A DNA stretch of 64,000 bases, from positions 336,001 to 400,000 of the forward strand of contig JAWPHD010000298.1 of assembly GCA_037043455.1 (NCBI GenBank), given 5' to 3'. This stretch comes from Cyrtodaria siliqua. Its lineage: Eukaryota; Mollusca; Bivalvia; Adapedonta; Hiatellidae. The position numbers and the translations under genes were made by a program. The notes under the pieces were generated by a model that saw only the letters and a list, made by a program, of their open reading frames with translations, was not told the DNA's origin and searched no databases. Shown piece after piece: positions 1 to 64,000 of the stretch (position 1 is the stretch's first letter; every line of letters starts with the position of its first letter).

Positions 1-178
1 AAGGCGGTAGTCCTATTGTCAACCCTTTTGTGTTTGTGATGTCTTATATTGTCCTTTTCAGTATTTATTATCAGTATTTATTATTATTTTTATTCATCTT
101 TAAAGTCGTTTTTTGTTTGTGTGTGTTTGTGGTTGACTGTCGTCCTTGAATGCTACTTTTCCTGTTGGATTTTTATAA
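1..178 (+). repeat. RT-element 3' tail fragment
   Basis: This stretch matches the 3' tail that follows the unclassified reverse-transcriptase element elsewhere in the window, for example at 28120-28300. It has the same succession of a CCTATTGTCAACCCTTTTG block, TG-rich sequence, a GTGGTTGACTGTC block and a CTTGAATGCTACTTTTCCTG block, ending in a T-rich run. It carries no open frame and is a detached copy. Confidence 0.7.
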
Positions 179-689
179 CTACTTTTTGAGTCATTTTCAT
201 ACGGTGAGTATATTGTCGCGTTACACCGGCAGCCATCACATTTTCACTGCAGCGGGAGGTTACATTTGAGAAACAGGCGAGAATAACTTTTAACGAAAGA
301 TTATTTTTGTTTGAGTAAATGCACTTTGATGATAGTAATGAACGGTATATCTTTTGACTTTATACTTCTCCATAGACCTTGTACTTTAATATTCATTGCA
401 GATTAATAACATAATGCATTTTATATTTTGTTATTACACTGAATTGCAATTTCAAAACAGTTTTTGTTTACGAGCTATGAAGTTCTACATTTACAGACAA
501 TGTCTTTCATATTTGTTTTTATAGAACCCTGGCAAGAAAACACAGAAGTTAGGAATGAGATGACTCCTCTGCAGTTGACAGAACCCAGTCGCATTATGCG
601 GAGAATTCATCTGAGAAACAACATATTGATGAAACAATTAGACCGGTTCTTCATGTAACCACAGTCTCATGAATACATATAACAAGAGT
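179..689. other. no recognisable feature
   Basis: AT-rich sequence. One short open frame occurs here, but it has no recognisable motif or codon signature. I see no RNA gene or repeat. Confidence 0.6.
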
Positions 690-900
690 TTACTGGTGAG
701 ACAGTCAGTCTAGCTGGGAGAAAAACAACACCGTCAGTCTGCTTTAGAGAAAGTTAGATCATCCATCTGATTGAAAGATAATGAGACCATCAGTCTGGTT
801 CGGAGAAAGTTGGACCATCCGCCATAAGTCTGGCTTGGAAAAGTGAGACAATCGTACTGGTTAGGAGAGCATGAGACCATATGTCTGGTTGGGAGACAAC
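690..900 (+). repeat. degenerate minisatellite
   Basis: Imperfect units of roughly 35-45 bp share blocks like GAGACCAT, CAGTCTGGTT and GGAGAAAGT. About five diverged units are visible. Confidence 0.6.
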
Positions 901-1436
901 AAGCATGTATTTTGCGTAAAATATGAATTGTTTACGTTTCCTTATCATTTACGAGTTTGAGAGCAAGATCTCTCGCCGCTTTTAAATAAAATTATGTTAA
1001 ATACCCGTAAACAAATAGGATGTTCGGTATTTTTTCAACAGTCAACGTTCTTAGTGTCTTAATACGTTCGCAATTATCAAAATACATTCACGTGTTTACT
1101 GGTAATTGTGTCTCGTTGTAAAGAACTTTTTGTCTTTTTGTTGTATATTGAATATAATGTTTATGTCTGACATAGAAATTATCAAATTGTCCGGCTTATA
1201 AGAGCTCCTTGATGATGTGAAGACTGACAAGGGGTTCACTCTAACACGAGTTTACTGTAAAAGGTGTTTTATTAAGTACTGGTCAGATTTTAAGAAGTGA
1301 AAAGAAGCTTATTGTCACAGAGGGTTGACTTCTAAATTCACATTGAAACATTCACCAGAATAATAAAGATAACCATCTGTCTGAGACACAATTATCCTTT
1401 CTGTAACTATTGATCAATAGTATTCGAGATATATTT
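901..1436. other. no recognisable feature
   Basis: AT-rich, non-coding in all frames by inspection. No repeat or RNA gene is seen. Confidence 0.6.
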
Positions 1437-1488
1437 GGTGGGGGGAGGGGTGGGGGGAGGGGTACATATTTAGGGGGTGGGGGAGCTC
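1437..1488 (+). other. G-rich tract
   Basis: A run of G-tracts (GGTGGGGGGAGGGG repeated, then GGGGGTGGGGG) that could form a G-quadruplex on the plus strand. It lies outside any gene. Confidence 0.6.
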
Positions 1489-1610
1489 GTCCGGGATCAT
1501 CGTGCGAAACACCAGCAGTTATTAGAAATTCAGGGACGAATTTCAGTCCGGTAGGGGTGTATGTAACCGGGTACAGGTAAATGATGAATAATCGATTCCT
1601 AACCGTATGT

Positions 1611-1662
1611 CCTCGATAGCTTAGTGGTTAGAGCGCTGGTACGGTAAACCAGAGCAAATGTC
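1611..1662 (+). other. tRNA-like (SINE head) fragment
   Basis: The block ATAGCTTAGTGGTTAGAGCG is a good tRNA D-arm/A-box. The expected B-box (GGTTCGAATCC) is not found downstream, only a degraded AGGGTCCA. This looks like a decayed tRNA-derived repeat rather than a functional tRNA. Confidence 0.45.
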
Positions 1663-1826
1663 TAGGGTCCACATGTATATATACAAGTACATTGTACCTA
1701 CAACAGAAAGTGAAAGCACATCAGGTGTGTCGTTAGTCTGTTGGAACACGTCGTTGATACAGATGCTTTCTCTAGATGATGTTGATGTGAAAAAACGCTA
1801 GAGTGAATATCAATAAATACTGAAAA

Positions 1827-1907
1827 CGGGATCCAAACACAAATAAGAGAGAAAAGTAGCAGACTCGGGTTTATTGATTGCAGACTCGGTTTTATTGAGT
1901 ATGTTCA
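1827..1907 (-). repeat. fragment of the ~270-bp stem repeat
   Basis: Contains the GGATCC...AACACAAATAAGAGAGAAAAGTAGCAGACTCGG signature of the family best seen at 26170-26775, with the CAGACTC...TTTTATTGAGT stem partly duplicated. Confidence 0.6.
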
Positions 1908-2542
1908 CGAGAATGAATGAATGAATGTTGTTTTACGGCACGTCGACACATGAATAGGTCATATTGTGCGAAAAAACTGACGAAAGATGAAGAAATGAAG
2001 GATTAATTAAAAATTAATGTAAATAAATAAAGATAAAACAAATAAGGGATGATATGGTAGTAATATAAACTATATATGTAAATCAACAAATGCCCGAAAA
2101 CGGGTATATAAAGAAGTAAATATATACAAGAACATATTATAATGATTTATATAGTCTGACTTTCTTCAGGAAATCTAAAACAAGACTAAAATCAATAGTA
2201 TCAAATAACTCGGTCATAGTATTAACATTGTAGTACCTTTGACGCATAGCATCAGTCTAAACATTCCAACAAGATGTGTTTGACCGGTAACGGTGCATAG
2301 CAGGGTATGCATTCTGGTAATTGCTCACCTTGTAATAAATATGAATGCGTATAACGTGTATGCTCTATCCTGCACCGGGCTAGGACATCTTCCTCTCGAC
2401 GAATGGGTCTACTAGAAGAACGCCATTCTCCGAGTAAGGTTTAATTGAATGGAGTTTATTGTTAACTGACAAATCCCAAGTGGCTTGCCAAGAGTTACGA
2501 ATATATGTGTTAATACAACTTTTAAAATCAGTATAAGGTAAT

Positions 2543-3375
2543 TTGGCATTAGATATATGTAAATCTAATGCTGCTTTAGCAGCACTATCAGCTCTATCGT
2601 TACCACGTATGCTTACATGGCTTGGAAGCCAGCAGAAAATAATAACATTATCAACTATAAGAGAATTGTACTTTTCTAAAAGAGCACAACTGGGTTATCA
2701 TATTTCATATTACCCAGTGCTTGAAAAGATGAAAGGGAATCAGAAAATATTACAAAATTGTCATCATCAGATTCCTGAATATAATTTAAGGCAAGTTCAT
2801 TGACCCTTAAGTTCAGCTGAAAAGATAGAAGCCTTGTCAGACAGGCGGCTCTTTATGCTGTGTTTGTGAACAACAGCTGTTGCAGCTGCTTTATCTCCAT
2901 CTTTAGAACCATCTGTGTATATATGTTGAAAGTTACTGTATTTCGATTGAATTTCATTAAATTTGCTTTGAACGAAAGTAGGGTCTGTACTGGATTTGTT
3001 ACTATTACAAAGATCGAAAATAATTGTTGGTGTTTCCAAAGTCCAGGGTGGAAGTTGCGGTACTTTGTACTTGTCAATCAAATTTAGGTCGATTTCAGTG
3101 TCTCTTAATTTTGGTTTAATACGAAGACCAAATGGTCGAATGACCTTCGGTTTTCGATCAAAAAGAGGTTCATAACTAGGATTAAAAACATTATCGAAAG
3201 TTGGTTTTGAAGGGTTAGATTTTAATTTAATGGCATATTGAAGGGCTAATTTGTCCCGTCTATGAGACAGTGATGGTTCATTAGCTTCAACGTATATACT
3301 TTCGGCTGGTGATGTACGAAAGGCACCTAAGGCGAGTCGTAATCCTTGATTATGTATAGGATCGAGCATCTGCAA
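2543..3375 (-). pseudogene. LINE RNase H domain and C-terminal tail, broken
   Basis: At 3375-2797 the minus strand reads a connector containing LDPIHNQGLRLALGAFRTSP, then the RNase H start IYTDGSKDGDKAAATAV with its first catalytic aspartate. The domain continues in other frames below 2797 (an IFSDS motif near 2740-2750). A tail with a Cys-rich segment lies near 2230-2410. Stops and frame changes show this is a decayed copy. Confidence 0.75.
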
Positions 3376-3462
3376 GTATGATTTGCGAGTCGATCCATAT
3401 AATATTGAGCCGTAGTCCAGCTTGGATCTGATAAGAGATCTATAAAGTTGTAAAAGTACTTT

Positions 3463-3700
3463 ACGATCTGCTCCCCAATTAGTGTTTGCAACAACTTTAA
3501 ATAAATTAAGAGTAAATTAAGAGCTTTAAGGCACTTGGCCTTCAAGTATTTAAGGTGTGGTATAAACGTCATTTTACGGTCACGATCTGCTCCCCAATTA
3601 GTGTTTGCAACAACTTTAAATAAATTAAGAGTAAATTAAGAGCTTTAAGGCACTTGGCCTTCAAGTATTTAAGGTGTGGTATAAACGTCATTTTACGGTC
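3463..3700 (-). repeat. 119-bp tandem duplication inside the LINE
   Basis: 3463-3581 and 3582-3700 appear identical base for base. The duplicated stretch encodes part of the RT thumb region. Lack of divergence suggests a recent event or an assembly duplication. Confidence 0.85.
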
Positions 3701-3701
3701 G

Positions 3702-4657
3702 AAAAACGGTCGAAAATAAGACCACGGAATTTTTATTTCATCCACTACTGGTATTGGTGACCCATTCAGTGTTAGATATTCACAATGTTTACGTAGTTGA
3801 TAAAAGTGCATACACTTAGTTTTAGAATTAGAAAATTTAAAACCATTTTCATCCGACCAGATCTGAAGTTTATTCAGACATTGTTGCAGTTGTCTCTCAA
3901 TAGTGTTCATGTTTTTTGCACGACAACATATAACAAAGTATATAGAGAGCAATCCACACCAGGATTGATGCATTTAACTATACTGTTATTTTTTATATTA
4001 AAAAGGGTGACAGAGAGTATGCTTCCCTGTGGCACACCCATCGCCTGTTCATGAATGTCAGAGAGGGTTGAACCTATTTGGACACGAAACTGTCTATCCT
4101 CTAAGAAATTCCCTATACAAATTGGTAACCGGCCTCTAAGACCAAGGTCATAAAGATCATTCATGATACCGTACTTCCACGCAGTATCATAAGCGTTCTC
4201 CAAGTCAAAATATACAGCGACTAGATGTTCTTTCTTTACGAAAGCTTCCCTAATAAATGTTTCAAATCGAATGAGATTGTCTGTTGTGCTTCGTTGGCGC
4301 CGGAATCCACTTTGATACTTTGTTATCCGCTTGTTGGATTCCAGGTACCAAACGAGTCTCTCATTAATCATTCCTTCCATGGTTTTACATATACAACTCG
4401 TTAAAGCAATAGGGCGATACTTGATTGGGTGCGTCTGATACTTTCCAGGTTTGGGGTGGGGGGTGGGGGGGAGGGGGGGGGAAGTTTCCGGTCACCCAAA
4501 CCTTATTAAATATATCAAGAGGCGTAAAGAGACAGGTTTCAGGTAAATGTTTTAATAATTGATAATGGATATCATCAGGACCAGCTGATGTAGCATGGGC
4601 CTTTTTAAGGGATTCTCGAAGTTCTTTGAGAGTGAACAGTTTATTGTATTTCTCCAA
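3702..4657 (-). pseudogene. LINE reverse transcriptase domain, broken
   Basis: The minus strand encodes RT in pieces. At 4657-4385 there is the finger region with a TSAGPDDIHYQLLKHLP motif. At 4380-3907 there are AVYFDLENAYDTAWKYG (catalytic region A) and GVPQGSILS (region B). The YVDD-type catalytic box near 3930-3950 is disrupted by a frame change. At 3973-3702 lies the thumb, with a NGFKFSNSKTKCMHF motif typical of this RT class. A C/G homopolymer expansion at 4452-4484 distorts the first segment. Not functional. Confidence 0.8.
4452..4484 (+). other. G homopolymer expansion in LINE RT
   Basis: Runs of 4 to 9 G separated by T or A inside the RT ORF. On the coding strand they add a proline/histidine run not expected in an RT domain. 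Confidence 0.6.
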
Positions 4658-5223
4658 ATTTTTCCACTTGAAATTCAGCTTCTTCTGTTTTTATAGTTTC
4701 TTATTTTTTAGAAAATTTGGTTGACAATTTTCAGAAGAAGAGTTTTTAGAAATAGTTTCTGCCAAAGTGTTTGTAATATCTTTGACAGATTTTATATCAT
4801 CATTATCAGTTTTAAGATGATTTACACAACTAGAATTACCTTTACCGTTTATTTTCCGGACCATGTCCCACGTCTTCTTAAGGGATGAGCGAGAGTTAAG
4901 CCTAGAGACATAAGATCTCCATGATTTCCTCTTGCTATCCTTAATAGTGCGACGGGCTTTCGCACGAAAACTTTACGATCGCTGACTGCCGTTTTGCAGT
5001 CATCATCGTACCATGGTTTATGTGAGCGTTTTAGATTTGCCGAGGTTTTTGGAATAGTTTGATCAGCTATATCATGAAGGGTTTTGGTAAAAAGAGCAGT
5101 TGCGTCTTCGACATCCTCGAAAACGGAAGGCTTTAATTGTTCCTCACAAAGAGATTGAAATGTATCAGCTTTGCGAAGTTTCCATCGTTGCGTTTTTTCG
5201 AGAAGTGGAGGGCCGATATTTTC

Positions 5224-5400
5224 AAGAAAATGTTCATGAGAGATAAAATAACAACACCTTTTACGCCCCAGGACCGGCTAAAATGATTTTCCTTTAAAGC
5301 CACAAAGATTGGACTTGATGATTTCAAAGGACCAGTAAGTAATAACACTACTGATTTTTAGGTGTGGCGAATTTTTACAGCCGACACTTTTGAATGTTTA
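5224..5400 (-). repeat. ~270-bp stem repeat, partial copy
   Basis: Shares TGTTCATGAGAG...AACACCTTTTACGCC...GACCGGCTAAAATG and ACCAGTAAGTAATAACACTACTGATTT with the copies at 6057, 26170 and 37555. It sits directly against the truncated 5' end of the LINE. Confidence 0.7.
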
Positions 5401-5579
5401 CTTAACCAAGTGCGAAAAGTAGGTGAACGTCATTTACTTAGACCTTCTTTTGGTTGGAACATACTATAATTATGTATGTTTGAAATCTGTATGGCAGTGA
5501 TATTGTGTAAAAGGAACTAATTGACAAAGTAGGTCAAGGTCTTTTAGCATCTGAGAATGTAAACTTCATGTTTAGCAGT

Positions 5580-6056
5580 TGACCAATTACAGTTTTCTAC
5601 TTTGCTCTTAGATTGTGCGATGACCGGACAGATTGTGGACCTTATGATGATGTCAACCTAAATCCTTATAGGACGGAAACGTTCCATGTCTGTCTACAAT
5701 CTTGTCTTGTCATGCTCTTTGTGGTTTATTTTCTTATTGGTTTGGCTTCTGCCAAGTCAATAAGTACTTGCTTTGAGGCTTTCTATTTGTTTTAATATTC
5801 ATATGTACATGATGAACTTTGTGTTGTATTGTCCATTAATACTGCATATTTTGTTAGAGAATTCAGCCTGGTACAGATATCCTTAGTGACACTGTCCCGT
5901 TTCATTGGGATGACAATATGATAAAAGTGCGGTTTGTTGTACCATAGAACCTGGTTTAACCCCCAGCGGCCTTTTGTTGCCTTGATCTTTTCAAAGCGGT
6001 AGCCCTATTGTCAATCCTTTCATGTTTTTGATTTCACATACTTTGGATAAATATTT
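5580..6056 (+). repeat. RT-element C-terminus and 3' tail remnant
   Basis: GATGACCGGACAGATTGTGGACC corresponds to the last codons of the unclassified RT ORF. It is followed by the tail landmarks (TTCTGCCAAGTCA, a T-rich block, GATGACAATA, CCAGCGGCC, then the CCCTATTGTCAA block). No intact frame. Confidence 0.7.
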
Positions 6057-6300
6057 ATTGTTGTTTCAATAAATACTGATAAAGAAATACGCTCCTTTGG
6101 GAGCGACAAACACAATTAAGAGAATAAAGCAGCAGACTCGGTTTTATTGAGTCTGTTCATGAGAAGTAATGAAAGAAGCAACACCTCTCACGCCCCCTAG
6201 CACCGGCTTAAGCGGTATTCTACTTCAAAGCCACCTATATAAGGCTCGCTGGTCCGAGAGGGCCAGTAAAAATAACACTACTGATTCAATACGTGTTTTT
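6057..6300 (-). repeat. ~270-bp stem repeat copy
   Basis: Full-looking unit with AATAAATACTGA, GCAGACTCGGTTTTATTGAGTC, AACACCTCTCACGCC, AGCACCGGCTTAAGCG and AATAACACTACTGATT blocks. It abuts the end of the RT-element tail, as at 28.4 kb. Confidence 0.75.
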
Positions 6301-6540
6301 GGTCGATTGTGGTCACTGAAGGCTACACTTTCTTTTCGACTTGTATGTATACTTTTAATATTAGTTAACGGAGCGCTAAAAGTGGGTGAAGGTCATTACG
6401 ATTGACCCCCTTTTGGAAGAAAAAGCACTGCTGTTAGGTAGATATAAACATGTGGCAAAGTCTTCTTGTTTCTGAGAAATGGACTTTGACGCTTGAAATG
6501 CAAACATGAGGTGAAGGTAATTGATATTGACCTAATTTTC

Positions 6541-6886
6541 ATAGGAACATAATGCTGTCATATAGATGCAAGCGTGTTCATAGGACATAATGCTGTCATA
6601 TAGATGCAAGCGTGTTCATAGGAACATAATGCTGTCATATAGATGCAAGCGTGTTCATAGTAACATAATGCTGTCATATAGATGCAAGCGTGTTCATAGG
6701 AACATAATGCTGTCATATAGATTCAAACGTGTTCATAGGAACATAATGCTATCATATAGATGCGAGCGTGTTCATAGGAACATAATGCTGTCATATAGAT
6801 GCAAGCGTGTTCATAGGAACATAATGCTGTCATATAGATGCAAGTGTGTTCATAGGAACATAATGCTGTCATGTAGATGCAAGCGT
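6541..6886 (+). repeat. 39-bp minisatellite, about 9 units
   Basis: Unit approximately GGAACATAATGCTGTCATAT plus AGATGCAAGCGTGTTCATA. Because 39 is divisible by three, both strands stay open and give artificial repetitive ORFs. One unit is a base short. Confidence 0.9.
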
Positions 6887-7379
6887 GTTTGAAGTTTGAA
6901 AGCTCCACGCTTCCGATGCCTGAGAAATGGACAAACAACTTGAATGTAAAACTATTTTTGTACGGACGTACGGACAAGGGCATAAAAATGGTCCTTTTAA
7001 AATTAAAATGGATATTTTCGTTTTTATTTTATGAGGCGCACTCATCTACTCAACACTGGGTGTGCGTGTGTTGTTTTTTTATGACAATTTTGTACAGAAA
7101 ACTAGGGTTTGTTGATATTTCGTCATAATATGAAAACAATTGTTGTGGGAACTATATTATGTAATATATGAAACACAAACTACTACATATATGCGAATAC
7201 TTTTTAAAAAATGTGGTGCAAAACATTGAGTTTGGCACTTTTGATCCATTTTAACCTTTCTAGGACTATGTATTAACATGTCGAATTATCTTGTTATTTT
7301 AAAAGCAACAAGAGTGCTTGCAATGTTTTTCCGTCGCAAAGCAGCAGTTTTATTGTTTCTGGAAATATTGTTCGCATTT
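6887..7379. other. no recognisable feature
   Basis: AT-rich sequence without a supported ORF, RNA gene or repeat. Confidence 0.6.
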
Positions 7380-8785
7380 TTAAGCATTCCGTGTTAGAAA
7401 AGAAATATAAAAAAATCGGACAGGGAAAGTAGCATTCAAGGAGGACAGTCAACCACAAAACACAGAAACAAACACGCAAACGGACAAACAAGAAGGCAAA
7501 AGCAATAATAAATACAAACGACATCACAAACACAAAAGGGTTGACAATAGGGCTACCGCCTTGGAACGGTCAGTGGCAAAGTAGGCCACTGGGGGTTTAA
7601 ACCGGTTCTAGGGTGCACCAAACCTCACACTTACCCTATTGTCATCCCATTAAAACAGGACAGTGTAAATAAAGAAATCCCCGCCAGGATCTAATCTCTA
7701 ACCAACAAGGCAGCATCAATAGGCAATATAAGTAAAACGCAAATATGCTCGTGTAAATATAATACAAAAAAATAATAGCCTAGAAATCCACAATGAAGGT
7801 ACTCAGTGACTTGGCAGAAGCCAGAGCAGTAAGAGAATAATTCATTAAGGGCACGACAAGAAAGATCGTGGACAAACATCAAACGCCACCGTTCCAATGG
7901 GCTTTAGGTAGGCGTCATCATAGGGTCCACAGCCTGTCCGGTCATCGTACAATTAAAGAGGATAGCATAGTGGCGAACTGTAAAAGGGTCCACCACCAAG
8001 CATGCAGTACGTTGCAAAATGATAGGGTCATAACCTCTTTTGACAAACTTTTTAACAAGTTTAACAAAGATAGTATGAAAGTGATCATGACCAAGAATCT
8101 TACGAAGTTTATAATTCACATCACCATAGAAGTCAGGTTGTGATAGTCCTTGTCGCAGAAGAGTCCTTAAATTACTTTTATATTTGGAAAGAAGATCAGG
8201 GTTACGATAATAAAATTTTGAAAAGGTTTTACGAAGTTTATGGTAACGGTAACCCTGATTGAGTAACTTTTTAGTTATACTAAGATTACGAATATTAAAG
8301 TCCTCAACTCGAGTACAAGCTCTAGAAAAACGAATAAGTTGAGACACATACACCGCATAAGAAGTTGCTCGGGGAACATCCCCATCCAAGTGGGGATAAT
8401 TAACAATGTTAAAATTAAAATCATCTCTCTTGTCATAGATTTTGCTAATTATTTTACCATTTTCAATCGAGAGATCTAAATCAAGAAAAGAAGCGTTATT
8501 ATCAGATATATTAGCTTTGTTAAGCTGAAGTTCTTTAGGATAAATATAATTAACCACAGTTGGAAAGAAAGGGTTGTCAATGTTCAATATGTCATCCAGA
8601 TACCGAGAGGTGTCATTAAAGGCTTCAGTAACATCTGCCTGGGTATCTGGTGAAAGACTCAACATGAAATCCCTTTCATAGCAAAATAAGAACAAATCTG
8701 CGACAAGTGGTGCACAGTTCGTACGGATACCAACAATTTGTCTATAAACGGTGGTTCCATACCTGACCAAAATATTATCTAATAG
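7380..8785 (-). mobile_element. 5'-truncated copy of the unclassified RT element
   Basis: The minus strand holds the longest uninterrupted RT frame of this family (8770-7904). It is followed by its 3' tail down to about 7400, ending in AAGAAATATAAAAAAATCGG. Homology with the other copies stops abruptly at about 8785, which marks the 5' truncation. Related copies are at 21.9, 24.9, 26.8, 29.6, 46.3 and 49.1 kb. Confidence 0.8.
7904..8770 (-). pseudogene. reverse transcriptase C-terminal two thirds
   Basis: A 288-codon open frame covers the RT region from the GIxxxTNCAPLVADLFLF motif (palm region B equivalent) through SRYLDDILNID (catalytic aspartate pair), YDKRDDFNFNIVNYPHLDGD, and a long basic C-terminal part (GYRYHKLRKTFSKFYYRNP...LGHDHFHTIF). 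It ends at TMTGQAVDPMMTPT. The N-terminal RT part is absent. No GIY-YIG or integrase domain follows. The residues RTN replace PMGTN in the other copies, a small deletion. Family assignment (Penelope-like or another RT lineage) is uncertain. Confidence 0.75.
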
Positions 8786-9787
8786 GAAGATGAGTGCAGT
8801 CCACCATTCGGAAATTGGTTCCGGGGAAGTTTCTATGTAGAATGAACTGAGCCTGAAACAGATTTTACATTTAACTTAAACTTAACTTGCATGCTGAGGC
8901 ACAGGCATACTATTTGCATTCCTAAGGCACACGCATCAAATTAAAATATATATAGTTTCTCAGATGGCGGTAGTATATAGTTTCGTTAGTGAATTTGTGT
9001 GTTGAAAACTGTGTTGCGTTTATATTTAGCCCATATGTGAAAACAAATTATGAGGAGACATATTGCTACATATGGTTAATATACGCGAGATCTGCAGCAA
9101 ACTATTGTATATAATTCCATTGATATTATGCGACAGATGCTGTACATAATTTGTTCATGCTTTGTTTCACTGCTGCTAAGCATGGTTGACTGGACGCTTT
9201 TCTGACATACTGCTGTATACATTATCATTCCGCTGCCTGTATGCTAATTTCGCATCTGGCATAAAAATCGATACGCTCTTGCTATAGCCATTGATGTAAT
9301 GCTATTCATAAAGCAGAGATTTGCTCTCTATTTCTGCATCGATTGCTGCACCCTGTCTTGGTTTATTCGTTCAAATTGGAAATATATAACGGTACGTACC
9401 TTTGTGAGATATTGTAATGCAATTTAATAACATGTTTCTCCTTGTCTTAGTTTCTTTCCGAACACTTAATTTTACTTGTTCATCCGCATGCTTTTACTTG
9501 ATCCTCCGCATAGGTTGGGGGATGCCCCCACCCACCCACTGATATGTTTTTTATTTAAGAATTTCTAATATGTGTTCCGATGTATATCTCAGATGTCGTG
9601 AAACCTAAGTTAAAGATAAGTACATGTATGTAGACCAATTACCCGACCCCTTCCGCAAATCCGCCCACATTACCCATTTTTATATATTCGATATCTGAAA
9701 ATAGCCTGCGTGCCTACTTCGAAGTTTATATCAGATCAAAATACGATTAATTTTGAGCGCTAGAATATATCATAACAATCTATATAG
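8786..9787. other. no recognisable feature
   Basis: AT-rich sequence. I find no coding signal, tRNA box or tandem repeat. Confidence 0.55.
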
Positions 9788-9794
9788 TCAACGT

Positions 9795-10155
9795 TTAGAT
9801 ATGATACATTTAGACATTTTAGATATCAGACATTTAGATATCAGATATTTAGGTATCATATATTTAGATATCTGATATTTAGGTATCAGACATTTATATA
9901 TCAGACATTTAGATAGCAGAAATTTAGATATCAGACGTTTAGATATCATACATTTAGATATCAGACATTTAGATATCAAATATTTAGGTATCAGACATTT
10001 AGATAGCAGACATTTAAAAAGCAGACATTTATATATCAGATACTTAGGTATCAGATATTTAGATATCATATATTTAGGTATCAGATATTTAGGTATCAGA
10101 CTTTTAGATATCAGACATTTAGGTATCAGACTTTTGGATATCAGATATTTAGATT
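9795..10155 (+). repeat. 15-bp minisatellite
   Basis: Units of ATATCAGACATTTAG and close variants (AGGTATCAGATATTT) continue for about 24 repeats. The in-frame minus translation is an artefact. Confidence 0.9.
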
Positions 10156-11526
10156 ATTTTTTGTTTTCGTTGCAAAACCGTAGCACATGGCCTTACTGTA
10201 CTATGTTAAATTTAAGAGTGCAACACATTAAAACAAATCAAAACAACGTATCATTACTCCGACTTTAGTTTCTTATATCTGAGAAATAAAATAATATAGC
10301 AATCATATGTTAACGTTTATGAAAATGTCTTATTGATTTACTGTATGTTCATAACAGGTTCCTTAAAATAAAATCCACATTTTTATCGATACTCACTTGT
10401 ATTTTCTCGCCAGCTACTAATTGCCATGGAATACATTGATATATTCGTGAGTTTTAAGGGTCATGTAATAAAAAATACTTAAACAGACTCCAAGTAGCAA
10501 GAATAATCAATATTCTATATGTATATTTTATTCAGAAATGTTCGTTTTTTTTATAAGATACAATACAATACATTCAGAAATAAGTTTAGTATATATCATT
10601 ATAATGTGCATCAGGCATGCATTGCCTTCAAACCAACACACTATGTAACTGTATAAATGCTAACGACAGTACTGATGACTTCATCGAAATGATGGAGTGG
10701 CCAACAATTTGCATAATTTGTGAAACCACCAATTATGTTGTTGTCGTTTTTACATTTAAACCAATGTTCAATTGTCACGTACCAAAAATTTGCTTAATCT
10801 TGAAATCAAGTATGAATAATGCTGTAGTGTACTTTTCAAATAGAAAGAAATCGCTTTTCGTTAAGAAATCTTCAGCAGCGATGAGACCTAAGACCTATAG
10901 CTCAAGCAGCGATGTGACATAAGGGCACAGCTGCTGTCATTGTTTCACAGAATACATGCATAGATTTGGATGATGCAAATCGATTTCATTCTCAAAGACC
11001 TTGGTTTAAGCTCCGCTTCGTATATATCATTGATCGTTTTAAAAGGTTTATAGTGTCACAAACACTGGGTTAAGCTCAATGTTTCGTGTACTCCTTATCC
11101 CGTTTTAATAAGGGTTGTATTGTCATATACCCGGGTTTGAGCTCTCCACTTTTGGTATGCCATTTGTCGTTTAAAAACGATTACATTTACAGTCACAAAC
11201 CCTGGTATAGGACCTTGGCTATTTCAAGAAGATTGCATTGTTACTAACTATGGTTAAAGATCCCCGATTTGTGAATGCTGTAAGACTCATTTGTCATCTG
11301 ATTTATCCTTGATACTATATCTGGCATCCTATATACTCAGTTTCGTTCTTTGCGTATTTATCGTCTTTTTTTGTAGTTAGTATTGAATGTCTTTTCTATT
11401 ATATGTATTTCTATGGAATCCTTGTAGCTCTGTTATAGTCAATCGATAAGTTAATACTCTTTATAAGGTTTTCCTTACATGTATTCGTGATTACATTTAC
11501 TTATAAATAGAGGATCTTACATGAGT
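10156..11526. other. no recognisable feature
   Basis: AT-rich sequence. A 101-codon frame at 10617-10922 has no recognisable motif, so I do not call it a gene. 11030-11250 has loosely repetitive GTTTAAGCTC-type blocks. Confidence 0.5.
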
Positions 11527-11650
11527 GCTCATTCATTATTGAATTTATTAGGCAAAATGATATAATGCGAGGCTAAATGCGAGGCTCTTAACGAGCATTA
11601 TATCATTTTTGCTAACGAGTTTAATAAATTTAATAATAAATGAGAGCGAA
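11527..11650. repeat. imperfect fold-back
   Basis: Left arm GTGCTCATTCATTATTGAAT...AAAATGATATAATGC pairs imperfectly with right arm GCATTATATCATTTTTGC...TTTAATAATAAATGAGAG. The central loop holds a duplicated GCGAGGCT. Confidence 0.6.
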
Positions 11651-12611
11651 TGTTAGATTCTATTTATCACATAACTTTTAACGTCACATTACGTCAGAAA
11701 ACGTACATTTACGTGACGTCCATGACGTCATTACGTTATGTTATACCACTCGTGGAATATCGAAAATATTGAATTGTGTTATTACACTCCCACACCGCAT
11801 GTTATGCGTATATTAAACCGTTTTTATTAACCTTAGCTAGATGATATTGACGGGCTGTTTCCAGCAGTTCGCTTTATGATAAGCTTCAAAAACGCAGATA
11901 AACAACGTTTCATAGGTACCAGATCTTCATAAACCTAACGTTGTATATACTGGTATAATATTGGAGTAAACAACTTTTATATCAAATATTGGAGTAAACA
12001 ACTTGCCGTTACATTATAATATTGTACTCTGGAAATTATAAAAAAAAACATTTTTCACTGCATGAGGTACATATATAAAAAAAATGTGTGTTTAGAATGG
12101 TTGAACGCTAAAGCATAACATGCCTCGCACATCAGTGTGTATGTTACGCAGATCTCGTGCAGGCCTGTAAACAGTTTGCCATGGAAACTAATATTGATGG
12201 TGTGCTTAATTTATATAGAGCAATTGCTCTGACATGATTTCCATTAGGTATCGACTTATTGTGCAGTGTGGTTAGTTCATTTAGTTAAACCCTCTCTTTT
12301 TTGAAAGATTGTTTCACTCACATTTGTTGAATTGTCAATGAAAATGATTATTGTGCGGTAACTTTCGCGGCGTTACGATAGTTTTGATTACACGGGAAAA
12401 ATAGTGTGTGTTTACTATTCAACTATAACTGCTATAATTCTAAATATTGCGGAGTTATGCCATCACACAAGTTAAACAAAGGCTAAAGTATAGATTTAGG
12501 GTTGTGTTCCCATTAAGCAAGAATTTGAAAACGTAATCAGAAAATATAATTGCATTTATGAAGTCGATCAATACATTATGAAATATGCATATCAAAGAAT
12601 TCTCAGCGGAC
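11651..12611. other. no recognisable feature
   Basis: Nothing coding is seen. A palindromic TGACGTCA-like site occurs near 11728 among several ACGTCA-like blocks, without supporting context. Confidence 0.5.
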
Positions 12612-12790
12612 TTTTTTGCCACTGACCGTTCCAATATTGTCCACCTATGTGTGTTTGTGATGTCACATGCCTTACATGTTAACATTGTAATTATTGTTTG
12701 TTTTAATGCGTCTTATTTGTTGACTGTGTTCTGTGAAAGCAACATTTCCTGTTCAACTTGTAAACATACTTTTTACATAGCAGCGATCAC
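12612..12790 (+). repeat. diverged RT-element tail fragment
   Basis: GCCACTGACCGTTCC, GTGTTTGTGATGTCAC, GTTGACTGTGTTC and ACATTTCCTGTTCAACTTGTAA occur in the order seen in the tail of the RT element. The 115-codon frame over it is incidental. Confidence 0.6.
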
Positions 12791-13660
12791 GATCCTTTCA
12801 AAAGATAGAACTAATAAAGATAGTTTAGACTGCAATTACGGAATCATCAATAAACCGTTAATAGGTTGTCTAACATTTTTATGTTTTGTATTGCTCGACA
12901 TTCCTGCCTACATAATTTCTGATCTACAGTAAAACTGGGTTAGTTCAAGGAAACTGTAATACTGTAGTCTAAATATATCCGCAATCATGCCGCTGGTATC
13001 AGATGTAGACAGATTCCTGCCGACTGCTGTTGGAGTAGTTTGGAGTTAAGTATTAGAGTGGAGTCTTGGAGTGGGGTCTGGGAGTCTTTGGCATTTTTGG
13101 AGTCACATTTTGTAGTGGAATGTAGAACCATTTGTTTCATCTGCTTCTACTCTTGGGGCAAAATACTACGATTGCTTTGCTGTAATTCCGTTCCATTATA
13201 ACGGTTAAATATTTTACTTGTTTTGTTATTTCTACAACCTTTGTTAGTAACAATTAAGTAATACTGCTTCTTTGATTATTACTTATAACATTACTGCTGC
13301 TACTAATGTATTCCGCTGTTGTTTTCGTGGCCTCATCTACTGATACTATTGATGCTGTTGCTGCAGCTTCTACTAATATTACGTGTTTGTGGATTGCTTC
13401 ATGTACTCGAGTACCTTTCAACCTAAGATCACGAATAGACTGCCCATGGGATACATATGTTCCTTGTGGTTTTTGAGGTCACTAGGCCAAAGGTCATGAT
13501 CACGGTTACCCGACATAGAAAACCGGTTATAACCCGAGTACCTTTTAACGTAGGATCATGAAACTTCATTGACTGCCATCTGGACAAGTATGGTCGTTCT
13601 GTGGCAATCTCAAATTATTCGGCAGTAGGTCAAGGTACTATGACCAGATAACTAGGATGG
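12791..13660. other. no gene; simple GGAGT-rich patch
   Basis: 13020-13110 is rich in GGAGT/GGAGTC repeats. A reverse-complement counterpart (ACTCCACTCTAAGACTC) occurs at 18715-18800. Otherwise featureless. Confidence 0.5.
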
Positions 13661-13733
13661 TATACGCCCGTGCTGGTAAGGCTGTTATGTGAAAGGTATT
13701 TTCACATAACAGCCTTACCAGCACGGGCGTATA
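13661..13733. repeat. perfect 34-bp hairpin
   Basis: 13661-13694 and 13700-13733 are exact reverse complements separated by a 5-base loop (GGTAT). The arm starts TATACGCCCGTGCTGGTAAG. No terminator T-run or ORF is attached. Confidence 0.9.
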
Positions 13734-13784
13734 ATGCCCAGTTAGGCAGCGCTCTTGTTATATTACAACTAATGCTACTATTGC

Positions 13785-13870
13785 AGTTGTTACTATTACT
13801 ACTTCTGCACTAACTGCTACTACTACTACTGCTACTACTACTACCACTACTACTACTACTACTACCACTA
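13785..13870 (+). repeat. CTA/ACT microsatellite
   Basis: Trinucleotide CTA/ACT repeats with minor interruptions immediately upstream of the CR1/L2-like LINE. Confidence 0.9.
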
Positions 13871-14144
13871 CTACTATCATGATGGGCCAGTACTATCTTA
13901 AAATTTGGTTTTACTCAAATGGTAAATACGCCTTCCAGAATAAATATGTAAAACAACAATTCTACAACTATCGACCATATTTATACTACAAGATCCGATC
14001 TAATATTTGAAATTAAAGTACCTTTTGACAGTATAAGTGATCACTATCCTGTATGCTTTTCACGATCGACACATAATGTTAAGTCATGGCGAGATACCCA
14101 TGAGACAATCAAATACAGATCTTTTAAGAAATTCGATGAACATA

Positions 14145-14905
14145 CACTGAACAAAATTGCTAAGTATCAACTTTTGTATATATCTGAACTAATATCTGAA
14201 CTAACGTTCTTATTTTAAATATATTTTTCGAAAAGATTTATGATAAGTATTTTGTTTTGACCCATAGTTTGTAAAACATTTATTTTTTGTTTAAATTGTT
14301 ATATCTTTTGAGTGTTACCCTCCCTTTATATGAAAACGTGAAATGTGCTGATAAAACACATACCATGAGTCAAAGGTCGCTTAAAGGTATAAAATTCTTA
14401 AAATTGGTATGAAATAATAGAAAAAAAACATAACAATTTTACCCTTTATCGCAGATTCTCCGTCTATAAAAAATGAAATATGGATAATCTTAAATTACCT
14501 CCCTTTAAAATTGAATATTGTTTGAAATTCAAGTAACTGTAATTCAGCGTTAACATTAAATATTTCGAAAATTTCATTTGCAAACGCATTTGTAGTGGTA
14601 ATGCTAGTAAAACATGATGTCAAAATAATTTTAACTGGCATATTTTTGAATTCGGAACATCGAAAGCTTCACTAATTCGAAGTACTTAATAAAATCCTAT
14701 ATACCCAGTTGTATAAGTGTTATAACTTATTTCTAAGAAAACACATTGACTTAAAAGTTTTCAAATATGTTCATGCAATCAGAGTAGACGATTTACATTC
14801 ATTATTTTGCAGTTTAACCGTATCTCTAAATAGCACAAAATACACACAACAATGAGAATATTATTGATATATTCTTACGTTGACACTTAGCAATTTGGTT
14901 TAGTA
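14145..14905 (+). mobile_element. TA-target MITE, copy 1
   Basis: Inverted ends CACTGAACAAAATTGCTAAG and, on the other strand, TACTAAACCAAATTGCTAAG. It is flanked by TA on both sides and inserted between endonuclease-linker codons of the LINE. The interior is homologous to 48315-49037 in opposite orientation. No transposase is encoded. A TA target suggests a Tc1/mariner-type mobiliser, by inference. Confidence 0.8.
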
Positions 14906-15689
14906 TATATTCTGTAATGATCTAGCAAAATCACCATTCGAAATAATTGATTATTTTGTTGATCCAAATGAGTCATTAAATGTATTCTATACAATATTAA
15001 ACACTATTCTAGAACAGCATGCACCTATTCGAGAAAAGAGAATAAAACATAAAACCCAGCCTGGGTTGTTTACTGATGAGGTTAAGAACGCTATTTATCA
15101 GAGAGATAAGCTACATAAAGAAGAACAGTGGGACCAATATAAATTATAACGCAATAAAATTTCATCTATGATAAAGAAAAATAAGAAGAACTTTTATAAC
15201 AATGCTATTAAAGAAAATAAAAGCCCAAAGTACATGTGGAAAAACTTAAAAAAACATTTCCAAAACGGGACAAGAAAACAATAGAGATATTTGAATAGCT
15301 GATAGGCTAATCAAAAATGATCATATCATTGAAGGACAATTAATTATTATTAATGCATTAAATTAGCATTTTATAAATATTTCAAACATTGTTAAAAATA
15401 CGAGGTTTGTAAAAGGAAATTTCTCTTAATTACTGCAACAACTTGATATTAAATTGAAATTTGCTTCATTAAGTATAAAACTCGTTTCAACTTTTGAAGT
15501 TAGAAAGTTGATTGATAAAGTTGATAGTAACAAATCAACAGGTATAGACGGTATTGGTCTAGAATTTTAAAATATCGTGGTGATTACATAACATCCTCCA
15601 AAGCTTCAATCATAAATAACAGCATACAACTGGAGTGTTCCCTGATATTTTTAAGGAGGCATGTGTGATTCCTATACACACAAATTGAA

Positions 15690-16790
15690 ATAAAGAGGAT
15701 CCATGTAATTATCGTCCAATTTCAATCTTACCAACAATTTCAAAAATATTTGAGCGTCATATAGCCACTAAAATACTATTCTATTTCAAGACGTATAATG
15801 TTATTCACGAGACCCAGTCAGGTTTCAGACAATATCATTCATGTCATACTGCTCTCACACGGTTAATAGAAGCATGGTTTAAGGATATAGACTCAGGTAA
15901 ATTAATAGGAGCTGTATTTCTTGATCTAAGAAAGGCATTTGATCTTGTAGACCATATAATATTGATACACACATTGAAACTACCATTTTTCAGACAATAC
16001 CATTAAATTATTTGATTCATATCTTTCGAACAGAAAACAATTGATAAAGGTAAAAACTTTAAAATCCGAGATGCTTAAAGTTACTTCAGGTGTTCCTCAG
16101 GAATCAATACTAGGTCCATTGCTATTTCTATTGTACATTAATGACATTGCATTCGCATCTACCTCTGGAAATTCATATATTTATGCAGATGATACTACAG
16201 TATATGAATCTGATTATAACATTTTGGATGTACAAAGTAGACTTCAAAATCGTTTGAATATTATAAATAATTGAATTGACTTGAATTGAGGTTTTAAGGC
16301 GCACCAACTATTAAATAAGTGGTGTATTTTGAATAATATGTCATTACATCCAGCTTATAAATGCATGGTCATAGGAACAAATCACAAACTCAAACATGTG
16401 GATATATTGAAATTAACTGTTGATAGTTTATATATAGAAAATGTCGCAGTTCAAAAGATCCCGGGAGTTTATGTTGACAGAACTTTGTCTTGGAATGTAC
16501 AATTAGTCAACATGTGTTTCAAACTCAATTCTAAAAGTGTCTTATTGAAACTTATATCTTACTATTTAACATAGGATATTAAAATTATGTTTTATAATGC
16601 CTACATCATGTCTACATTTGATACTTGCTGTACTGTGTGGAGTAAAAGGAAAAAATTAGAAGATAAAATACATAAAATTCTAACTAATTCTAAGGATATG
16701 TTCATTGAACTAATTCTAAGGATATGTTCATTGAACTTCAGTGGCTTTCTTTTCATAACAGATTTCTTTACCAATCCGGTGTGTTGATAT
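15690..16790 (+). pseudogene. CR1/L2-like reverse transcriptase, broken
   Basis: RT landmarks in order: PTISKIFERHIATKI, QSGFRQYHSCHTAL, GAVFLDLRKAFDLVDH (region A), GVPQESILGPLLFLLYINDI (region B, with E where G is usual) and SYIYADDTTVYES (catalytic YADD at about 16176-16205). Then come thumb motifs near 16340-16570. Frame changes and stops occur between segments, and a short duplication (ACTAATTCTAAGGATATG twice, about 16680-16735) is present. Confidence 0.8.
16269..16302 (-). repeat. short SINE-tail insertion in the LINE
   Basis: TTGAATTGAGGTTTTAAGGCGCACCA interrupts the RT-thumb coding sequence. Its reverse complement matches the GGTGCGCCTTAAAACCCCAATTCAATTC tail of the repeat inside the MITE at 45.8 kb. 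Confidence 0.65.
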
Positions 16791-17298
16791 ATAAGTCAAT
16801 AAACAACCTAGCTCCTAATTACATATCACAAATTTTGACATTCTCATGTAATAATAGGTATAATCTGAGATCAGCTACATGAAATGAGCTTGTTACACAA
16901 AAACAGAAAACTAAATACATTAAAGACACATTTAGCGACTTTGGTCGACACGTTTGGAACAATGTGCCGGTCGGCATACGTTCTCTTCCTACTATCCAGT
17001 CATTTAAATATAATTATAAAAAATGTTTGTTGCAAAATGCACATTAATGTGAATGATACTAAAGTCAATATTTATTTATGTTTTTGCTGGGATATATATG
17101 TAGACTATTACGATTTCTTCTATATTCAAACATAATTGAGTGTTTGTCGAAGATTGAATGTTAACTTTTATTGTTAATGTATTTGTTAAACATCACTAAA
17201 TGTTTGTTAATTTATGTACAGAAGGCCGCATTGAAAATATGATGTTTATTTTTGATACTATGTCATAATGTGTTAACCTTCTTTAAACAAAGAATTTA

Positions 17299-17305
17299 TT
17301 ATTAT

Positions 17306-17343
<38 letters not shown>

Positions 17344-17398
17344 AAACAAAAGACACCACCACCACCATCATCAACAACAACAACAACCAACAACCAAT
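17299..17398 (+). repeat. ACT and CAC/CAA microsatellites
   Basis: (ACT)n follows the LINE 3' end, then ACC/ATC/AAC trinucleotide repeats to about 17395. Confidence 0.85.
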
Positions 17399-17454
17399 AC
17401 TACTAATATTATTTGTTGTTAAATGATAAAGATGAGTGTTTTTGTTTTCAAAAG

Positions 17455-17572
17455 TTGAGGCCTTTTATTTATCTTTGTTGTTGTTATTTGTTTCTGTGCG
17501 TGTTTGTGGTTGACTATGGTCCTTGAATACTGCATTTCCTGTTCGACATTCATATCCACTTTTTATGTGTGA
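17455..17572 (+). repeat. RT-element tail fragment
   Basis: TTTGTTTCTGTGCGTGTTTGTGGTTGACT...CCTTGAATACTGCATTTCCTGTTCGAC matches the tail family. Confidence 0.65.
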
Positions 17573-18054
17573 GAGGTAGAAAAGTATGTATATACATATA
17601 ACATGGGAGAGGTATCGCAGTAGAAGTCAGGAGGTAGAACATTAAAACGAAAGTGGGGTTGCTTAAAAAAAATACTTTAAATGGGGTCGGAGAAGGAGAG
17701 ATTTTTCACTGAGATTAAAACTTCAGTCTTCCTAGAAAGACATTGTTTGTGCCTTTAGCTATCCGTGACACAATTTTTATATTTTGTAAGCGGTAAAGTT
17801 GATATAGCGGTCGCTTTAATTACCAATGTGGGGATGATTTGTATCATAATATATCCTTATGGTAGCGTATTGTTCTTTTGTTTTACTTTTCAGTTTAATA
17901 TTATTTTAATTGACGTTCTTTTAAACATTTTCTTTCTGTTTTAACAGTAAATTGAAGTCAATTTTGGCATTGTAAACATATGTCTAGCACTCTACAGTTA
18001 GCAAACTGACAAGTACAATGATGTTTTCCGTAATGGCTCAAATTATTGTTTATA

Positions 18055-18125
18055 TAGATATAAAAATCGAACAGGAAAAGCAGCATTCAAGGACATCAGT
18101 CAACCACAAACACACACGGAATAAA
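18055..18125 (-). repeat. RT-element tail fragment
   Basis: AAAAATCGAACAGGAAAAGCAGCATTCAAGGACATCAGTCAACCACAAACAC is the reverse complement of the tail end seen at 1-178. Confidence 0.7.
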
Positions 18126-20814
18126 TGGAAAACATTTATAGCGGTGTTTGCTAATGTAAGGCTTGCTCTATTCTAAGTATCACCAGTACACTTGTGGCGT
18201 CAGTCTGTCTATGTGGCTACAGTCAAATTGGATGCTTTTCTCATAATTAGGGTAGTATATTAATAAACACATTAAATCTGTTATTGGATATCAGCAAATC
18301 TGCTTCAGTTTTAGGGGTAACATCGTTATACAACGATATAAGTAATAGGAAGAATTACCAGTAGCAGAGCAGCATCAGCAGCATCAGTAGTAGTAGCAGC
18401 AGTAACAGTAGTAGCCATAGTTATAGCAGCAGTAGTAATAAATAGTAGCATGCATATGACGGTGGACATAGAGATCTTCTTCCCCCCATGTCCAGAGGCG
18501 TATGGTCCCAGTATCTAACAAAATACTATGCCCCGAAGAGCGAAATAGACAAAATGGAATTTAGTTGGAAGCATCGGTTATGAAGTCTGCGTATCACAAG
18601 TAACAGCCAAAAGACTAAATTAAAAAGCAGACAACATATCCTATGAGTGGTTAAACAATGCTAGCTCAAATACTTTGACATAACTATTCAATCGAAATAA
18701 TGATAAAAAATTGACTCCAAATTCTACTCTCCACCTGCTATCCAACACTCCACTCTAAGACTCTACTTCAATAATCCACTTCAAGACTCAATTCCAAGAT
18801 TCCACGGTATGTTTTACATTATGCCATACATATTTCTCATAAATTACCGCGAAATATCATGTTTGTATGTGCGAAAACATAACGGAATATCATATGCATC
18901 AAACTGTTTGTTAAAGTAAGTGATTTTTTTTATTTTTTAACAATGCTGTATGCTGTTTGTGTTCTAGAAACTCTTTATGATTCCAGCAAATCTTATTTAC
19001 CCAGTATATATTAGAATAAAGATTATAGCAAGGTACAGCATCGCAGCTGGTTAAAGCCCCAGATACTTCTACCAGGGAGAAAATGTGAATAATATATAGC
19101 AGCATGCTGACCTGAATTTACAGGTCAAAGCCTCGTAAAACATGCGACTGCATTGCATCACTGTATAAGACAGATGGATAATTTATACCAGCATAGTATA
19201 TATATTAAATGATATTGAACTGAACAAAATGTAATGAAGGAATAGGGCTCGATCTTAGATACATCTTAGATACATTATGTTCTAAAAATAAACTGAAACG
19301 GTCAATTATTTCGGACAAACAGTTCATTACTTATTTATATACAAAGGTATAGGTTTATTATGTCGGACATCGTATTGAGAGGGGTACACAGTATGTGACG
19401 TCATTGAGATTTAGCCCCGATATATCCCTATTGTAACAAAACTTAATTTAAAAAAATTAAAAACATACCGAGTTTATGAATGGTACTGACTTTTAATATA
19501 AAAAACACACAAAAGAACAACAACACTGAAACTTTATTCCCCATAATGACTTCAGCACAACCCATAGAAAGATAATTTGGAGATATTCATTGCAAAATCA
19601 TGCTAAATATTACCATGAATCTAAAAAAAAACTCGTTTTGTCTGAATGTGAATATAATGATTTAAAAAAATCTTATTTTTTATGCCTACAGGCTATCTTT
19701 TATCAACGGAAAATCTTTGTTTACATGTATTTTCTGCATAAACTAGCATCATAGACTGTATAGGTATATGCTAACCTTTAGTTTTTATGTTGATGATAAA
19801 TATATAACCATTAGTTAATTCATTACGTCTTGTACAGTTTTTATGCAGATACATACAGTACTTCTTGGAGTGCGTGGTCAATAATGATCACATACATAAT
19901 TGCCAATTAATCTGCAGCACAAGCATGCTTCCCTGTCACTTGTATTTGGGGATTTAAGGACTCTATTCCACCCAGTCGGGATTCTACTCTAAACCAGGTA
20001 TATTAGTATATTGACATGAAAATGGCAAGACCTGACTATGAAGCGTTTCAGTGCCTGTGATCGTTGTTTCGTGATAGAATGAACAGCGGCATACGGTCAT
20101 CGATTCATCTTAGCATTATGTTAAGGTATTAGTCTTTATAATAACACATGCATTCTATCCTGCTGAAAATATGTAAAACTGTTCACTGTACAAATCGGAG
20201 AGGACATACACGCGCTACAAACAGTGTACTTCTCGCGTGTATATCTCGTGTGTATGATAAGAGGCAGTTAACGTCAATGTTGCACTGAAATAAGGAAGAT
20301 ACGATAACTGTTTACGTTTCACCAATTATACATACACATTAACATAATAAAAAAGCTGAGTAGATCGTGAATCGGCGAATCTCTAATACACATGACCATA
20401 AATGATCATGCATCTGTTAACAAACATAGTCCTTTAAATCTAAATACATTGATCATTTTACAATAACATCAAATCAAACAAAATACTGAAAAGAGGAGAT
20501 CCGTTGCAAGTAACAAACACAAGGACCAGTAAAGAAATACTATAGATTTGTAGCCCGGTGAAACTTGTTACAGCCATCACACTGCAATACACGAAGGCAT
20601 ATTATTCCCCCCTCCCCCCCCCCCTCACCACCACCCCCACACCCCGTATCCCCAACACAAACACTACGTAATAATTCAAACGTGCTAAACTCAGCCATTA
20701 ACTCATCAGCACTTCTAAGCAATATATCGTGAAATTTAGTAAATGCGGAGAACGCAAAACCTCTAACTTATCTGGATCTTGCTATACATATATCTAGCGC
20801 TTTCCTGGTTAAGA
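18126..20814. other. no gene seen; minor simple repeats
   Basis: Contains a CAG/TAG-rich microsatellite (18367-18440), an ACTC-rich patch (18715-18800) and a C-homopolymer tract (20604-20645). I see no supported ORF, tRNA or element. Confidence 0.5.
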
Positions 20815-20950
20815 TTCTATCGGATGGCGTGAGGTATACCGTACTAAGTTCTACCCAGAACTAATGGTGGTCTGCCTCCTCCACTAAATATCGGCCGTCA
20901 TACATAGCCTAATATGTGCTGGAAAATGACGTTAAACCACAAACAAACGA
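20815..20950 (+). repeat. SINE 3' fragment
   Basis: GGTGGTCTGCCTCCTCCACTAAATATCGGCCGTCATACAT...GAAAATGACGTTAAACCACAAACAAAC matches 28570-28690. It resembles the generic 3' end of metazoan tRNA-derived SINEs, but no tRNA head is visible. Confidence 0.55.
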
Positions 20951-21195
20951 ATCTGTCCGACCGTGCTACCGAGACCTAACGTTCTACTGGCCGACGTGCA
21001 ACTCTAATACGAAATACCTTAATATACAAATTTACTCTCAGTACTCAGATTATTTACAGTTGTCAATCAAACAGATTAATAAACGTCGATTTCAATCTAC
21101 AAAATTCAATCAACTGAGTAAACGTTGTTTCCACGCATGTAATTGATTTTGGTGAGCTGCACATTTATTTACAATAATGAGGAGAGTGTTGTTTA

Positions 21196-21772
21196 AGCCC
21201 GGTACACACGGTAAGATTTATCTTATAAGATATGTCTTGTGAGACAAATTGCATCGTGTGTACAGGGGCTTAAGACACAATTTATGACCTCAAAGATGTC
21301 TTCCAGAAATAGAACATGCTCTATTTCCATAAGACAAGATCAAAAGCACCGCCATCCAACCACACATGGTGACACTGTGGCCAAAGTGCACTGCGTTCCA
21401 GATTTGACATAAATTTCGCAGAATAGGGGCTACATGCATTGTAGATTTGTACACGGGGGTATTTTAGTTCATACATAGCAACATGGCAAGAAACTGGACG
21501 AATGATAATATTGATGAATTGCTGGGATATTATGAGGGAAAGGAAGTTTTGTGGACAGTCGCGCACAAAGAATACCACAAGAAAGATGTATGACAAGGCG
21601 CTTTCATTCGTTTACATTCTGGAAAGATCCAGTATGCACTTATTTGGAGGTCACCAGAAAATCCCATAAAATTAATCTCAGCGTGTGTACAGGCAATCTC
21701 ATAAAATATATTGTATCAGATTTGTCTTATAAGATTTGTCCTATGAGATAATCTTACCGTGTGTACCAGGCT
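21196..21772 (+). mobile_element. Harbinger-like nonautonomous element
   Basis: Terminal inverted repeats AGCCCGGTACACACGGTAAG and, on the other strand, AGCCTGGTACACACGGTAAG. TTA lies on both sides (21193-21195 and 21773-21775), as for PIF/Harbinger insertions. Inside is a MADF-domain fragment, the kind of DNA-binding partner protein Harbinger elements encode. No transposase is present. Confidence 0.75.
21483..21593 (+). pseudogene. MADF domain fragment
   Basis: A 36-codon frame from ATG reads MARNWTNDNIDELLGYYEGK and then EVLWTVAHKEYHKKDV before TGA. The tryptophan spacing (W..., LW.V.H..Y....) fits the first half of a MADF domain, a Myb-related DNA-binding fold found in Harbinger accessory proteins. 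The same frame after the stop still reads QGAFIRLH, the expected next helix, so the stop looks like a nonsense change. It lies within the TIRs of the element at 21196-21772. Confidence 0.65.
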
Positions 21773-21849
21773 TTACACGCATATAACCGACGGGGACGAC
21801 TGCATATTTAGCGATTACCTTTCAATATAATGTACTTTTATTTACAGTG

Positions 21850-22980
21850 ACTTGTAAATTTGGGAGTTGTAGACCATTTAATAGCGATATCCATATCCGC
21901 ATTGTATCACAAACTTGCTTTTATTCAAAGACATTTGCTAGAGAAAAAACTACATTGTTCGGCCTGTAGGAATATTAAAGCGTTTGTTAAGTAATGGCAA
22001 TTTAGACTACGTTATGAGGACTTGCCTAGACGATTATGAAACATTTATATTCCTATTAGACTATTTTTGACACATATGAACTATATTTTTCAGACAAATT
22101 GTTGGAATGCCAATTGGTACGAAATGTGAAATCTTTGCGCAAACTTATTTTATACATTGCTATGAGAGTTCATGTTGAGACGACTTCGAAACCCTTTGCA
22201 TCTCTCGATTGAAAACGATTGAAAACGAAAAAGAATAAGCAAAACTTATGACAAGAGTAAGGATTGCAATTTTGATATCGTTCATTATCCCCATTTAGAC
22301 GGGCAACATCTTGTGTGTTAGATATTTTTCTTAACTGATTCGTTTTTCTAGAGCTTGTAGTCGAGATGAGGACTTTAGCATCGGTTATCTTTGTTAAATA
22401 AAACACTACTCCGTCAGAGTTATCATTATCATTAACTTCGAACATTATTTGCAAATGTGTAATATCGCGACATTGATATACATTACAAATGTAAAAGAGC
22501 TTTTCTGCGAACCAGGATTATCGCAACCTGACTATGGTGATGTTATTTACAAACGTCGAAAGATCCTTGGGCATGATCATTGTCATACAGTCTTGATCAA
22601 TCTTGTTATCAAAAGAGGTTGTTATCCTATCATGTTGCAATGTACTACACGTTTAGTTGTTGACCCCTTTACACCCGACAGACAGATTGTGGGCCTTATG
22701 ATGACGAATACCTAAATCATGTAAATGAGTTACTTAAAATGTTCGTCTTCAATTTTGTCTTGTCGTGCCCTGCAAGGTTTATTCTCTAGTTGCTCTGACT
22801 TCTGTCAAGTAATTGAACACTTACTTTGTTGACTTCTATACTTTTTATATTCATATATACATGATCATCTTATTGTTTACGCATATAGCCTATTAATGCG
22901 GCATATTTGTCTGTAAGCGGATATAGCCTGGGTGAATATCCTTAATTTAATCTGCCTCATTTAAATGGGACGACAATAAA
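21850..22980 (+). mobile_element. old copy of the unclassified RT element
   Basis: Diverged pieces appear in order: TTCAAAGACATTTGCTAGAG (RT N-terminal part), CAAATTGTTGGAATGCCAAT (region before TNCAPL), an ATTGAAAAC...GACAAGAG stretch (the SIENG...YDKR part), GAGCTTGTAGTCGAGATGAGGACTTTA, and the C-terminal LSQPDYGDVIYKRRKILGHDH with VVDPFT at 22500-22670. Stops in all frames show an ancient copy with internal losses. Confidence 0.7.
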
Positions 22981-23534
22981 GTTAAAGTGAGTGACTTTGG
23001 TCTTTAAATGCTACATTTCCTGTACGACTTGTATATCTACCATTGGTGCTTCCTAGTACTGGTTTAAACATAATCCTGTTAGTGTGTGATATTCCGTGCG
23101 TTACTTATAATCAAGTATGTATCCATGTAATTGTTGTGAATGCGTATTTTTGGTTGACTTTGTTTTATTAATGCTACATTTTCTGTTTAACCTTTGTAAC
23201 TATTTATATGTGAGTTTACTTTTAACTATAATATGACACTTGTATTGCTTGCATAGCTTGAACATGTTCTGTTAATATGACAATATAATCAGCATAAAAT
23301 AAAACACACATCCTAAATAACTTCAGCTCACGAAAGCTAATATTTTTGATACGGCCTCTTCTTTTCTTTTTTTGCATTTCTCGACTGAAAACGGAAAATA
23401 ATAAGCAAAACGTATGGCAAGAGTAATATCAACAACATATATCGGGATGACAGTATTACACATCTTTATCAGATCATTAGAACTATAGAAAAAGAGTATG
23501 ATAATGGACCTTTGGAAACGGCCGAGCACGACAC
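22981..23534. repeat. RT-element tail scraps
   Basis: Two degenerate tail pieces (near 22985-23040 and 23140-23210) and one RT scrap (23370-23430, the TTTCTCGACTGAAAACGG...ATGGCAAGAG block) can be matched to the family. No gene. Confidence 0.5.
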
Positions 23535-23640
23535 ATACGAAATATTGCAGTCTCGGTTTGATTGAGACTGTTCATGAGTGGTAGTGAAATATGCTAGCTA
23601 CCGCTCACGCCCTCCAGCCCCGGGTTGAGCAGAACTCAAG
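23535..23640 (-). repeat. partial ~270-bp stem repeat
   Basis: GCAGTCTCGGTTTGATTGAGACTGTTCATGAG plus CTCACGCCCTCCAGCCCCGG matches the family with compensating changes that keep the CAGTCTC/GAGACTG stem. Confidence 0.6.
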
Positions 23641-24254
23641 TTACAATTTAAAAGAGACAACACAAATGCATGCTTTAATCCGGATTTACCTTGAAAACAT
23701 ATTTTCTTTTTCATAATGACTTTTTCATTGTGCAGGTGAGTATTTAATGCCAGTTTTCTCGAAAATTCGGTTATGTTTATTGTTTCTCTATTATCTTGCA
23801 TTACATGTGGTATTATTATCCCCGTCATAGGTTTTCGACGGCATTATCAAAAATCTACGACACACGATATAGTTTAAACCTGAAACAGTGTTGCCTAGTG
23901 GAACAGAAGATATAAAAGATATAAAATAAACAATTCGGGAGACACATACTAAGCATATTGGATGTTGGTTAGTTTATGCATGTCTGAAGAACTACGTCAT
24001 CTGTTTTCAATGGCCTTCCAAATTTGCATTTAATTATAGTTTTGATCAAAATGTTGCGGTACACTAAACTAAAAACTATCAATTAATTTTAAATTAATTT
24101 CGACACAAGAATTTTGACATTTTACAGGTTTGTCCCAGCCTAACAACTCTTATGTTCGTGCAAGAATGGTAAATGTAAACCATACACTTGTGTTGGCAGT
24201 AATAGTTGTTTTAGTCTTCTTATTTGAAGGGATATTTTAGGATTTGGGTGGCAA
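23641..24254. other. no recognisable feature
   Basis: AT-rich and unannotated. Confidence 0.55.
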
Positions 24255-24258
24255 TTAA

Positions 24259-24802
24259 AGGGAATGTAGCGCCACAGCCAAACCATCTTTATTATTGAGA
24301 GTTCTGAAATACTTGAATAAGGGTGAAATAATTATCAAAATAGGATGATAAACAAAGAAGATATGATCATTTGAAGTTTCTGTTAAAACGGATATGAAAG
24401 CGGCCATTTTGAGAGCTATGACTTCACGGTTCTAAATGACCATATATGGAATATTTATAAATATGAAAAATTGCTGATTTATAGGGAAAAAATGACAGCA
24501 ACTGTATGAAAAATATGTAATACTTAATGGCAATAATGATTTATATCAACAGTAAAAAAAAATATTCATTTGCAGTGATTTTCTTCGTTTTAAATGATAT
24601 TTATCAATATTCCATATATGGTAATATGGAACTATGACGTCATAGTTCTAAAAATGGCGGCTCCCATATTTGTTTTAGAACAACCTTTAAATGGTCATAT
24701 CGTTTTTGTTTATCATCCGATTTTGATAATTCTTTCACCTTTTTCCAAGTTTTTCAGAACTCTCAGTAATAGAGTTTGTTTGGCTGTGGCGCTATATTCC
24801 TT
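24259..24802 (+). mobile_element. piggyBac-like MITE, copy 1
   Basis: TTAA on both sides (24255-24258 and 24803-24806). Long inverted repeats of roughly 200 bp begin AGGGAATGTAGCGCCACAGC on the left and AGGAATATAGCGCCACAGCC on the other strand. TTAA targets are typical of piggyBac, hence the inferred family. No coding capacity. A second, disrupted copy is at 45.1-46.05 kb. Confidence 0.75.
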
Positions 24803-24894
24803 TTAAAACAGACTGGTTGTCTTAGTTTTCTAGTATCTTACCATTCGACTGTTCATTTCTCTTAAGCAGTGTGTTTTGTTTGTAAAAAAACCGT

Positions 24895-25985
24895 TTCGCT
24901 ATCAGATATAAAAAATCGAACAGGAAAAGTAGCATTCAAGGTCGACAGTCAACGACAAACACACAGATAAACAAAGAACAGCTTTAAAGATGAATAAGAG
25001 GACAAATAAAACATCACAAACACAAAAGGGTTGATACTAGGGCTACCGCCTTGGAACGGTCAGTGTGGGTTTAAACCAGGTTCTAGGGTGCACCAAACCT
25101 CACATTTACACTACTGTCATCCCAATAAAACAAAATCAATAAAAAAAATCAATAAAGAAATCCCCGTCATGAACTATTCTCTAACCAACAAGGCATCATT
25201 AATAGGCAATATAAGTAAAACACAAAGATGCTCGTGTATATATAAATTCAAAAAACAATAGCCTAGAAAGCCACAAAGAAGATACTCAATGACTTGGCAG
25301 AAGCCCGAGCAGCAAGAGAACAAACTATTAAGGGCACGAAAAGACAAGATTGCAGACAAACATCATTTGGGCTTTAGGTAGACGTAATCATAGGGTCCAC
25401 AGCCTGTCCGGTCATCGCACAATTAAAGAGGAAAGCATAGAGGCGAACTGTAAATGAGTAATGCATGAAGTGCGTTGCAAAATGATAGGGATTAACCTCT
25501 TTTGATAAACCTTTTAGCAAGTTTAACAAAGGTTGTATGAAAGTGATCATGACCAAGGATCTTACGAAGTTTGTAAATCACGTCACCATAGAAGTCAGGT
25601 TATGATAGTCCTTTTTGCAGAAGAGTTCTTAAATTACTTTTATATTTGGAAAGAAGTCAGGTTGTGATTGTCATTGTCGCAGAAGAGTTCTTAAATTACT
25701 TTTATATTTGGAAAGATGATCAGGGTTTAGATAATACAATTTTGCTAAGTTTTACGAAGTTTATGGTAACGGTAGCCCTGATGGAGTACAAAGATTACGA
25801 ATATTAGGGTCCTCAACTCGAGTACAAGCTCTAGAAAAACGAATAAGTTGAGACACACAGACCCCACAAGAAGTTGCTCGAGGAACACCCCCATCTAAAT
25901 GGTGATAATTAACAATATCAAAATTAAAATCATCTCTTTTGTCATATATTTTGCAAATTATTTCACCATTTTTAAATACGAGACC
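24895..25985 (-). mobile_element. RT element, decayed copy
   Basis: Minus-strand tail (24900-25340) followed by C-terminal RT coding homologous to 7904-8500. There is a ~75-bp internal direct duplication at 25590-25720 (AAGTCAGGTTGTGAT...TTGGAAAGA twice). Homology ends near 25985 in the SIEN...KIYDKR region. Confidence 0.75.
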
Positions 25986-26169
25986 CTCGAACTGATATAA
26001 ATATTGAACATATATGAAACCTGGACGTAAATAAACATTTCACACAATCAATTGCAAAATCTCAAGTGCCAAAATAATCATCCTATACACCTACATTTCA
26101 CGTTACTATTATAATATTGCTAACAATAACTTCTATGACTATAAGAGCTGATTTTTAGCTCACCTGAGC
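25986..26169. other. no recognisable feature
   Basis: Short spacer between a minus-strand RT copy and the triple stem repeat. Nothing is recognised. Confidence 0.5.
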
Positions 26170-26775
26170 CGAATTTTCTCTCACGCCTCCTAGCACCGGC
26201 TTCAGCGATATTCTACTTAAAGCATCAACGATTCGGCTTGATTATCCCAAAAGACCAGGAGGTAATAACACTACTGATTTGTAGTCGGGTGACTTTTTAC
26301 GGCCGCCACACAGCACTAAACAGACTCTAGTGTGAATGTCAATTAATACTTAAAAGTGGATCCCTTGGAAGCAACAAACACAAACAAGTGATAAAAGTAG
26401 CAGACTCGGTTTTATGGAGTCTGTTTATGGGAGGTAATGTTACGTGCAACACCTCTTACGCCTACTAGCACCGGCTTAAGCGATATTCTACTTTAAAGCC
26501 ACAACGTTTGGGCTTGATGTTCCCAAACGACCAGTAAGTAATAAAACTACTGATTTGTAGTCGGGCGACTTCTGCAAGACCGCCAAGTAGCACTAAACAC
26601 ACGCTAGCGTGAATGTCAATAAATACTGAAAGTGGATCCCTTGAAAGCAACAAACACAAACAAGAGATTAAAGTAGCAGACTCGGTTTTATTGAGTCTGT
26701 TCATTAGAGGTAATGTAAAGTACAACACTTCCCACGCCTCCTAGAATCGGCTTAAGCAATATTCTACTTTAAGTT
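26170..26775 (-). repeat. three tandem ~270-bp stem repeats
   Basis: Each unit holds CACGCCTCCTAGCACCGGCT, AGCGATATTCTACTT, a GGGCTTGATGTTCCCAAA block, CCAGTAAGTAATAA, ACTACTGATTTGTAGTCGGG, CAATAAATACTGAAAGTGGA and AGTAGCAGACTCGGTTTTAT. The unit ends in the GAGTCTG half of a CAGACTC/GAGTCTG stem. The block separates head-to-head RT copies (minus at 24.9-26.0 kb, plus at 26.8-28.3 kb). Confidence 0.8.
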
Positions 26776-28305
26776 GTTAAATACTCCTCAAGTCTACCTT
26801 CAATTGGGGGAATACAACTCATCATGTCTTAATTCCTAAATTACATACAAATCCGTATAAGGCTCGCTTTATTTCGAATTCTAGTGCCTGCACCACAACA
26901 AACATCTCCAAACTTTTAACTTCTTGTCTTACTGCCGTTAAAGATCACGTTAAACTATATTGTGATAAAACTTATGAAAACTCTGGGATTAATTTATTTT
27001 GGTCTATAAAAAATTCAGGAGACGTTCTTGATAATTTTTTCAGTAAAGGTCAAGTTTCATCAATAAGCACTCATGACTTCTCCACACTTTATACAACCTC
27101 ACCACATCACCTTATTAAAGACAAGCTAATTTCTCTTATTCAAAACACATTCGCTAGAGAAAATACTACATTTTTGGCATGTAATAATATTAAAGCATTT
27201 ATTACTAACGGCAGTTTAGACAATTATACTATGTGGACTTGCTATAAGGTTTGTGAAGCACTCATCTTCTTATTAGATAATATTTTCGTCAGGTATGGGG
27301 ATGTTCCACGAGCAACTTCTTATGGGGTGTATGTTTCTCAACTTATTAGTTTTTCAAGAGCTTGTACTCGAGTTGAGGACTTTAATATTCGTAATCTTTG
27401 TATAACTAAAAAGCTACTCAATCAGAGTTACCGTTACCATAAACTTCGTAAAACCTTTGCAACATTTTATTATCGTAACCCGGATCTTCTTTCCAAATAT
27501 AAAAATAATTTAAGGACTCTTCTGCGACAAGGACTATCACAACCTGACTTCTATGGTGATGCGATTTATAAACTTCGTAAGATTCTTGGTCATGATCACT
27601 TTCATATTATCTTTGTTAAACTTGTTAAAAAGTTTATCAAAAGAGTTTATGACGCTATCATTTTGCAACGTACTGCATGCTTGGTGGTGGACCCTTTTAC
27701 AGTTCGCCACTATGCTTTCCTCTTTAAATGTACGATGACCGGACAGGCTGTGGACCCTGTGATGACGCCTACTTAAAGCCCATTGGGACGGTGGCGTTTG
27801 ATGTTTGTCTATGATCTGTTTTGTCGTGCATTTAATGGTTTATTCTCTTGTTGCTCTGGCTTCTGCCAAGTCATTGGGTACCTTCATTGTGGCTTTGTAG
27901 GCTATAGGTTTTTCTTTGTTTTATATTTACACGAACATATTTGTGTTTTACTTATATTGCCTCTTGATGCTGCCTTGTTGGATAGAGATTAGATCATGAC
28001 GGGGATTTCTTTATGTACACTGTCTTGTTTTAATGGGAGGACAGTAGGGTAAGTGTGAGGTTTGGTGCACCCTAGAACCGGTTTAAAGCCCCAGTGGCCT
28101 ACTTTGCCATTGACCGTTCCATGGCGGTAGCCCTATTGTCAACCCTTTTGGGTTTGTGATGTCGTTTGCTTTTATTATTACTTTTGCCTTCTTGTTTGTC
28201 TGTTTGCGTGTTTGTTTCTGTGTTTTGTGGTTGACTGTCCTCCTTGAATGCTACTTTCCCTAGTCCGATCTTTTTATATTTCTTAAGTCTGCTACTTTTC
28301 TCTCT
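26776..28305 (+). mobile_element. RT element, longest 5' extent, internally deleted
   Basis: This copy keeps N-terminal RT coding from about 26800 (ARFISNSSACTTTNISKLL, then ISTHDFSTLYTTSPHHLIKD, RT region A equivalent). At 27298 it jumps from VRYG directly to DVPRATSYG, missing the part with PMGTNCAPL and the YLDD catalytic box. The 3' tail runs to TTTTTATATTTCTT near 28283. The joint lies in a short GGGGATG repeat. Confidence 0.8.
26905..27776 (+). pseudogene. RT ORF with catalytic core deleted
   Basis: A continuous frame from the N-terminal RT part (about 26850) runs into a 200-codon open stretch (27174-27776) ending PMTPT-like (AVDPVMTPT). Compared with 7904-8770 and 30090-31015, about 400 bp is missing at 27298, removing both catalytic aspartates of the YLDD box. 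The remaining C-terminal part is well preserved. No enzymatic activity can be expected. Confidence 0.75.
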
Positions 28306-28307
28306 TG

Positions 28308-28402
28308 TTTGTGTCAGTCTCTCCTTGGCCGAATGGTTAACGACGTTGCGTTGTAAACCTTCGCCTCCCACCGCTGCTGGTTCGAATCCCACTGGGAGCT
28401 CG
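28308..28402 (+). other. tRNA-like SINE head
   Basis: A-box TTGGCCGAATGGTTAACG and B-box GGTTCGAATCC are both present about 45 bp apart. Acceptor pairing (TCTCCTT with TGGGAGC) and the T stem are imperfect, so this is a tRNA-derived repeat rather than a tRNA gene. A stem-repeat copy follows directly. Confidence 0.65.
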
Positions 28403-28429
28403 ACTTGTAGGTGTTGCTTTTTTCATTAC

Positions 28430-28560
28430 TTTTCATAAACAGACTCAATAAAACCGAGTCTGCTGCTTTATTCTCTTAATTGTGTTTTTTGCTCCCAAAG
28501 GATCACCTTTATCAGTATTTATTGTAAGCGAGGAAGTGTCGATTCTTACGGATGACGGGA
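28430..28560 (+). repeat. ~270-bp stem repeat, part
   Basis: CAGACTCAATAAAACCGAGTCTG hairpin followed by TGCTTTATTCTCTTAATTGTG and ATCAGTATTTATTG, in plus orientation directly after the tRNA-like block. Confidence 0.7.
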
Positions 28561-28564
28561 GGTG

Positions 28565-28690
28565 TACAGTATACAGGTTTTACTCAGGAAAAGTGGGTGG
28601 TCTGCCTCCACCACAAAAATTCGACCGTCATATATAACCTTGCATGTGTTGAAAATGACGAAAAACACGATACAAACAAACAAACAAACT
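28565..28690 (+). repeat. SINE 3' fragment
   Basis: GTGGTCTGCCTCCACCAC...CGACCGTCATATATAACCTT...GAAAATGACGAAAAACACGATA followed by CAAA repeats. Same family as 20815-20950. Confidence 0.6.
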
Positions 28691-29035
28691 CTCTTGTTTG
28701 TGTTTGTTGCTTCGAAGGGATCACCTTTTCAGTATTTTTTGACGTTCACACTAGCGTTTGATTAGTGCTGTGTGGCGGCCGTAAAAAGTCGCCCCGACTA
28801 CAAATTAGTAGTGTTATTATTTACTTGTCCTTTGGGATCATCAAGCCCATTCTGTGTTGCATTAAAGTAAACTATTGCTTAAGCCGGGGCTAGGAGGCGT
28901 GAGAGGTGTTGCATCATATAATCACCTCTCATGGACAGACTCAATGAAACCGAGTCTGCTACTTTTCTCCCTTGTTTGTGTTTGTTGCTTCCAATGGATC
29001 ACCTTTTTGGTATTTATTGATTAGTGTGTTTAGCT
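28691..29035 (+). repeat. ~270-bp stem repeat, one full and one partial
   Basis: Same blocks as 26170-26775 in reverse complement (GTCGCCCCGACTACAAATTA, AGCCGGGGCTAGGAGGCGTG, CAGACTCAATGAAACCGAGTCTG). Confidence 0.75.
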
Positions 29036-29585
29036 TTCCCACAACGAAGTGAGACATCCATTTGACCACAAATGCAGTACAACATTCTTTGTGAGTTTAT
29101 GATCTAACAAAAACATGGGTAAACATCTGTATCATTTATCGTAATTTTAAATACCATGTTGTTTCACTTACCGCACAGGAACAGCGGGCACTGTGTTAGT
29201 AATACACTTATAACATGATGACACTGTTCTGCCAACAAATAATCAAACTGTAAATAACCTGTATGAATCATTGTAGAGGTAAAGGATACTAATTATGCAT
29301 TCTTTACCTACATGTACAATGTTTATCTGAAATGTTTTCAAGAATTCAGGGATCACTTTAGAGGATATTTGTGGTGGATGGGTGTGGGGGAGAAGTTTCT
29401 CTCATTGTTTTTTTCAAACATCTCATCCAAAATGCTAAATATGCAAATAAACTGAAATTATTTAAATGTTAGAATGTAACAGGGCATTGTGCCAAGTATT
29501 CCAACTCATTAATTAAAGCTACAGAGTCTCTATATCAATCGATTTTTTCTTTGTAGGCGTGTCTTTATTTGCATGTTCACCAGCT
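29036..29585. other. no recognisable feature
   Basis: AT-rich, nothing supported. Confidence 0.55.
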
Positions 29586-31018
29586 CATGTCGAAAGAAAT
29601 ATAAAAAGATCGGACAGGGACAGTAGCATTCAAGGAGGACAGTCAAACACAGAAACAAACACCCAAACAGACAAACAAGAAGGCAAAAGCGATAACAAAT
29701 ACAAACGACATCACAAACACAAAAGGGTTGACAATAGGGCTACCGTCTTGGAACGGTCAGCGGCAAAGTAGGCCACTGGGGGTTTAAAACGGTTCTAGGG
29801 TGCACCAAACCTCACACTTACCTTACTGTCATCCCATTAAAACAGTACAGTGTAAATAAAGAAATCCCCGCCATGATCTAATCTCTAACCAACAAGGCAG
29901 CATCAATAGGCAATATAAGTAAAACACAAATATGCTCGTGTAAATATATACAAAAAAACAATAGCCTAGAAAGCCACAATGAAGGTACTCAATGACTTGG
30001 CAGAAGCCAGAGCAACAGGAGAATAAACCATTAAGGGCACGACAAGAAAGATCTTAGACAAACATCAAACGCCACCGTCCCAATGGGATTTAGGTAGGCG
30101 TCATCATAGGGTCCACAGCCTGTCCGGTCATCGTACAATTAAAGAGGAAAGCATAGTGGCGAACTGTAAAAGGGTCCACCACCAAGCATGCTTTACGTTG
30201 CAAAATGATAGGGTCATAACCTCTTTTGATAAACTTTTTAACAAGTTTAACAAAGATAATAAAAAAATGATCATGACCAAGAATCTTACGAAGTTTATAA
30301 ATCACATTACCATAGACGTCAGGTTGTGATAGTCCTTGTCGCAGAAGAGTTCTTAAATTACTTTTATATTTGGAAAGAAGATCAGGTTACGATAATAAAA
30401 TTTTGCAAAGGTTTTACGAAGTTTATGGTAACGGTAACCCTGATTGAGTAGCTTTTTAGTTATACAAATATTACGAATATTAAAGTCCTCAACTCGAGTA
30501 CAAGCTCTTGAAAAACGAATAAGTTGAGACAAATACACCCCATAAGAAGTTGCTCGTGGAACATCCCCATCCAAGTGGGGATAATTAACAATGTCAAAAT
30601 TAAAATCATCTCTCTTGTCATACATTTGGCTAATTATTTCACCATTTTCAATGGGGAGATCTAAATCGAGAAAAGAAGCGTTATTATCAGATATATTAGC
30701 TTTGTTAAACTGAAGTTCTTTAGGATAAATATTATTAACTATAGTAGGAAAGAAAGGGTTGTCAATGTTCAATGTGTCATCCAGATACTGAGAGGTGTCA
30801 TTAAAGGCTTCAATAACATCTGCCTGGGTATCCGGTGAAAGACTCAACATGAAATCTCTTTCATAGCAAAATAAAAACAAATCTGCGACAAGTGGTGCAC
30901 AGTTCGTACCCATAGGGATACCAACAATTTGTCTATAAACGGTGGTTCCATACCTGACGAAAATATTATCTAATAGGAAGATGAGTGCTTCACAAACTTC
31001 ATAGCAAGTCCACATAGT
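29586..31018 (-). mobile_element. RT element, 5'-truncated copy
   Basis: The tail begins with AAGAAATATAAAAAGATCGG at 29594. RT coding runs from 31015 down to 30090, and homology stops at about 31018. Very similar to 7380-8785, so a relatively young copy. Confidence 0.8.
30090..31015 (-). pseudogene. RT C-terminal two thirds, one frame break
   Basis: The first frame (31015-30353) starts at MWTCYEVCEALIFLLDNIFV and includes the intact IPMGTNCAPLVADLFLFCYE and SQYLDDTLNID motifs. Then come KIYDKRDD-type and GDVPRATSYGVYLSQLIRFS motifs. The frame changes near 30385 in the FYYRN segment, and the end (30305-30090, LGHDHFFIIFVKLVKKF to QAVDPMMTPT) is read in another frame. This is the copy with the best-preserved catalytic core. 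Confidence 0.8.
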
Positions 31019-31139
31019 ATAATTGTCGTATATTTAAGCGAGCAAATATAGCGCAAGACATTATTTACTGTATATACATCGTCCAGTGCACAACGTACCT
31101 TTATACAGGTAACAGTATTTTTTACAGAAAAAGACAACA

Positions 31140-31222
31140 GTTAGCCTCTTACGGGGCTCGAACACACGACCTTCTGATTTCAAGTCCGGTGCTCTATCCA
31201 CTGAACTATAACGCTACTTGAG
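31140..31222 (-). other. tRNA-like sequence
   Basis: On the minus strand: A-box TATAGTTCAGTGGATAGAGC, anticodon-loop-like CTTGAAA, B-box TGTTCGAGCCC. The anticodon stem is mismatched (CCGGA with TCAGA), and the variable loop is short although the triplet would read TGA (Ser). Tandem tRNA genes are absent. Probably a tRNA-derived repeat; a decayed tRNA is possible. Confidence 0.5.
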
Positions 31223-31492
31223 AAAATAGTGTACTAACTTCCATTTTTTTTGAGGCAAAATAACTTAACATAATAACTCAAGATGGATCAATACATATGT
31301 AGTCCACCTTGTGTGTAAATTTACATTGCCTGGTGTAATACTGTATGTAATCAGTATGAAACTAATACTACGCCTCAAAACAACCAGATCTCGACTTGTT
31401 ATTTAGCGCTTGATGAGTTTGTGTGTGCGCGCGCTTCTTAATACGTAATGGCTATTTAGTGTTAAAAAATGCTACAACATACCAATAAATAA

Positions 31493-31566
31493 CCGTGGTC
31501 TAGTTGTTCAGCGTACCATCCTTCGAAACTTTCAAGTCCAAAGCTGTGGTTCAAATCCGTTTCGGG
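31493..31566 (+). other. tRNA-like sequence
   Basis: A-box-like TGGTCTAGTTGTTCAGCG and B-box GGTTCAAATCC lie 37 bp apart on the plus strand. Stem pairing is poor. Most likely a SINE head. Confidence 0.45.
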
Positions 31567-33054
31567 CAATTATTTTTTATCACATATATTCTGAAGCTGT
31601 ATGTTTATCGGTGTATGAAATTTTACGCATCGATTTCTGCTTTTATAACGATTTTTGGGGCGTTCGTCGATTTGAAACTACTTCACACGTGACTCATTCA
31701 TATTCATGAGTTATTACCAGTTAACATAGGGACTGTGTAGCTTTAATTAAGGTCTGTACTCAAATATTCCCACGACTTTCAAAGATAAACAATCGTATGA
31801 AGTTGCTATTTATTAGTATTGATGCTATTAATACATATCAGCTTGTTATGAACGTTTATCCTTTAAACTTATAGAAATATTTGTGATTGAAATGTGCATT
31901 CTTGGGCTGAAGCCTAAGAATAGTCTCAAGAATGGTTGATGAATTCAAGGCCTGGTAATTTTGGATGTTGATCAGTATATTAAATGGAACATTATTTCAA
32001 TATTATTTGAATAACCAATCCGCAAATAAATTGTGTGTAAAGTACTATTTTAATGATGGACGATTAGTAGAAAAGAATCAGAGGGTAAATTGATATGTAA
32101 ATTGCATAAAACGATAACCAGAGCTCTAAAAGGAATCAATATAATCTTAGGAATTCATCAGCAGGCCTATTGTAGTGTGTCTTTGATCGTCTTCCTCAGA
32201 GCAAAGTAAAAAAAAAACATTGACTGTATGCAAATCCTGGAAAAGGCTTTTGTAACAAATACAAAAGTACCATTACTTGGGGTACATCTGAATCATGTCT
32301 TGTTTTAGAAACTTACTACATTATTGTGTAGGAACATTGAAGTGTGTGATAGTGATGGAAAAATGATCGAAATGCTCACAGTGTTCATAAACGGTGCAGA
32401 TGCTTCCCAACGATTGTTATATCTTGGCACAGAACAAACTTCTGATCTTTGCTTTTAGTGTGTATTTTGACATGGACAATTAGGATAACGTTATGCATGA
32501 TATGCTTTTATCAACCGAGTTAGATTCATAATGGCATACATTGCCACAAGCACATTCACGCCACGTAAATGTTCTGGTGCATCATCCAGTTGTGGCACAA
32601 TACCCCTACTGTGTTTGCTTCCTTAACCAACAACCATTCACTTTACTGGCAGGTTAAATGAAAGCATCGGTTACAAAGATAATTAAATAAGCACACGTTT
32701 GCACATTTGTCTACAAGCGTGGAGTCTACTGGCGGTGGTTCAGACAATAAATATAACGGAACTTACTAGTTAGATTACTATGAACTAGATGTCAAGCCTA
32801 ACATATAGATGATAATGAAGTGCCATGCTTGTAAAGCATTTGATTTAAAACTGATTACAACGAACCATGCAAGATGCGCATATTATGACAGTTGTGTTCA
32901 TTATTTTTAAATGTTTGGAGACTTTTTCACAAGAAAACGCAGAGTAACCCAGTTTCAACCACACAATAGACATAATTCAAACTACAGAATCCTTTTTATA
33001 AATTCTACATCAATTTTAGAAACACGAGTTGTTAACTTATAACAGCATATACAA
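31567..33054. other. no recognisable feature
   Basis: AT-rich sequence with no supported ORF, repeat or RNA. Confidence 0.5.
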
Positions 33055-33222
33055 AATAAATAGTATAAAAGTCGAACAGGAAATGTAGCTTTCACAGATC
33101 ATAGTAAACCCCAAACACGCAAAAAGACAAACATGAATTGCATTGTTAACAAAGAATAAAGGCATATGACGTCACAAACACAAAAAGGGTTGATAATAGG
33201 GCTACCGCCTTGGAAGTCATCG
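33055..33222 (-). repeat. RT-element tail fragment
   Basis: AAAAGTCGAACAGGAAATGTAGCTTTCACAG...CACAAACACAAAAAGGGTTGA...GGGCTACCGCCTTGGAA, the diverged tail. A second, similar copy lies 600 bp downstream. Confidence 0.7.
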
Positions 33223-33650
33223 AAAAGTTTTGTTGTTATCAAGACGTTTAGTATTTCAAGACGTTTAGTATTAAACCATCCATATTTCTAGAAAGAGTCA
33301 ATGACGTTGTTATTTACCGAATTTAAATGAAACAAACTTTATTTTTTCTAGTTTTTTTGTCATTTCTTTTGCTAGCATGTTAGTATTGTTTTTCTGATGT
33401 ATTTCACTGTATGCTAACTCATTTATAACAATTAACTACTTGTCATTTCTAAATGTATTATGTCCACCCTAACTTGTCAAACATGTATAGATACATTAGG
33501 TATCGGTGCCATCTTTAATTAAGAGCTTTAACTCACAGCAACCAAATTATCACCAAATTATTTTACACACCACGATTACACTTGTAGTATCTAGTAATAC
33601 ATTTGGTAAGAAATAAACCTATACGCACGGACGAAGATACAGTGTTCATA
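33223..33650. other. no recognisable feature
   Basis: Spacer between two tail copies. It includes a short duplication, AGACGTTTAGTATT (about 33241-33273). Confidence 0.5.
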
Positions 33651-33652
33651 CA

Positions 33653-33795
33653 AAAAAAAGCATAAAACTCGAACATGAAATGCAGCTTTCACAGAACACA
33701 GTAAACCCCAAAATACGCAAAACGACAAACATGAATGGCAATGTTAATAAGGAATAAAGATATATGACGTCACAAACGCAAAAAGGGTTGAACTA
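33653..33795 (-). repeat. RT-element tail fragment
   Basis: AAAACTCGAACATGAAATGCAGCTTTCACAGAACACAGTAAACCCC closely resembles 33058-33110. Both belong to one diverged subfamily. Confidence 0.7.
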
Positions 33796-34572
33796 TTCTC
33801 TATTCATCTGTCTGGGTGATCGAAAAGGCGAAAACGCTTGCATGCTCGAGAAAAACTGTTAAATATCCAACTCATATTTTCCAGTTTCCGCAGTTACCTG
33901 TTTTCAATGGGACTTGTACAATAATTTACAATTTATTGATGTTTTCAATGATGGATCCAGCCATAACTCATTTAATAGACTCAGCTTCGGCAATATTGTT
34001 CATAGTTGCGTTTTTATTACTCCATGCATTTCGAGGATATACACATGATAGAATCACAGACGAGCTCTAAATTGACAATCGAAGCATTTAAATTCTTACA
34101 GATCAGCTAAACAAACAATAGTATATGTATTCGTATTATGCGGAGTTCGCTCTTTGTTTATTCACAAGTAGGGATGATTGAGATGTTGAGAATGATAGCT
34201 TCTGGTTGAGATACGACTGAAAGCACGAAAGACGACCTGACGTGAGACAGTATTTTAAGATCCTTATCAGAGACAAACAATATTCTAAAACGGGGTTTTG
34301 TGTTATCGTTTTATATGGTTCAAAACGTGATTTCCTCTCTCATACTCTTTTTTGTAAGGACATCCCGAACACTTCGTGGCGTCGTGCCGAACTATAGTAG
34401 CGAATAGCCAAACAGACCACTAAAATCAATACTGATATTGGTTAGGATTATGCTTCCGAGTCATTTTCTTAAATTTACATGCGGAGTTGGAAGGGTGAAA
34501 TTGGCATTTCGTAAGAGCTGTCACAAAATGAAGCAAATGATATGCATTTCTGCCCATAAACATACCTAGCCA
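33796..34572. other. no gene called
   Basis: An 84-codon frame at 33816-34070 includes a hydrophobic stretch (SAILFIVAFLLLHAF), but no homology or splice context is recognised. It may be chance. Confidence 0.4.
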
Positions 34573-34660
34573 ATATAATGCTTAACATCCAGACTGGGGT
34601 CGATAGTTGGCTTAACATCCAGACTGGGGTCGATAGTACATCCAGACTGGGGTCGATAGT
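34573..34660 (+). repeat. three ~27-bp direct repeats
   Basis: CATCCAGACTGGGGTCGATAGT occurs three times, at 34587, 34614 and 34639, twice preceded by GGCTTAA-type sequence. Confidence 0.8.
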
Positions 34661-35539
34661 TGGTGTTTTCTGTTATTCTCCCAAATAAAATCGTGCCAGA
34701 AAGACAAACGTTTGTGTTTACATCTGCCATGGATATTTCATAAGAGAAATTGTCAAGATTAATGCATTTTACCATTTTCATAATAAAAAATAAAAAATAA
34801 TAATAATAAAAAAACAAAAACGCTTGACGTGAATTGCCCTTTATGCTATGTTCCATGCTGTGATTATTTGTTAAAGCACTAAGTTTGAGGGCAAGGCACC
34901 GGAAGAAAAAGAATACCAGTTTGACAATATGTACTACATTTGTTCATAATGTCAGATTTTTGGAGAATGGAGATGTTGGTGGGGTGTTTGAGGGAGGAGT
35001 GGGAACCTTTACCAGTGAAATACCTACCAAAGTATGTCGCAAACATAACTATTTTAATCACAAAATACTTTAATATAAAAAAGCATCACAAACACACCAT
35101 ATTAAGATCCCGGCCAAAGAAACGCGAAGTCACATTTGTTTATAAACAACATTGGACTAAAATAATCAACATCGATATAAAATACCATAAATAGGACTTT
35201 CCGGCCTGATTTTATCAACTTTTATTCCTTAGGTACGGATTTGATAGAGACCCAAGTTTTACAGTTTACTTTTACGGAGGAAAACCACTATTTAAAAAGC
35301 TCACTATTGATTTGCTGCAACTTTAAATAAAGTATTGTCAATTTCAAGAAGCATGATCGCTCTATTTGAAATCACCAGAAAACATATATGGAATCATATA
35401 TCATATATATATATATATATATATAAACATTTTCGAATTTTTGAAACTGTTTATTTTGTCCCCAACGAAATATAATTGTGTGGATATAATGTTTATGCTA
35501 GTATATTACTGTGAACGACAGTTTTGACCGATGTACAGT
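34661..35539. other. no gene seen; AT microsatellite
   Basis: Includes A-rich AATAAT repeats (34788-34815) and an (AT)n run at 35396-35424. Nothing else is supported. Confidence 0.5.
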
Positions 35540-35925
35540 TAATGAAACATCCAAGAAATATAAAAAGATCGGACAGGGAAAGTAGCATTCAAGAAGGACA
35601 GTCAACCCCAAAACACAGAAACAAACACGCAAACAGACAAACAAGAAGGCAACTTTAATAATAAATGCAAACGACATCACAAACACAACATGGTTGACAA
35701 TAGGGCAACCGCCTTGGAACGGTCAGTGGCAAAGTAGGTCACTGGGGGTTTAAACCGATTCTAGGGTGCATCAAACCTCACACTTACCCTACTGTCATCC
35801 CATTAAAACAGGACAGTGTAAATAAATAAATCCCCGCCATGCTTTAATCTCTAACCAACAAGGCAGCATCAATAGGCAATATAAGTAAAACACAAATATG
35901 CTCGTGTAAATATAATACAAAAAAG
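35540..35925 (-). repeat. RT-element tail copy
   Basis: Starts AAGAAATATAAAAAGATCGG and continues through the tail to TATAATACAAAAAAG, where the 80-bp array begins. Very similar to 29594-29960. Confidence 0.8.
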
Positions 35926-35940
35926 ACAAGTTAACACTGA

Positions 35941-36290
35941 CAGAGACAGTCGTGTAGACACATTTGTACAAATTAGCACTGAGACAGTCTTTGAGATACA
36001 TTTATACGAATTAACACTGACAGAGACAGACGTGTAGACACATTTGTACAAATTAGCACTGAGACAGTCTTTGAGATACATTTATACGAATTAACACTGA
36101 CAGAGACAGACGTGTAGACACATTTGTACAAATTAGCACTGAGACAGTCTTTGAGATACATTTATACGAATTAACACTGACAGAGACAGACGTGTAGACA
36201 CATTTGTACAAATTAGCACTGAGACAGTCTTTGAGATACATTTATACGAATTAACACTGACAGAGACAGACGTGGAGACACACAGTCTGA
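35941..36290 (+). repeat. 80-bp tandem array, four units plus part
   Basis: Units at 35941, 36021, 36101 and 36181 (CAGAGACAGACGTGTAGACA...) look identical apart from one base in the first. A partial fifth follows 36261. The inverted RT-element tails on either side face away from the array. Confidence 0.9.
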
Positions 36291-36369
36291 CATTTTCTCT
36301 AAGAGTAAGTGCTAGCTCGCGTGATCTAGAGAACATAATTATATACACATTCTCTCTTCGCACATATGC

Positions 36370-36745
36370 GTATTTGGTTTATTCTCTTGTTGCTCTGCTT
36401 CTGTCAAGTCATTGAGTGCTTACTGTGTGACTTTCTAGGTGCCTAGTTTGTTTGGGAATTTAGCCAGTGGAATTTATTTCATTATTTACGCTGTCCCGGT
36501 TTAACTGGGGGACACTAGGGTAAGAGTGAGGTTTGTTGCACCTTAGAACCGGATTAAAAGCCCCAGCGACCTTTCTGTCGATGATATTCCAGGGCTATTC
36601 CTATGTTGACATCCTTTGTATGTTGTGGTGTCGCACATATTTTGTTTCTATTTATCTATGACATAATAGTTTTTTTTGAATGCAGGTTTTGGATAGCTAG
36701 TTCTGTGAATGCTACATTTCCTGTTCCACATTTGTAACTACTTTT
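36370..36745 (+). repeat. RT-element tail copy
   Basis: GGTTTATTCTCTTGTTGCTCTGCTTCTG...CCCCAGCGACC...GCTACATTTCCTGTTCCACATTTGTAAC. A diverged plus-strand copy. Confidence 0.7.
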
Positions 36746-36765
36746 ATTATTTTCCTTATCAGAAG

Positions 36766-37215
36766 AGAACAGCAGTTTGCCATTGACAATATTTATACAG
36801 GTTTTATCATTTAGTTTGCCAGCAGAGAACAGCAGTTGTTTGCCAGTGACTCTGTGTATACAGGTTTTATCATTTCTTTTATCAGCAGAGAACAGCAGTT
36901 GTTTGCCAGTGACTCTGTGTATACAAGTTTTATCATTTCTTTTATCAGCAGAGAACAGCAGTTTGCCAGTGACACTGTGTATACAGGTTTTATCATTTCT
37001 TTTATCAGCAGAGAACAGCAGTTGTTTGCCAGTGACTATGTGTATAGAGGTTTTATCATTTTGTTATCAGCAGAGAACAGCAGTTTGCCAGTGACACTGT
37101 GTATACAGGTTTCATAAATACATTAGCAGCAGAGAACAGCAGTCTGTCTGTTTATATGTTTATACAGATTTTACAATTTTCTTTATCAATCGAAAACAGC
37201 AGAATGCCAGTGATA
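36766..37215 (+). repeat. ~63-bp minisatellite, about 7 units
   Basis: Unit AGAGAACAGCAGTTGTTTGC...CAGTGACTCTGTGTATACAG...GTTTTATCATTTCTTTTATCAGC with length variants of 58-67 bp. ORFs across it are repeat artefacts. Confidence 0.9.
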
Positions 37216-37554
37216 TTAATGTGCATGCTGACAATTTCTAACTCGGGGTTTAAGTAGCACCATGGCACCATTATTGAAATAACAGTAATAATGTTGTTGA
37301 GATCTGTACATAAATAGACTATATAAATCATGTATACGCAGCTGCGGCTGCTTTTGAATCAACCGTCAGCATCCGAATCATCAAGTACCGGCGGACGAAT
37401 ATTCATGCTTTAATGGTCAAATGTTGGTATTGCTCAAGTCAGTATGTTCCAAACGAACAATATAGTTTATGAATATACTAATACGTAAATTTTGAGTTGC
37501 AAGACGAAAGACAACAATATGTCCCAATAACATGTAATAGATCACATCACTATT
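37216..37554. other. no recognisable feature
   Basis: Nothing supported. Confidence 0.5.
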
Positions 37555-37800
37555 TATTGTCAGTCACACTTGCGTTTGTGGCGGGTGTAAAAGTCGCCCT
37601 GACTACGAATCAGTAGTGTTATTACTTACTGGTCCTGTGGGATCACCAAGCCCACGCTATGTGGCTTTGGAGTAGAATACCGCTGACGCCGGTGCCAGGG
37701 TGCGTGAGAGGTGTTACATCTTATATTACCTCTCATGAACTCAATTAAACCGAGTCTGCTACTTTTCTCTTTTGTGTTGTGCTGGATCCCATATTTAGAA
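37555..37800 (+). repeat. ~270-bp stem repeat copy
   Basis: AAAGTCGCCCTGACTACGAATCAGTAGTGTTATTACTTACTGG...GTGCGTGAGAGGTGTTACATC...AACTCAATTAAACCGAGTCTGC. Plus orientation, 160 bp upstream of the BRI3-like start codon. Confidence 0.75.
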
Positions 37801-37957
37801 TTTATTGAATATCTGTGTAAGATTTGTATTTACAAGCTGAAATTAATTTTCTTCCTTGCAATTTCACTGGCAATATAATTATATTTATAAATTATAAATA
37901 ACAAAATAACCATTTCAGATAACGTATACGTGAAAGAAGCTACCGTTCTGATACATA

Positions 37958-40900
37958 ATGTCTGCCCAGCAAGTTCATGTTCCAGGTAGGTCAACTTTAT
38001 TGTTAAACTGAGAAATAAATAAACATTGAACGTTATGTTACGTCATTTACATGTCACCCATAACAATAGCTACACGTCTAACAAAAAGTATCGTTCAAAG
38101 AAAATCCATGCGTTTATAAGGCGATCGTTTGTGTTGCAGTTATAAATACAGCATTAGCACTGGCAATTGAGCCGCAAATATTGTAAAAAAAGAATAAAAA
38201 AAGTACGATACCCCTTCTGTCTATATAAACACATGGTAGTGAAGTATGTTTGACACCAAGATGACCAAACTCGTTTCGAAGTCTGTATCTTTATCAATTT
38301 ACCGAATTGATTTAAATATTTAAATCTTTTACACCGTTCGTTAGGTCTGATTCCCATTTATCACAGTATATTCACAGTTCATATAAAATATGTTTATTTC
38401 CGGTTATACCCAAAGAAGTGATTCGATTGGATGATATTTTAACGGTAAAAACATACGTAATCAGAAACCGAAAATCGTCCAATCGGATCACGTCTTTGAG
38501 TATAACCGGAAGTCAACATATGTAGGAAATTTTGTAATAGTAGCAATCGGCGATTTTACTTAAGTTTCTCCAGAGAGAGTGATTTTTATACGAACTGTGA
38601 ATATACTGTGATAAATGGGAATCAGACCTAACAAACGGTGTAAAAGATTTGAATCAATTCGGTAAATTGACAAAGATACAGACTTCGAAACGAGGTTGGT
38701 CATCTTGATGTCAAACATACTTCACTACCATGTGTTTATATAGACAGTAGGGATATCGTTCTTTTTTTGAATTATTTTTCTTTACAATATTTGCGGCTCA
38801 AGTGCCAGTGAGCATTATCTAGCCTGAGTGTTACTTGACGCTGCTGTGGTGTAACACGCAAAATAGAGTATTTATAACTGACATGAACAAGGTTTGTACT
38901 TGTTGTGCTTCTGTTTGTACGTCGACAGGCGAGGTTAGTACTTCCAAAATATATAAATCGGATTTTCTTCCCCATTGTGAAAGACTAAGAAGTTTGATTT
39001 ATATAAGTTTAATGAAAATAAATCTGTCTAACAGAGTGAAATTTACGCTATTAAAATAAATCATACTATACAAATGTATATCAGACACAACACGAACAAT
39101 AAGTTAAACAGTGGTTAGCGTCAAAGAACAGCAACAATACCACACGGGGGTTAAAATTATTATTTTCTGTACTTTTAAAAAATCCGATTCTTCGTTTAAT
39201 GCCATGTTTTAGAAAAAAACGTATGTGCTATTTGTTAAAGTGAACACGAAATGTCATTTCAGTGACCCAGCAACCAGGAGCGACCGTGGTTGTAGTCGGG
39301 GGTTGTCCAAAGTGTGGTGTAAGTATACATAACTGTGTTCGTAGTAGGGGATTTTCCAAAGTGTGGTGTAAGTATACATGACTGTGTTCGTAGTCGGGGT
39401 AGTCCAAAGTGTGGTGTAAGTATACATAACTGTGTTCGTAGTAGGGGATTTTCCAAAGTGTGGTGTAAGTATACATGACTGTGTTCGTAGTCGGGGTAGT
39501 CCAAAGTGTGGTGTAAGTATACATGACTGTGTTCGTAGTCGGGGTAGTCCAAAGTGTGGTGGAAGTATAAATGATCGTGGTCATAGTCGGGGGTTGTCCA
39601 AAGTGTGGTGGAAGTATGCAACACGACCGTGGTCGTAGTCAGGGGTTGTCCAACGTGTGATGGAAGTATACATGATAGTGTTCGTAGTCCAAAGTGTGGT
39701 GTAAGTATAAATGATCGTGGTCATAGTCGGGGGTTGTCCAAAGTGAGGTGTAAATATAAAACACGACCGTGGTCATAGTCGGGGGTTGTCCAAAGTGTGG
39801 TGTAAGTATAAAACACGACATTGGTCATAGTCGGGGGTTGTCCAAAGTGTGGTGTAAGTATACATGATCTTGGTCATAGTCGTGGGTTGTCCAAAGTGTG
39901 GTGTAAGTATAAAACACGACCATGGTCATAGTCGGGGGTTGTCCAACGTGTGGTGTAAGTATAAATGATTGTTGTCATAGTCGGGGGTTGTCCAAAGTGT
40001 GGTGTAAGCATACAACACGACCGTAGTCATAGTCGGGGGTTGTCCAAAGTGTGGTGTAAGTATAAAACACGACCGTGGTCATAGTCGGGGGTTGTCCAAA
40101 GTGTGGTGTAAGTATACATGATCGTGGTCATAGTTGTGGGTTGTCCAAAGTATAGTGTATGTATAAAACACGACCGTGGTCATAGTCGGGGTTGTCCAAA
40201 GTGTGGTGTAGGTATAAATGATCGTGGTCATAGTCGGGCGTTGTCCAAAGTGTGATGGAAGTATGCAACACGACCGTGGTCGTAGTCCGAGGTTGTCCAA
40301 CGTGTTGTGGAAGTATACATGACAGTGTTCGTAGTCGAACGTGTGTTGTAAGTATAAATGATCGTGGTCATAGTCGGGGGTTGTTCAAAGCATATGGAAG
40401 AATCTTCCTCAAATCGAAATCGACTGAAAAAAACAATAATTTCACGAAATTTAACTCTTGCTGATAGTTTAGTACTGATTTATCTCCCGCAGATATCGAT
40501 AAAGCCGCCTCGGGCGTTATGTTATTTAGCGTGTCGGCAGTCACACTTGCACACTTTATGGGGGCCATAAAACATTGGGAATCATTATGTATCTATAGTG
40601 ACCATATGGAGTGAAACTATAAATGCACTTTAGTAAATTTAAGCAAAACACATTTTTAAAAAATCAGTTTAATATTTACATGAAATACGTTATTATAAAC
40701 AAGTTTTTAATAAGCTATAACTGAGAAGAGTTTTTTTTTAAGCCAGTTGTGCTACATTCAGAATATATATACAAACAATTAACCAACATCCAATTTTATT
40801 CCAGTGTCACATCAACAGCACTTATCGATTTTCCTAGGCTAACATCGTTCATATGATATATACCAGCCGTATCGTTTATGACCAATTCTGTCACAACATT

Positions 40901-41041
40901 TATTTTCAGGTCGGCCAAATCCAGGATAATTATACAGGTCTGGGAATTTGTCTGGCTATCTGTTTCTTTCCGCTTGGTATCCTGTGCTGCTTAATGATGA
41001 AGGAGAGAAAGTGTGACCGCTGTGGAGCATTGGACAATTAA
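37958..41041 (+). CDS. BRI3: brain protein I3-like protein, three exons
   Basis: Three exons encode a protein of about 62 residues. Exon 1 is 37958-37985 (ATG, then SAQQVHVP, donor G|GTAGGT, phase 1). Exon 2 is 39263-39318 (acceptor TTTCAG, TQQPGATVVVVGGCPKCG, donor GT|GTAAGT, phase 0). Exon 3 is 40910-41041 (acceptor TTTTCAG; starts VGQIQDNYTGLG, then a hydrophobic segment ICLAICFFPLGILCCLMM, then KERKCDRCGALDN and stop). Both phases agree. The CPxC...CC...CxxC arrangement and a C-terminal transmembrane segment match the BRI3 family (small endolysosomal membrane protein in vertebrates). The proline-rich N-terminus is shorter than in mammals (about 125 residues), so an extra exon may be missed. 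A fold-back element sits in intron 1 and an exon-derived minisatellite in intron 2. Confidence 0.75.
38157..38810. mobile_element. fold-back MITE in intron 1 of the BRI3-like gene
   Basis: Ends CACTGGCAATTGAGCCGC and, inverted, CACTGGCACTTGAGCCGC. The arms pair over roughly 240-330 bp. AGCATTA flanks both sides (38150-38156 and 38811-38817) as a 7-bp target duplication, possibly 8 with one mismatch, which would suit a hAT or P-type mobiliser. No transposase is encoded. Confidence 0.8.
39279..40400 (+). repeat. minisatellite built from the exon 2 / 5' splice site of the BRI3-like gene
   Basis: About 22 units of 48-53 bp. The first is the genuine end of exon 2: GTAGTCGGGGGTTGTCCAAA then GTGTGGT and GTAAGTATA. 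Each unit contains roughly the last 34 bases of the exon (coding VVVVGGCPKCG in the true exon) and about 15 bases of intron. By my reading 13 units, including the real one, keep GTAAGT; others have GGAAGT, GTAAAT, GTAAGC, GTATGT or GTAGGT. Unit length is not a multiple of three. Confidence 0.85.
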
Positions 41042-41569
41042 TCCTAGTCATAGAATACGTGGCTTACTTCTTAATCAGAACCGTTTTAGGGATTACAATG
41101 AAACATCTGGATATGTCATGCTGGGCCTAACAAAAGGAAACAAAGCAACAACTGAAACATTAATAATGTGTATACTAGATTGAATCAAAAAGCAAACGAA
41201 AATATAATCTTTTTTTCTTTCGTATAGTGTCTAATATTAGTGTTAAGATTACATCAGTTTTACTCGCTTTACATAGTTCGGTGTTTCCTGAAGTGGAATA
41301 CATGCCATAATTGACAAGTGATGTAGCTAAACGCATGGCAGTTTAACAGAACTATACGCTAAGACCTCTAGCCTGGAACTGAATACTCTAGTGAAACACA
41401 ATGAAGACAGAAGCAAGCAAAGCAGTTTCAAATCATTTTTGTGAGGAAACGATAGCACGCGTTCATGTTTTCACGATTGGTAAAACAAACTTTCAACTGC
41501 ATCCATTTTGTGACTACTATCTGCATTCTCATAACAAAACAAAGAAATCATAGATAAACGAATGAAATG
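41042..41569. other. 3' flank of the BRI3-like gene; nothing else recognised
   Basis: Probably includes the 3' UTR. I did not identify a convincing AATAAA signal close to the stop codon. Confidence 0.4.
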
Positions 41570-42150
41570 TTACTGTCGTCATGGAAAGTTTCACAGGAAA
41601 TTGCATCGTTTAATTATTACCTTCTGTTTATTATAACTGTCTTATCACGGCCATGAACGGACAATTTTGGTGTTCTTTTTCAGAGGTCAAGCAGACGTTC
41701 AAAACAATTATGTTTCTGTTATTTTGGGCAATCTGGAGTAATCGAGACACTGAGATTGAATTATTTACGTCATAATGCAGAACATTATAAGGTCATTTGT
41801 TCAATCGCAATATCTCGATTGCATCATATTGCCGAAAGTAACAGAGACATAAATTTGGAATGTAAACTGGATATTCAGCCAAATGACGAGTAGATTTAAA
41901 TTGCACTTTTGCGACTTTTGACTTTGATATATCGGCGAGTTGACAAGAGATCGTAGGTATTGTTGGAAGGGAATTTCATTTCTGCACACGATAGTATGCA
42001 TGTAATTGAGATTGTTTTGAACGTCTGCTTGACCTCTGAAAAAGAACATTTCCCGTTCATGTCCTTTTAAGACAATTATAAAAATAGAAGGTAAAAAGCA
42101 AAGGATGCAATTTCCTGTGGAAAGTTTGACCTCTTGTTGGCATCATGAAA
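41570..42150. repeat. fold-back element
   Basis: 41576-41726 and 42007-42145 are inverted copies (e.g. TTTTTCAGAGGTCAAGCAGA against TCTGCTTGACCTCTGAAAAA). They have about 85-90% visible identity and a ~280-bp spacer. No coding capacity; likely a MITE, but target duplications are not clear. Confidence 0.65.
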
Positions 42151-42299
42151 TAATGATCTATTACGAACGCTCTGTGCATGTTAGGTCACATGTAAGCACC
42201 ATGATTAGGACAAGCTAAAGGTTCCACAATCAACATGTATATCATCCATTTTAAAGATATATATAAACATATAATGAAATGTACTGCTGCGTGCAATCT

Positions 42300-42478
42300 A
42301 CATCCTTTATGTACAGGTTCACGTGCTTTAGATATAATTTACGTGCTTTATGTACATGTTACGCGCTTTAGATACATTGTACGTGCTTTATGTACATGTT
42401 ACGCGCTTTAGATACATTGTACGTGCTTTATGTACAGTTTTACGTACTTTAGATACAGTTTACGTATGTACAGTTTTA
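42300..42478 (+). repeat. ~40-bp minisatellite
   Basis: Alternating ACGTGCTTTATGTACATGTT and ACGCGCTTTAGATACATTGT half-units, about four full units. Confidence 0.85.
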
Positions 42479-43161
42479 AGTGCGGTTTTATACAATGTGT
42501 GACCCATCATTGAAGTGTTCTATTTCGATAACATTGCAAAAAATGAAAAACAATCCTTATAATTACAAATTTATATCAATGATATTCTTTACTGACCGTC
42601 CATTTGATTTCACATGCCCCAGTAAGCTAAATTAAATTAATTTCAGTTGAACCGATCAGACAAATCACACATTTTCAAATTTGAAATTTACTCCGCCCAA
42701 AGGTATAGGCCTAGATGTTAACGTTTCCTAAACAAACAAAGTTTTCCTAGTGGCGTAACTACTAGGCACTACAGACCCGGGCCGAAAACCTTTTCCCTAG
42801 AATGTTCCCTTTATCCCCAACAGTGTCTCCCCAAACTCGTCAGAGTGCACCATTTTACTTCTTATTTATAAAACAAATCGTGGGGAGCATTCACCCAGAC
42901 CCCGACCCCACCCCACCACCACCCCATCACTTTTTAGAATGACTAACCAATCAGAATGCAATATATATTTGTATTGTTCGCATTTCGTAATTATATTCAG
43001 TTGACGTACATTCTGTATACATATCTACGTGTTTTAACGTAGAGAAGGTTGGTGCCATATATTACATAGTTTGTGATGATTTCATCATATTCAGTGAATA
43101 GAAAAGCCATATCTACTCAGAGCTTTACTGGGAGATATCTCACACCGGGAGATATTTATCA
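42479..43161. other. no recognisable feature
   Basis: Contains a CCCCACCCCACCACC tract near 42900. No gene seen. Confidence 0.5.
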
Positions 43162-43545
43162 TGTCACAGGGGTAGAATAATGTGCAGCCAGACCGGGGCT
43201 CGAACCAGGGACCTTCGAACTAAACTACCGTTCCGATGCTCTACCGACTGAGATAACTGGCCAGACAATGCAACATCAATCTACCTGTTAGATATCCATA
43301 AACCGTGATACACTCCCCCTACAGACTGAAAATCGTCCTCGAATTTCCATGAGTACAGAGAATCATTTCGAATGTTTCTTGGAGTTTACTCAGTCACGGC
43401 CCCACGTTGGGCGCCAAATGTCACAGGGCTAGAAAAATGTGCAGCCAGACCGGGGCTCAAACCTGTTCCGATTCTCTACCAACTGAGCTAACCGGTCAGA
43501 CAATTCAACATCAATCTACCTGTTAGATATCCATAAACCGTGACA
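43162..43545 (-). mobile_element. TRIM-type miniature LTR element with tRNA-like LTRs
   Basis: Two direct repeats, 43162-43310 and 43419-43545, both begin TGTCACAGG and end CCGTGA(T/C)A. On the minus strand this gives LTRs bounded by TGTCAC and GTGACA. The 108-bp interior has TGGCGCCCAACGTGGGGC immediately after the first minus-strand LTR (a classic tRNA primer-binding site). It ends in the purine tract GTAGGGGGAGTG right before the second. There is no gag or pol. Inside each LTR is a tRNA-like segment (see separate entry). Total length 384 bp, typical of terminal-repeat retrotransposons in miniature. Confidence 0.75.
43187..43266 (-). other. tRNA-like sequence inside the TRIM LTR
   Basis: Minus strand: A-box TATCTCAGTCGGTAGAGCA and B-box GGTTCGAGCCC. 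Acceptor arms GGCCAGT and TCTGGCT pair at six of seven positions (one a G-T wobble), and the T stem pairs at four of five. The anticodon arm is disturbed, so no identity can be assigned. The other LTR (43441-43503) keeps the A-box but has lost about 20 bases of the middle. Confidence 0.65.
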
Positions 43546-43596
43546 CACTCCCCCTACAGACAGCAAAAATGATGTATTAATGTGCTCTACTTAATG

Positions 43597-43625
43597 TTTG
43601 TTTGTTTGTTTGTTTGTTTGGTGTT
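43597..43625 (+). repeat. GTTT microsatellite
   Basis: Seven tandem TTTG units. Confidence 0.9.
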
Positions 43626-43738
43626 TAACGCGTATTTTAGGCTATTTTGAAAGAGTGAAATAATGAACGAAAGAAAATGAACAGAGAGCATGTTTTTTCT
43701 TGTGTATCGTCACAAAATATGTAATATATGGTTAATTA

Positions 43739-43950
43739 ACCGGTATTTTTGAAATACGGTACATGTTTCCCTATCGAAAGAAATTGCTCCGATATGGCAG
43801 TGAGTTCTTATATCCGAGCAATTTTCGGGAAAATACGGTAAATATACCGTATTTTGTACGGTAAAATTGCTCTGATATGATAACTCACTGCCAAATCGGA
43901 GAAATTTCTTTCTCGAGGGAAGTATTTATCGCATTTCAAAAACACCGGTA
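43739..43950. repeat. fold-back element
   Basis: Arms starting ACCGGTATTTTTGAAATACG and, inverted, ACCGGTGTTTTTGAAATGCG. They meet at a central AAAATACGGTAAATATACCGTATTTT-type palindrome. About 105-bp arms with scattered mismatches. Confidence 0.75.
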
Positions 43951-44662
43951 ATAAAACTAGATGTATTTCCTGGTCTTTTCTTTTCCTGCTCTTTTCTGAT
44001 ATGAGTATGAGTGACAGTTTAGTTATACTTGGTTGTAGTTTTATGTATACATTGATTTAACAGTTACTGATTACTAGTATGCGAGTGGTTTTGCGGTCTG
44101 ACAATTTCGTTTAACGTAATTTCAAAACGTAGCGGAGACGTAAAACATTATTTTAGACCGTAAAAACAACGACATACCGTCCTAGATTGAAAATTTTCGT
44201 TGAAAGGGTCATAACTTAACATGCTTTCGTAATTCATCAACATTTACCGTTCTTTGTCCTATCATAATTTATTGTAGTGGCATTGGAGTAACTACAATAC
44301 ACTTCCAGGGAAGACGTACACATATAGAACGGGTAGAACCATACGACTGTAACATTTTCCTTCTGAGACATTTCTGAGAGTGTTTGATGATATATGTGCC
44401 TTAATCAAGTTATTATACGCCAAATAAAACCAGTAAGGATACATTTACATATTCTAAATGCATTGTACATATAGTCCAACTAAGAGCTGACTAAGAGTTC
44501 AAACAAATTGCACATGTAGATTTTTTATTACCTCCTGTAAATAAAGGCAAACTCATGCTCAAGTTAATATTCCAATTGTCAAACATGGCAGGTCGTGTAG
44601 ACTACACATTGTTAACGTAAATACTGCCAAATGGAGATCAAATTCGTCTTCCTGTTCAACCT
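43951..44662. other. no recognisable feature
   Basis: Nothing supported. Confidence 0.5.
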
Positions 44663-44668
44663 TTATAT

Positions 44669-45078
44669 ATGCTTGTAAAACCAGTTACTTGTAAACCAGT
44701 TACTTGTAAACCAGTTACTTATAAACCAGTTACTTGTCAACCAGTTACTTATAAACCAGTTACTTGTCAACCAGTTACTTATAAACCAGTTACTTGTAAA
44801 CCAGTTACTTGTCAACCAGTTACTTATAAACCAGTTACTTGTAAACCAGGTTCTTGTAAACCAGTTACTTATAAACCAGTTACCTGTCAACCAGTTACTT
44901 GTAAACCAGTTACTTGTAAACCAGTTACTTATAAACCAGTTACTTGTAAACCAGTTACTTGTCAACCAGTTACTTATAAACCAGTTACGTGTCTACCAGT
45001 TACTTATAAACCAGTTACTTGTCAACCAGGTTCTTGTAAACCAATTAATTGTAAACAAGTTACGTGTAAAACCAGTTA
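44669..45078 (+). repeat. 15-bp minisatellite, about 27 units
   Basis: Units CCAGTTACTTGTAAA, CCAGTTACTTATAAA and CCAGTTACTTGTCAA. Open in frame on both strands (KPVTC/KPVTY on plus), as expected for a 15-bp period. I do not call it a gene. Confidence 0.9.
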
Positions 45079-45117
45079 ACCCGATAGACTGAATGTTTAT
45101 GAGTTCAAATTTTGAAT

Positions 45118-46050
45118 ATAGTCTTACAGCCAAACAATTTTTAATTATTGAGAATTCTGAATAACTTTAAATAGGTGAAAGAATTATCAAAATTGATGTT
45201 AAACAAATAAGATATGACCATTTGAAATGTGTTCTATCACGACTATGGAAGCCGCCATTTTGAGAATTATGACATCATGCATGTAGTTCTAAATTACCAT
45301 ATGTGGAATATTTATACATAATGATAATTTACTGATTTGTAACAAAAATAATTCACAGCAATTGTATGAAAAAATAAGTATGCTAAAGTGTAATAATGCA
45401 TTATACGAGTATGATCAGTTGAGTGTTTTGCATATCCTTCGTATTGACCCTTTGATCCCTTTGGAGGGGTAGGCTGAGGGGTAGAATCCCCCCAAATTCA
45501 TGTTCATTTTATCATTTTTTGTTCATGTTCATTAAAGGTCTTCATCATGATCCCTGCATTGTTTCAGGTGCTATCTCGCTCGCATCAAAAGAGCAGTGGC
45601 AGAAAAACAATAACGTGGCTCCAGCGTAAATGGAGTTTCTACGATAGAATTTGCAGCAACTCTGCAGTTCAGGGTGAAAAGGTTCTAGGCCCATTTTATA
45701 TATTTTATCTCGATGTACATGGAAGATGAGCCTGGCATGTTCATGCCTTTTAGGCGCCATATAATCTTTTCATGTGTTGGTGCGCCTTAAAACCCCAATT
45801 CAATTCAATTCATATTGACTTCCTATGCTTTAAATGACATTTTTCATTTGTCAATATACCATACATGTTAAGAACTATGACATCATATTTCTCAAAATGG
45901 CGGCTCCCATATCCGTTTTTAGAACACCTTCAAATGGAATATCTTCTTTGTTTATCATCCAATTTTGGTAATTCTTTCACCATTTTCAGAGTTTTTCATA
46001 ACTCCCACATATTAAAGAATTGTTTGGCTACATGCCTTAATTTTGTTTAA
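45118..46050 (+). mobile_element. piggyBac-like MITE, copy 2, with nested insertion
   Basis: Left arm ACAGCCAAACAATTTTTAAT...AAGCCGCCATTTTGAGAATT and right arm CTCAAAATGGCGGCTCCCAT...TTGTTTGGCTACATGCC match the arms of 24259-24802. The centre holds about 400 bp not present in copy 1 (45419-45818). The outermost ends are too diverged to show TTAA clearly. Confidence 0.7.
45419..45818 (+). repeat. repeat nested in the MITE
   Basis: Ends with GGTGCGCCTTAAAACCCCAATTCAATTCAATTC, a SINE-like tail also found as a scrap at 16269. A GGGGGGATTCTACCCCTC-type stem (CCTTTGGAGGGGTAGGCTGA) lies near its start. No clear tRNA head. Confidence 0.5.
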
Positions 46051-46261
46051 GACATCAGTCAATAATTTAATGTAGAGTACAACTTTATTTTTTATTTTTT
46101 CTTGATTTGACATTACATAAACGTATACATATGAATATGTGTGTTGTCTTTTTCATCTAAACATCTACCGCACCTGGGTGTTTGTTGTGTCCATTCATGC
46201 TGATATATGTTGACGTATCTTGTATCATATAATTAAAATTTACAAAGAAAAGGTTATAAGT

Positions 46262-47965
46262 CCAACAAGAAGAGTAGCATTCACAGACTACAATCACTTC
46301 AACAAGTATTACAACGCAAAGGTGATTCAAAAATTACATCACAAACACATTCAGTAAAGAAAAACATCACAAACACATAATGGTTGACAACAGGGATACC
46401 GCCTTGGAACAGTCAGTGGCAAAAGGGACCACCGGGGAGTTTAAACCGGTTCAAAGGTGTACCAAACCTCACTCTTACCCTGTCATCATCCCTAAACAAG
46501 ACAGTGTAAATAAAAATAATTCCCGCCGAGTTAATCCCTTACATTTGAGAAAGCGTAGATAGGTGTTATAAGTAAAAACACAGAAATGTTTAAACAATAA
46601 ATTAAACCGAAGAAGCTAATCTCATATGTACTCGATGTCTGAAGTCAGAGCATTAAGGGGAAAACCGTTAAGGACACGACAAAACGGAGTGAAGGACATT
46701 CATGAAACGGTTCCCGGCTTAAAGGATTTATGAACACGTTGTCATAGAGTCCACTGCCCGTCCAGCCGTTGCACAATCAAAGAGAAAAGCATAATTGCAA
46801 ACTGTGGAAGGGTCTACAACTCGGAATGTAGTGCGCCGAAGAATACTTCGGTCGTAACCTCTGTTTATAAATTGTCTAATAATTTTAATAAATAACTCAT
46901 GAAAATTATCACTACCGATAATCTTTCTAAGTTTGTAAATCACATCTCCATAAAAGACGGACTGTGATAAACCTTGTCGCAGAAGTGTTTTAAGATTGCT
47001 ATTATAATAATCTGATCAGTGATCACGATAATACAACTTAGAAACAAGTCTAACATAACTTATGGTAACGGTAACCCTGTTGGAGGAGTTTTTCATAAGA
47101 TTATGAAGGTTGAAGTCCTCAACACGGCTACAAGCTCTGGCAAAACGAATTAACAGAGAAATATACACGCCATAAGAAACAGTATTGGGGATATCCCCAT
47201 CTCAATGTGGATAATTCACAATATCGAAATCAAAATCATCTCTCTTATCATACATTTTAGTTATTACTACTTCATTTTCAATAGAAAGATGTAGATCAAG
47301 AAACGGAGTGACAAAATCCGAAACGTTAGCTTTATGGAGTTTTAGTTCTGGAGGATAAATGTTAGGAACCATAGAAGAAGTGAAAGGATTATCCAAATTA
47401 AGTGTATCATCCATATAGCGTGAGGTGTTATTAAAAGCGTAGATGACAGCAGCTTGCATATCTGGAGAAAGGCTTAGAACATAAAGTCACGTTTGCAGCA
47501 ATATAAAAACAAATCTGCGACAAGGGGCGCACAGTTAGTACCCATAGGAGTGCCAACGGTATACCTATATACGGTATGTCCAAACCTGACAAAAATAAGA
47601 ATGATAGTGATTCACAGACTTGTTGACAAGTCACTGAAGTGTAACCGTCGGGATCACTGTTGGTAATATATGCAATAGTGTTGTTACTGGCTAAAAAATG
47701 TTATGCGGTAAAGTAGTGTAATGTGTAAAAAAATCATAAGTAGGAATGATGACACTTGCGGTAGATTACGTAGTTTTTTAAGAACCTCTCCAGATTTTTT
47801 TATTGACCAGAATAAATTGATATTAATTTGCATAGGCTTTCTCACAATACTTTTCCACATGCTCTTTAACTGCTGTGAGGCAAGATGTTAAACGTTTGGA
47901 GATATCAGTTGTGGTACATGCGCTAGCGTTTGCAATGAAACGGTCTTTATAAGGCTACAAATCAC
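46262..47965 (-). mobile_element. RT element, diverged but long copy
   Basis: Tail at 46262-46560 (AAGTCCAACAAGAAGAGTAGCATTCACAG) and RT from about 46728 up to 47965. It reaches the N-terminal region (RFIANASACTTTDISKRLTS on the minus strand near 47900-47945). Clearly diverged from the other copies at nucleotide level, yet the reading frame is conserved over long stretches. Confidence 0.75.
46728..47634 (-). pseudogene. RT ORF, diverged subfamily, broken
   Basis: Segments: 47634-47431 (TCQQVCESLSFLF, then a frame change around the TVRPLSQICF region that corresponds to TNCAPLVADLF), 47459-47202 (SRYMDDTLNLDNP, then YDKRDDFDFDIVNYPH) and 46943-46728 (LRKIIGSDNFHELFIKIIRQ...RAVDSMTTCS). The catalytic box reads YMDD. 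Stops and frame changes inactivate it. Confidence 0.75.
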
Positions 47966-48314
47966 TTTACATACTAATTATTGGTGTATCTGACGAATCT
48001 GTATGATAAGATAAACACCATGTTTTGGTAATAATCAATAACCAGGTCAGAATGTTCAGCTAGGCTTCTAACAAACACGGCATATGTTTCCCGAGGCACT
48101 GTATCAGCTTAAGTATTATATAAACAAATATCTAAAATAAACCCCAAATAGCCTGACCTATACTTTACGATAATTCATGATAACTAGCATCAGCTGTTCC
48201 TAGAGAATGAACTCTAAATCTTAATGTGCAAAGTAACAACTGTCACATAGGAACGATGCCCAATGTAGCCGTTGTGAAACTTATCGCTAGTCCTGTTAGA
48301 CTTGTTTGCATATA
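47966..48314. other. no recognisable feature
   Basis: Spacer between RT copy and MITE. Confidence 0.5.
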
Positions 48315-49037
48315 CACTAAACCAAATTGCTAAGTATCAACCTAAGAATACGTCAATAATATTCTCATTGTTTTGTGCATTTTGAGCTTGATTAGAGATA
48401 CGGTTAAATGCAAAATAACGAGTGTAAATTGTCTGTTCTGATTGTATGAACATATTTTAAAACTTTTAAGTCAATGTGTTTTCTTAGAGATAAGTTATAA
48501 CACTTATACAACTGGGTTTGTAGGATTTTACTAAATACTTCGAATTAGTGAAGCTTTCGATGTTCCTAATTCTAAAATATGCCAGTTAAAATTATTTTGA
48601 CATCATGTTTTACTAGCATTACCACTACAAATGCGTTTGAAAAACAAATTTTCGAAATATTTAATGTTAACGCTGAATTACAGTTACTTGAATTTCAAAC
48701 AAAATTCAATTTAAAGGGAGGTAATTTAAGACATATTAGACGGAAAATCTGCGATAAATGGGTCAAATTTTTATGTTTTTTTTCTATTATTTCATACCAA
48801 TTTAAGAATTTTATATCTTTAAGCGATCTTTGACTCATGTTATGTGTTTTATCAGTACATTTCATGTTTTCATATAAAGGGAGGGTAACTCTTAAAAGAT
48901 GTAACAATTTCAACAAAAAATAATGTTAACAAACTATGGGTCAAAACAAAATACTTATCATATATCTATTCTAATATATTTAAAATAAGAAAATTAGTTA
49001 AGATACAAAAGTTGATACTTAGAAATTTTGTTCAGTG
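48315..49037 (-). mobile_element. TA-target MITE, copy 2
   Basis: Perfect-looking ends CACTAAACC and GTTCAGTG flanked by TA on both sides. The interior is the reverse complement of 14145-14905 (for instance the GTTAACGCTGAATTACAGTT block). It contains an 84-codon frame that is interrupted in copy 1, so I do not regard it as a gene. Confidence 0.8.
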
Positions 49038-49129
49038 TACTTGTTTGTAATCATCAAAACGGTCCATCTGTTTCTCCACATTTACGGTCATCTGTTTATA
49101 TAAAACAATTCTTCAGTTGACTTGGCAGT

Positions 49130-50275
49130 ACCCAGAGCAACACACCATTAAGACAAGACAATATTTAAGACACACATATTATCATATAGGTAGGCGTCAT
49201 CATAGAGTCCAGAATATGTCCGGTCATCGCACAATCAAAGAGGAAAGCATAGTGGCGAACTATAAATGGGTCAAGCACTAAACATGCAGTTCGTTGCTAA
49301 ATGCTAGGGTCATAACCTCTTTTGATAAACCTTTTAACAAGTTTAATAAAGACTGTATGAAAATGATGGATATCTTACGAAGTTTGTAAATCACGTCATC
49401 ATAGGAGTCATGTTGTGATAATCCTTGACGCAGAAAAGTTCTTATTCTTCTTTTTTTCATATTTTAAAAGTAAATCAGGGTTACGATAATAAAATTTTCA
49501 TTTTTTTTCCAAAGTTTATGTAACGGTAGGCTTCATGTAGTATCTTTGTAGTCATCCAAAGGTTACAGTCATTAAAGTTCTCCGGCCATGTTTTGTTTCA
49601 TGAACATGTTTATGTTTATTTAAATAGAAATCAATACACAACAATATATATTTACAATTCACACATTGCAATATCTGTGAAAAGCGAGAATAAGATTTTA
49701 TTTGATGACGTAGAAAACTTTGAACAGGTAAATTACTCCACAGCTAAATGTATTTATTAATTATCTGGCAATAGTTGTGCAGCTATACAAATTAGATTTA
49801 CCACATTTCCACGTGCAGTCACGCAGTGTTAAAAGTAGTATCTACGTCATGCAAATAATACTTATTTTTACCTACAACTTAGGAGCGGTTTTAAATATAT
49901 GGTTCTCTCCGGGACTATCAAGAAATGTTCATATGATGTTTAAGAGTTAAATTTGTTAATTGATAATACTAAAAAATAGTCGCCATTCACCTTTAAAGTC
50001 CTCATCTCGACTACAAGCTGTAGAAAAACGAATCAGTTGATAAACATATATCTCACAAGAAGTCACCCGAGGAACATCCCCATCTGAGTGGGGATACTCA
50101 ACAATATCAAAATTAAAATCATCTCTTTTATCATAGATTTTGCTAATTATTTATCTATTTACAAAAGAGAGTTGTAAATCAACAAAAGAAGCAATATGTC
50201 ATCCAGATACCGAGAGGTGTCATTAAAGGCGTCAATTACATCTGCCTGAGTATCTGGTGAAAGACACCAGTCCTG
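49130..50275 (-). mobile_element. RT element copy with ~407-bp insertion
   Basis: 49130-49580 and 49991-50275 are two parts of one minus-strand RT copy (C-terminal part and the YDKRDD/SIEN part). They join across an unrelated block. Sequence resuming at 49991 (CTTTAAAGTCCTCATCTCGA) continues exactly where 49580 stopped (ATTAAAGTTCTCC). Confidence 0.75.
49584..49990. mobile_element. unclassified insertion
   Basis: A ~407-bp block interrupts the RT copy. It is bordered by TTAAAGTTCTC on the left and TTTAAAGTCCTC on the right, which looks like a ~10-bp target duplication. No ORF, tRNA box or long inverted repeats are visible. Possibly a SINE, a solo LTR or a MITE. Confidence 0.6.
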
Positions 50276-50829
50276 TTGAAACACTCCACCCTCTAATTAT
50301 AATTGTTTGTACAAACATTGCCGTAGTCATGGTTTGCTTTATTAAAAATAGGAAAATACATTTGGTATACATTATGTCTTCTTATGCTTACATGTACGTA
50401 CATAGTTATTCTTTACCTGATTGCAACAATACATGTACCACAGATATTTACCATCTTGTAATAATAAGTTTATCAGAGATATTGAGTGACTTCGATCACG
50501 AACCATAGTAGCCGTAGTTTAACTATGGTCAGATCGAATACGCAATGGTTTAACCAGAATGACGTCATCAGTCTACTATAGTTCAACCCACGGCAAGGGG
50601 ATGGTTGCTCTTGTTCAAACATGGCGGACAAAAACAAACTTTCTCAAATTTGAAACTAACTTTGTTGTATCTTCGACATTTTAGACATTTGACTTGAGTT
50701 ATAAACGTGTTATTTGTATGTAAAAATGTGAAATATGCTTATTTTACCATATAAGGCTATCAGGAAAGCATGGGAACACAATGTAATATATCTGACATGT
50801 TCTAACCTATTGGTCTTATAACCTCTAAC

Positions 50830-50830
<1 letters not shown>
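50276..50830. other. no recognisable feature
   Basis: An 83-codon frame at 50257-50508 overlaps the end of the RT copy and has no recognised motif. Confidence 0.45.
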
Positions 50831-50860
<30 letters not shown>

Positions 50861-50925
50861 ACACTGGCACACGCTGACTATCACACACGCACACACACAC
50901 GCGCGCGCGCACACACACCCATCCA
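50831..50925 (+). repeat. CA/CG microsatellite
   Basis: (AC)n with GC and TG interruptions. Confidence 0.9.
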
Positions 50926-51064
50926 CGCAAACATTAACATAATTATGCACATGGCAGACACATGTACGCAAACTAACAGACAGTGCACACTATCATAACA
51001 TTGTAGTGTAGTAGGACTCAATTGGGGTGAATGTAAATAGATAGGTTTGTAAGGGCGTTACTAC

Positions 51065-51152
51065 TGTCTCGCCGCAGAGCTAACTTTAATGGTGATATCG
51101 GTAGAGCGCCCGCTTCACATGCAATCATTCCGAGTTCAAACCCCGCTGAGTG
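51065..51152 (+). other. tRNA-like (Val-CAC-like) sequence
   Basis: A-box TGATATCGGTAGAGCG, loop CTTCACATG (triplet CAC) and B-box GAGTTCAAACCCC. The anticodon stem after the loop is mismatched. Probably a SINE head. Confidence 0.5.
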
Positions 51153-51774
51153 TACTAGTTTTTCCTCGTCCGTTTACAGAATTATTGCCTTTGATGAATT
51201 CATAGCTTTAGATCTTTTAATTCAGTAATTCAGGAGCTTTACCATACTATAACGTCCGATAAATTAATGGAAGTTAGAGTACGGACAGCACGCACGTACA
51301 AGGTCACCACGTACACCATACTGCAAAACAAAATATAGAGTCTATCTCATGCCTCTCTCACACAGTGAAGAATATCCTTTCGAATATGAAAATCTGAAAT
51401 TCGCGGCAAATTCGCCGAAAATGATAACTTGTTGGGCCTAACCAAGTTCTTTTTCTATGTTTGGCGTCATTGGGCTGGTGAGCTTTTGAATGTCTGGGCC
51501 AAAAAAACAAAACATTTTTGACATTCATATGGAAACTATTTGAAACGCATTTCTACGTCGACGACAACTTAAAACAAGTTATACAATGACTAGGGAAATG
51601 AACAACTTGATCAACTGCATCAATTCCTAATTGGAGTAAACAAAAATCTTACTACATGAATATCATTATAAATTGTTTTATGAGTATCATTATAACTTGT
51701 TTTGTTGTTTGAATATGGTAACGTCCAAAGAATGATGAAAAATACAGCTATTTTTTTACGATGGCCCATTTACT
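51153..51774. other. no recognisable feature
   Basis: Nothing supported. Confidence 0.5.
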
Positions 51775-52731
51775 TCTGATATTTATTGGACTCTTCTCAG
51801 AGCCAAAGTAAATTAAACCCAACATCGCCTTTGTATATAATGTATACACTTATATATCTATACTCCTGATATAAATCGGACTCTTCTCAGAGTCAGGTTA
51901 TATAAATACATCTATCTTCAGGGTATATAATATTTACAGTTATATATCTATATTCCTGATATGTATCGGACTTTCCTCAGAGTCAGGATATATAAAACGT
52001 AACATCTCCAGTGTCTATACTCTATATATTTATATATCTATATACTCTTGATATATATCGGACTCTCCTCAGAGTCAAGTTACATAAAACCTAACAACTC
52101 CAGTGTCTATACTCTATATATTTATATATCTAAACTCGTGATATATATTGGGCTCTCCTCAGAGTCAGGTTATATAAATACATTTATCTTCAGGGTATAT
52201 AATATTTACAGTTATATATCTATATTCCTGATATATATCGGACTCTTCCCAGATTCAGGTTATATAAATACATCTATCTTCAGGGTCTATACGCTTTACA
52301 TGTATGTATATATAATCCTGATATGTATCGGTCTCTCCTCAGAGTCAGAATATATGAAACATAACATCTCCAGTGTCTATACTCTATATATTTATATATC
52401 TATATACTCCTGATATATATCGGACTCGCCTCAGAGTCGAGTTACATAAAACCTAACAACTCCAGTGTCTATACTCTATATATTTATATATCTATACTCG
52501 TGATATATATTGGACTCTCCCCAGAGTCAGGTTACATAAAACCTAACATATCTAATGTCTATACTCCTGATATATATTGGACACTTCTCAGAGCCAAAGA
52601 CAATTAAACCTAAAATCGCCTTTGTCTATAATATATACAGTTATATATCTATACTCCTGATATATATCGGACTCTCCTCAGAATCAGGTTATATAATTAA
52701 AAACAACATATTCAGTGTGTATACAACTACA
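51775..52731 (+). repeat. ~105-bp minisatellite, about 9 units
   Basis: Unit blocks: CTCCTGATATATATCGGACT, CTCCTCAGAGTCAGGTTATA, TAAATACATCTATCTTCAGG, GTCTATACTCTATATATTTA. Units vary between ~85 and ~110 bp. The array stops abruptly at ACAACTAC just before the Polinton-like element. Confidence 0.85.
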
Positions 52732-52797
52732 GTCGGGCCGTTTTTTTTTTTTTACCGGAAATGGTTCAAGTGGTTTTTCAAGTGGTTGACGTCATCA

Positions 52798-53176
52798 TTC
52801 CCACGCGACCGTGAGTAATCGTAGCTCACGCGACCGTGAGTCATCAACGTCAGGTGATCACGAGTCATCATAGCCCACGCGACCGTGAGTCATACGTTTA
52901 CATCATTAAGTACATACGCCACTTAAGAACGACGGTTATTTCAAATACCACCAATCAACGTCAACTTGTACGAATTTCAAGTACAGACAACGTCATCAAG
53001 TACCGACGCCACTTGAGAACGACGGTTATTTCAAATACCACCAATCAATGTCAACTTGTACGATTTTCAAGTACCGACGCCACTAGAGAACGACCGTTAT
53101 TTCAAATATCATAAATCAACGTCAAAACGTACGAACGTCACTTAAAAGTCAAGTACCGACTCCACTTGAGGACGAC
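52798..53176 (+). repeat. subterminal repeats of the Polinton-like element
   Basis: Three copies of CCACGCGACCGTGAGTCAT-type sequence (52800-52890). About three units of ~66-75 bp follow, with GCCACTTGAGAACGACGGTT, ATTTCAAATACCACCAATCA and ACGTCAACTTGTACGA (52905-53170). Possibly part of a terminal inverted repeat. Confidence 0.7.
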
Positions 53177-53182
53177 ATTTAG

Positions 53183-53192
53183 TATATAAGAA
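53183..53192 (+). promoter_or_regulatory. TATA box of the polymerase transcript
   Basis: TATATAAGAA lies about 120 bp upstream of a strong splice donor (53312). It resembles the TATAAGAG boxes before other genes of the element. Confidence 0.5.
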
Positions 53193-53214
53193 TACATTTG
53201 TAAAGTGTATCATA

Positions 53215-53311
53215 TATAATATTTCTGATATTGGTAACAACACATAGAGTTTGTGCTATATTTCAAAACTATACATTACATGTGTGTTTAAAAGGACTTT
53301 AGGAATACAAG
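53215..53311 (+). other. putative noncoding leader exon
   Basis: Ends in AAG|GTAAGT (intron from 53312), a consensus 5' splice site. A plausible acceptor is GTACAG|GAG at 53736 or CATAG at 53728, upstream of the polymerase ATG at 53789. The exon has no usable ATG frame. Exact 5' end is inferred from the TATA box. Confidence 0.5.
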
Positions 53312-53788
53312 GTAAGTCATTAAATGTATAGCAAATGTTAATTTGTAGTTACAAATATAAATATACAAGTATATCGCAAGTGCGAGAGATAGTATTATCA
53401 ACCGACAATTGTCTAGCCTTCTGAGCATATTCTCTTCACTAAACAATCAGAATGTAGCTTTCTGAAATTTTGGGTGTATTTGACTTTTTGTATATGAGTA
53501 TTGCTCACTGTTTTCAAGTATATACTAAGTGTATAGTAAATGAGAGAAACTATAAAATATAGTTTTTTTTCATTTAACTTTATTGTTTTCGCGTTTTATT
53601 TTTTATTTTTACATTTTTTTAATTCACAATGTCTTCTAGTTCTTAAATTTTTTTTTTGTTAGATCCTTTAGTTTTTCTCTCACTTTAACCTGAAACGATA
53701 CGACATAAGTAATTTTTAATACTCATAGCTGTACAGGAGACTAACAAAGCTTACTGGACCTGATAATTCTATCCACAAGAAGTCGTTC

Positions 53789-56700
53789 ATGGTACAAATT
53801 GTTAACGACGACCAATTGTGTATGGCCAGAGCTATCGGTGTGGGATTGGCCCAGCTTTGCATCATCCCGCACGAGGAGTGGAAGAAGGTCAAGAACGACT
53901 TCAGGCACCTGACCAATCCAGAAATCCTGGTTCAGGAGCGAAAAATATCTGCCGAAGGTTACAAGCAAATTCAAAAGAAAGCAAATTTAGAACAGAAAAA
54001 TGTGGCTACACTCCTCTGTCTGAAAAGCAAAGTACCCACAAACAGACCCGGGTCCCTGAATAACATTCACGCCTTCGAAAAAGCTCTCCAGGTCCGTATC
54101 GCCGTGGTGGCCGCTTCGCTGGGCAACACGTTTATTCGGGTACCCGACAACGAGCACGAAGACTGGCCTCTGCTCTACTTGTACTTGGTGGACCACAAAG
54201 GGATCAGCCATTTTCATGCCATTGTCAACATAACCGGCTTTTTCAGTGCCCATTATTTTTTGCGAGCGCTGCTTTAAACAGTACAATACGAACACCGAGC
54301 ATCGGTGCGAAACCACGTGCTTGACCTGTAAAAGTAACGACTGCCGGGAAACGGATAATTTGGTGTCCTGCCGTGCCTGCCATATGACGTGTCGGTCCCT
54401 GGAATGTTTTGAACGACACAGAACCAGTAAACCCAAACGAAACGGGGACGTAACCCTCTCTTCTTGCGACAAGTATTGTAAGAAAGTAGTCGACAGAGAA
54501 ACAAGGTCAGACGACAAGCACCAATGCTCCGAATGGATGTGTAAATGCTGTCGATCTTGGGTCACGGAGGGTCACCGGTGCTATTTATTTGCCGACAAAC
54601 CGAAGAAACCGGTGACCAAATTTATATTTTTCGACTTTGAGGCCACCCAGGACCAAAAGGCTCAATGTAAGGGAGGATATTCGCCTAAACGATGTTGCCT
54701 GTCACCGTGCAAGGACTGCACCAAATGTCAGAATTGTTTTCAGTCCTGGTGCGGTCAACCGAGGCATGTGCCCAATTTCGTGGTTGCCCAGACCGTTTGC
54801 AATTATTGTATGGACGAACCCCTGGACGCATGGCCTACCTGTCATCATTGCGGTACCCGATGCTCGGCTTGTGATACATTCAACAAGGAACTTGAAGTAT
54901 ATCAGAATCCCCCGTGCACCGACACGTGCGGTTTCCGAGAGGTTATCTTCCAGGGAGATACCACACTCGACGACTTTGGAAACTGGCTATTTAGTCCCCA
55001 ACACAAGGATGCTACCGTGTTGGCTCACAATAAGAAGGTAAGCAATACGTATGATTAATATTTTGTTTTGTTTTTGTTTTTGTGCTAAATATTTGAATTA
55101 GGTACTAATATATATATATATATTTTAATCGGTAGTGATACGTAATAGGATTTTTTTTTTAAATATTGGGCTGTCTCTATTTTAGGGATACGACGGTGTC
55201 TTCCTGATGGAGTACCTGTTAAACAAACAGCGTGCATCCAAGTAAAGTCATCTACAACGGGTCCAAAATCATGTACATGGAAGTAGGTAAAGGCCTGCAT
55301 ATACGCGTACTTGATTCCATGAACTATTTTCCAATGCCTTTAAGATCCCTCCCGAATGCTTTCGGTTTGAAGGAATTGTGCAAGGGATACTTCCCGCACT
55401 TTTTCAATACCCGGGAACACCAGCGGTACGCCGGCCCCTACCGGATCCAAAGGCTTACGAGTCTGACTTTATGTCCAAGGGAGAGAGGACAGCCTTCCTC
55501 CAGTGGCACGCGGAGAAGAAGGGAAGCGGCGTTATATTCGACTTTAGGGTGGAAATGGAATCATACTGTCGATTCGACGTGGATATCTTGAGGAGGGCGA
55601 GCTTACAATTTAGGCAACTGATGATGGACACGACGAACGTGGACCCCTTTAAGTACGTTACCATTGCCAGCGTCTGCATGGGCATCCACAAAACGAGGTA
55701 AACGCATTTTGTAAACTGTAATAATTAAAATAACGATTAAAATAAATAAATAAGTGAACAAAATACACGAATAAATAAAAAAATAAAAAAAGGTTATACC
55801 CTATACATAATGTTTTCAGGTTTTTGGAAGGGCATTATAGAGTGACCCTACAACGTCTCAACGGTAAGCAAGACAACTGGATTTTAGCCAAATACGATGA
55901 CAAAGGTTGGCACGTGCGCCACGATAGTAAGAAGTGGGAACCGATTGAAGATGACGTCACTGTGATCAGTACAAAACCCGTTTCGTCTTTGATCGCCCAA
56001 GTCTCTAGCGCTGGTTACGTCCAGAAGGACAATTTTAGCAAAGCCTCCATACAATGGCTAGAATACGAAATGGAACTCGCTAGAAGGAAAGGAAAGCCCC
56101 TCCATATCAAACACGTCGTCAACAGCCACGAAGTACACATTTTGGGTACAAAGTATAAAGTGGACGGACGCTGCGGGGACACCGTTTTCGAATATCACGG
56201 TGAGTTATATATTTCCGTTAACATATATATGATAATTTCCATACGCGATAATTAGAAAAAAATTAGTTACGATTGAATAATTTTATCGCTTCAGGATGTT
56301 TGTGGCACGGGTGCAAAAGGTGTTTCCCGGACCGTACCGTGAAGAATCCTAAAACTGGACATTCCCTCGATGAACTTTACGCCCTCACTATGATTAAAAA
56401 GAAAGCGTTAACCGACATGGGCTTCAATTACGTCTGTATCTGGGAACACGATTGGCTGAAAAAAGTCCAAAAGGTCCCCGACGTTCGAGACTTTGTGACC
56501 AAACTAGAAATCCAGGACCGACTGGATCCCCGGGAATCCTTCTTCGAAGGCCGCACCAACGCCGCCAAGCTTTATTACAAAGTCCAGGAGGGAGAGCAAA
56601 TCAAATACGTTGAGTTTACGAGGTAAATATACATTTTTAAACTTTTTGTTGTTGTTTTCTTTAGTTATTTAATACATTTTAATACCTCCTGTTTTATTTT

Positions 56701-58176
56701 TTTATTTTATTTTTTTCAATTTGTACCCGTACGTAAACAAGTACAGCCGGTATCCCGTGGGCCACCCTGAGATCATCACGAACCATTTTGATGATATCCG
56801 TTCCTACTTTGGGATCGCAAAGGTCAAGATAATCGCTCCTAGAGGATTATACCATCCGGTTCTGCCGTATCGATCTAATGAGAAGCTCAAGTTTCCGCTG
56901 TGTCGAACGTGCGCGGATGACGAAAGTAGAACCGACTGTCGCCACACCGATGCACTGAGGGCTTTTCAGGGTACGTGGTGTACCCCTGAAATTGAAGAGG
57001 CCATGAACAAAGGGTACACATTACTCAAAATCTACGAGGTTTACGGCTGGACAGAGTCATCCCAATATGACACTCAAACGAAAAAGGGAGGGTTATTCAC
57101 CGTCTACGTGAACACCTTCTTGAAATTTAAGCAGGAAGCCAGCGGCTGGCCCGAATTTTGCAAAAACGATGAAGTCAAAAAAAGTATGTTCGAGATTACT
57201 TTCAAAAGGAAGGAGTGATACTCGATCCAGAATACATAAAAAAAAATCCTGGTCTCAGAGCTCTGGCCAAGCTCTGTCTAAATTCCTTCTTGGTAAAATT
57301 CGGCAAGCGACTCAATCAGGGTGTGAGCGAATTTATCCACGAATCGGAGTTTTATAAACTACTGACGGACCGTACGAAAAAGGTGAAGGATTTTCACATT
57401 GTGAACGAGGAACACCTTCACCTCGAGTATGAGCACCAGTCCGGGTGCGTGCCGGAAGATATGAAAACCAACATCTTCCTGGCCACCTCCCCCACCTGTT
57501 GGGCTCGACTGAAATTGTACAGGTCCTCGATCAACTGGTGACCGAGTACTGTACTACGACACGGACTCCGTGATCTATGTTAGCAGGCCGGACCAGTACG
57601 ATCCTCCGCTGGGCGATTATTTAGGTAGGTAAGATGTGTTTACTAATTTGGAAATTCTTTTATTGTAATTTCGATATTATGTATTATTTTTTTTTTATTA
57701 TTATTATTTTTTATTTATTTTTTAGCATTTTTTTTTCTTTTTTTCTAATCATATACGTTAAATGTTCATTTATTACAGGCGAACTGACCGACGAATTGGA
57801 TCACGGAGATTACATCGTGGAATTCGTAAGCGGGGGTCCCAAGAATTACGCCTATACGACGGCAAAGGGCAAACAAACCTGCAAAATTCGGGGTTTCAGT
57901 CTCAACTACACCAACGCCCAGTTACTGAACTTTGACAGCGTCAGAGACATGGTGAGGCACGTCGACCCCGACCAACCCAGCACTTACAACAAGAGAAAAC
58001 TGGAAGACGGTGAACAACCTCCGTCCAAGGTCATCCTTACCACCAACCCAAACAAAATTTCCAGAGAAAAGTACAACAACCTTCTATACAATAGGGAAGA
58101 GAAGAAACAATATAGGGTAGTGTACGACAAGAGGGTGATCTTGGACAATTATGACACCTTACCGTACGGTTATTAG
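53789..58176 (+). CDS. polB: protein-primed-type DNA polymerase B, spliced, frame-broken
   Basis: Family B polymerase expected to replicate the element from its ends. Domains in order: N-terminal NDDQLCMARAIGVGLAQ; a Cys/His-rich stretch (54270-54560); exonuclease motifs FFDFEATQD (about 54630), YDGVF (55189) and YCRFDVDIL (55565); palm motif A LYPYVN (56721); region B KLCLNSFLVKFGKR (57270; the usual W-G after NS is L-V here); palm motif C YYDTDSV (57552); and the terminal YDKRVILDNYDTLPYGY. Introns: 55038-55185, 55698-55819, 56200-56294, about 56623-56719 (donor good, acceptor ends AA not AG) and 57625-57778. Reading frame changes near 54255, 55225, 55442, 57180 and 57520-57540, several at homopolymer runs. 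As read it is not a continuous gene. Confidence 0.85.
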
Positions 58177-58178
58177 TT

Positions 58179-58186
58179 AATAAGAG
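58179..58186 (+). promoter_or_regulatory. TATA-like box (AATAAGAG)
   Basis: Lies 43 bp before the ATG at 58222, just after the polB stop. It differs by one base from TATAAGAG. Confidence 0.4.
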
Positions 58187-58221
58187 GTTGGGGTGCCAAT
58201 AAAAAGAAGTATCTAACGACT

Positions 58222-58572
58222 ATGGAACATTCCGGAGTGTTTGTCAACTTGAATTATTTGGCGTCCCTACGGAATGCCAGAGGACGACGTCAACTGTGGC
58301 TGAACATGACTTCGGCACAAACCAAAGCCGTGTCCAAAGTGGCAAAACGTACAGTGGATGGCACGATCAATCCTCTAAGGCGAGACGTTCGAACATTCGA
58401 CAGAAAACGTTTGATTATAAGAACATTAACTTCGGACCGCGTCAGTGCTACTAGAAAAAAGGAAGTAATACGAAGGCATCATACGCTGTTACCGACATTA
58501 CTACGGGAATTGTACGTCGTACAGACCATCGTAGTAGAAATAAGACGATTTCGGTTAAACCAGGAGCAATAA
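58222..58572 (+). CDS. small basic Polinton protein, copy A
   Basis: 116 residues, rich in Arg/Lys, without membrane segments. The C-terminal half (DRKRLIIRTLTSDRVSATRK, then HHTLLPTLLRELYVVQ) has the same layout as the C-terminal half of the protein at 59738-60064: a basic stretch, an xRKKxxxRR core and a leucine-rich helix. Small basic proteins of this kind are common in Polinton and adintovirus late regions and are suspected virion components; function is unknown. A polyadenylation signal AATAAA (58568-58573) overlaps its stop codon. Confidence 0.7.
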   Translation: MEHSGVFVNLNYLASLRNARGRRQLWLNMTSAQTKAVSKVAKRTVDGTINPLRRDVRTFDRKRLIIRTLTSDRVSATRKKEVIRRHHTLLPTLLRELYVVQTIVVEIRRFRLNQEQ

Positions 58573-58573
58573 A
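58568..58573 (+). terminator. polyadenylation signal AATAAA
   Basis: Overlaps the stop codon of the preceding ORF and precedes the next promoter-like box, so it probably ends the polB/basic-protein transcripts. Confidence 0.5.
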
Positions 58574-58585
58574 CATAAAAATATT

Positions 58586-58593
58586 TATAAGAG
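58586..58593 (+). promoter_or_regulatory. TATA-like box (TATAAGAG)
   Basis: 41 bp before the ATG of the zinc-finger/ATPase ORF at 58627, in the context ATATTTATAAGAGAAAAG. Confidence 0.5.
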
Positions 58594-58626
58594 AAAAGTG
58601 TCATTTATTTTTCACACGTAGCCAAG

Positions 58627-58906
58627 ATGAACGCGTGCCCCAAATGTCACCGTCCATTTTCGAGAAAGGACGCCATGCTCAGACATAGAAGAAATATACA
58701 CGGCGAACCACAAAAGTAAAAGACTCCTGATGAGAACTTACACTACCCTCCGCCGACGCCGCCTCAGGAGACCGTACACTATTTTCCGCCGCCGCCGCAG
58801 CCGCCGCAGGAGACCGTACACTACTTTCCGCCACCGCCGCCGCCGCCGCTGGAGACCTTACACTACCAGCCGCCGCCGCCCGCCTCAGGAGACCTTACAC
58901 TAATCT

Positions 58907-58946
<40 letters not shown>

Positions 58947-59705
58947 TGGACACCTTACACTCCCATCCGCCTCCGCCTCAGGATATACCTTACACTACCA
59001 GCCGCCGCCGTCACCGCCGCTGCCTCAGGAGACCTTATACTACCCGTCGCTCTCAGACCAGTCGAGTCTTCTACCGCTCGAACCTTGTTCAAGTATTTTG
59101 ATCGCGAGTCCGACGGGTTCCGGTAAAACTCGACGGACGTTTACTTTCCTCGAGCAATTGAATTACCTGTATCAGACCCCACCGAGAAAAAACATGTACT
59201 GTTACGGTATATACCAGGAACTGTTCGAAGACATGGAAAGACAAATTCCTAGATTCACGTTGCATCAAGGTTTACCTTCCATGACGAAAATAGAAGACTT
59301 TGCGGACGGTGAGCACGATCTCATTGTATTGGATGACCTCACGCACGAGGTTCTAGAAAGTAAAAACATGGAGTTGCTATTCACTCAGGGTTGTCATCAT
59401 AGAAAACTGAGCGTGGTGTTTATTACTCAAAATATTTACGGAAGGGCAAATCGGCCAGGACAATCGCGCTGAACTGTTGGTACATGGTGCTCTTCAAGAA
59501 CATTCGAGGAACCTCACAGATTCAAACCTTAAGACGTCAGCTGTTTCCGGGAAAATCTTGTGTATTGACGGAATCGTTAAAAGATGACACTAAAAAGCCT
59601 TTCGGTTATTTGGTGCTTGATTTGACACCCAGAGGAATAGAAGATTATCGCTTAAGAACGAATGTATTTCAAAATGAAGATATTGTAGTGTATAAAAACT
59701 TATAA
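58627..59705 (+). CDS. zinc finger / proline-rich / packaging ATPase, broken
   Basis: Residues 1-30 form a C2H2 finger (CPKCHRPFSRKDAML, then RHRRNIH) ending at TAA 58717-58719. The same frame stays open from 58720 to 59472 across a proline-rich repeat region (58738-59060) into the ATPase. Walker A is ASPTGSGKTR at 59101 and Walker B is HDLIVLDD at 59320. The frame changes at a G-run near 59446, and the end (59484-59705, MVLFKNIRGTSQIQTLRRQL) is read in another frame. A C2H2 finger before the HerA/FtsK-like ATPase is a known layout in aquatic-animal Polintons. The TAA could be a true stop or part of a GTAAAAG splice donor. The ATPase would power genome packaging. Confidence 0.8.
58738..59060 (+). 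repeat. proline-codon minisatellite in the ATPase gene
   Basis: Units of about 40-50 bp contain CCGCCGCCG runs and CAGGAGACCNTACACTAC (QETxHYxPPP). Between about 58880 and 58985 the same units are read one frame over (SGDLTLISATAAA), and the original frame returns at 58987 without a stop. Confidence 0.8.
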
Positions 59706-59708
59706 GAG
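59701..59708 (+). promoter_or_regulatory. TATA-like box (TATAAGAG)
   Basis: 37 bp before the ATG at 59738. It overlaps the stop codon of the ATPase ORF. Confidence 0.5.
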
Positions 59709-59737
59709 ACTGATATGATTTTACAGTTTTTGAAACA

Positions 59738-60064
59738 ATGAGTCGACTCGTGAAAAGTCATTGGGCATATTTTCAGTTGTTAATGACAAAGACGTCCGAC
59801 TTTCAGAGACAACGCTTACTGGAAACCATTACGAACGACCAATTGAGGGCTTTGGTTCAAATCGTTGTCAATTTTCTACAACGTGTGCTGACAGTGACAC
59901 CCTCCGTACTGACGACATTGGAGAAACACAAACACCTGTTGAGAAACATAGCCGACACGTCGATCACTCTCGGTAGAAAAAAGAAACTGTTACGTAGACG
60001 AGGAAAAAACATAGTCGAGTTTATAAAAGCGGTGGAACCGTCTCTGAGAAATTACATAAAATGA
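59738..60064 (+). CDS. small basic Polinton protein, copy B
   Basis: 108 residues. FQRQRLLETITNDQLRALVQ, then a helix-rich centre, then HKHLLRNIADTSITLGRKKK and LLRRRGKNIVEFIKAVEP. The arrangement matches a small protein frequently found between ATPase and integrase in Polintons and looks paralogous to 58222-58572. No known enzymatic motif. Its stop overlaps the next start (ATGA), suggesting coupled expression from one transcript. Confidence 0.7.
   Translation: MSRLVKSHWAYFQLLMTKTSDFQRQRLLETITNDQLRALVQIVVNFLQRVLTVTPSVLTTLEKHKHLLRNIADTSITLGRKKKLLRRRGKNIVEFIKAVEPSLRNYIK
60022..60029 (+). promoter_or_regulatory. TATA-like box (TATAAAAG)
   Basis: 39 bp before the ATG at 60061, inside the preceding ORF. 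One base different from TATAAGAG; could be coincidental because it is coding sequence. Confidence 0.3.
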
Positions 60065-60369
60065 GTGGTATACAGAAATCGGTTTTGCAACCTTTTGATA
60101 AATACCAAAGATTAATCGGTGTAGTGAACCCCACAATTCAAGACAACCGCCAGTCGAGCCCGCGTTTACCGGCCACGAATGATCTGGAAGAAAAGCTTAA
60201 ATCTGAAATAATAGACAGGAGCAATAAAAACGATTTGCAGACTGAAGCAAAGAGGAGGAAAATAACGAGATCAGACGCAAAGTACACAGGGCCACCGGGG
60301 ATTCCAGCGAAGGTAGAGAAAAAGATAAGACAAAAGAAAGCCGAACTGAAACGGTGGATTGTCGTGTAA
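60061..60369 (+). CDS. small coiled basic Polinton protein
   Basis: 102 residues: a short N-terminal VLQPFDKYQRLIGV motif, an acidic/basic middle predicted helical (DLEEKLKSEIIDRSNKND), and a C-terminal GPPGIPAKVEKKIRQKK. Proteins with a [L/V]VPxxKYxxL start and a PPGxPAK end recur in Polintons between capsid or ATPase genes and the integrase; the role is unknown. The last codons overlap the possible integrase start at 60354. Confidence 0.6.
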   Translation: MSGIQKSVLQPFDKYQRLIGVVNPTIQDNRQSSPRLPATNDLEEKLKSEIIDRSNKNDLQTEAKRRKITRSDAKYTGPPGIPAKVEKKIRQKKAELKRWIVV

Positions 60370-60371
60370 TC

Positions 60372-61100
60372 ATGACCAACTGGAAAGAATATTTGGCGTC
60401 CATCTATTTTGACGCTAGCCATGCCGGAAGTTACTGGGGACCTGAAAAAGTATACAAAGTCGTAAAATCGGAAGGGAAATTTAAAATAGGACGATACAGA
60501 ATAAAGAAATGGTTACAAGACCAGGAATCTTATTCTCTTACCAAAGGAGCCCGGCGACGATTTCAGAGGTCAAGAGTGATTGTAGAAGGAGTGGACAGTA
60601 TGTGGGATATGGATTTGATGGATATGAATGATTTGTCTGATCAAAATGACGGTTACAAATACGTTATCCTGTGTATCGATGTCTTTTCGAGATACCTCTG
60701 GTGCGAGCCTTTAAAAACGAAAACGGGCGCAGATGTTGTTACGGGATTAAGAAGCATATTGGCAGGAAATAGACGACCTGGGGTCATCAGGATGGACAAA
60801 GGGAGAGCATTCAAAAACGAGAAAGTGTCTAAATATCTCAACAGTCTCGGCATTCACCGTTTCGTCACGGAAAATGAAACAAAGGCAAACTACGCAGAAA
60901 GAGTGATCAAAACAATAAAACATAAACTATTTCGCTATATGCTGAAGAAGAGATCCCACAGTTACGTCAATTCCTTAGCCAATATTGTTCGCAGCTACAA
61001 TCGTACCGCCCATCAAAGTTTAGGACAAACGCCTGCATCCATCACAAAAGACAATGAAGCGGAAAGTCGATACGAGCAGTATCAAAGAAGACAGAAATAA
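60372..61100 (+). CDS. retroviral-type (rve) integrase, catalytic part
   Basis: Inserts the element into host DNA. The ATG at 60372 avoids overlap with the upstream gene; an in-frame ATG at 60354 is the alternative. N-terminal helical part (FDASHAGSYWGPEKVYKVVK), then the RNase H-fold core. Catalytic residues, numbered from 60354: D87 in WDMDLMDMN, D148 in IRMDKGRAFKN and E182 in NYAERVIKTIK, with the usual 33-residue gap between the last two. The frame ends at 61100. The expected SH3-like and chromodomain continuation is read one frame over from 61054. Confidence 0.88.
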   Translation: MTNWKEYLASIYFDASHAGSYWGPEKVYKVVKSEGKFKIGRYRIKKWLQDQESYSLTKGARRRFQRSRVIVEGVDSMWDMDLMDMNDLSDQNDGYKYVILCIDVFSRYLWCEPLKTKTGADVVTGLRSILAGNRRPGVIRMDKGRAFKNEKVSKYLNSLGIHRFVTENETKANYAERVIKTIKHKLFRYMLKKRSHSYVNSLANIVRSYNRTAHQSLGQTPASITKDNEAESRYEQYQRRQK

Positions 61101-61458
61101 AACCTACAGATTTAAAATAGGTCAAATGGTACGTGTGTCCCACGTGAAGCACGTGTTTGATAGAGAATATTCTCAGAAATGGACGGGCGAATTGTTTAAA
61201 ATTAAACGAAGATTAAAAAGGGAACAACTTCCGGTCTGCATTCTCCAAGACTGGTCAGGGGACGATATTGAGGGAACGTTCTACGAACCGGAACTGCAGG
61301 CCGTGAATGTGGACGACAACACGGAATATAGTATAGAAAAAATAATCAAGAAACGTACTAAACATAAACAACGGGAAGTTCTAGTCCGATGGTTACATTG
61401 GCCAAAACGTTATGACTCATGGATCTCGGAACAAGATATCCAGCGCTATAGTTTATAA
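61054..61458 (+). CDS. integrase C-terminal SH3-like and chromodomain part
   Basis: Sequence FKIGQMVRVSHVKHVFDREY, then KWTGELFKIKRR, FYEPELQAVNVDDNTEYSIE and a chromodomain KKRTKHKQREVLVRWLHWPK followed by DSWISEQDI. This is the C-terminal half of Polinton integrases, normally fused to the catalytic part. Here it overlaps the catalytic ORF by 47 bases in a different frame, so either a frame change near 61085-61095 or a frameshift mechanism separates them. The chromodomain probably targets chromatin during integration. Confidence 0.85.
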   Translation: MKRKVDTSSIKEDRNKTYRFKIGQMVRVSHVKHVFDREYSQKWTGELFKIKRRLKREQLPVCILQDWSGDDIEGTFYEPELQAVNVDDNTEYSIEKIIKKRTKHKQREVLVRWLHWPKRYDSWISEQDIQRYSL

Positions 61459-61461
61459 GAG
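61454..61461 (+). promoter_or_regulatory. TATA-like box (TATAAGAG)
   Basis: 46 bp before the ATG at 61500, overlapping the stop of the chromodomain ORF (TTTATAAGAGGG). Confidence 0.5.
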
Positions 61462-61499
61462 GGAGGATCGACAATAATCGAATCGTATGAACAAATCAA

Positions 61500-61751
61500 A
61501 TGGATAGACAAGATAGTCAGGTGTGGCGAATGCTCGGTAGTAAAATACCGAAAGAAGAAATCGTGTACTTTTGTCAAATTGGCATCGTGTACATCATCAT
61601 TATTACATCGATCGTGAACTTGTCTTTGCAAAACGGAAATCCTGAGCTGTGGATTAGCCTATTGTGTAGTGCCATCGGATACGCCCTACCATCACCTTCA
61701 CTCAACAATGGAAAACGAACATTACCTATTTCTGAACAGCCAAAACTCTAA
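61500..61751 (+). CDS. small membrane protein of Polinton late region
   Basis: 83 residues: VPKEE-like start (SKIPKEEIVYFCQIG), a hydrophobic helix VYIIIITSIVNLSL, and a second apolar segment ELWISLLCSAIGYALPSPS. Short proteins with this exact pattern (two apolar segments ending in GYxLPSPx) are common in Polintons and adintoviruses; they may be virion membrane proteins, but the function is unproven. The 3' end overlaps the next ORF by 44 bases. Confidence 0.7.
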   Translation: MDRQDSQVWRMLGSKIPKEEIVYFCQIGIVYIIIITSIVNLSLQNGNPELWISLLCSAIGYALPSPSLNNGKRTLPISEQPKL

Positions 61752-62127
61752 GAATCAGTACTCGGACAACTCAGCGGGAGATTTCACGGTCGAACTACCA
61801 CACACCTATTCGCTGGATGGCCATTGGGAATGGGGTCTCAAAGAAATCGAAATATCCCTAACGGAGGATACAATGTTTTTGTGCTCAAATATTTGCCAAG
61901 AGTCCTACGCTGAAAACACCATGTTACCCGTGCTACGATTGTTGAGCAATGCCTCCAAGGTCAAGAAGAGGGAAACGTATTATCTTTTTAACGACCCGTT
62001 CTACGTAAAAGTAAAAACTAATACTCTGAACAGAGTGAGAATGTTTATAAGAAGAAGTAAGTTACAAGACATTGATAAGAACAATTCAACAGTACGTTGT
62101 ACGCTTCATCTTAGAAAACGGAAATAG
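61708..62127 (+). CDS. putative minor capsid (penton-like) protein
   Basis: The start chosen is ATG 61708 (an in-frame ATG at 61669 would add 13 residues). About 139 residues: YLFLNSQNSKNQYSDNSAG, DFTVELPHTYSLDGHWEWGL, KEIEIS. This is the N-terminal signature seen in Polinton late proteins (short LxSxxSxxxYxxNxxxxFTxxLPxxxxLxGxWEVGLxEI). Then LFNDPFYVKVKTNTLNRVRM and a C-terminal TVRCTLHLRKRK that reads like a beta-strand end. Assignment as single-jelly-roll minor capsid is inference; length is shorter than many homologues. Confidence 0.55.
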   Translation: MENEHYLFLNSQNSKNQYSDNSAGDFTVELPHTYSLDGHWEWGLKEIEISLTEDTMFLCSNICQESYAENTMLPVLRLLSNASKVKKRETYYLFNDPFYVKVKTNTLNRVRMFIRRSKLQDIDKNNSTVRCTLHLRKRK

Positions 62128-62153
62128 AACAGTGGGAGAGACATTTTAGACAA

Positions 62154-62453
62154 ATGGCCAATGGACAATTACGACTAGATCAACGCGGTGTATACGTTGT
62201 CAATGGAAACCAATCGGGTGGCGCAGCCCGGGAAACGGCGATAAAATTTGTAACGCCATTAGCCCAAGCGGTGGAATTGGCGAAATCTGAACTGAAAGAA
62301 AATGAAAAAGAGTATAAGGGGACACCTGTAAGACAGGAAAGGAGAGTTTATAAGAAACGGTCCAAACCGCAAAAGCGAAAAACCGATTTAATACCTAAGT
62401 CAAACAAAAAACTCCGTGTTCAAGATCTAGTGTGGACAGATAGAAAACGATGA
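62154..62453 (+). CDS. basic Polinton late protein
   Basis: 99 residues. An N-terminal GNQSGGAARETAIKFVTPLA-type segment is followed by a QAVELAKSELKENEKEYK helix and a Lys/Arg-rich tail (RRVYKKRSKPQKRKTD). Could be a DNA-condensing core or internal scaffold protein; no decisive motif. Its stop overlaps the next ATG (ATGA at 62450). Confidence 0.55.
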   Translation: MANGQLRLDQRGVYVVNGNQSGGAARETAIKFVTPLAQAVELAKSELKENEKEYKGTPVRQERRVYKKRSKPQKRKTDLIPKSNKKLRVQDLVWTDRKR

Positions 62454-62915
62454 ATACACACGGCAACGAATTGGCTTTATTTCAGCAACCGGAGGTAGAA
62501 TCGGGCACTCAGAAAAAAAGAATGGCTAACTTTACGACCTGTCAATTAACTCACCGAAGGTTCCTCCATCAAATTCAACGTGCCGGGAATCTCAATAACT
62601 TACATCGATTTGAAAAACACTTTACTGCACCTCAAACTGAAAATTGTCAAAGCTAATGGCGAAAACATTGCTACGGATGAACACGTAGGACTTATCAATA
62701 ATGTTTTACACAGTATTTTCTCGCAAGTGGACGTCAACGTGCAACATCATCCTACCAGCGATGTAGCGACTAAGGTTCGATCTCAACAAAGGGCACACAC
62801 CCGAATAGAACTAAAGTTTTTGGAAGCACTACCCAACACCTGTACGGTGATCGTGTACGCTAAATTTCCCGCTCTGATGAAAATTGACGCCCGTAGGAAC
62901 GTCATTTTGGAATAA
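62450..62915 (+). pseudogene. major capsid protein remnant, internally deleted
   Basis: The start (NELALFQQPEVESGTQKK) and the following YIDLKNTLLHLKLKIVK and LHSIFSQVDVNVQ segments correspond to the N-terminal strands of the Polinton double-jelly-roll capsid protein. The end (HTRIELKFLEALPNTCTVIV, YAKFPALMKIDARRNVI) corresponds to its last strands. Together they span about 155 codons where homologues have roughly 450-650, so the central bulk is missing between about 62765 and 62800. The N-terminal part also changes frame at an A-run near 62513 and has a TAA at 62547-62549 in the second frame. It cannot make a capsid. Confidence 0.75.
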
Positions 62916-63373
62916 TGTATACTACGCTGAAGATAAAACATTTACTCAACAAGGATGCCGTTGTCAAACGACAATATGGAAGCGGGTGCGCCTCAGACAA
63001 GATACCTAGGCTGATTAGATTCCGTCCTAGAGTGTACATTGTCAATACGGACAAGAGTGGACAACCGGGGGTACATTGGGTGGCGTTTTACTTTCCGAGA
63101 CGAGGATCCGCCGAGTTTTTCGATTCTCTCGGACGTACCCCTGAATACTATCACGAACAATTTAAGACAGTGTTACTTAAAAATGGAAACAGATACGTTT
63201 ACAATAAATCTAAAATTCAACAATCGGGAACTGTGACCTGTGGACTTTATTGCTTATTTTACGCTATTCTTCGTTGTCACGGATGGACAATGAATAGGAT
63301 TCTGGATACTTTTGACACGATCAATTTAAAATTCAATGAACTATTTGTCAAACGATTTGTACGTCATTTGTAA
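62915..63373 (+). CDS. adenain-type cysteine protease
   Basis: 152 residues, intact. Processes capsid precursors in Polintons and adenovirus relatives. Catalytic residues visible: H54 in GVHWVAFYF, D70 in EFFDSLG, Q103 in IQQSGTVTC and C109 in TVTCGLYC, the C5 peptidase order His-Asp/Glu-Gln-Cys. Its ATG overlaps the stop of the capsid remnant (TAATG). Length is slightly below adenovirus protease (about 200). Its preservation next to a gutted capsid gene is notable. Confidence 0.88.
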   Translation: MYTTLKIKHLLNKDAVVKRQYGSGCASDKIPRLIRFRPRVYIVNTDKSGQPGVHWVAFYFPRRGSAEFFDSLGRTPEYYHEQFKTVLLKNGNRYVYNKSKIQQSGTVTCGLYCLFYAILRCHGWTMNRILDTFDTINLKFNELFVKRFVRHL

Positions 63374-63500
63374 TATGTATATAATTCATTTGTTGCATGC
63401 CTGTTGATTTTGGAGTGAAACATTTGTCAAACAATTTTGTTTACTATTTTGTAATATGTATATAATTCATTTTTGTTGCATAAAAACATGTTGATTGGCC
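63346..63500 (+). repeat. ~78-bp direct duplication at the protease 3' end
   Basis: TTTGTCAAACGATTTGTACG...TGTAATATGTATATAATTCATTTGTTGCAT recurs from 63424 with small changes. The first copy includes the last protease codons. Confidence 0.8.
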
Positions 63501-63587
63501 TTAAGTAAATTATATATTCATTTCATATTAAATTGATTTACTGTATACTGTAATTATGATTGCAAATGTTGTTTTAATACATGTTTC

Positions 63588-63593
63588 AATAAA
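63588..63593 (+). terminator. polyadenylation signal AATAAA (plus)
   Basis: 215 bp after the protease stop; likely ends the plus-strand late transcripts. Confidence 0.55.
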
Positions 63594-63660
63594 AAAATAT
63601 AAACTATAGATTCTGCATTTTTTCGTTATTTATTACAACACGAATCGTGAATGTATACAT

Positions 63661-63666
63661 TTTATT
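63661..63666 (-). terminator. polyadenylation signal AATAAA (minus)
   Basis: 98 bp after the minus-strand TBP-like stop and 68 bp from the plus-strand signal, giving a convergent gene end. Confidence 0.5.
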
Positions 63667-63763
63667 TACCCCGCTCAATACAGTACGCGAGGGATTAGGG
63701 CGGACCCCTCGACGTACTTTACAATAGTTGCATTTCGATTAAGATTGGCATACAAGTATGGTA

Positions 63764-63976
63764 TTATTGTCTTTCGTGTTTCAAACCCGTCATGAGTACG
63801 GCCCCCGAAGTAAAGCACGTAAAATGAACACCTTCCCTCTTAAACATGGCTGCTGGAAACAGTTCGGGTTCGTGACCTCCAGAATAATGTCGCACCCCTC
63901 TAGTTAAGTTCAATGAACCATCTATTTTAAACGGGGCCGAAATGGTAGAAATGTCAATTTTCTTTAAACGTACTTG
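63764..63976 (-). CDS. TBP-like repeat, C-terminal exon or fragment
   Basis: A 70-codon minus-strand frame, closed upstream by TAA at 63977-63979, so the rest must be spliced or lie in another frame beyond the window. It reads LKKIDISTISAPFKIDGSLN, then HEPELFPAAMFKREG, then VHFTCFTSGAVLMTGLKHER and stop. This follows one repeat of TATA-binding protein: the strand opening ([I/V]xxISTxxxxxKID), the EPELFP motif (identical to host TBP), and the FxSGxVxxTGxK strand that contacts DNA. Divergence elsewhere and the early stop exclude the host TBP gene itself. After the stop, another frame stays open for 32 codons, so the C-terminus may be frame-broken. It may be an element-encoded transcription factor. 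Confidence 0.6.
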   Translation of the reverse strand, partial: QVRLKKIDISTISAPFKIDGSLNLTRGVRHYSGGHEPELFPAAMFKREGVHFTCFTSGAVLMTGLKHERQ

Positions 63977-64000
63977 TTATCCCATCCTTTGAATTTTTCG

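Follow-up and report, generated by a model that had tools for sequence, protein, structure and literature searches.

A TBP gene carried by Polinton-like elements

The DNA analysed here (the window; 64,000 nucleotides, bases 336001-400000 of contig C298 in a searched genome of 2.88 Gb) ends in the decayed tail of a gene for a TATA-binding protein (TBP) that stands in several related Polinton lineages of the same genome. The evidence, which for the elements comes from this one genome, supports the TBP gene as a component of the element, located within the mobile unit in related elements. Judging from the encoded proteins and their neighbours, it is likely that the element uses its TBP, with a PC4-like protein, for transcription start at its own promoters.

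The window element and its TBP remnant

A Polinton-like element occupies the plus strand from ~52.7 kb to the right end of the window (Table 1). It has in common with animal Polintons (Mavericks) and adintoviruses an integrase with a chromodomain, a C5 protease, a family B polymerase, a terminal repeat and, weakly, a P-loop ATPase. By its place, a 417-aa gene of the related element L010 (L010:5876-7126), with its shortened counterpart in the window, is probably a capsid gene candidate; the L010 protein has no Pfam or PDB match, and the capsid and penton candidates, named by place, have no Pfam match. The window counterpart lacks the middle of the gene and is therefore a second sign, besides the state of the TBP gene, that the window element is defective. 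Elsewhere in the window, a tandem short-repeat tract (44621-45092) keeps two plus-strand frames open, with KPVTC- and NQLLV-type repeats.

Table 1. Features of the Polinton-like element in the window, in window coordinates
Feature	Position	Strand	Evidence
Terminal repeat, left end of element	52726..53047	+	91% over 322 bp to L114:67-387, which adjoins PC4 and TBP at the opposite end of the sister element
Protein-primed-type DNA polymerase B region, several separate open pieces	53729..57541	+	DNA_pol_B_2: 56673-57215 E 1.9e-8 (above cut-off); 55315-55698 E 8.8e-4 and 57173-57538 E 0.0059 (both below)
P-loop ATPase, packaging-ATPase-like	58720..59472	+	AAA_22 E 0.0013, Pox_A32 E 0.039, both below cut-off; kept in L018, L021, L028
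Small conserved element gene	59714..60064	+	Matches in L018, L028
Integrase, rve core	60246..61100	+	Pfam rve E 2.6e-11
Integrase, chromodomain part	61024..61458	+	Pfam Chromo E 5.2e-8
Conserved element gene	61618..62127	+	56% identity to L010; without Pfam match
Small conserved element gene	62115..62453	+	47% identity to L010
Short 121-aa form of the 417-aa L010 gene	62550..62915	+	Both ends match the L010 gene, middle missing
Adenovirus-type (C5) cysteine protease, convergent with TBP	62897..63373	+	Pfam Peptidase_C5 E 3.2e-6, above cut-off
AATAAA polyadenylation signal of TBP gene	63661..63666	-	Place conserved across copies
TBP-like gene remnant (C-terminal repeat and end of first repeat)	63719..64000	-	Pfam TBP; 91% aa identity to L114; in-frame stops

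The last feature before the right end lies on the strand opposite to the element, an open reading frame of 70 aa plus stop (63764-63976, minus strand) that corresponds to the C-terminal repeat of TBP. A sequence-only reading had recognized it by the landmarks EPELFP and FTSGAVLMTGLK, which are indeed present in the minus-strand frame, and had placed it at 63764..64000, of which the start is correct and the end is not, the frame running to 63976. The proposed identity is borne out by profile searches, with a match to the Pfam TBP family (PF00352; E 1.8e-4, 21.7 bits) that lies slightly below the cut-off of 22.9 bits and a best match among solved TBPs in the PDB of E 5.3e-6 (1mp9). The closest sister element fetched from the same genome, L114, has an uninterrupted TBP gene whose product is 91% identical to the window frame over 70 codons, the DNA being 90% identical over 577 bp. 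These identities, together with the Pfam and PDB matches, exclude a chance motif as the origin of the frame. The predicted structure of the window fragment alone has a pLDDT of 44.

Two in-frame TAA codons (63977-63979 and 63764-63766) bound the frame, and the TBP reading continues beyond both in the same frame, ending downstream in the terminal stop (63719-63721) and reaching position 64000 on the upstream side. Because these stops interrupt a reading that is open in L114, the window copy, which comprises the second repeat and the interrupted end of the first, is a broken remnant and does not encode a whole factor. Extension of the assembly past 64000 had been suggested; the record there consists of N, and only the end of the first repeat can be read in the window copy. 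Upstream exons, which had also been expected, are not part of this gene: the TBP genes of L010, L114, L117 and L029 each read from ATG to stop in a single frame of 169 codons, which excludes a spliced gene with a missing upstream exon. A promoter-recognition factor supplied by the element, as had been suggested, is ruled out for the window copy by its two in-frame stops; for the uninterrupted copies elsewhere in the genome it is the likeliest, though inferred, function.

The polyadenylation signal reported after the frame is genuine, as AATAAA starts 53 or 54 bases past the TBP stop in all five copies examined (window, L010, L114, L117 and L029), compared with a mean frequency of once per 674 bases on the same strand of the window. 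The TBP gene is also convergent with the protease gene, in line with the original description, the two stops being 345 bases apart in the window (341 bases in L010).

Uninterrupted TBP copies

Among the matches listed in the same genome, an open frame of 165 aa or more without stops is present at no fewer than 23 TBP places. The L002 TBP matches the Pfam family with E 6.4e-26 (90.5 bits, cut-off 22.9) over two repeats and TBPs in the PDB with E 2.3e-21, and the L114 TBP reaches 75.9 bits against the same cut-off in two matched stretches. All four of the phenylalanines that we take to wedge open TATA DNA are present in L010, L114, L117, L029 and L015, and both of those in the second repeat are kept in the window. 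The E-P-E stirrup motif, presumably the contact to TFIIB, is retained in the main lineages, with K-P-E in its place in L015. An Asn and a Val of the second repeat, which we assume to make base contacts in cellular TBPs, are replaced in L114, the window and L015, suggesting that the DNA specificity of the element TBP may differ from that of cellular TBP. The two-repeat saddle and the wedge phenylalanines are shared with cellular TBP and TBPL1 (L027 and L010 are ~34-37% identical to a fungal TBP). However, the element TBP differs from cellular TBP and from TBP-related factor 2 (TBPL1) in having a single exon and no long N-terminal domain, and from cellular TBP in that the second-repeat phenylalanines are closer by two residues.

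TBP inside the mobile unit

Three insertions (L010, L011 and L012) are 99% identical inward from L010:3017 and have unrelated flanks outside it, and L014 joins at the same edge. Inside the L010 edge follow PC4 (3329-3895), a BIR gene (3973-4299) and TBP (4567-5073), the TBP gene beginning ~1.55 kb inside the edge shared by L010, L011 and L012. The order in L114 is terminal repeat, PC4, TBP and convergent protease. The same repeat marks the left end of the window element and, in L114, the end that carries TBP, reading inward in both cases, and is also found in L115, L123 and L026; both terminal-repeat ends were never seen in one copy among those fetched, each of which covers one edge. Since the shared edge lies outside TBP in three insertions, and in view of the L114 order and the recurring neighbours, we conclude that TBP belongs to the element. 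The proposed location of a TBP-like gene at a Polinton end is thereby supported: in related elements the gene has the terminal repeat on one side and the convergent protease on the other.

A fragment or retrocopy of a host TBP gene, adjoining the element and outside it, would fit the presence of a mere fragment in the window and an element whose right end is unreadable past 64000. This alternative conflicts with the edge outside TBP in three insertions and with the same neighbours at many contigs. It also conflicts with the tree, in which the Polinton TBPs form one clade separate from cellular TBPs (support 100/99; 7 Polinton rows, with 2 eukaryotic and 8 archaeal ones for comparison, on long branches). 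Of the two host-type genes, which have short exons and are named from their translations, C2010 carries the canonical TBP and C23991 the TBPL1-like one. Both are on other contigs, and none of their four exon places is near a listed protease (10 kb). On the shared insertion edges and this last result we reject a host TBP fragment beside the element; the alternative is already refuted for the sister copies, and overall we regard it as scarcely credible.

Distribution in the genome

A search of the genome with the Pfam TBP profile, in which the best 150 of 161 candidates were scored, lists at least 93 matches that merge into at least 81 places, four of them the host exons and at least 77 non-host. 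Stretches of ~9 kb around the 20 top-ranked places contain a core Polinton gene in 17 cases, and the remaining three have PC4 (L020 with BIR; L025 and L026 with PC4 alone). A second sample, of 11 of the other 56 places (approximately every fifth, 2.8 kb each), has a core gene within ~1.4 kb in six (L113, L114, L116, L117, L120 and L121) and PC4 or BIR in the other five. No core, PC4 or BIR gene was found in any of 14 control stretches (window 1-39900).

The Pfam C5 profile gave no matches as a genome search, the controls included, and the window's own protease was therefore used as query. With the best 150 of 778 candidates scored, this query lists at least 138 matches at 122 or more places, the window ranking first. 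Each of the top 20 protease places, the window among them, has a TBP beside it (within 2 kb for ranks 2-20), and seven of those ranked 21-40 have one within 2 kb. A TBP lies within 10 kb at no fewer than 37 of the 122 listed protease places, 85 being without a listed TBP. From the opposite side, a listed protease lies within 5 kb of at least 36 of the 77 listed non-host TBP places, compared with 0 of the 4 host exon places. TBP is typical of lineages near that of the window, and absent or undetected in many others.

The PC4 domain (PF02229, cut-off 25 bits) was identified at 44.3 bits in L002 (E 1.2e-11), 77.9 in L025 (E 3.9e-22), 54.9 in L117 and 29.6 in L114, with a match to PC4 in the PDB of E 5.1e-6. 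It was detected in 9 of the 20 top-ranked stretches and in 9 of the 11 in the second sample (weakly in L120). PC4 was not seen in the window itself and neither L013 nor L014 has a PC4 match; TBP is usually, but not always, accompanied by PC4. By Pfam and PDB the domain is common to the PC4/Sub1 coactivator, from which the present genes differ in being element-borne and in having two PC4 stretches in several copies. A BIR gene of the inhibitor-of-apoptosis type lies between PC4 and TBP in elements of layout A, described below (L002:892-1230 and in L010 as above; Pfam E 3.4e-23), and is present in 9 of the 20 top-ranked stretches. The TBP of L114, a member of the window subfamily, has no such BIR match next to it.

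Layouts, divergence and selection

Three gene layouts were distinguished. In layout A (L010-L014, L027 and the window subfamily), TBP is near the end and convergent with the protease. In layout B (L015-L019, L021, L022 and L028), integrase, chromodomain, TBP and, where visible, the gene of the type at 61618 follow each other in one direction, and in layout C (L023, L024 and L029) TBP lies next to where the polymerase region starts, the copies being palindromic in arrangement. The divergence of TBP roughly tracks that of other element genes: identity between the window and L010 is 57% for TBP and 54% for the protease, and between layouts A and B 35-43% and 37-40%, respectively. An exception is the pair L010 and L027, with 81% identity in TBP and 52% in the protease, which may reflect that lineages of the element have exchanged genes at this end.

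Several structural observations were made on the fetched copies. Large palindromes of TBP-bearing ends (L029:21-7314, L026:1-5646 and L023:962-5409), with arms 94-100% identical and the polymerase region or PC4 on their outer sides, resemble the deletion forms that a linear protein-primed element would give by inverted duplication, or else are assembly effects. L016 and L017, 180 kb apart on contig C250, have 9271 identical bases in common, either through a large duplication of recent date or as an assembly repeat. A long open frame that by eye is reverse-transcriptase-like (L027:2-1495) lies at the element edge of L027, where the integrase is expected.

Codon comparisons show protein-level selection on TBP between lineages, with dN/dS of 0.17-0.26 at an unsaturated dS of 0.06-0.64 in six pairs among L010, L117, L029b and L014 (four stop-free frames, that of L014 without ATG at the usual place). 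The values for L010 against L027, L029 and L023 are 0.19-0.25, and silent sites are saturated in the comparisons with L114 and L015. Among very close copies within subfamilies dN/dS is higher, at 0.25-0.65, and reaches 2.6 in a single pair that has 11 differences; the value for the window and L114 is 0.51. Such values are as expected after insertion. The rise between close copies could also be taken, along with the stops or frameshifts in many copies, window included, as a trace of a TBP that was an element gene in one burst and is now a functionless passenger. Against this we set the low dN/dS between lineages cited above, between-lineage TBP identities on the order of those of the protease and the conserved AATAAA, and we consider a passenger gene very improbable.

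Putative role in transcription

The proposal that the element TBP serves transcription start has a demonstrated basis in homology, place in the mobile unit, recurrence, selection and a conserved mRNA-end signal. Under the mechanism that we favour, the element TBP would bind TATA-like sites of the promoters that the element itself carries and would recruit host TFIIB and RNA polymerase II, a step that the PC4-like coactivator would assist, with the outcome that the element is transcribed on its own terms. There is no RNA polymerase gene among the nameable element genes, which would make host RNA polymerase II the natural partner, and the PC4-like neighbour strengthens a role in transcription. 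TATA-like sequences were noted by eye, without statistical control, 5' of PC4 in L010 and 5' of TBP in L027, L029 and L023. The fuller version of this proposal, that several lineages of animal Polintons hold their own start kit of TBP and PC4-like protein with which they would divert host RNA polymerase II to element promoters, is in our judgement evenly balanced between true and false.

A real element gene might instead act against the host, as a decoy or competitor for TFIIB, TFIIA or host promoters that damps host transcription or silencing. The replacement of presumed DNA-contact residues in some lineages with the fold kept would suit such a decoy, as would the BIR gene beside TBP in 9 of 20 stretches, this region of the element being able to hold host-interaction genes. 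Retention of the wedge phenylalanines and of E-P-E in the main lineages (K-P-E in L015) speaks against it, and the PC4-like neighbour points to transcription, leaving the decoy unlikely. PC4 binds single-stranded DNA, and both the TBP and PC4 genes lie near the terminal repeat, which would agree with a service to element DNA itself instead of to transcription, namely bending or coating it when it is replicated or packaged. In layout B, however, TBP is not terminal and stands between the integrase and the next conserved gene, and in all cellular relatives known to us TBP specificity is for promoters; such a DNA service is in our view quite improbable. Use of TBP for transcription start at element promoters is the likeliest reading.

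Relation to known systems

TBP is common to nearly all eukaryotic transcription. To our knowledge, neither TBP nor PC4 is part of the described gene sets of Polintons/Mavericks or adintoviruses, and no TBP is known to us from a small DNA virus or transposon of animals. The collection of viral contigs contained no relative of the L010 TBP, of alignments A1 and A2 or of the window integrase, and phages contained none. As the window integrase is also matchless there, the collection says nothing on TBP in particular.

The open-licence PMC literature on Polintons, Mavericks and adintoviruses (subscription papers being outside this scope) yielded, in its accessible portions, no report of a TBP in a Polinton, in agreement with the sequence-only reading, and the word 'TATA' is absent from the accessible text of PMC4028283, PMC8097293 and PMC11071308. 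TBP is known from giant viruses, as the sequence-only reading noted: PMC11464507 lists it in the transcription gene cluster of a megavirus, which in addition encodes an RNA polymerase. In two further sources, TBP is given for 59% of mirusviruses (PMC10132985) and mentioned in viral elements of a green alga, linked to mirusviruses by the authors (PMC10675990). Virus-borne TBP is thus common to these groups and to the present elements. However, theirs are large protist viruses, whereas the carrier here is a small animal element with TBP and PC4 and no RNA polymerase gene seen.

Were the TBP to work at element promoters, the rules by which these Polintons are transcribed could differ from those for host genes, which bears on the awakening of integrated elements, on the gain and loss of host-factor dependence by viruses and on the rise of TBP-related factors. 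If true, promoter recognition would be in the hands of a small animal DNA element itself, in parallel to the giant viruses of protists.
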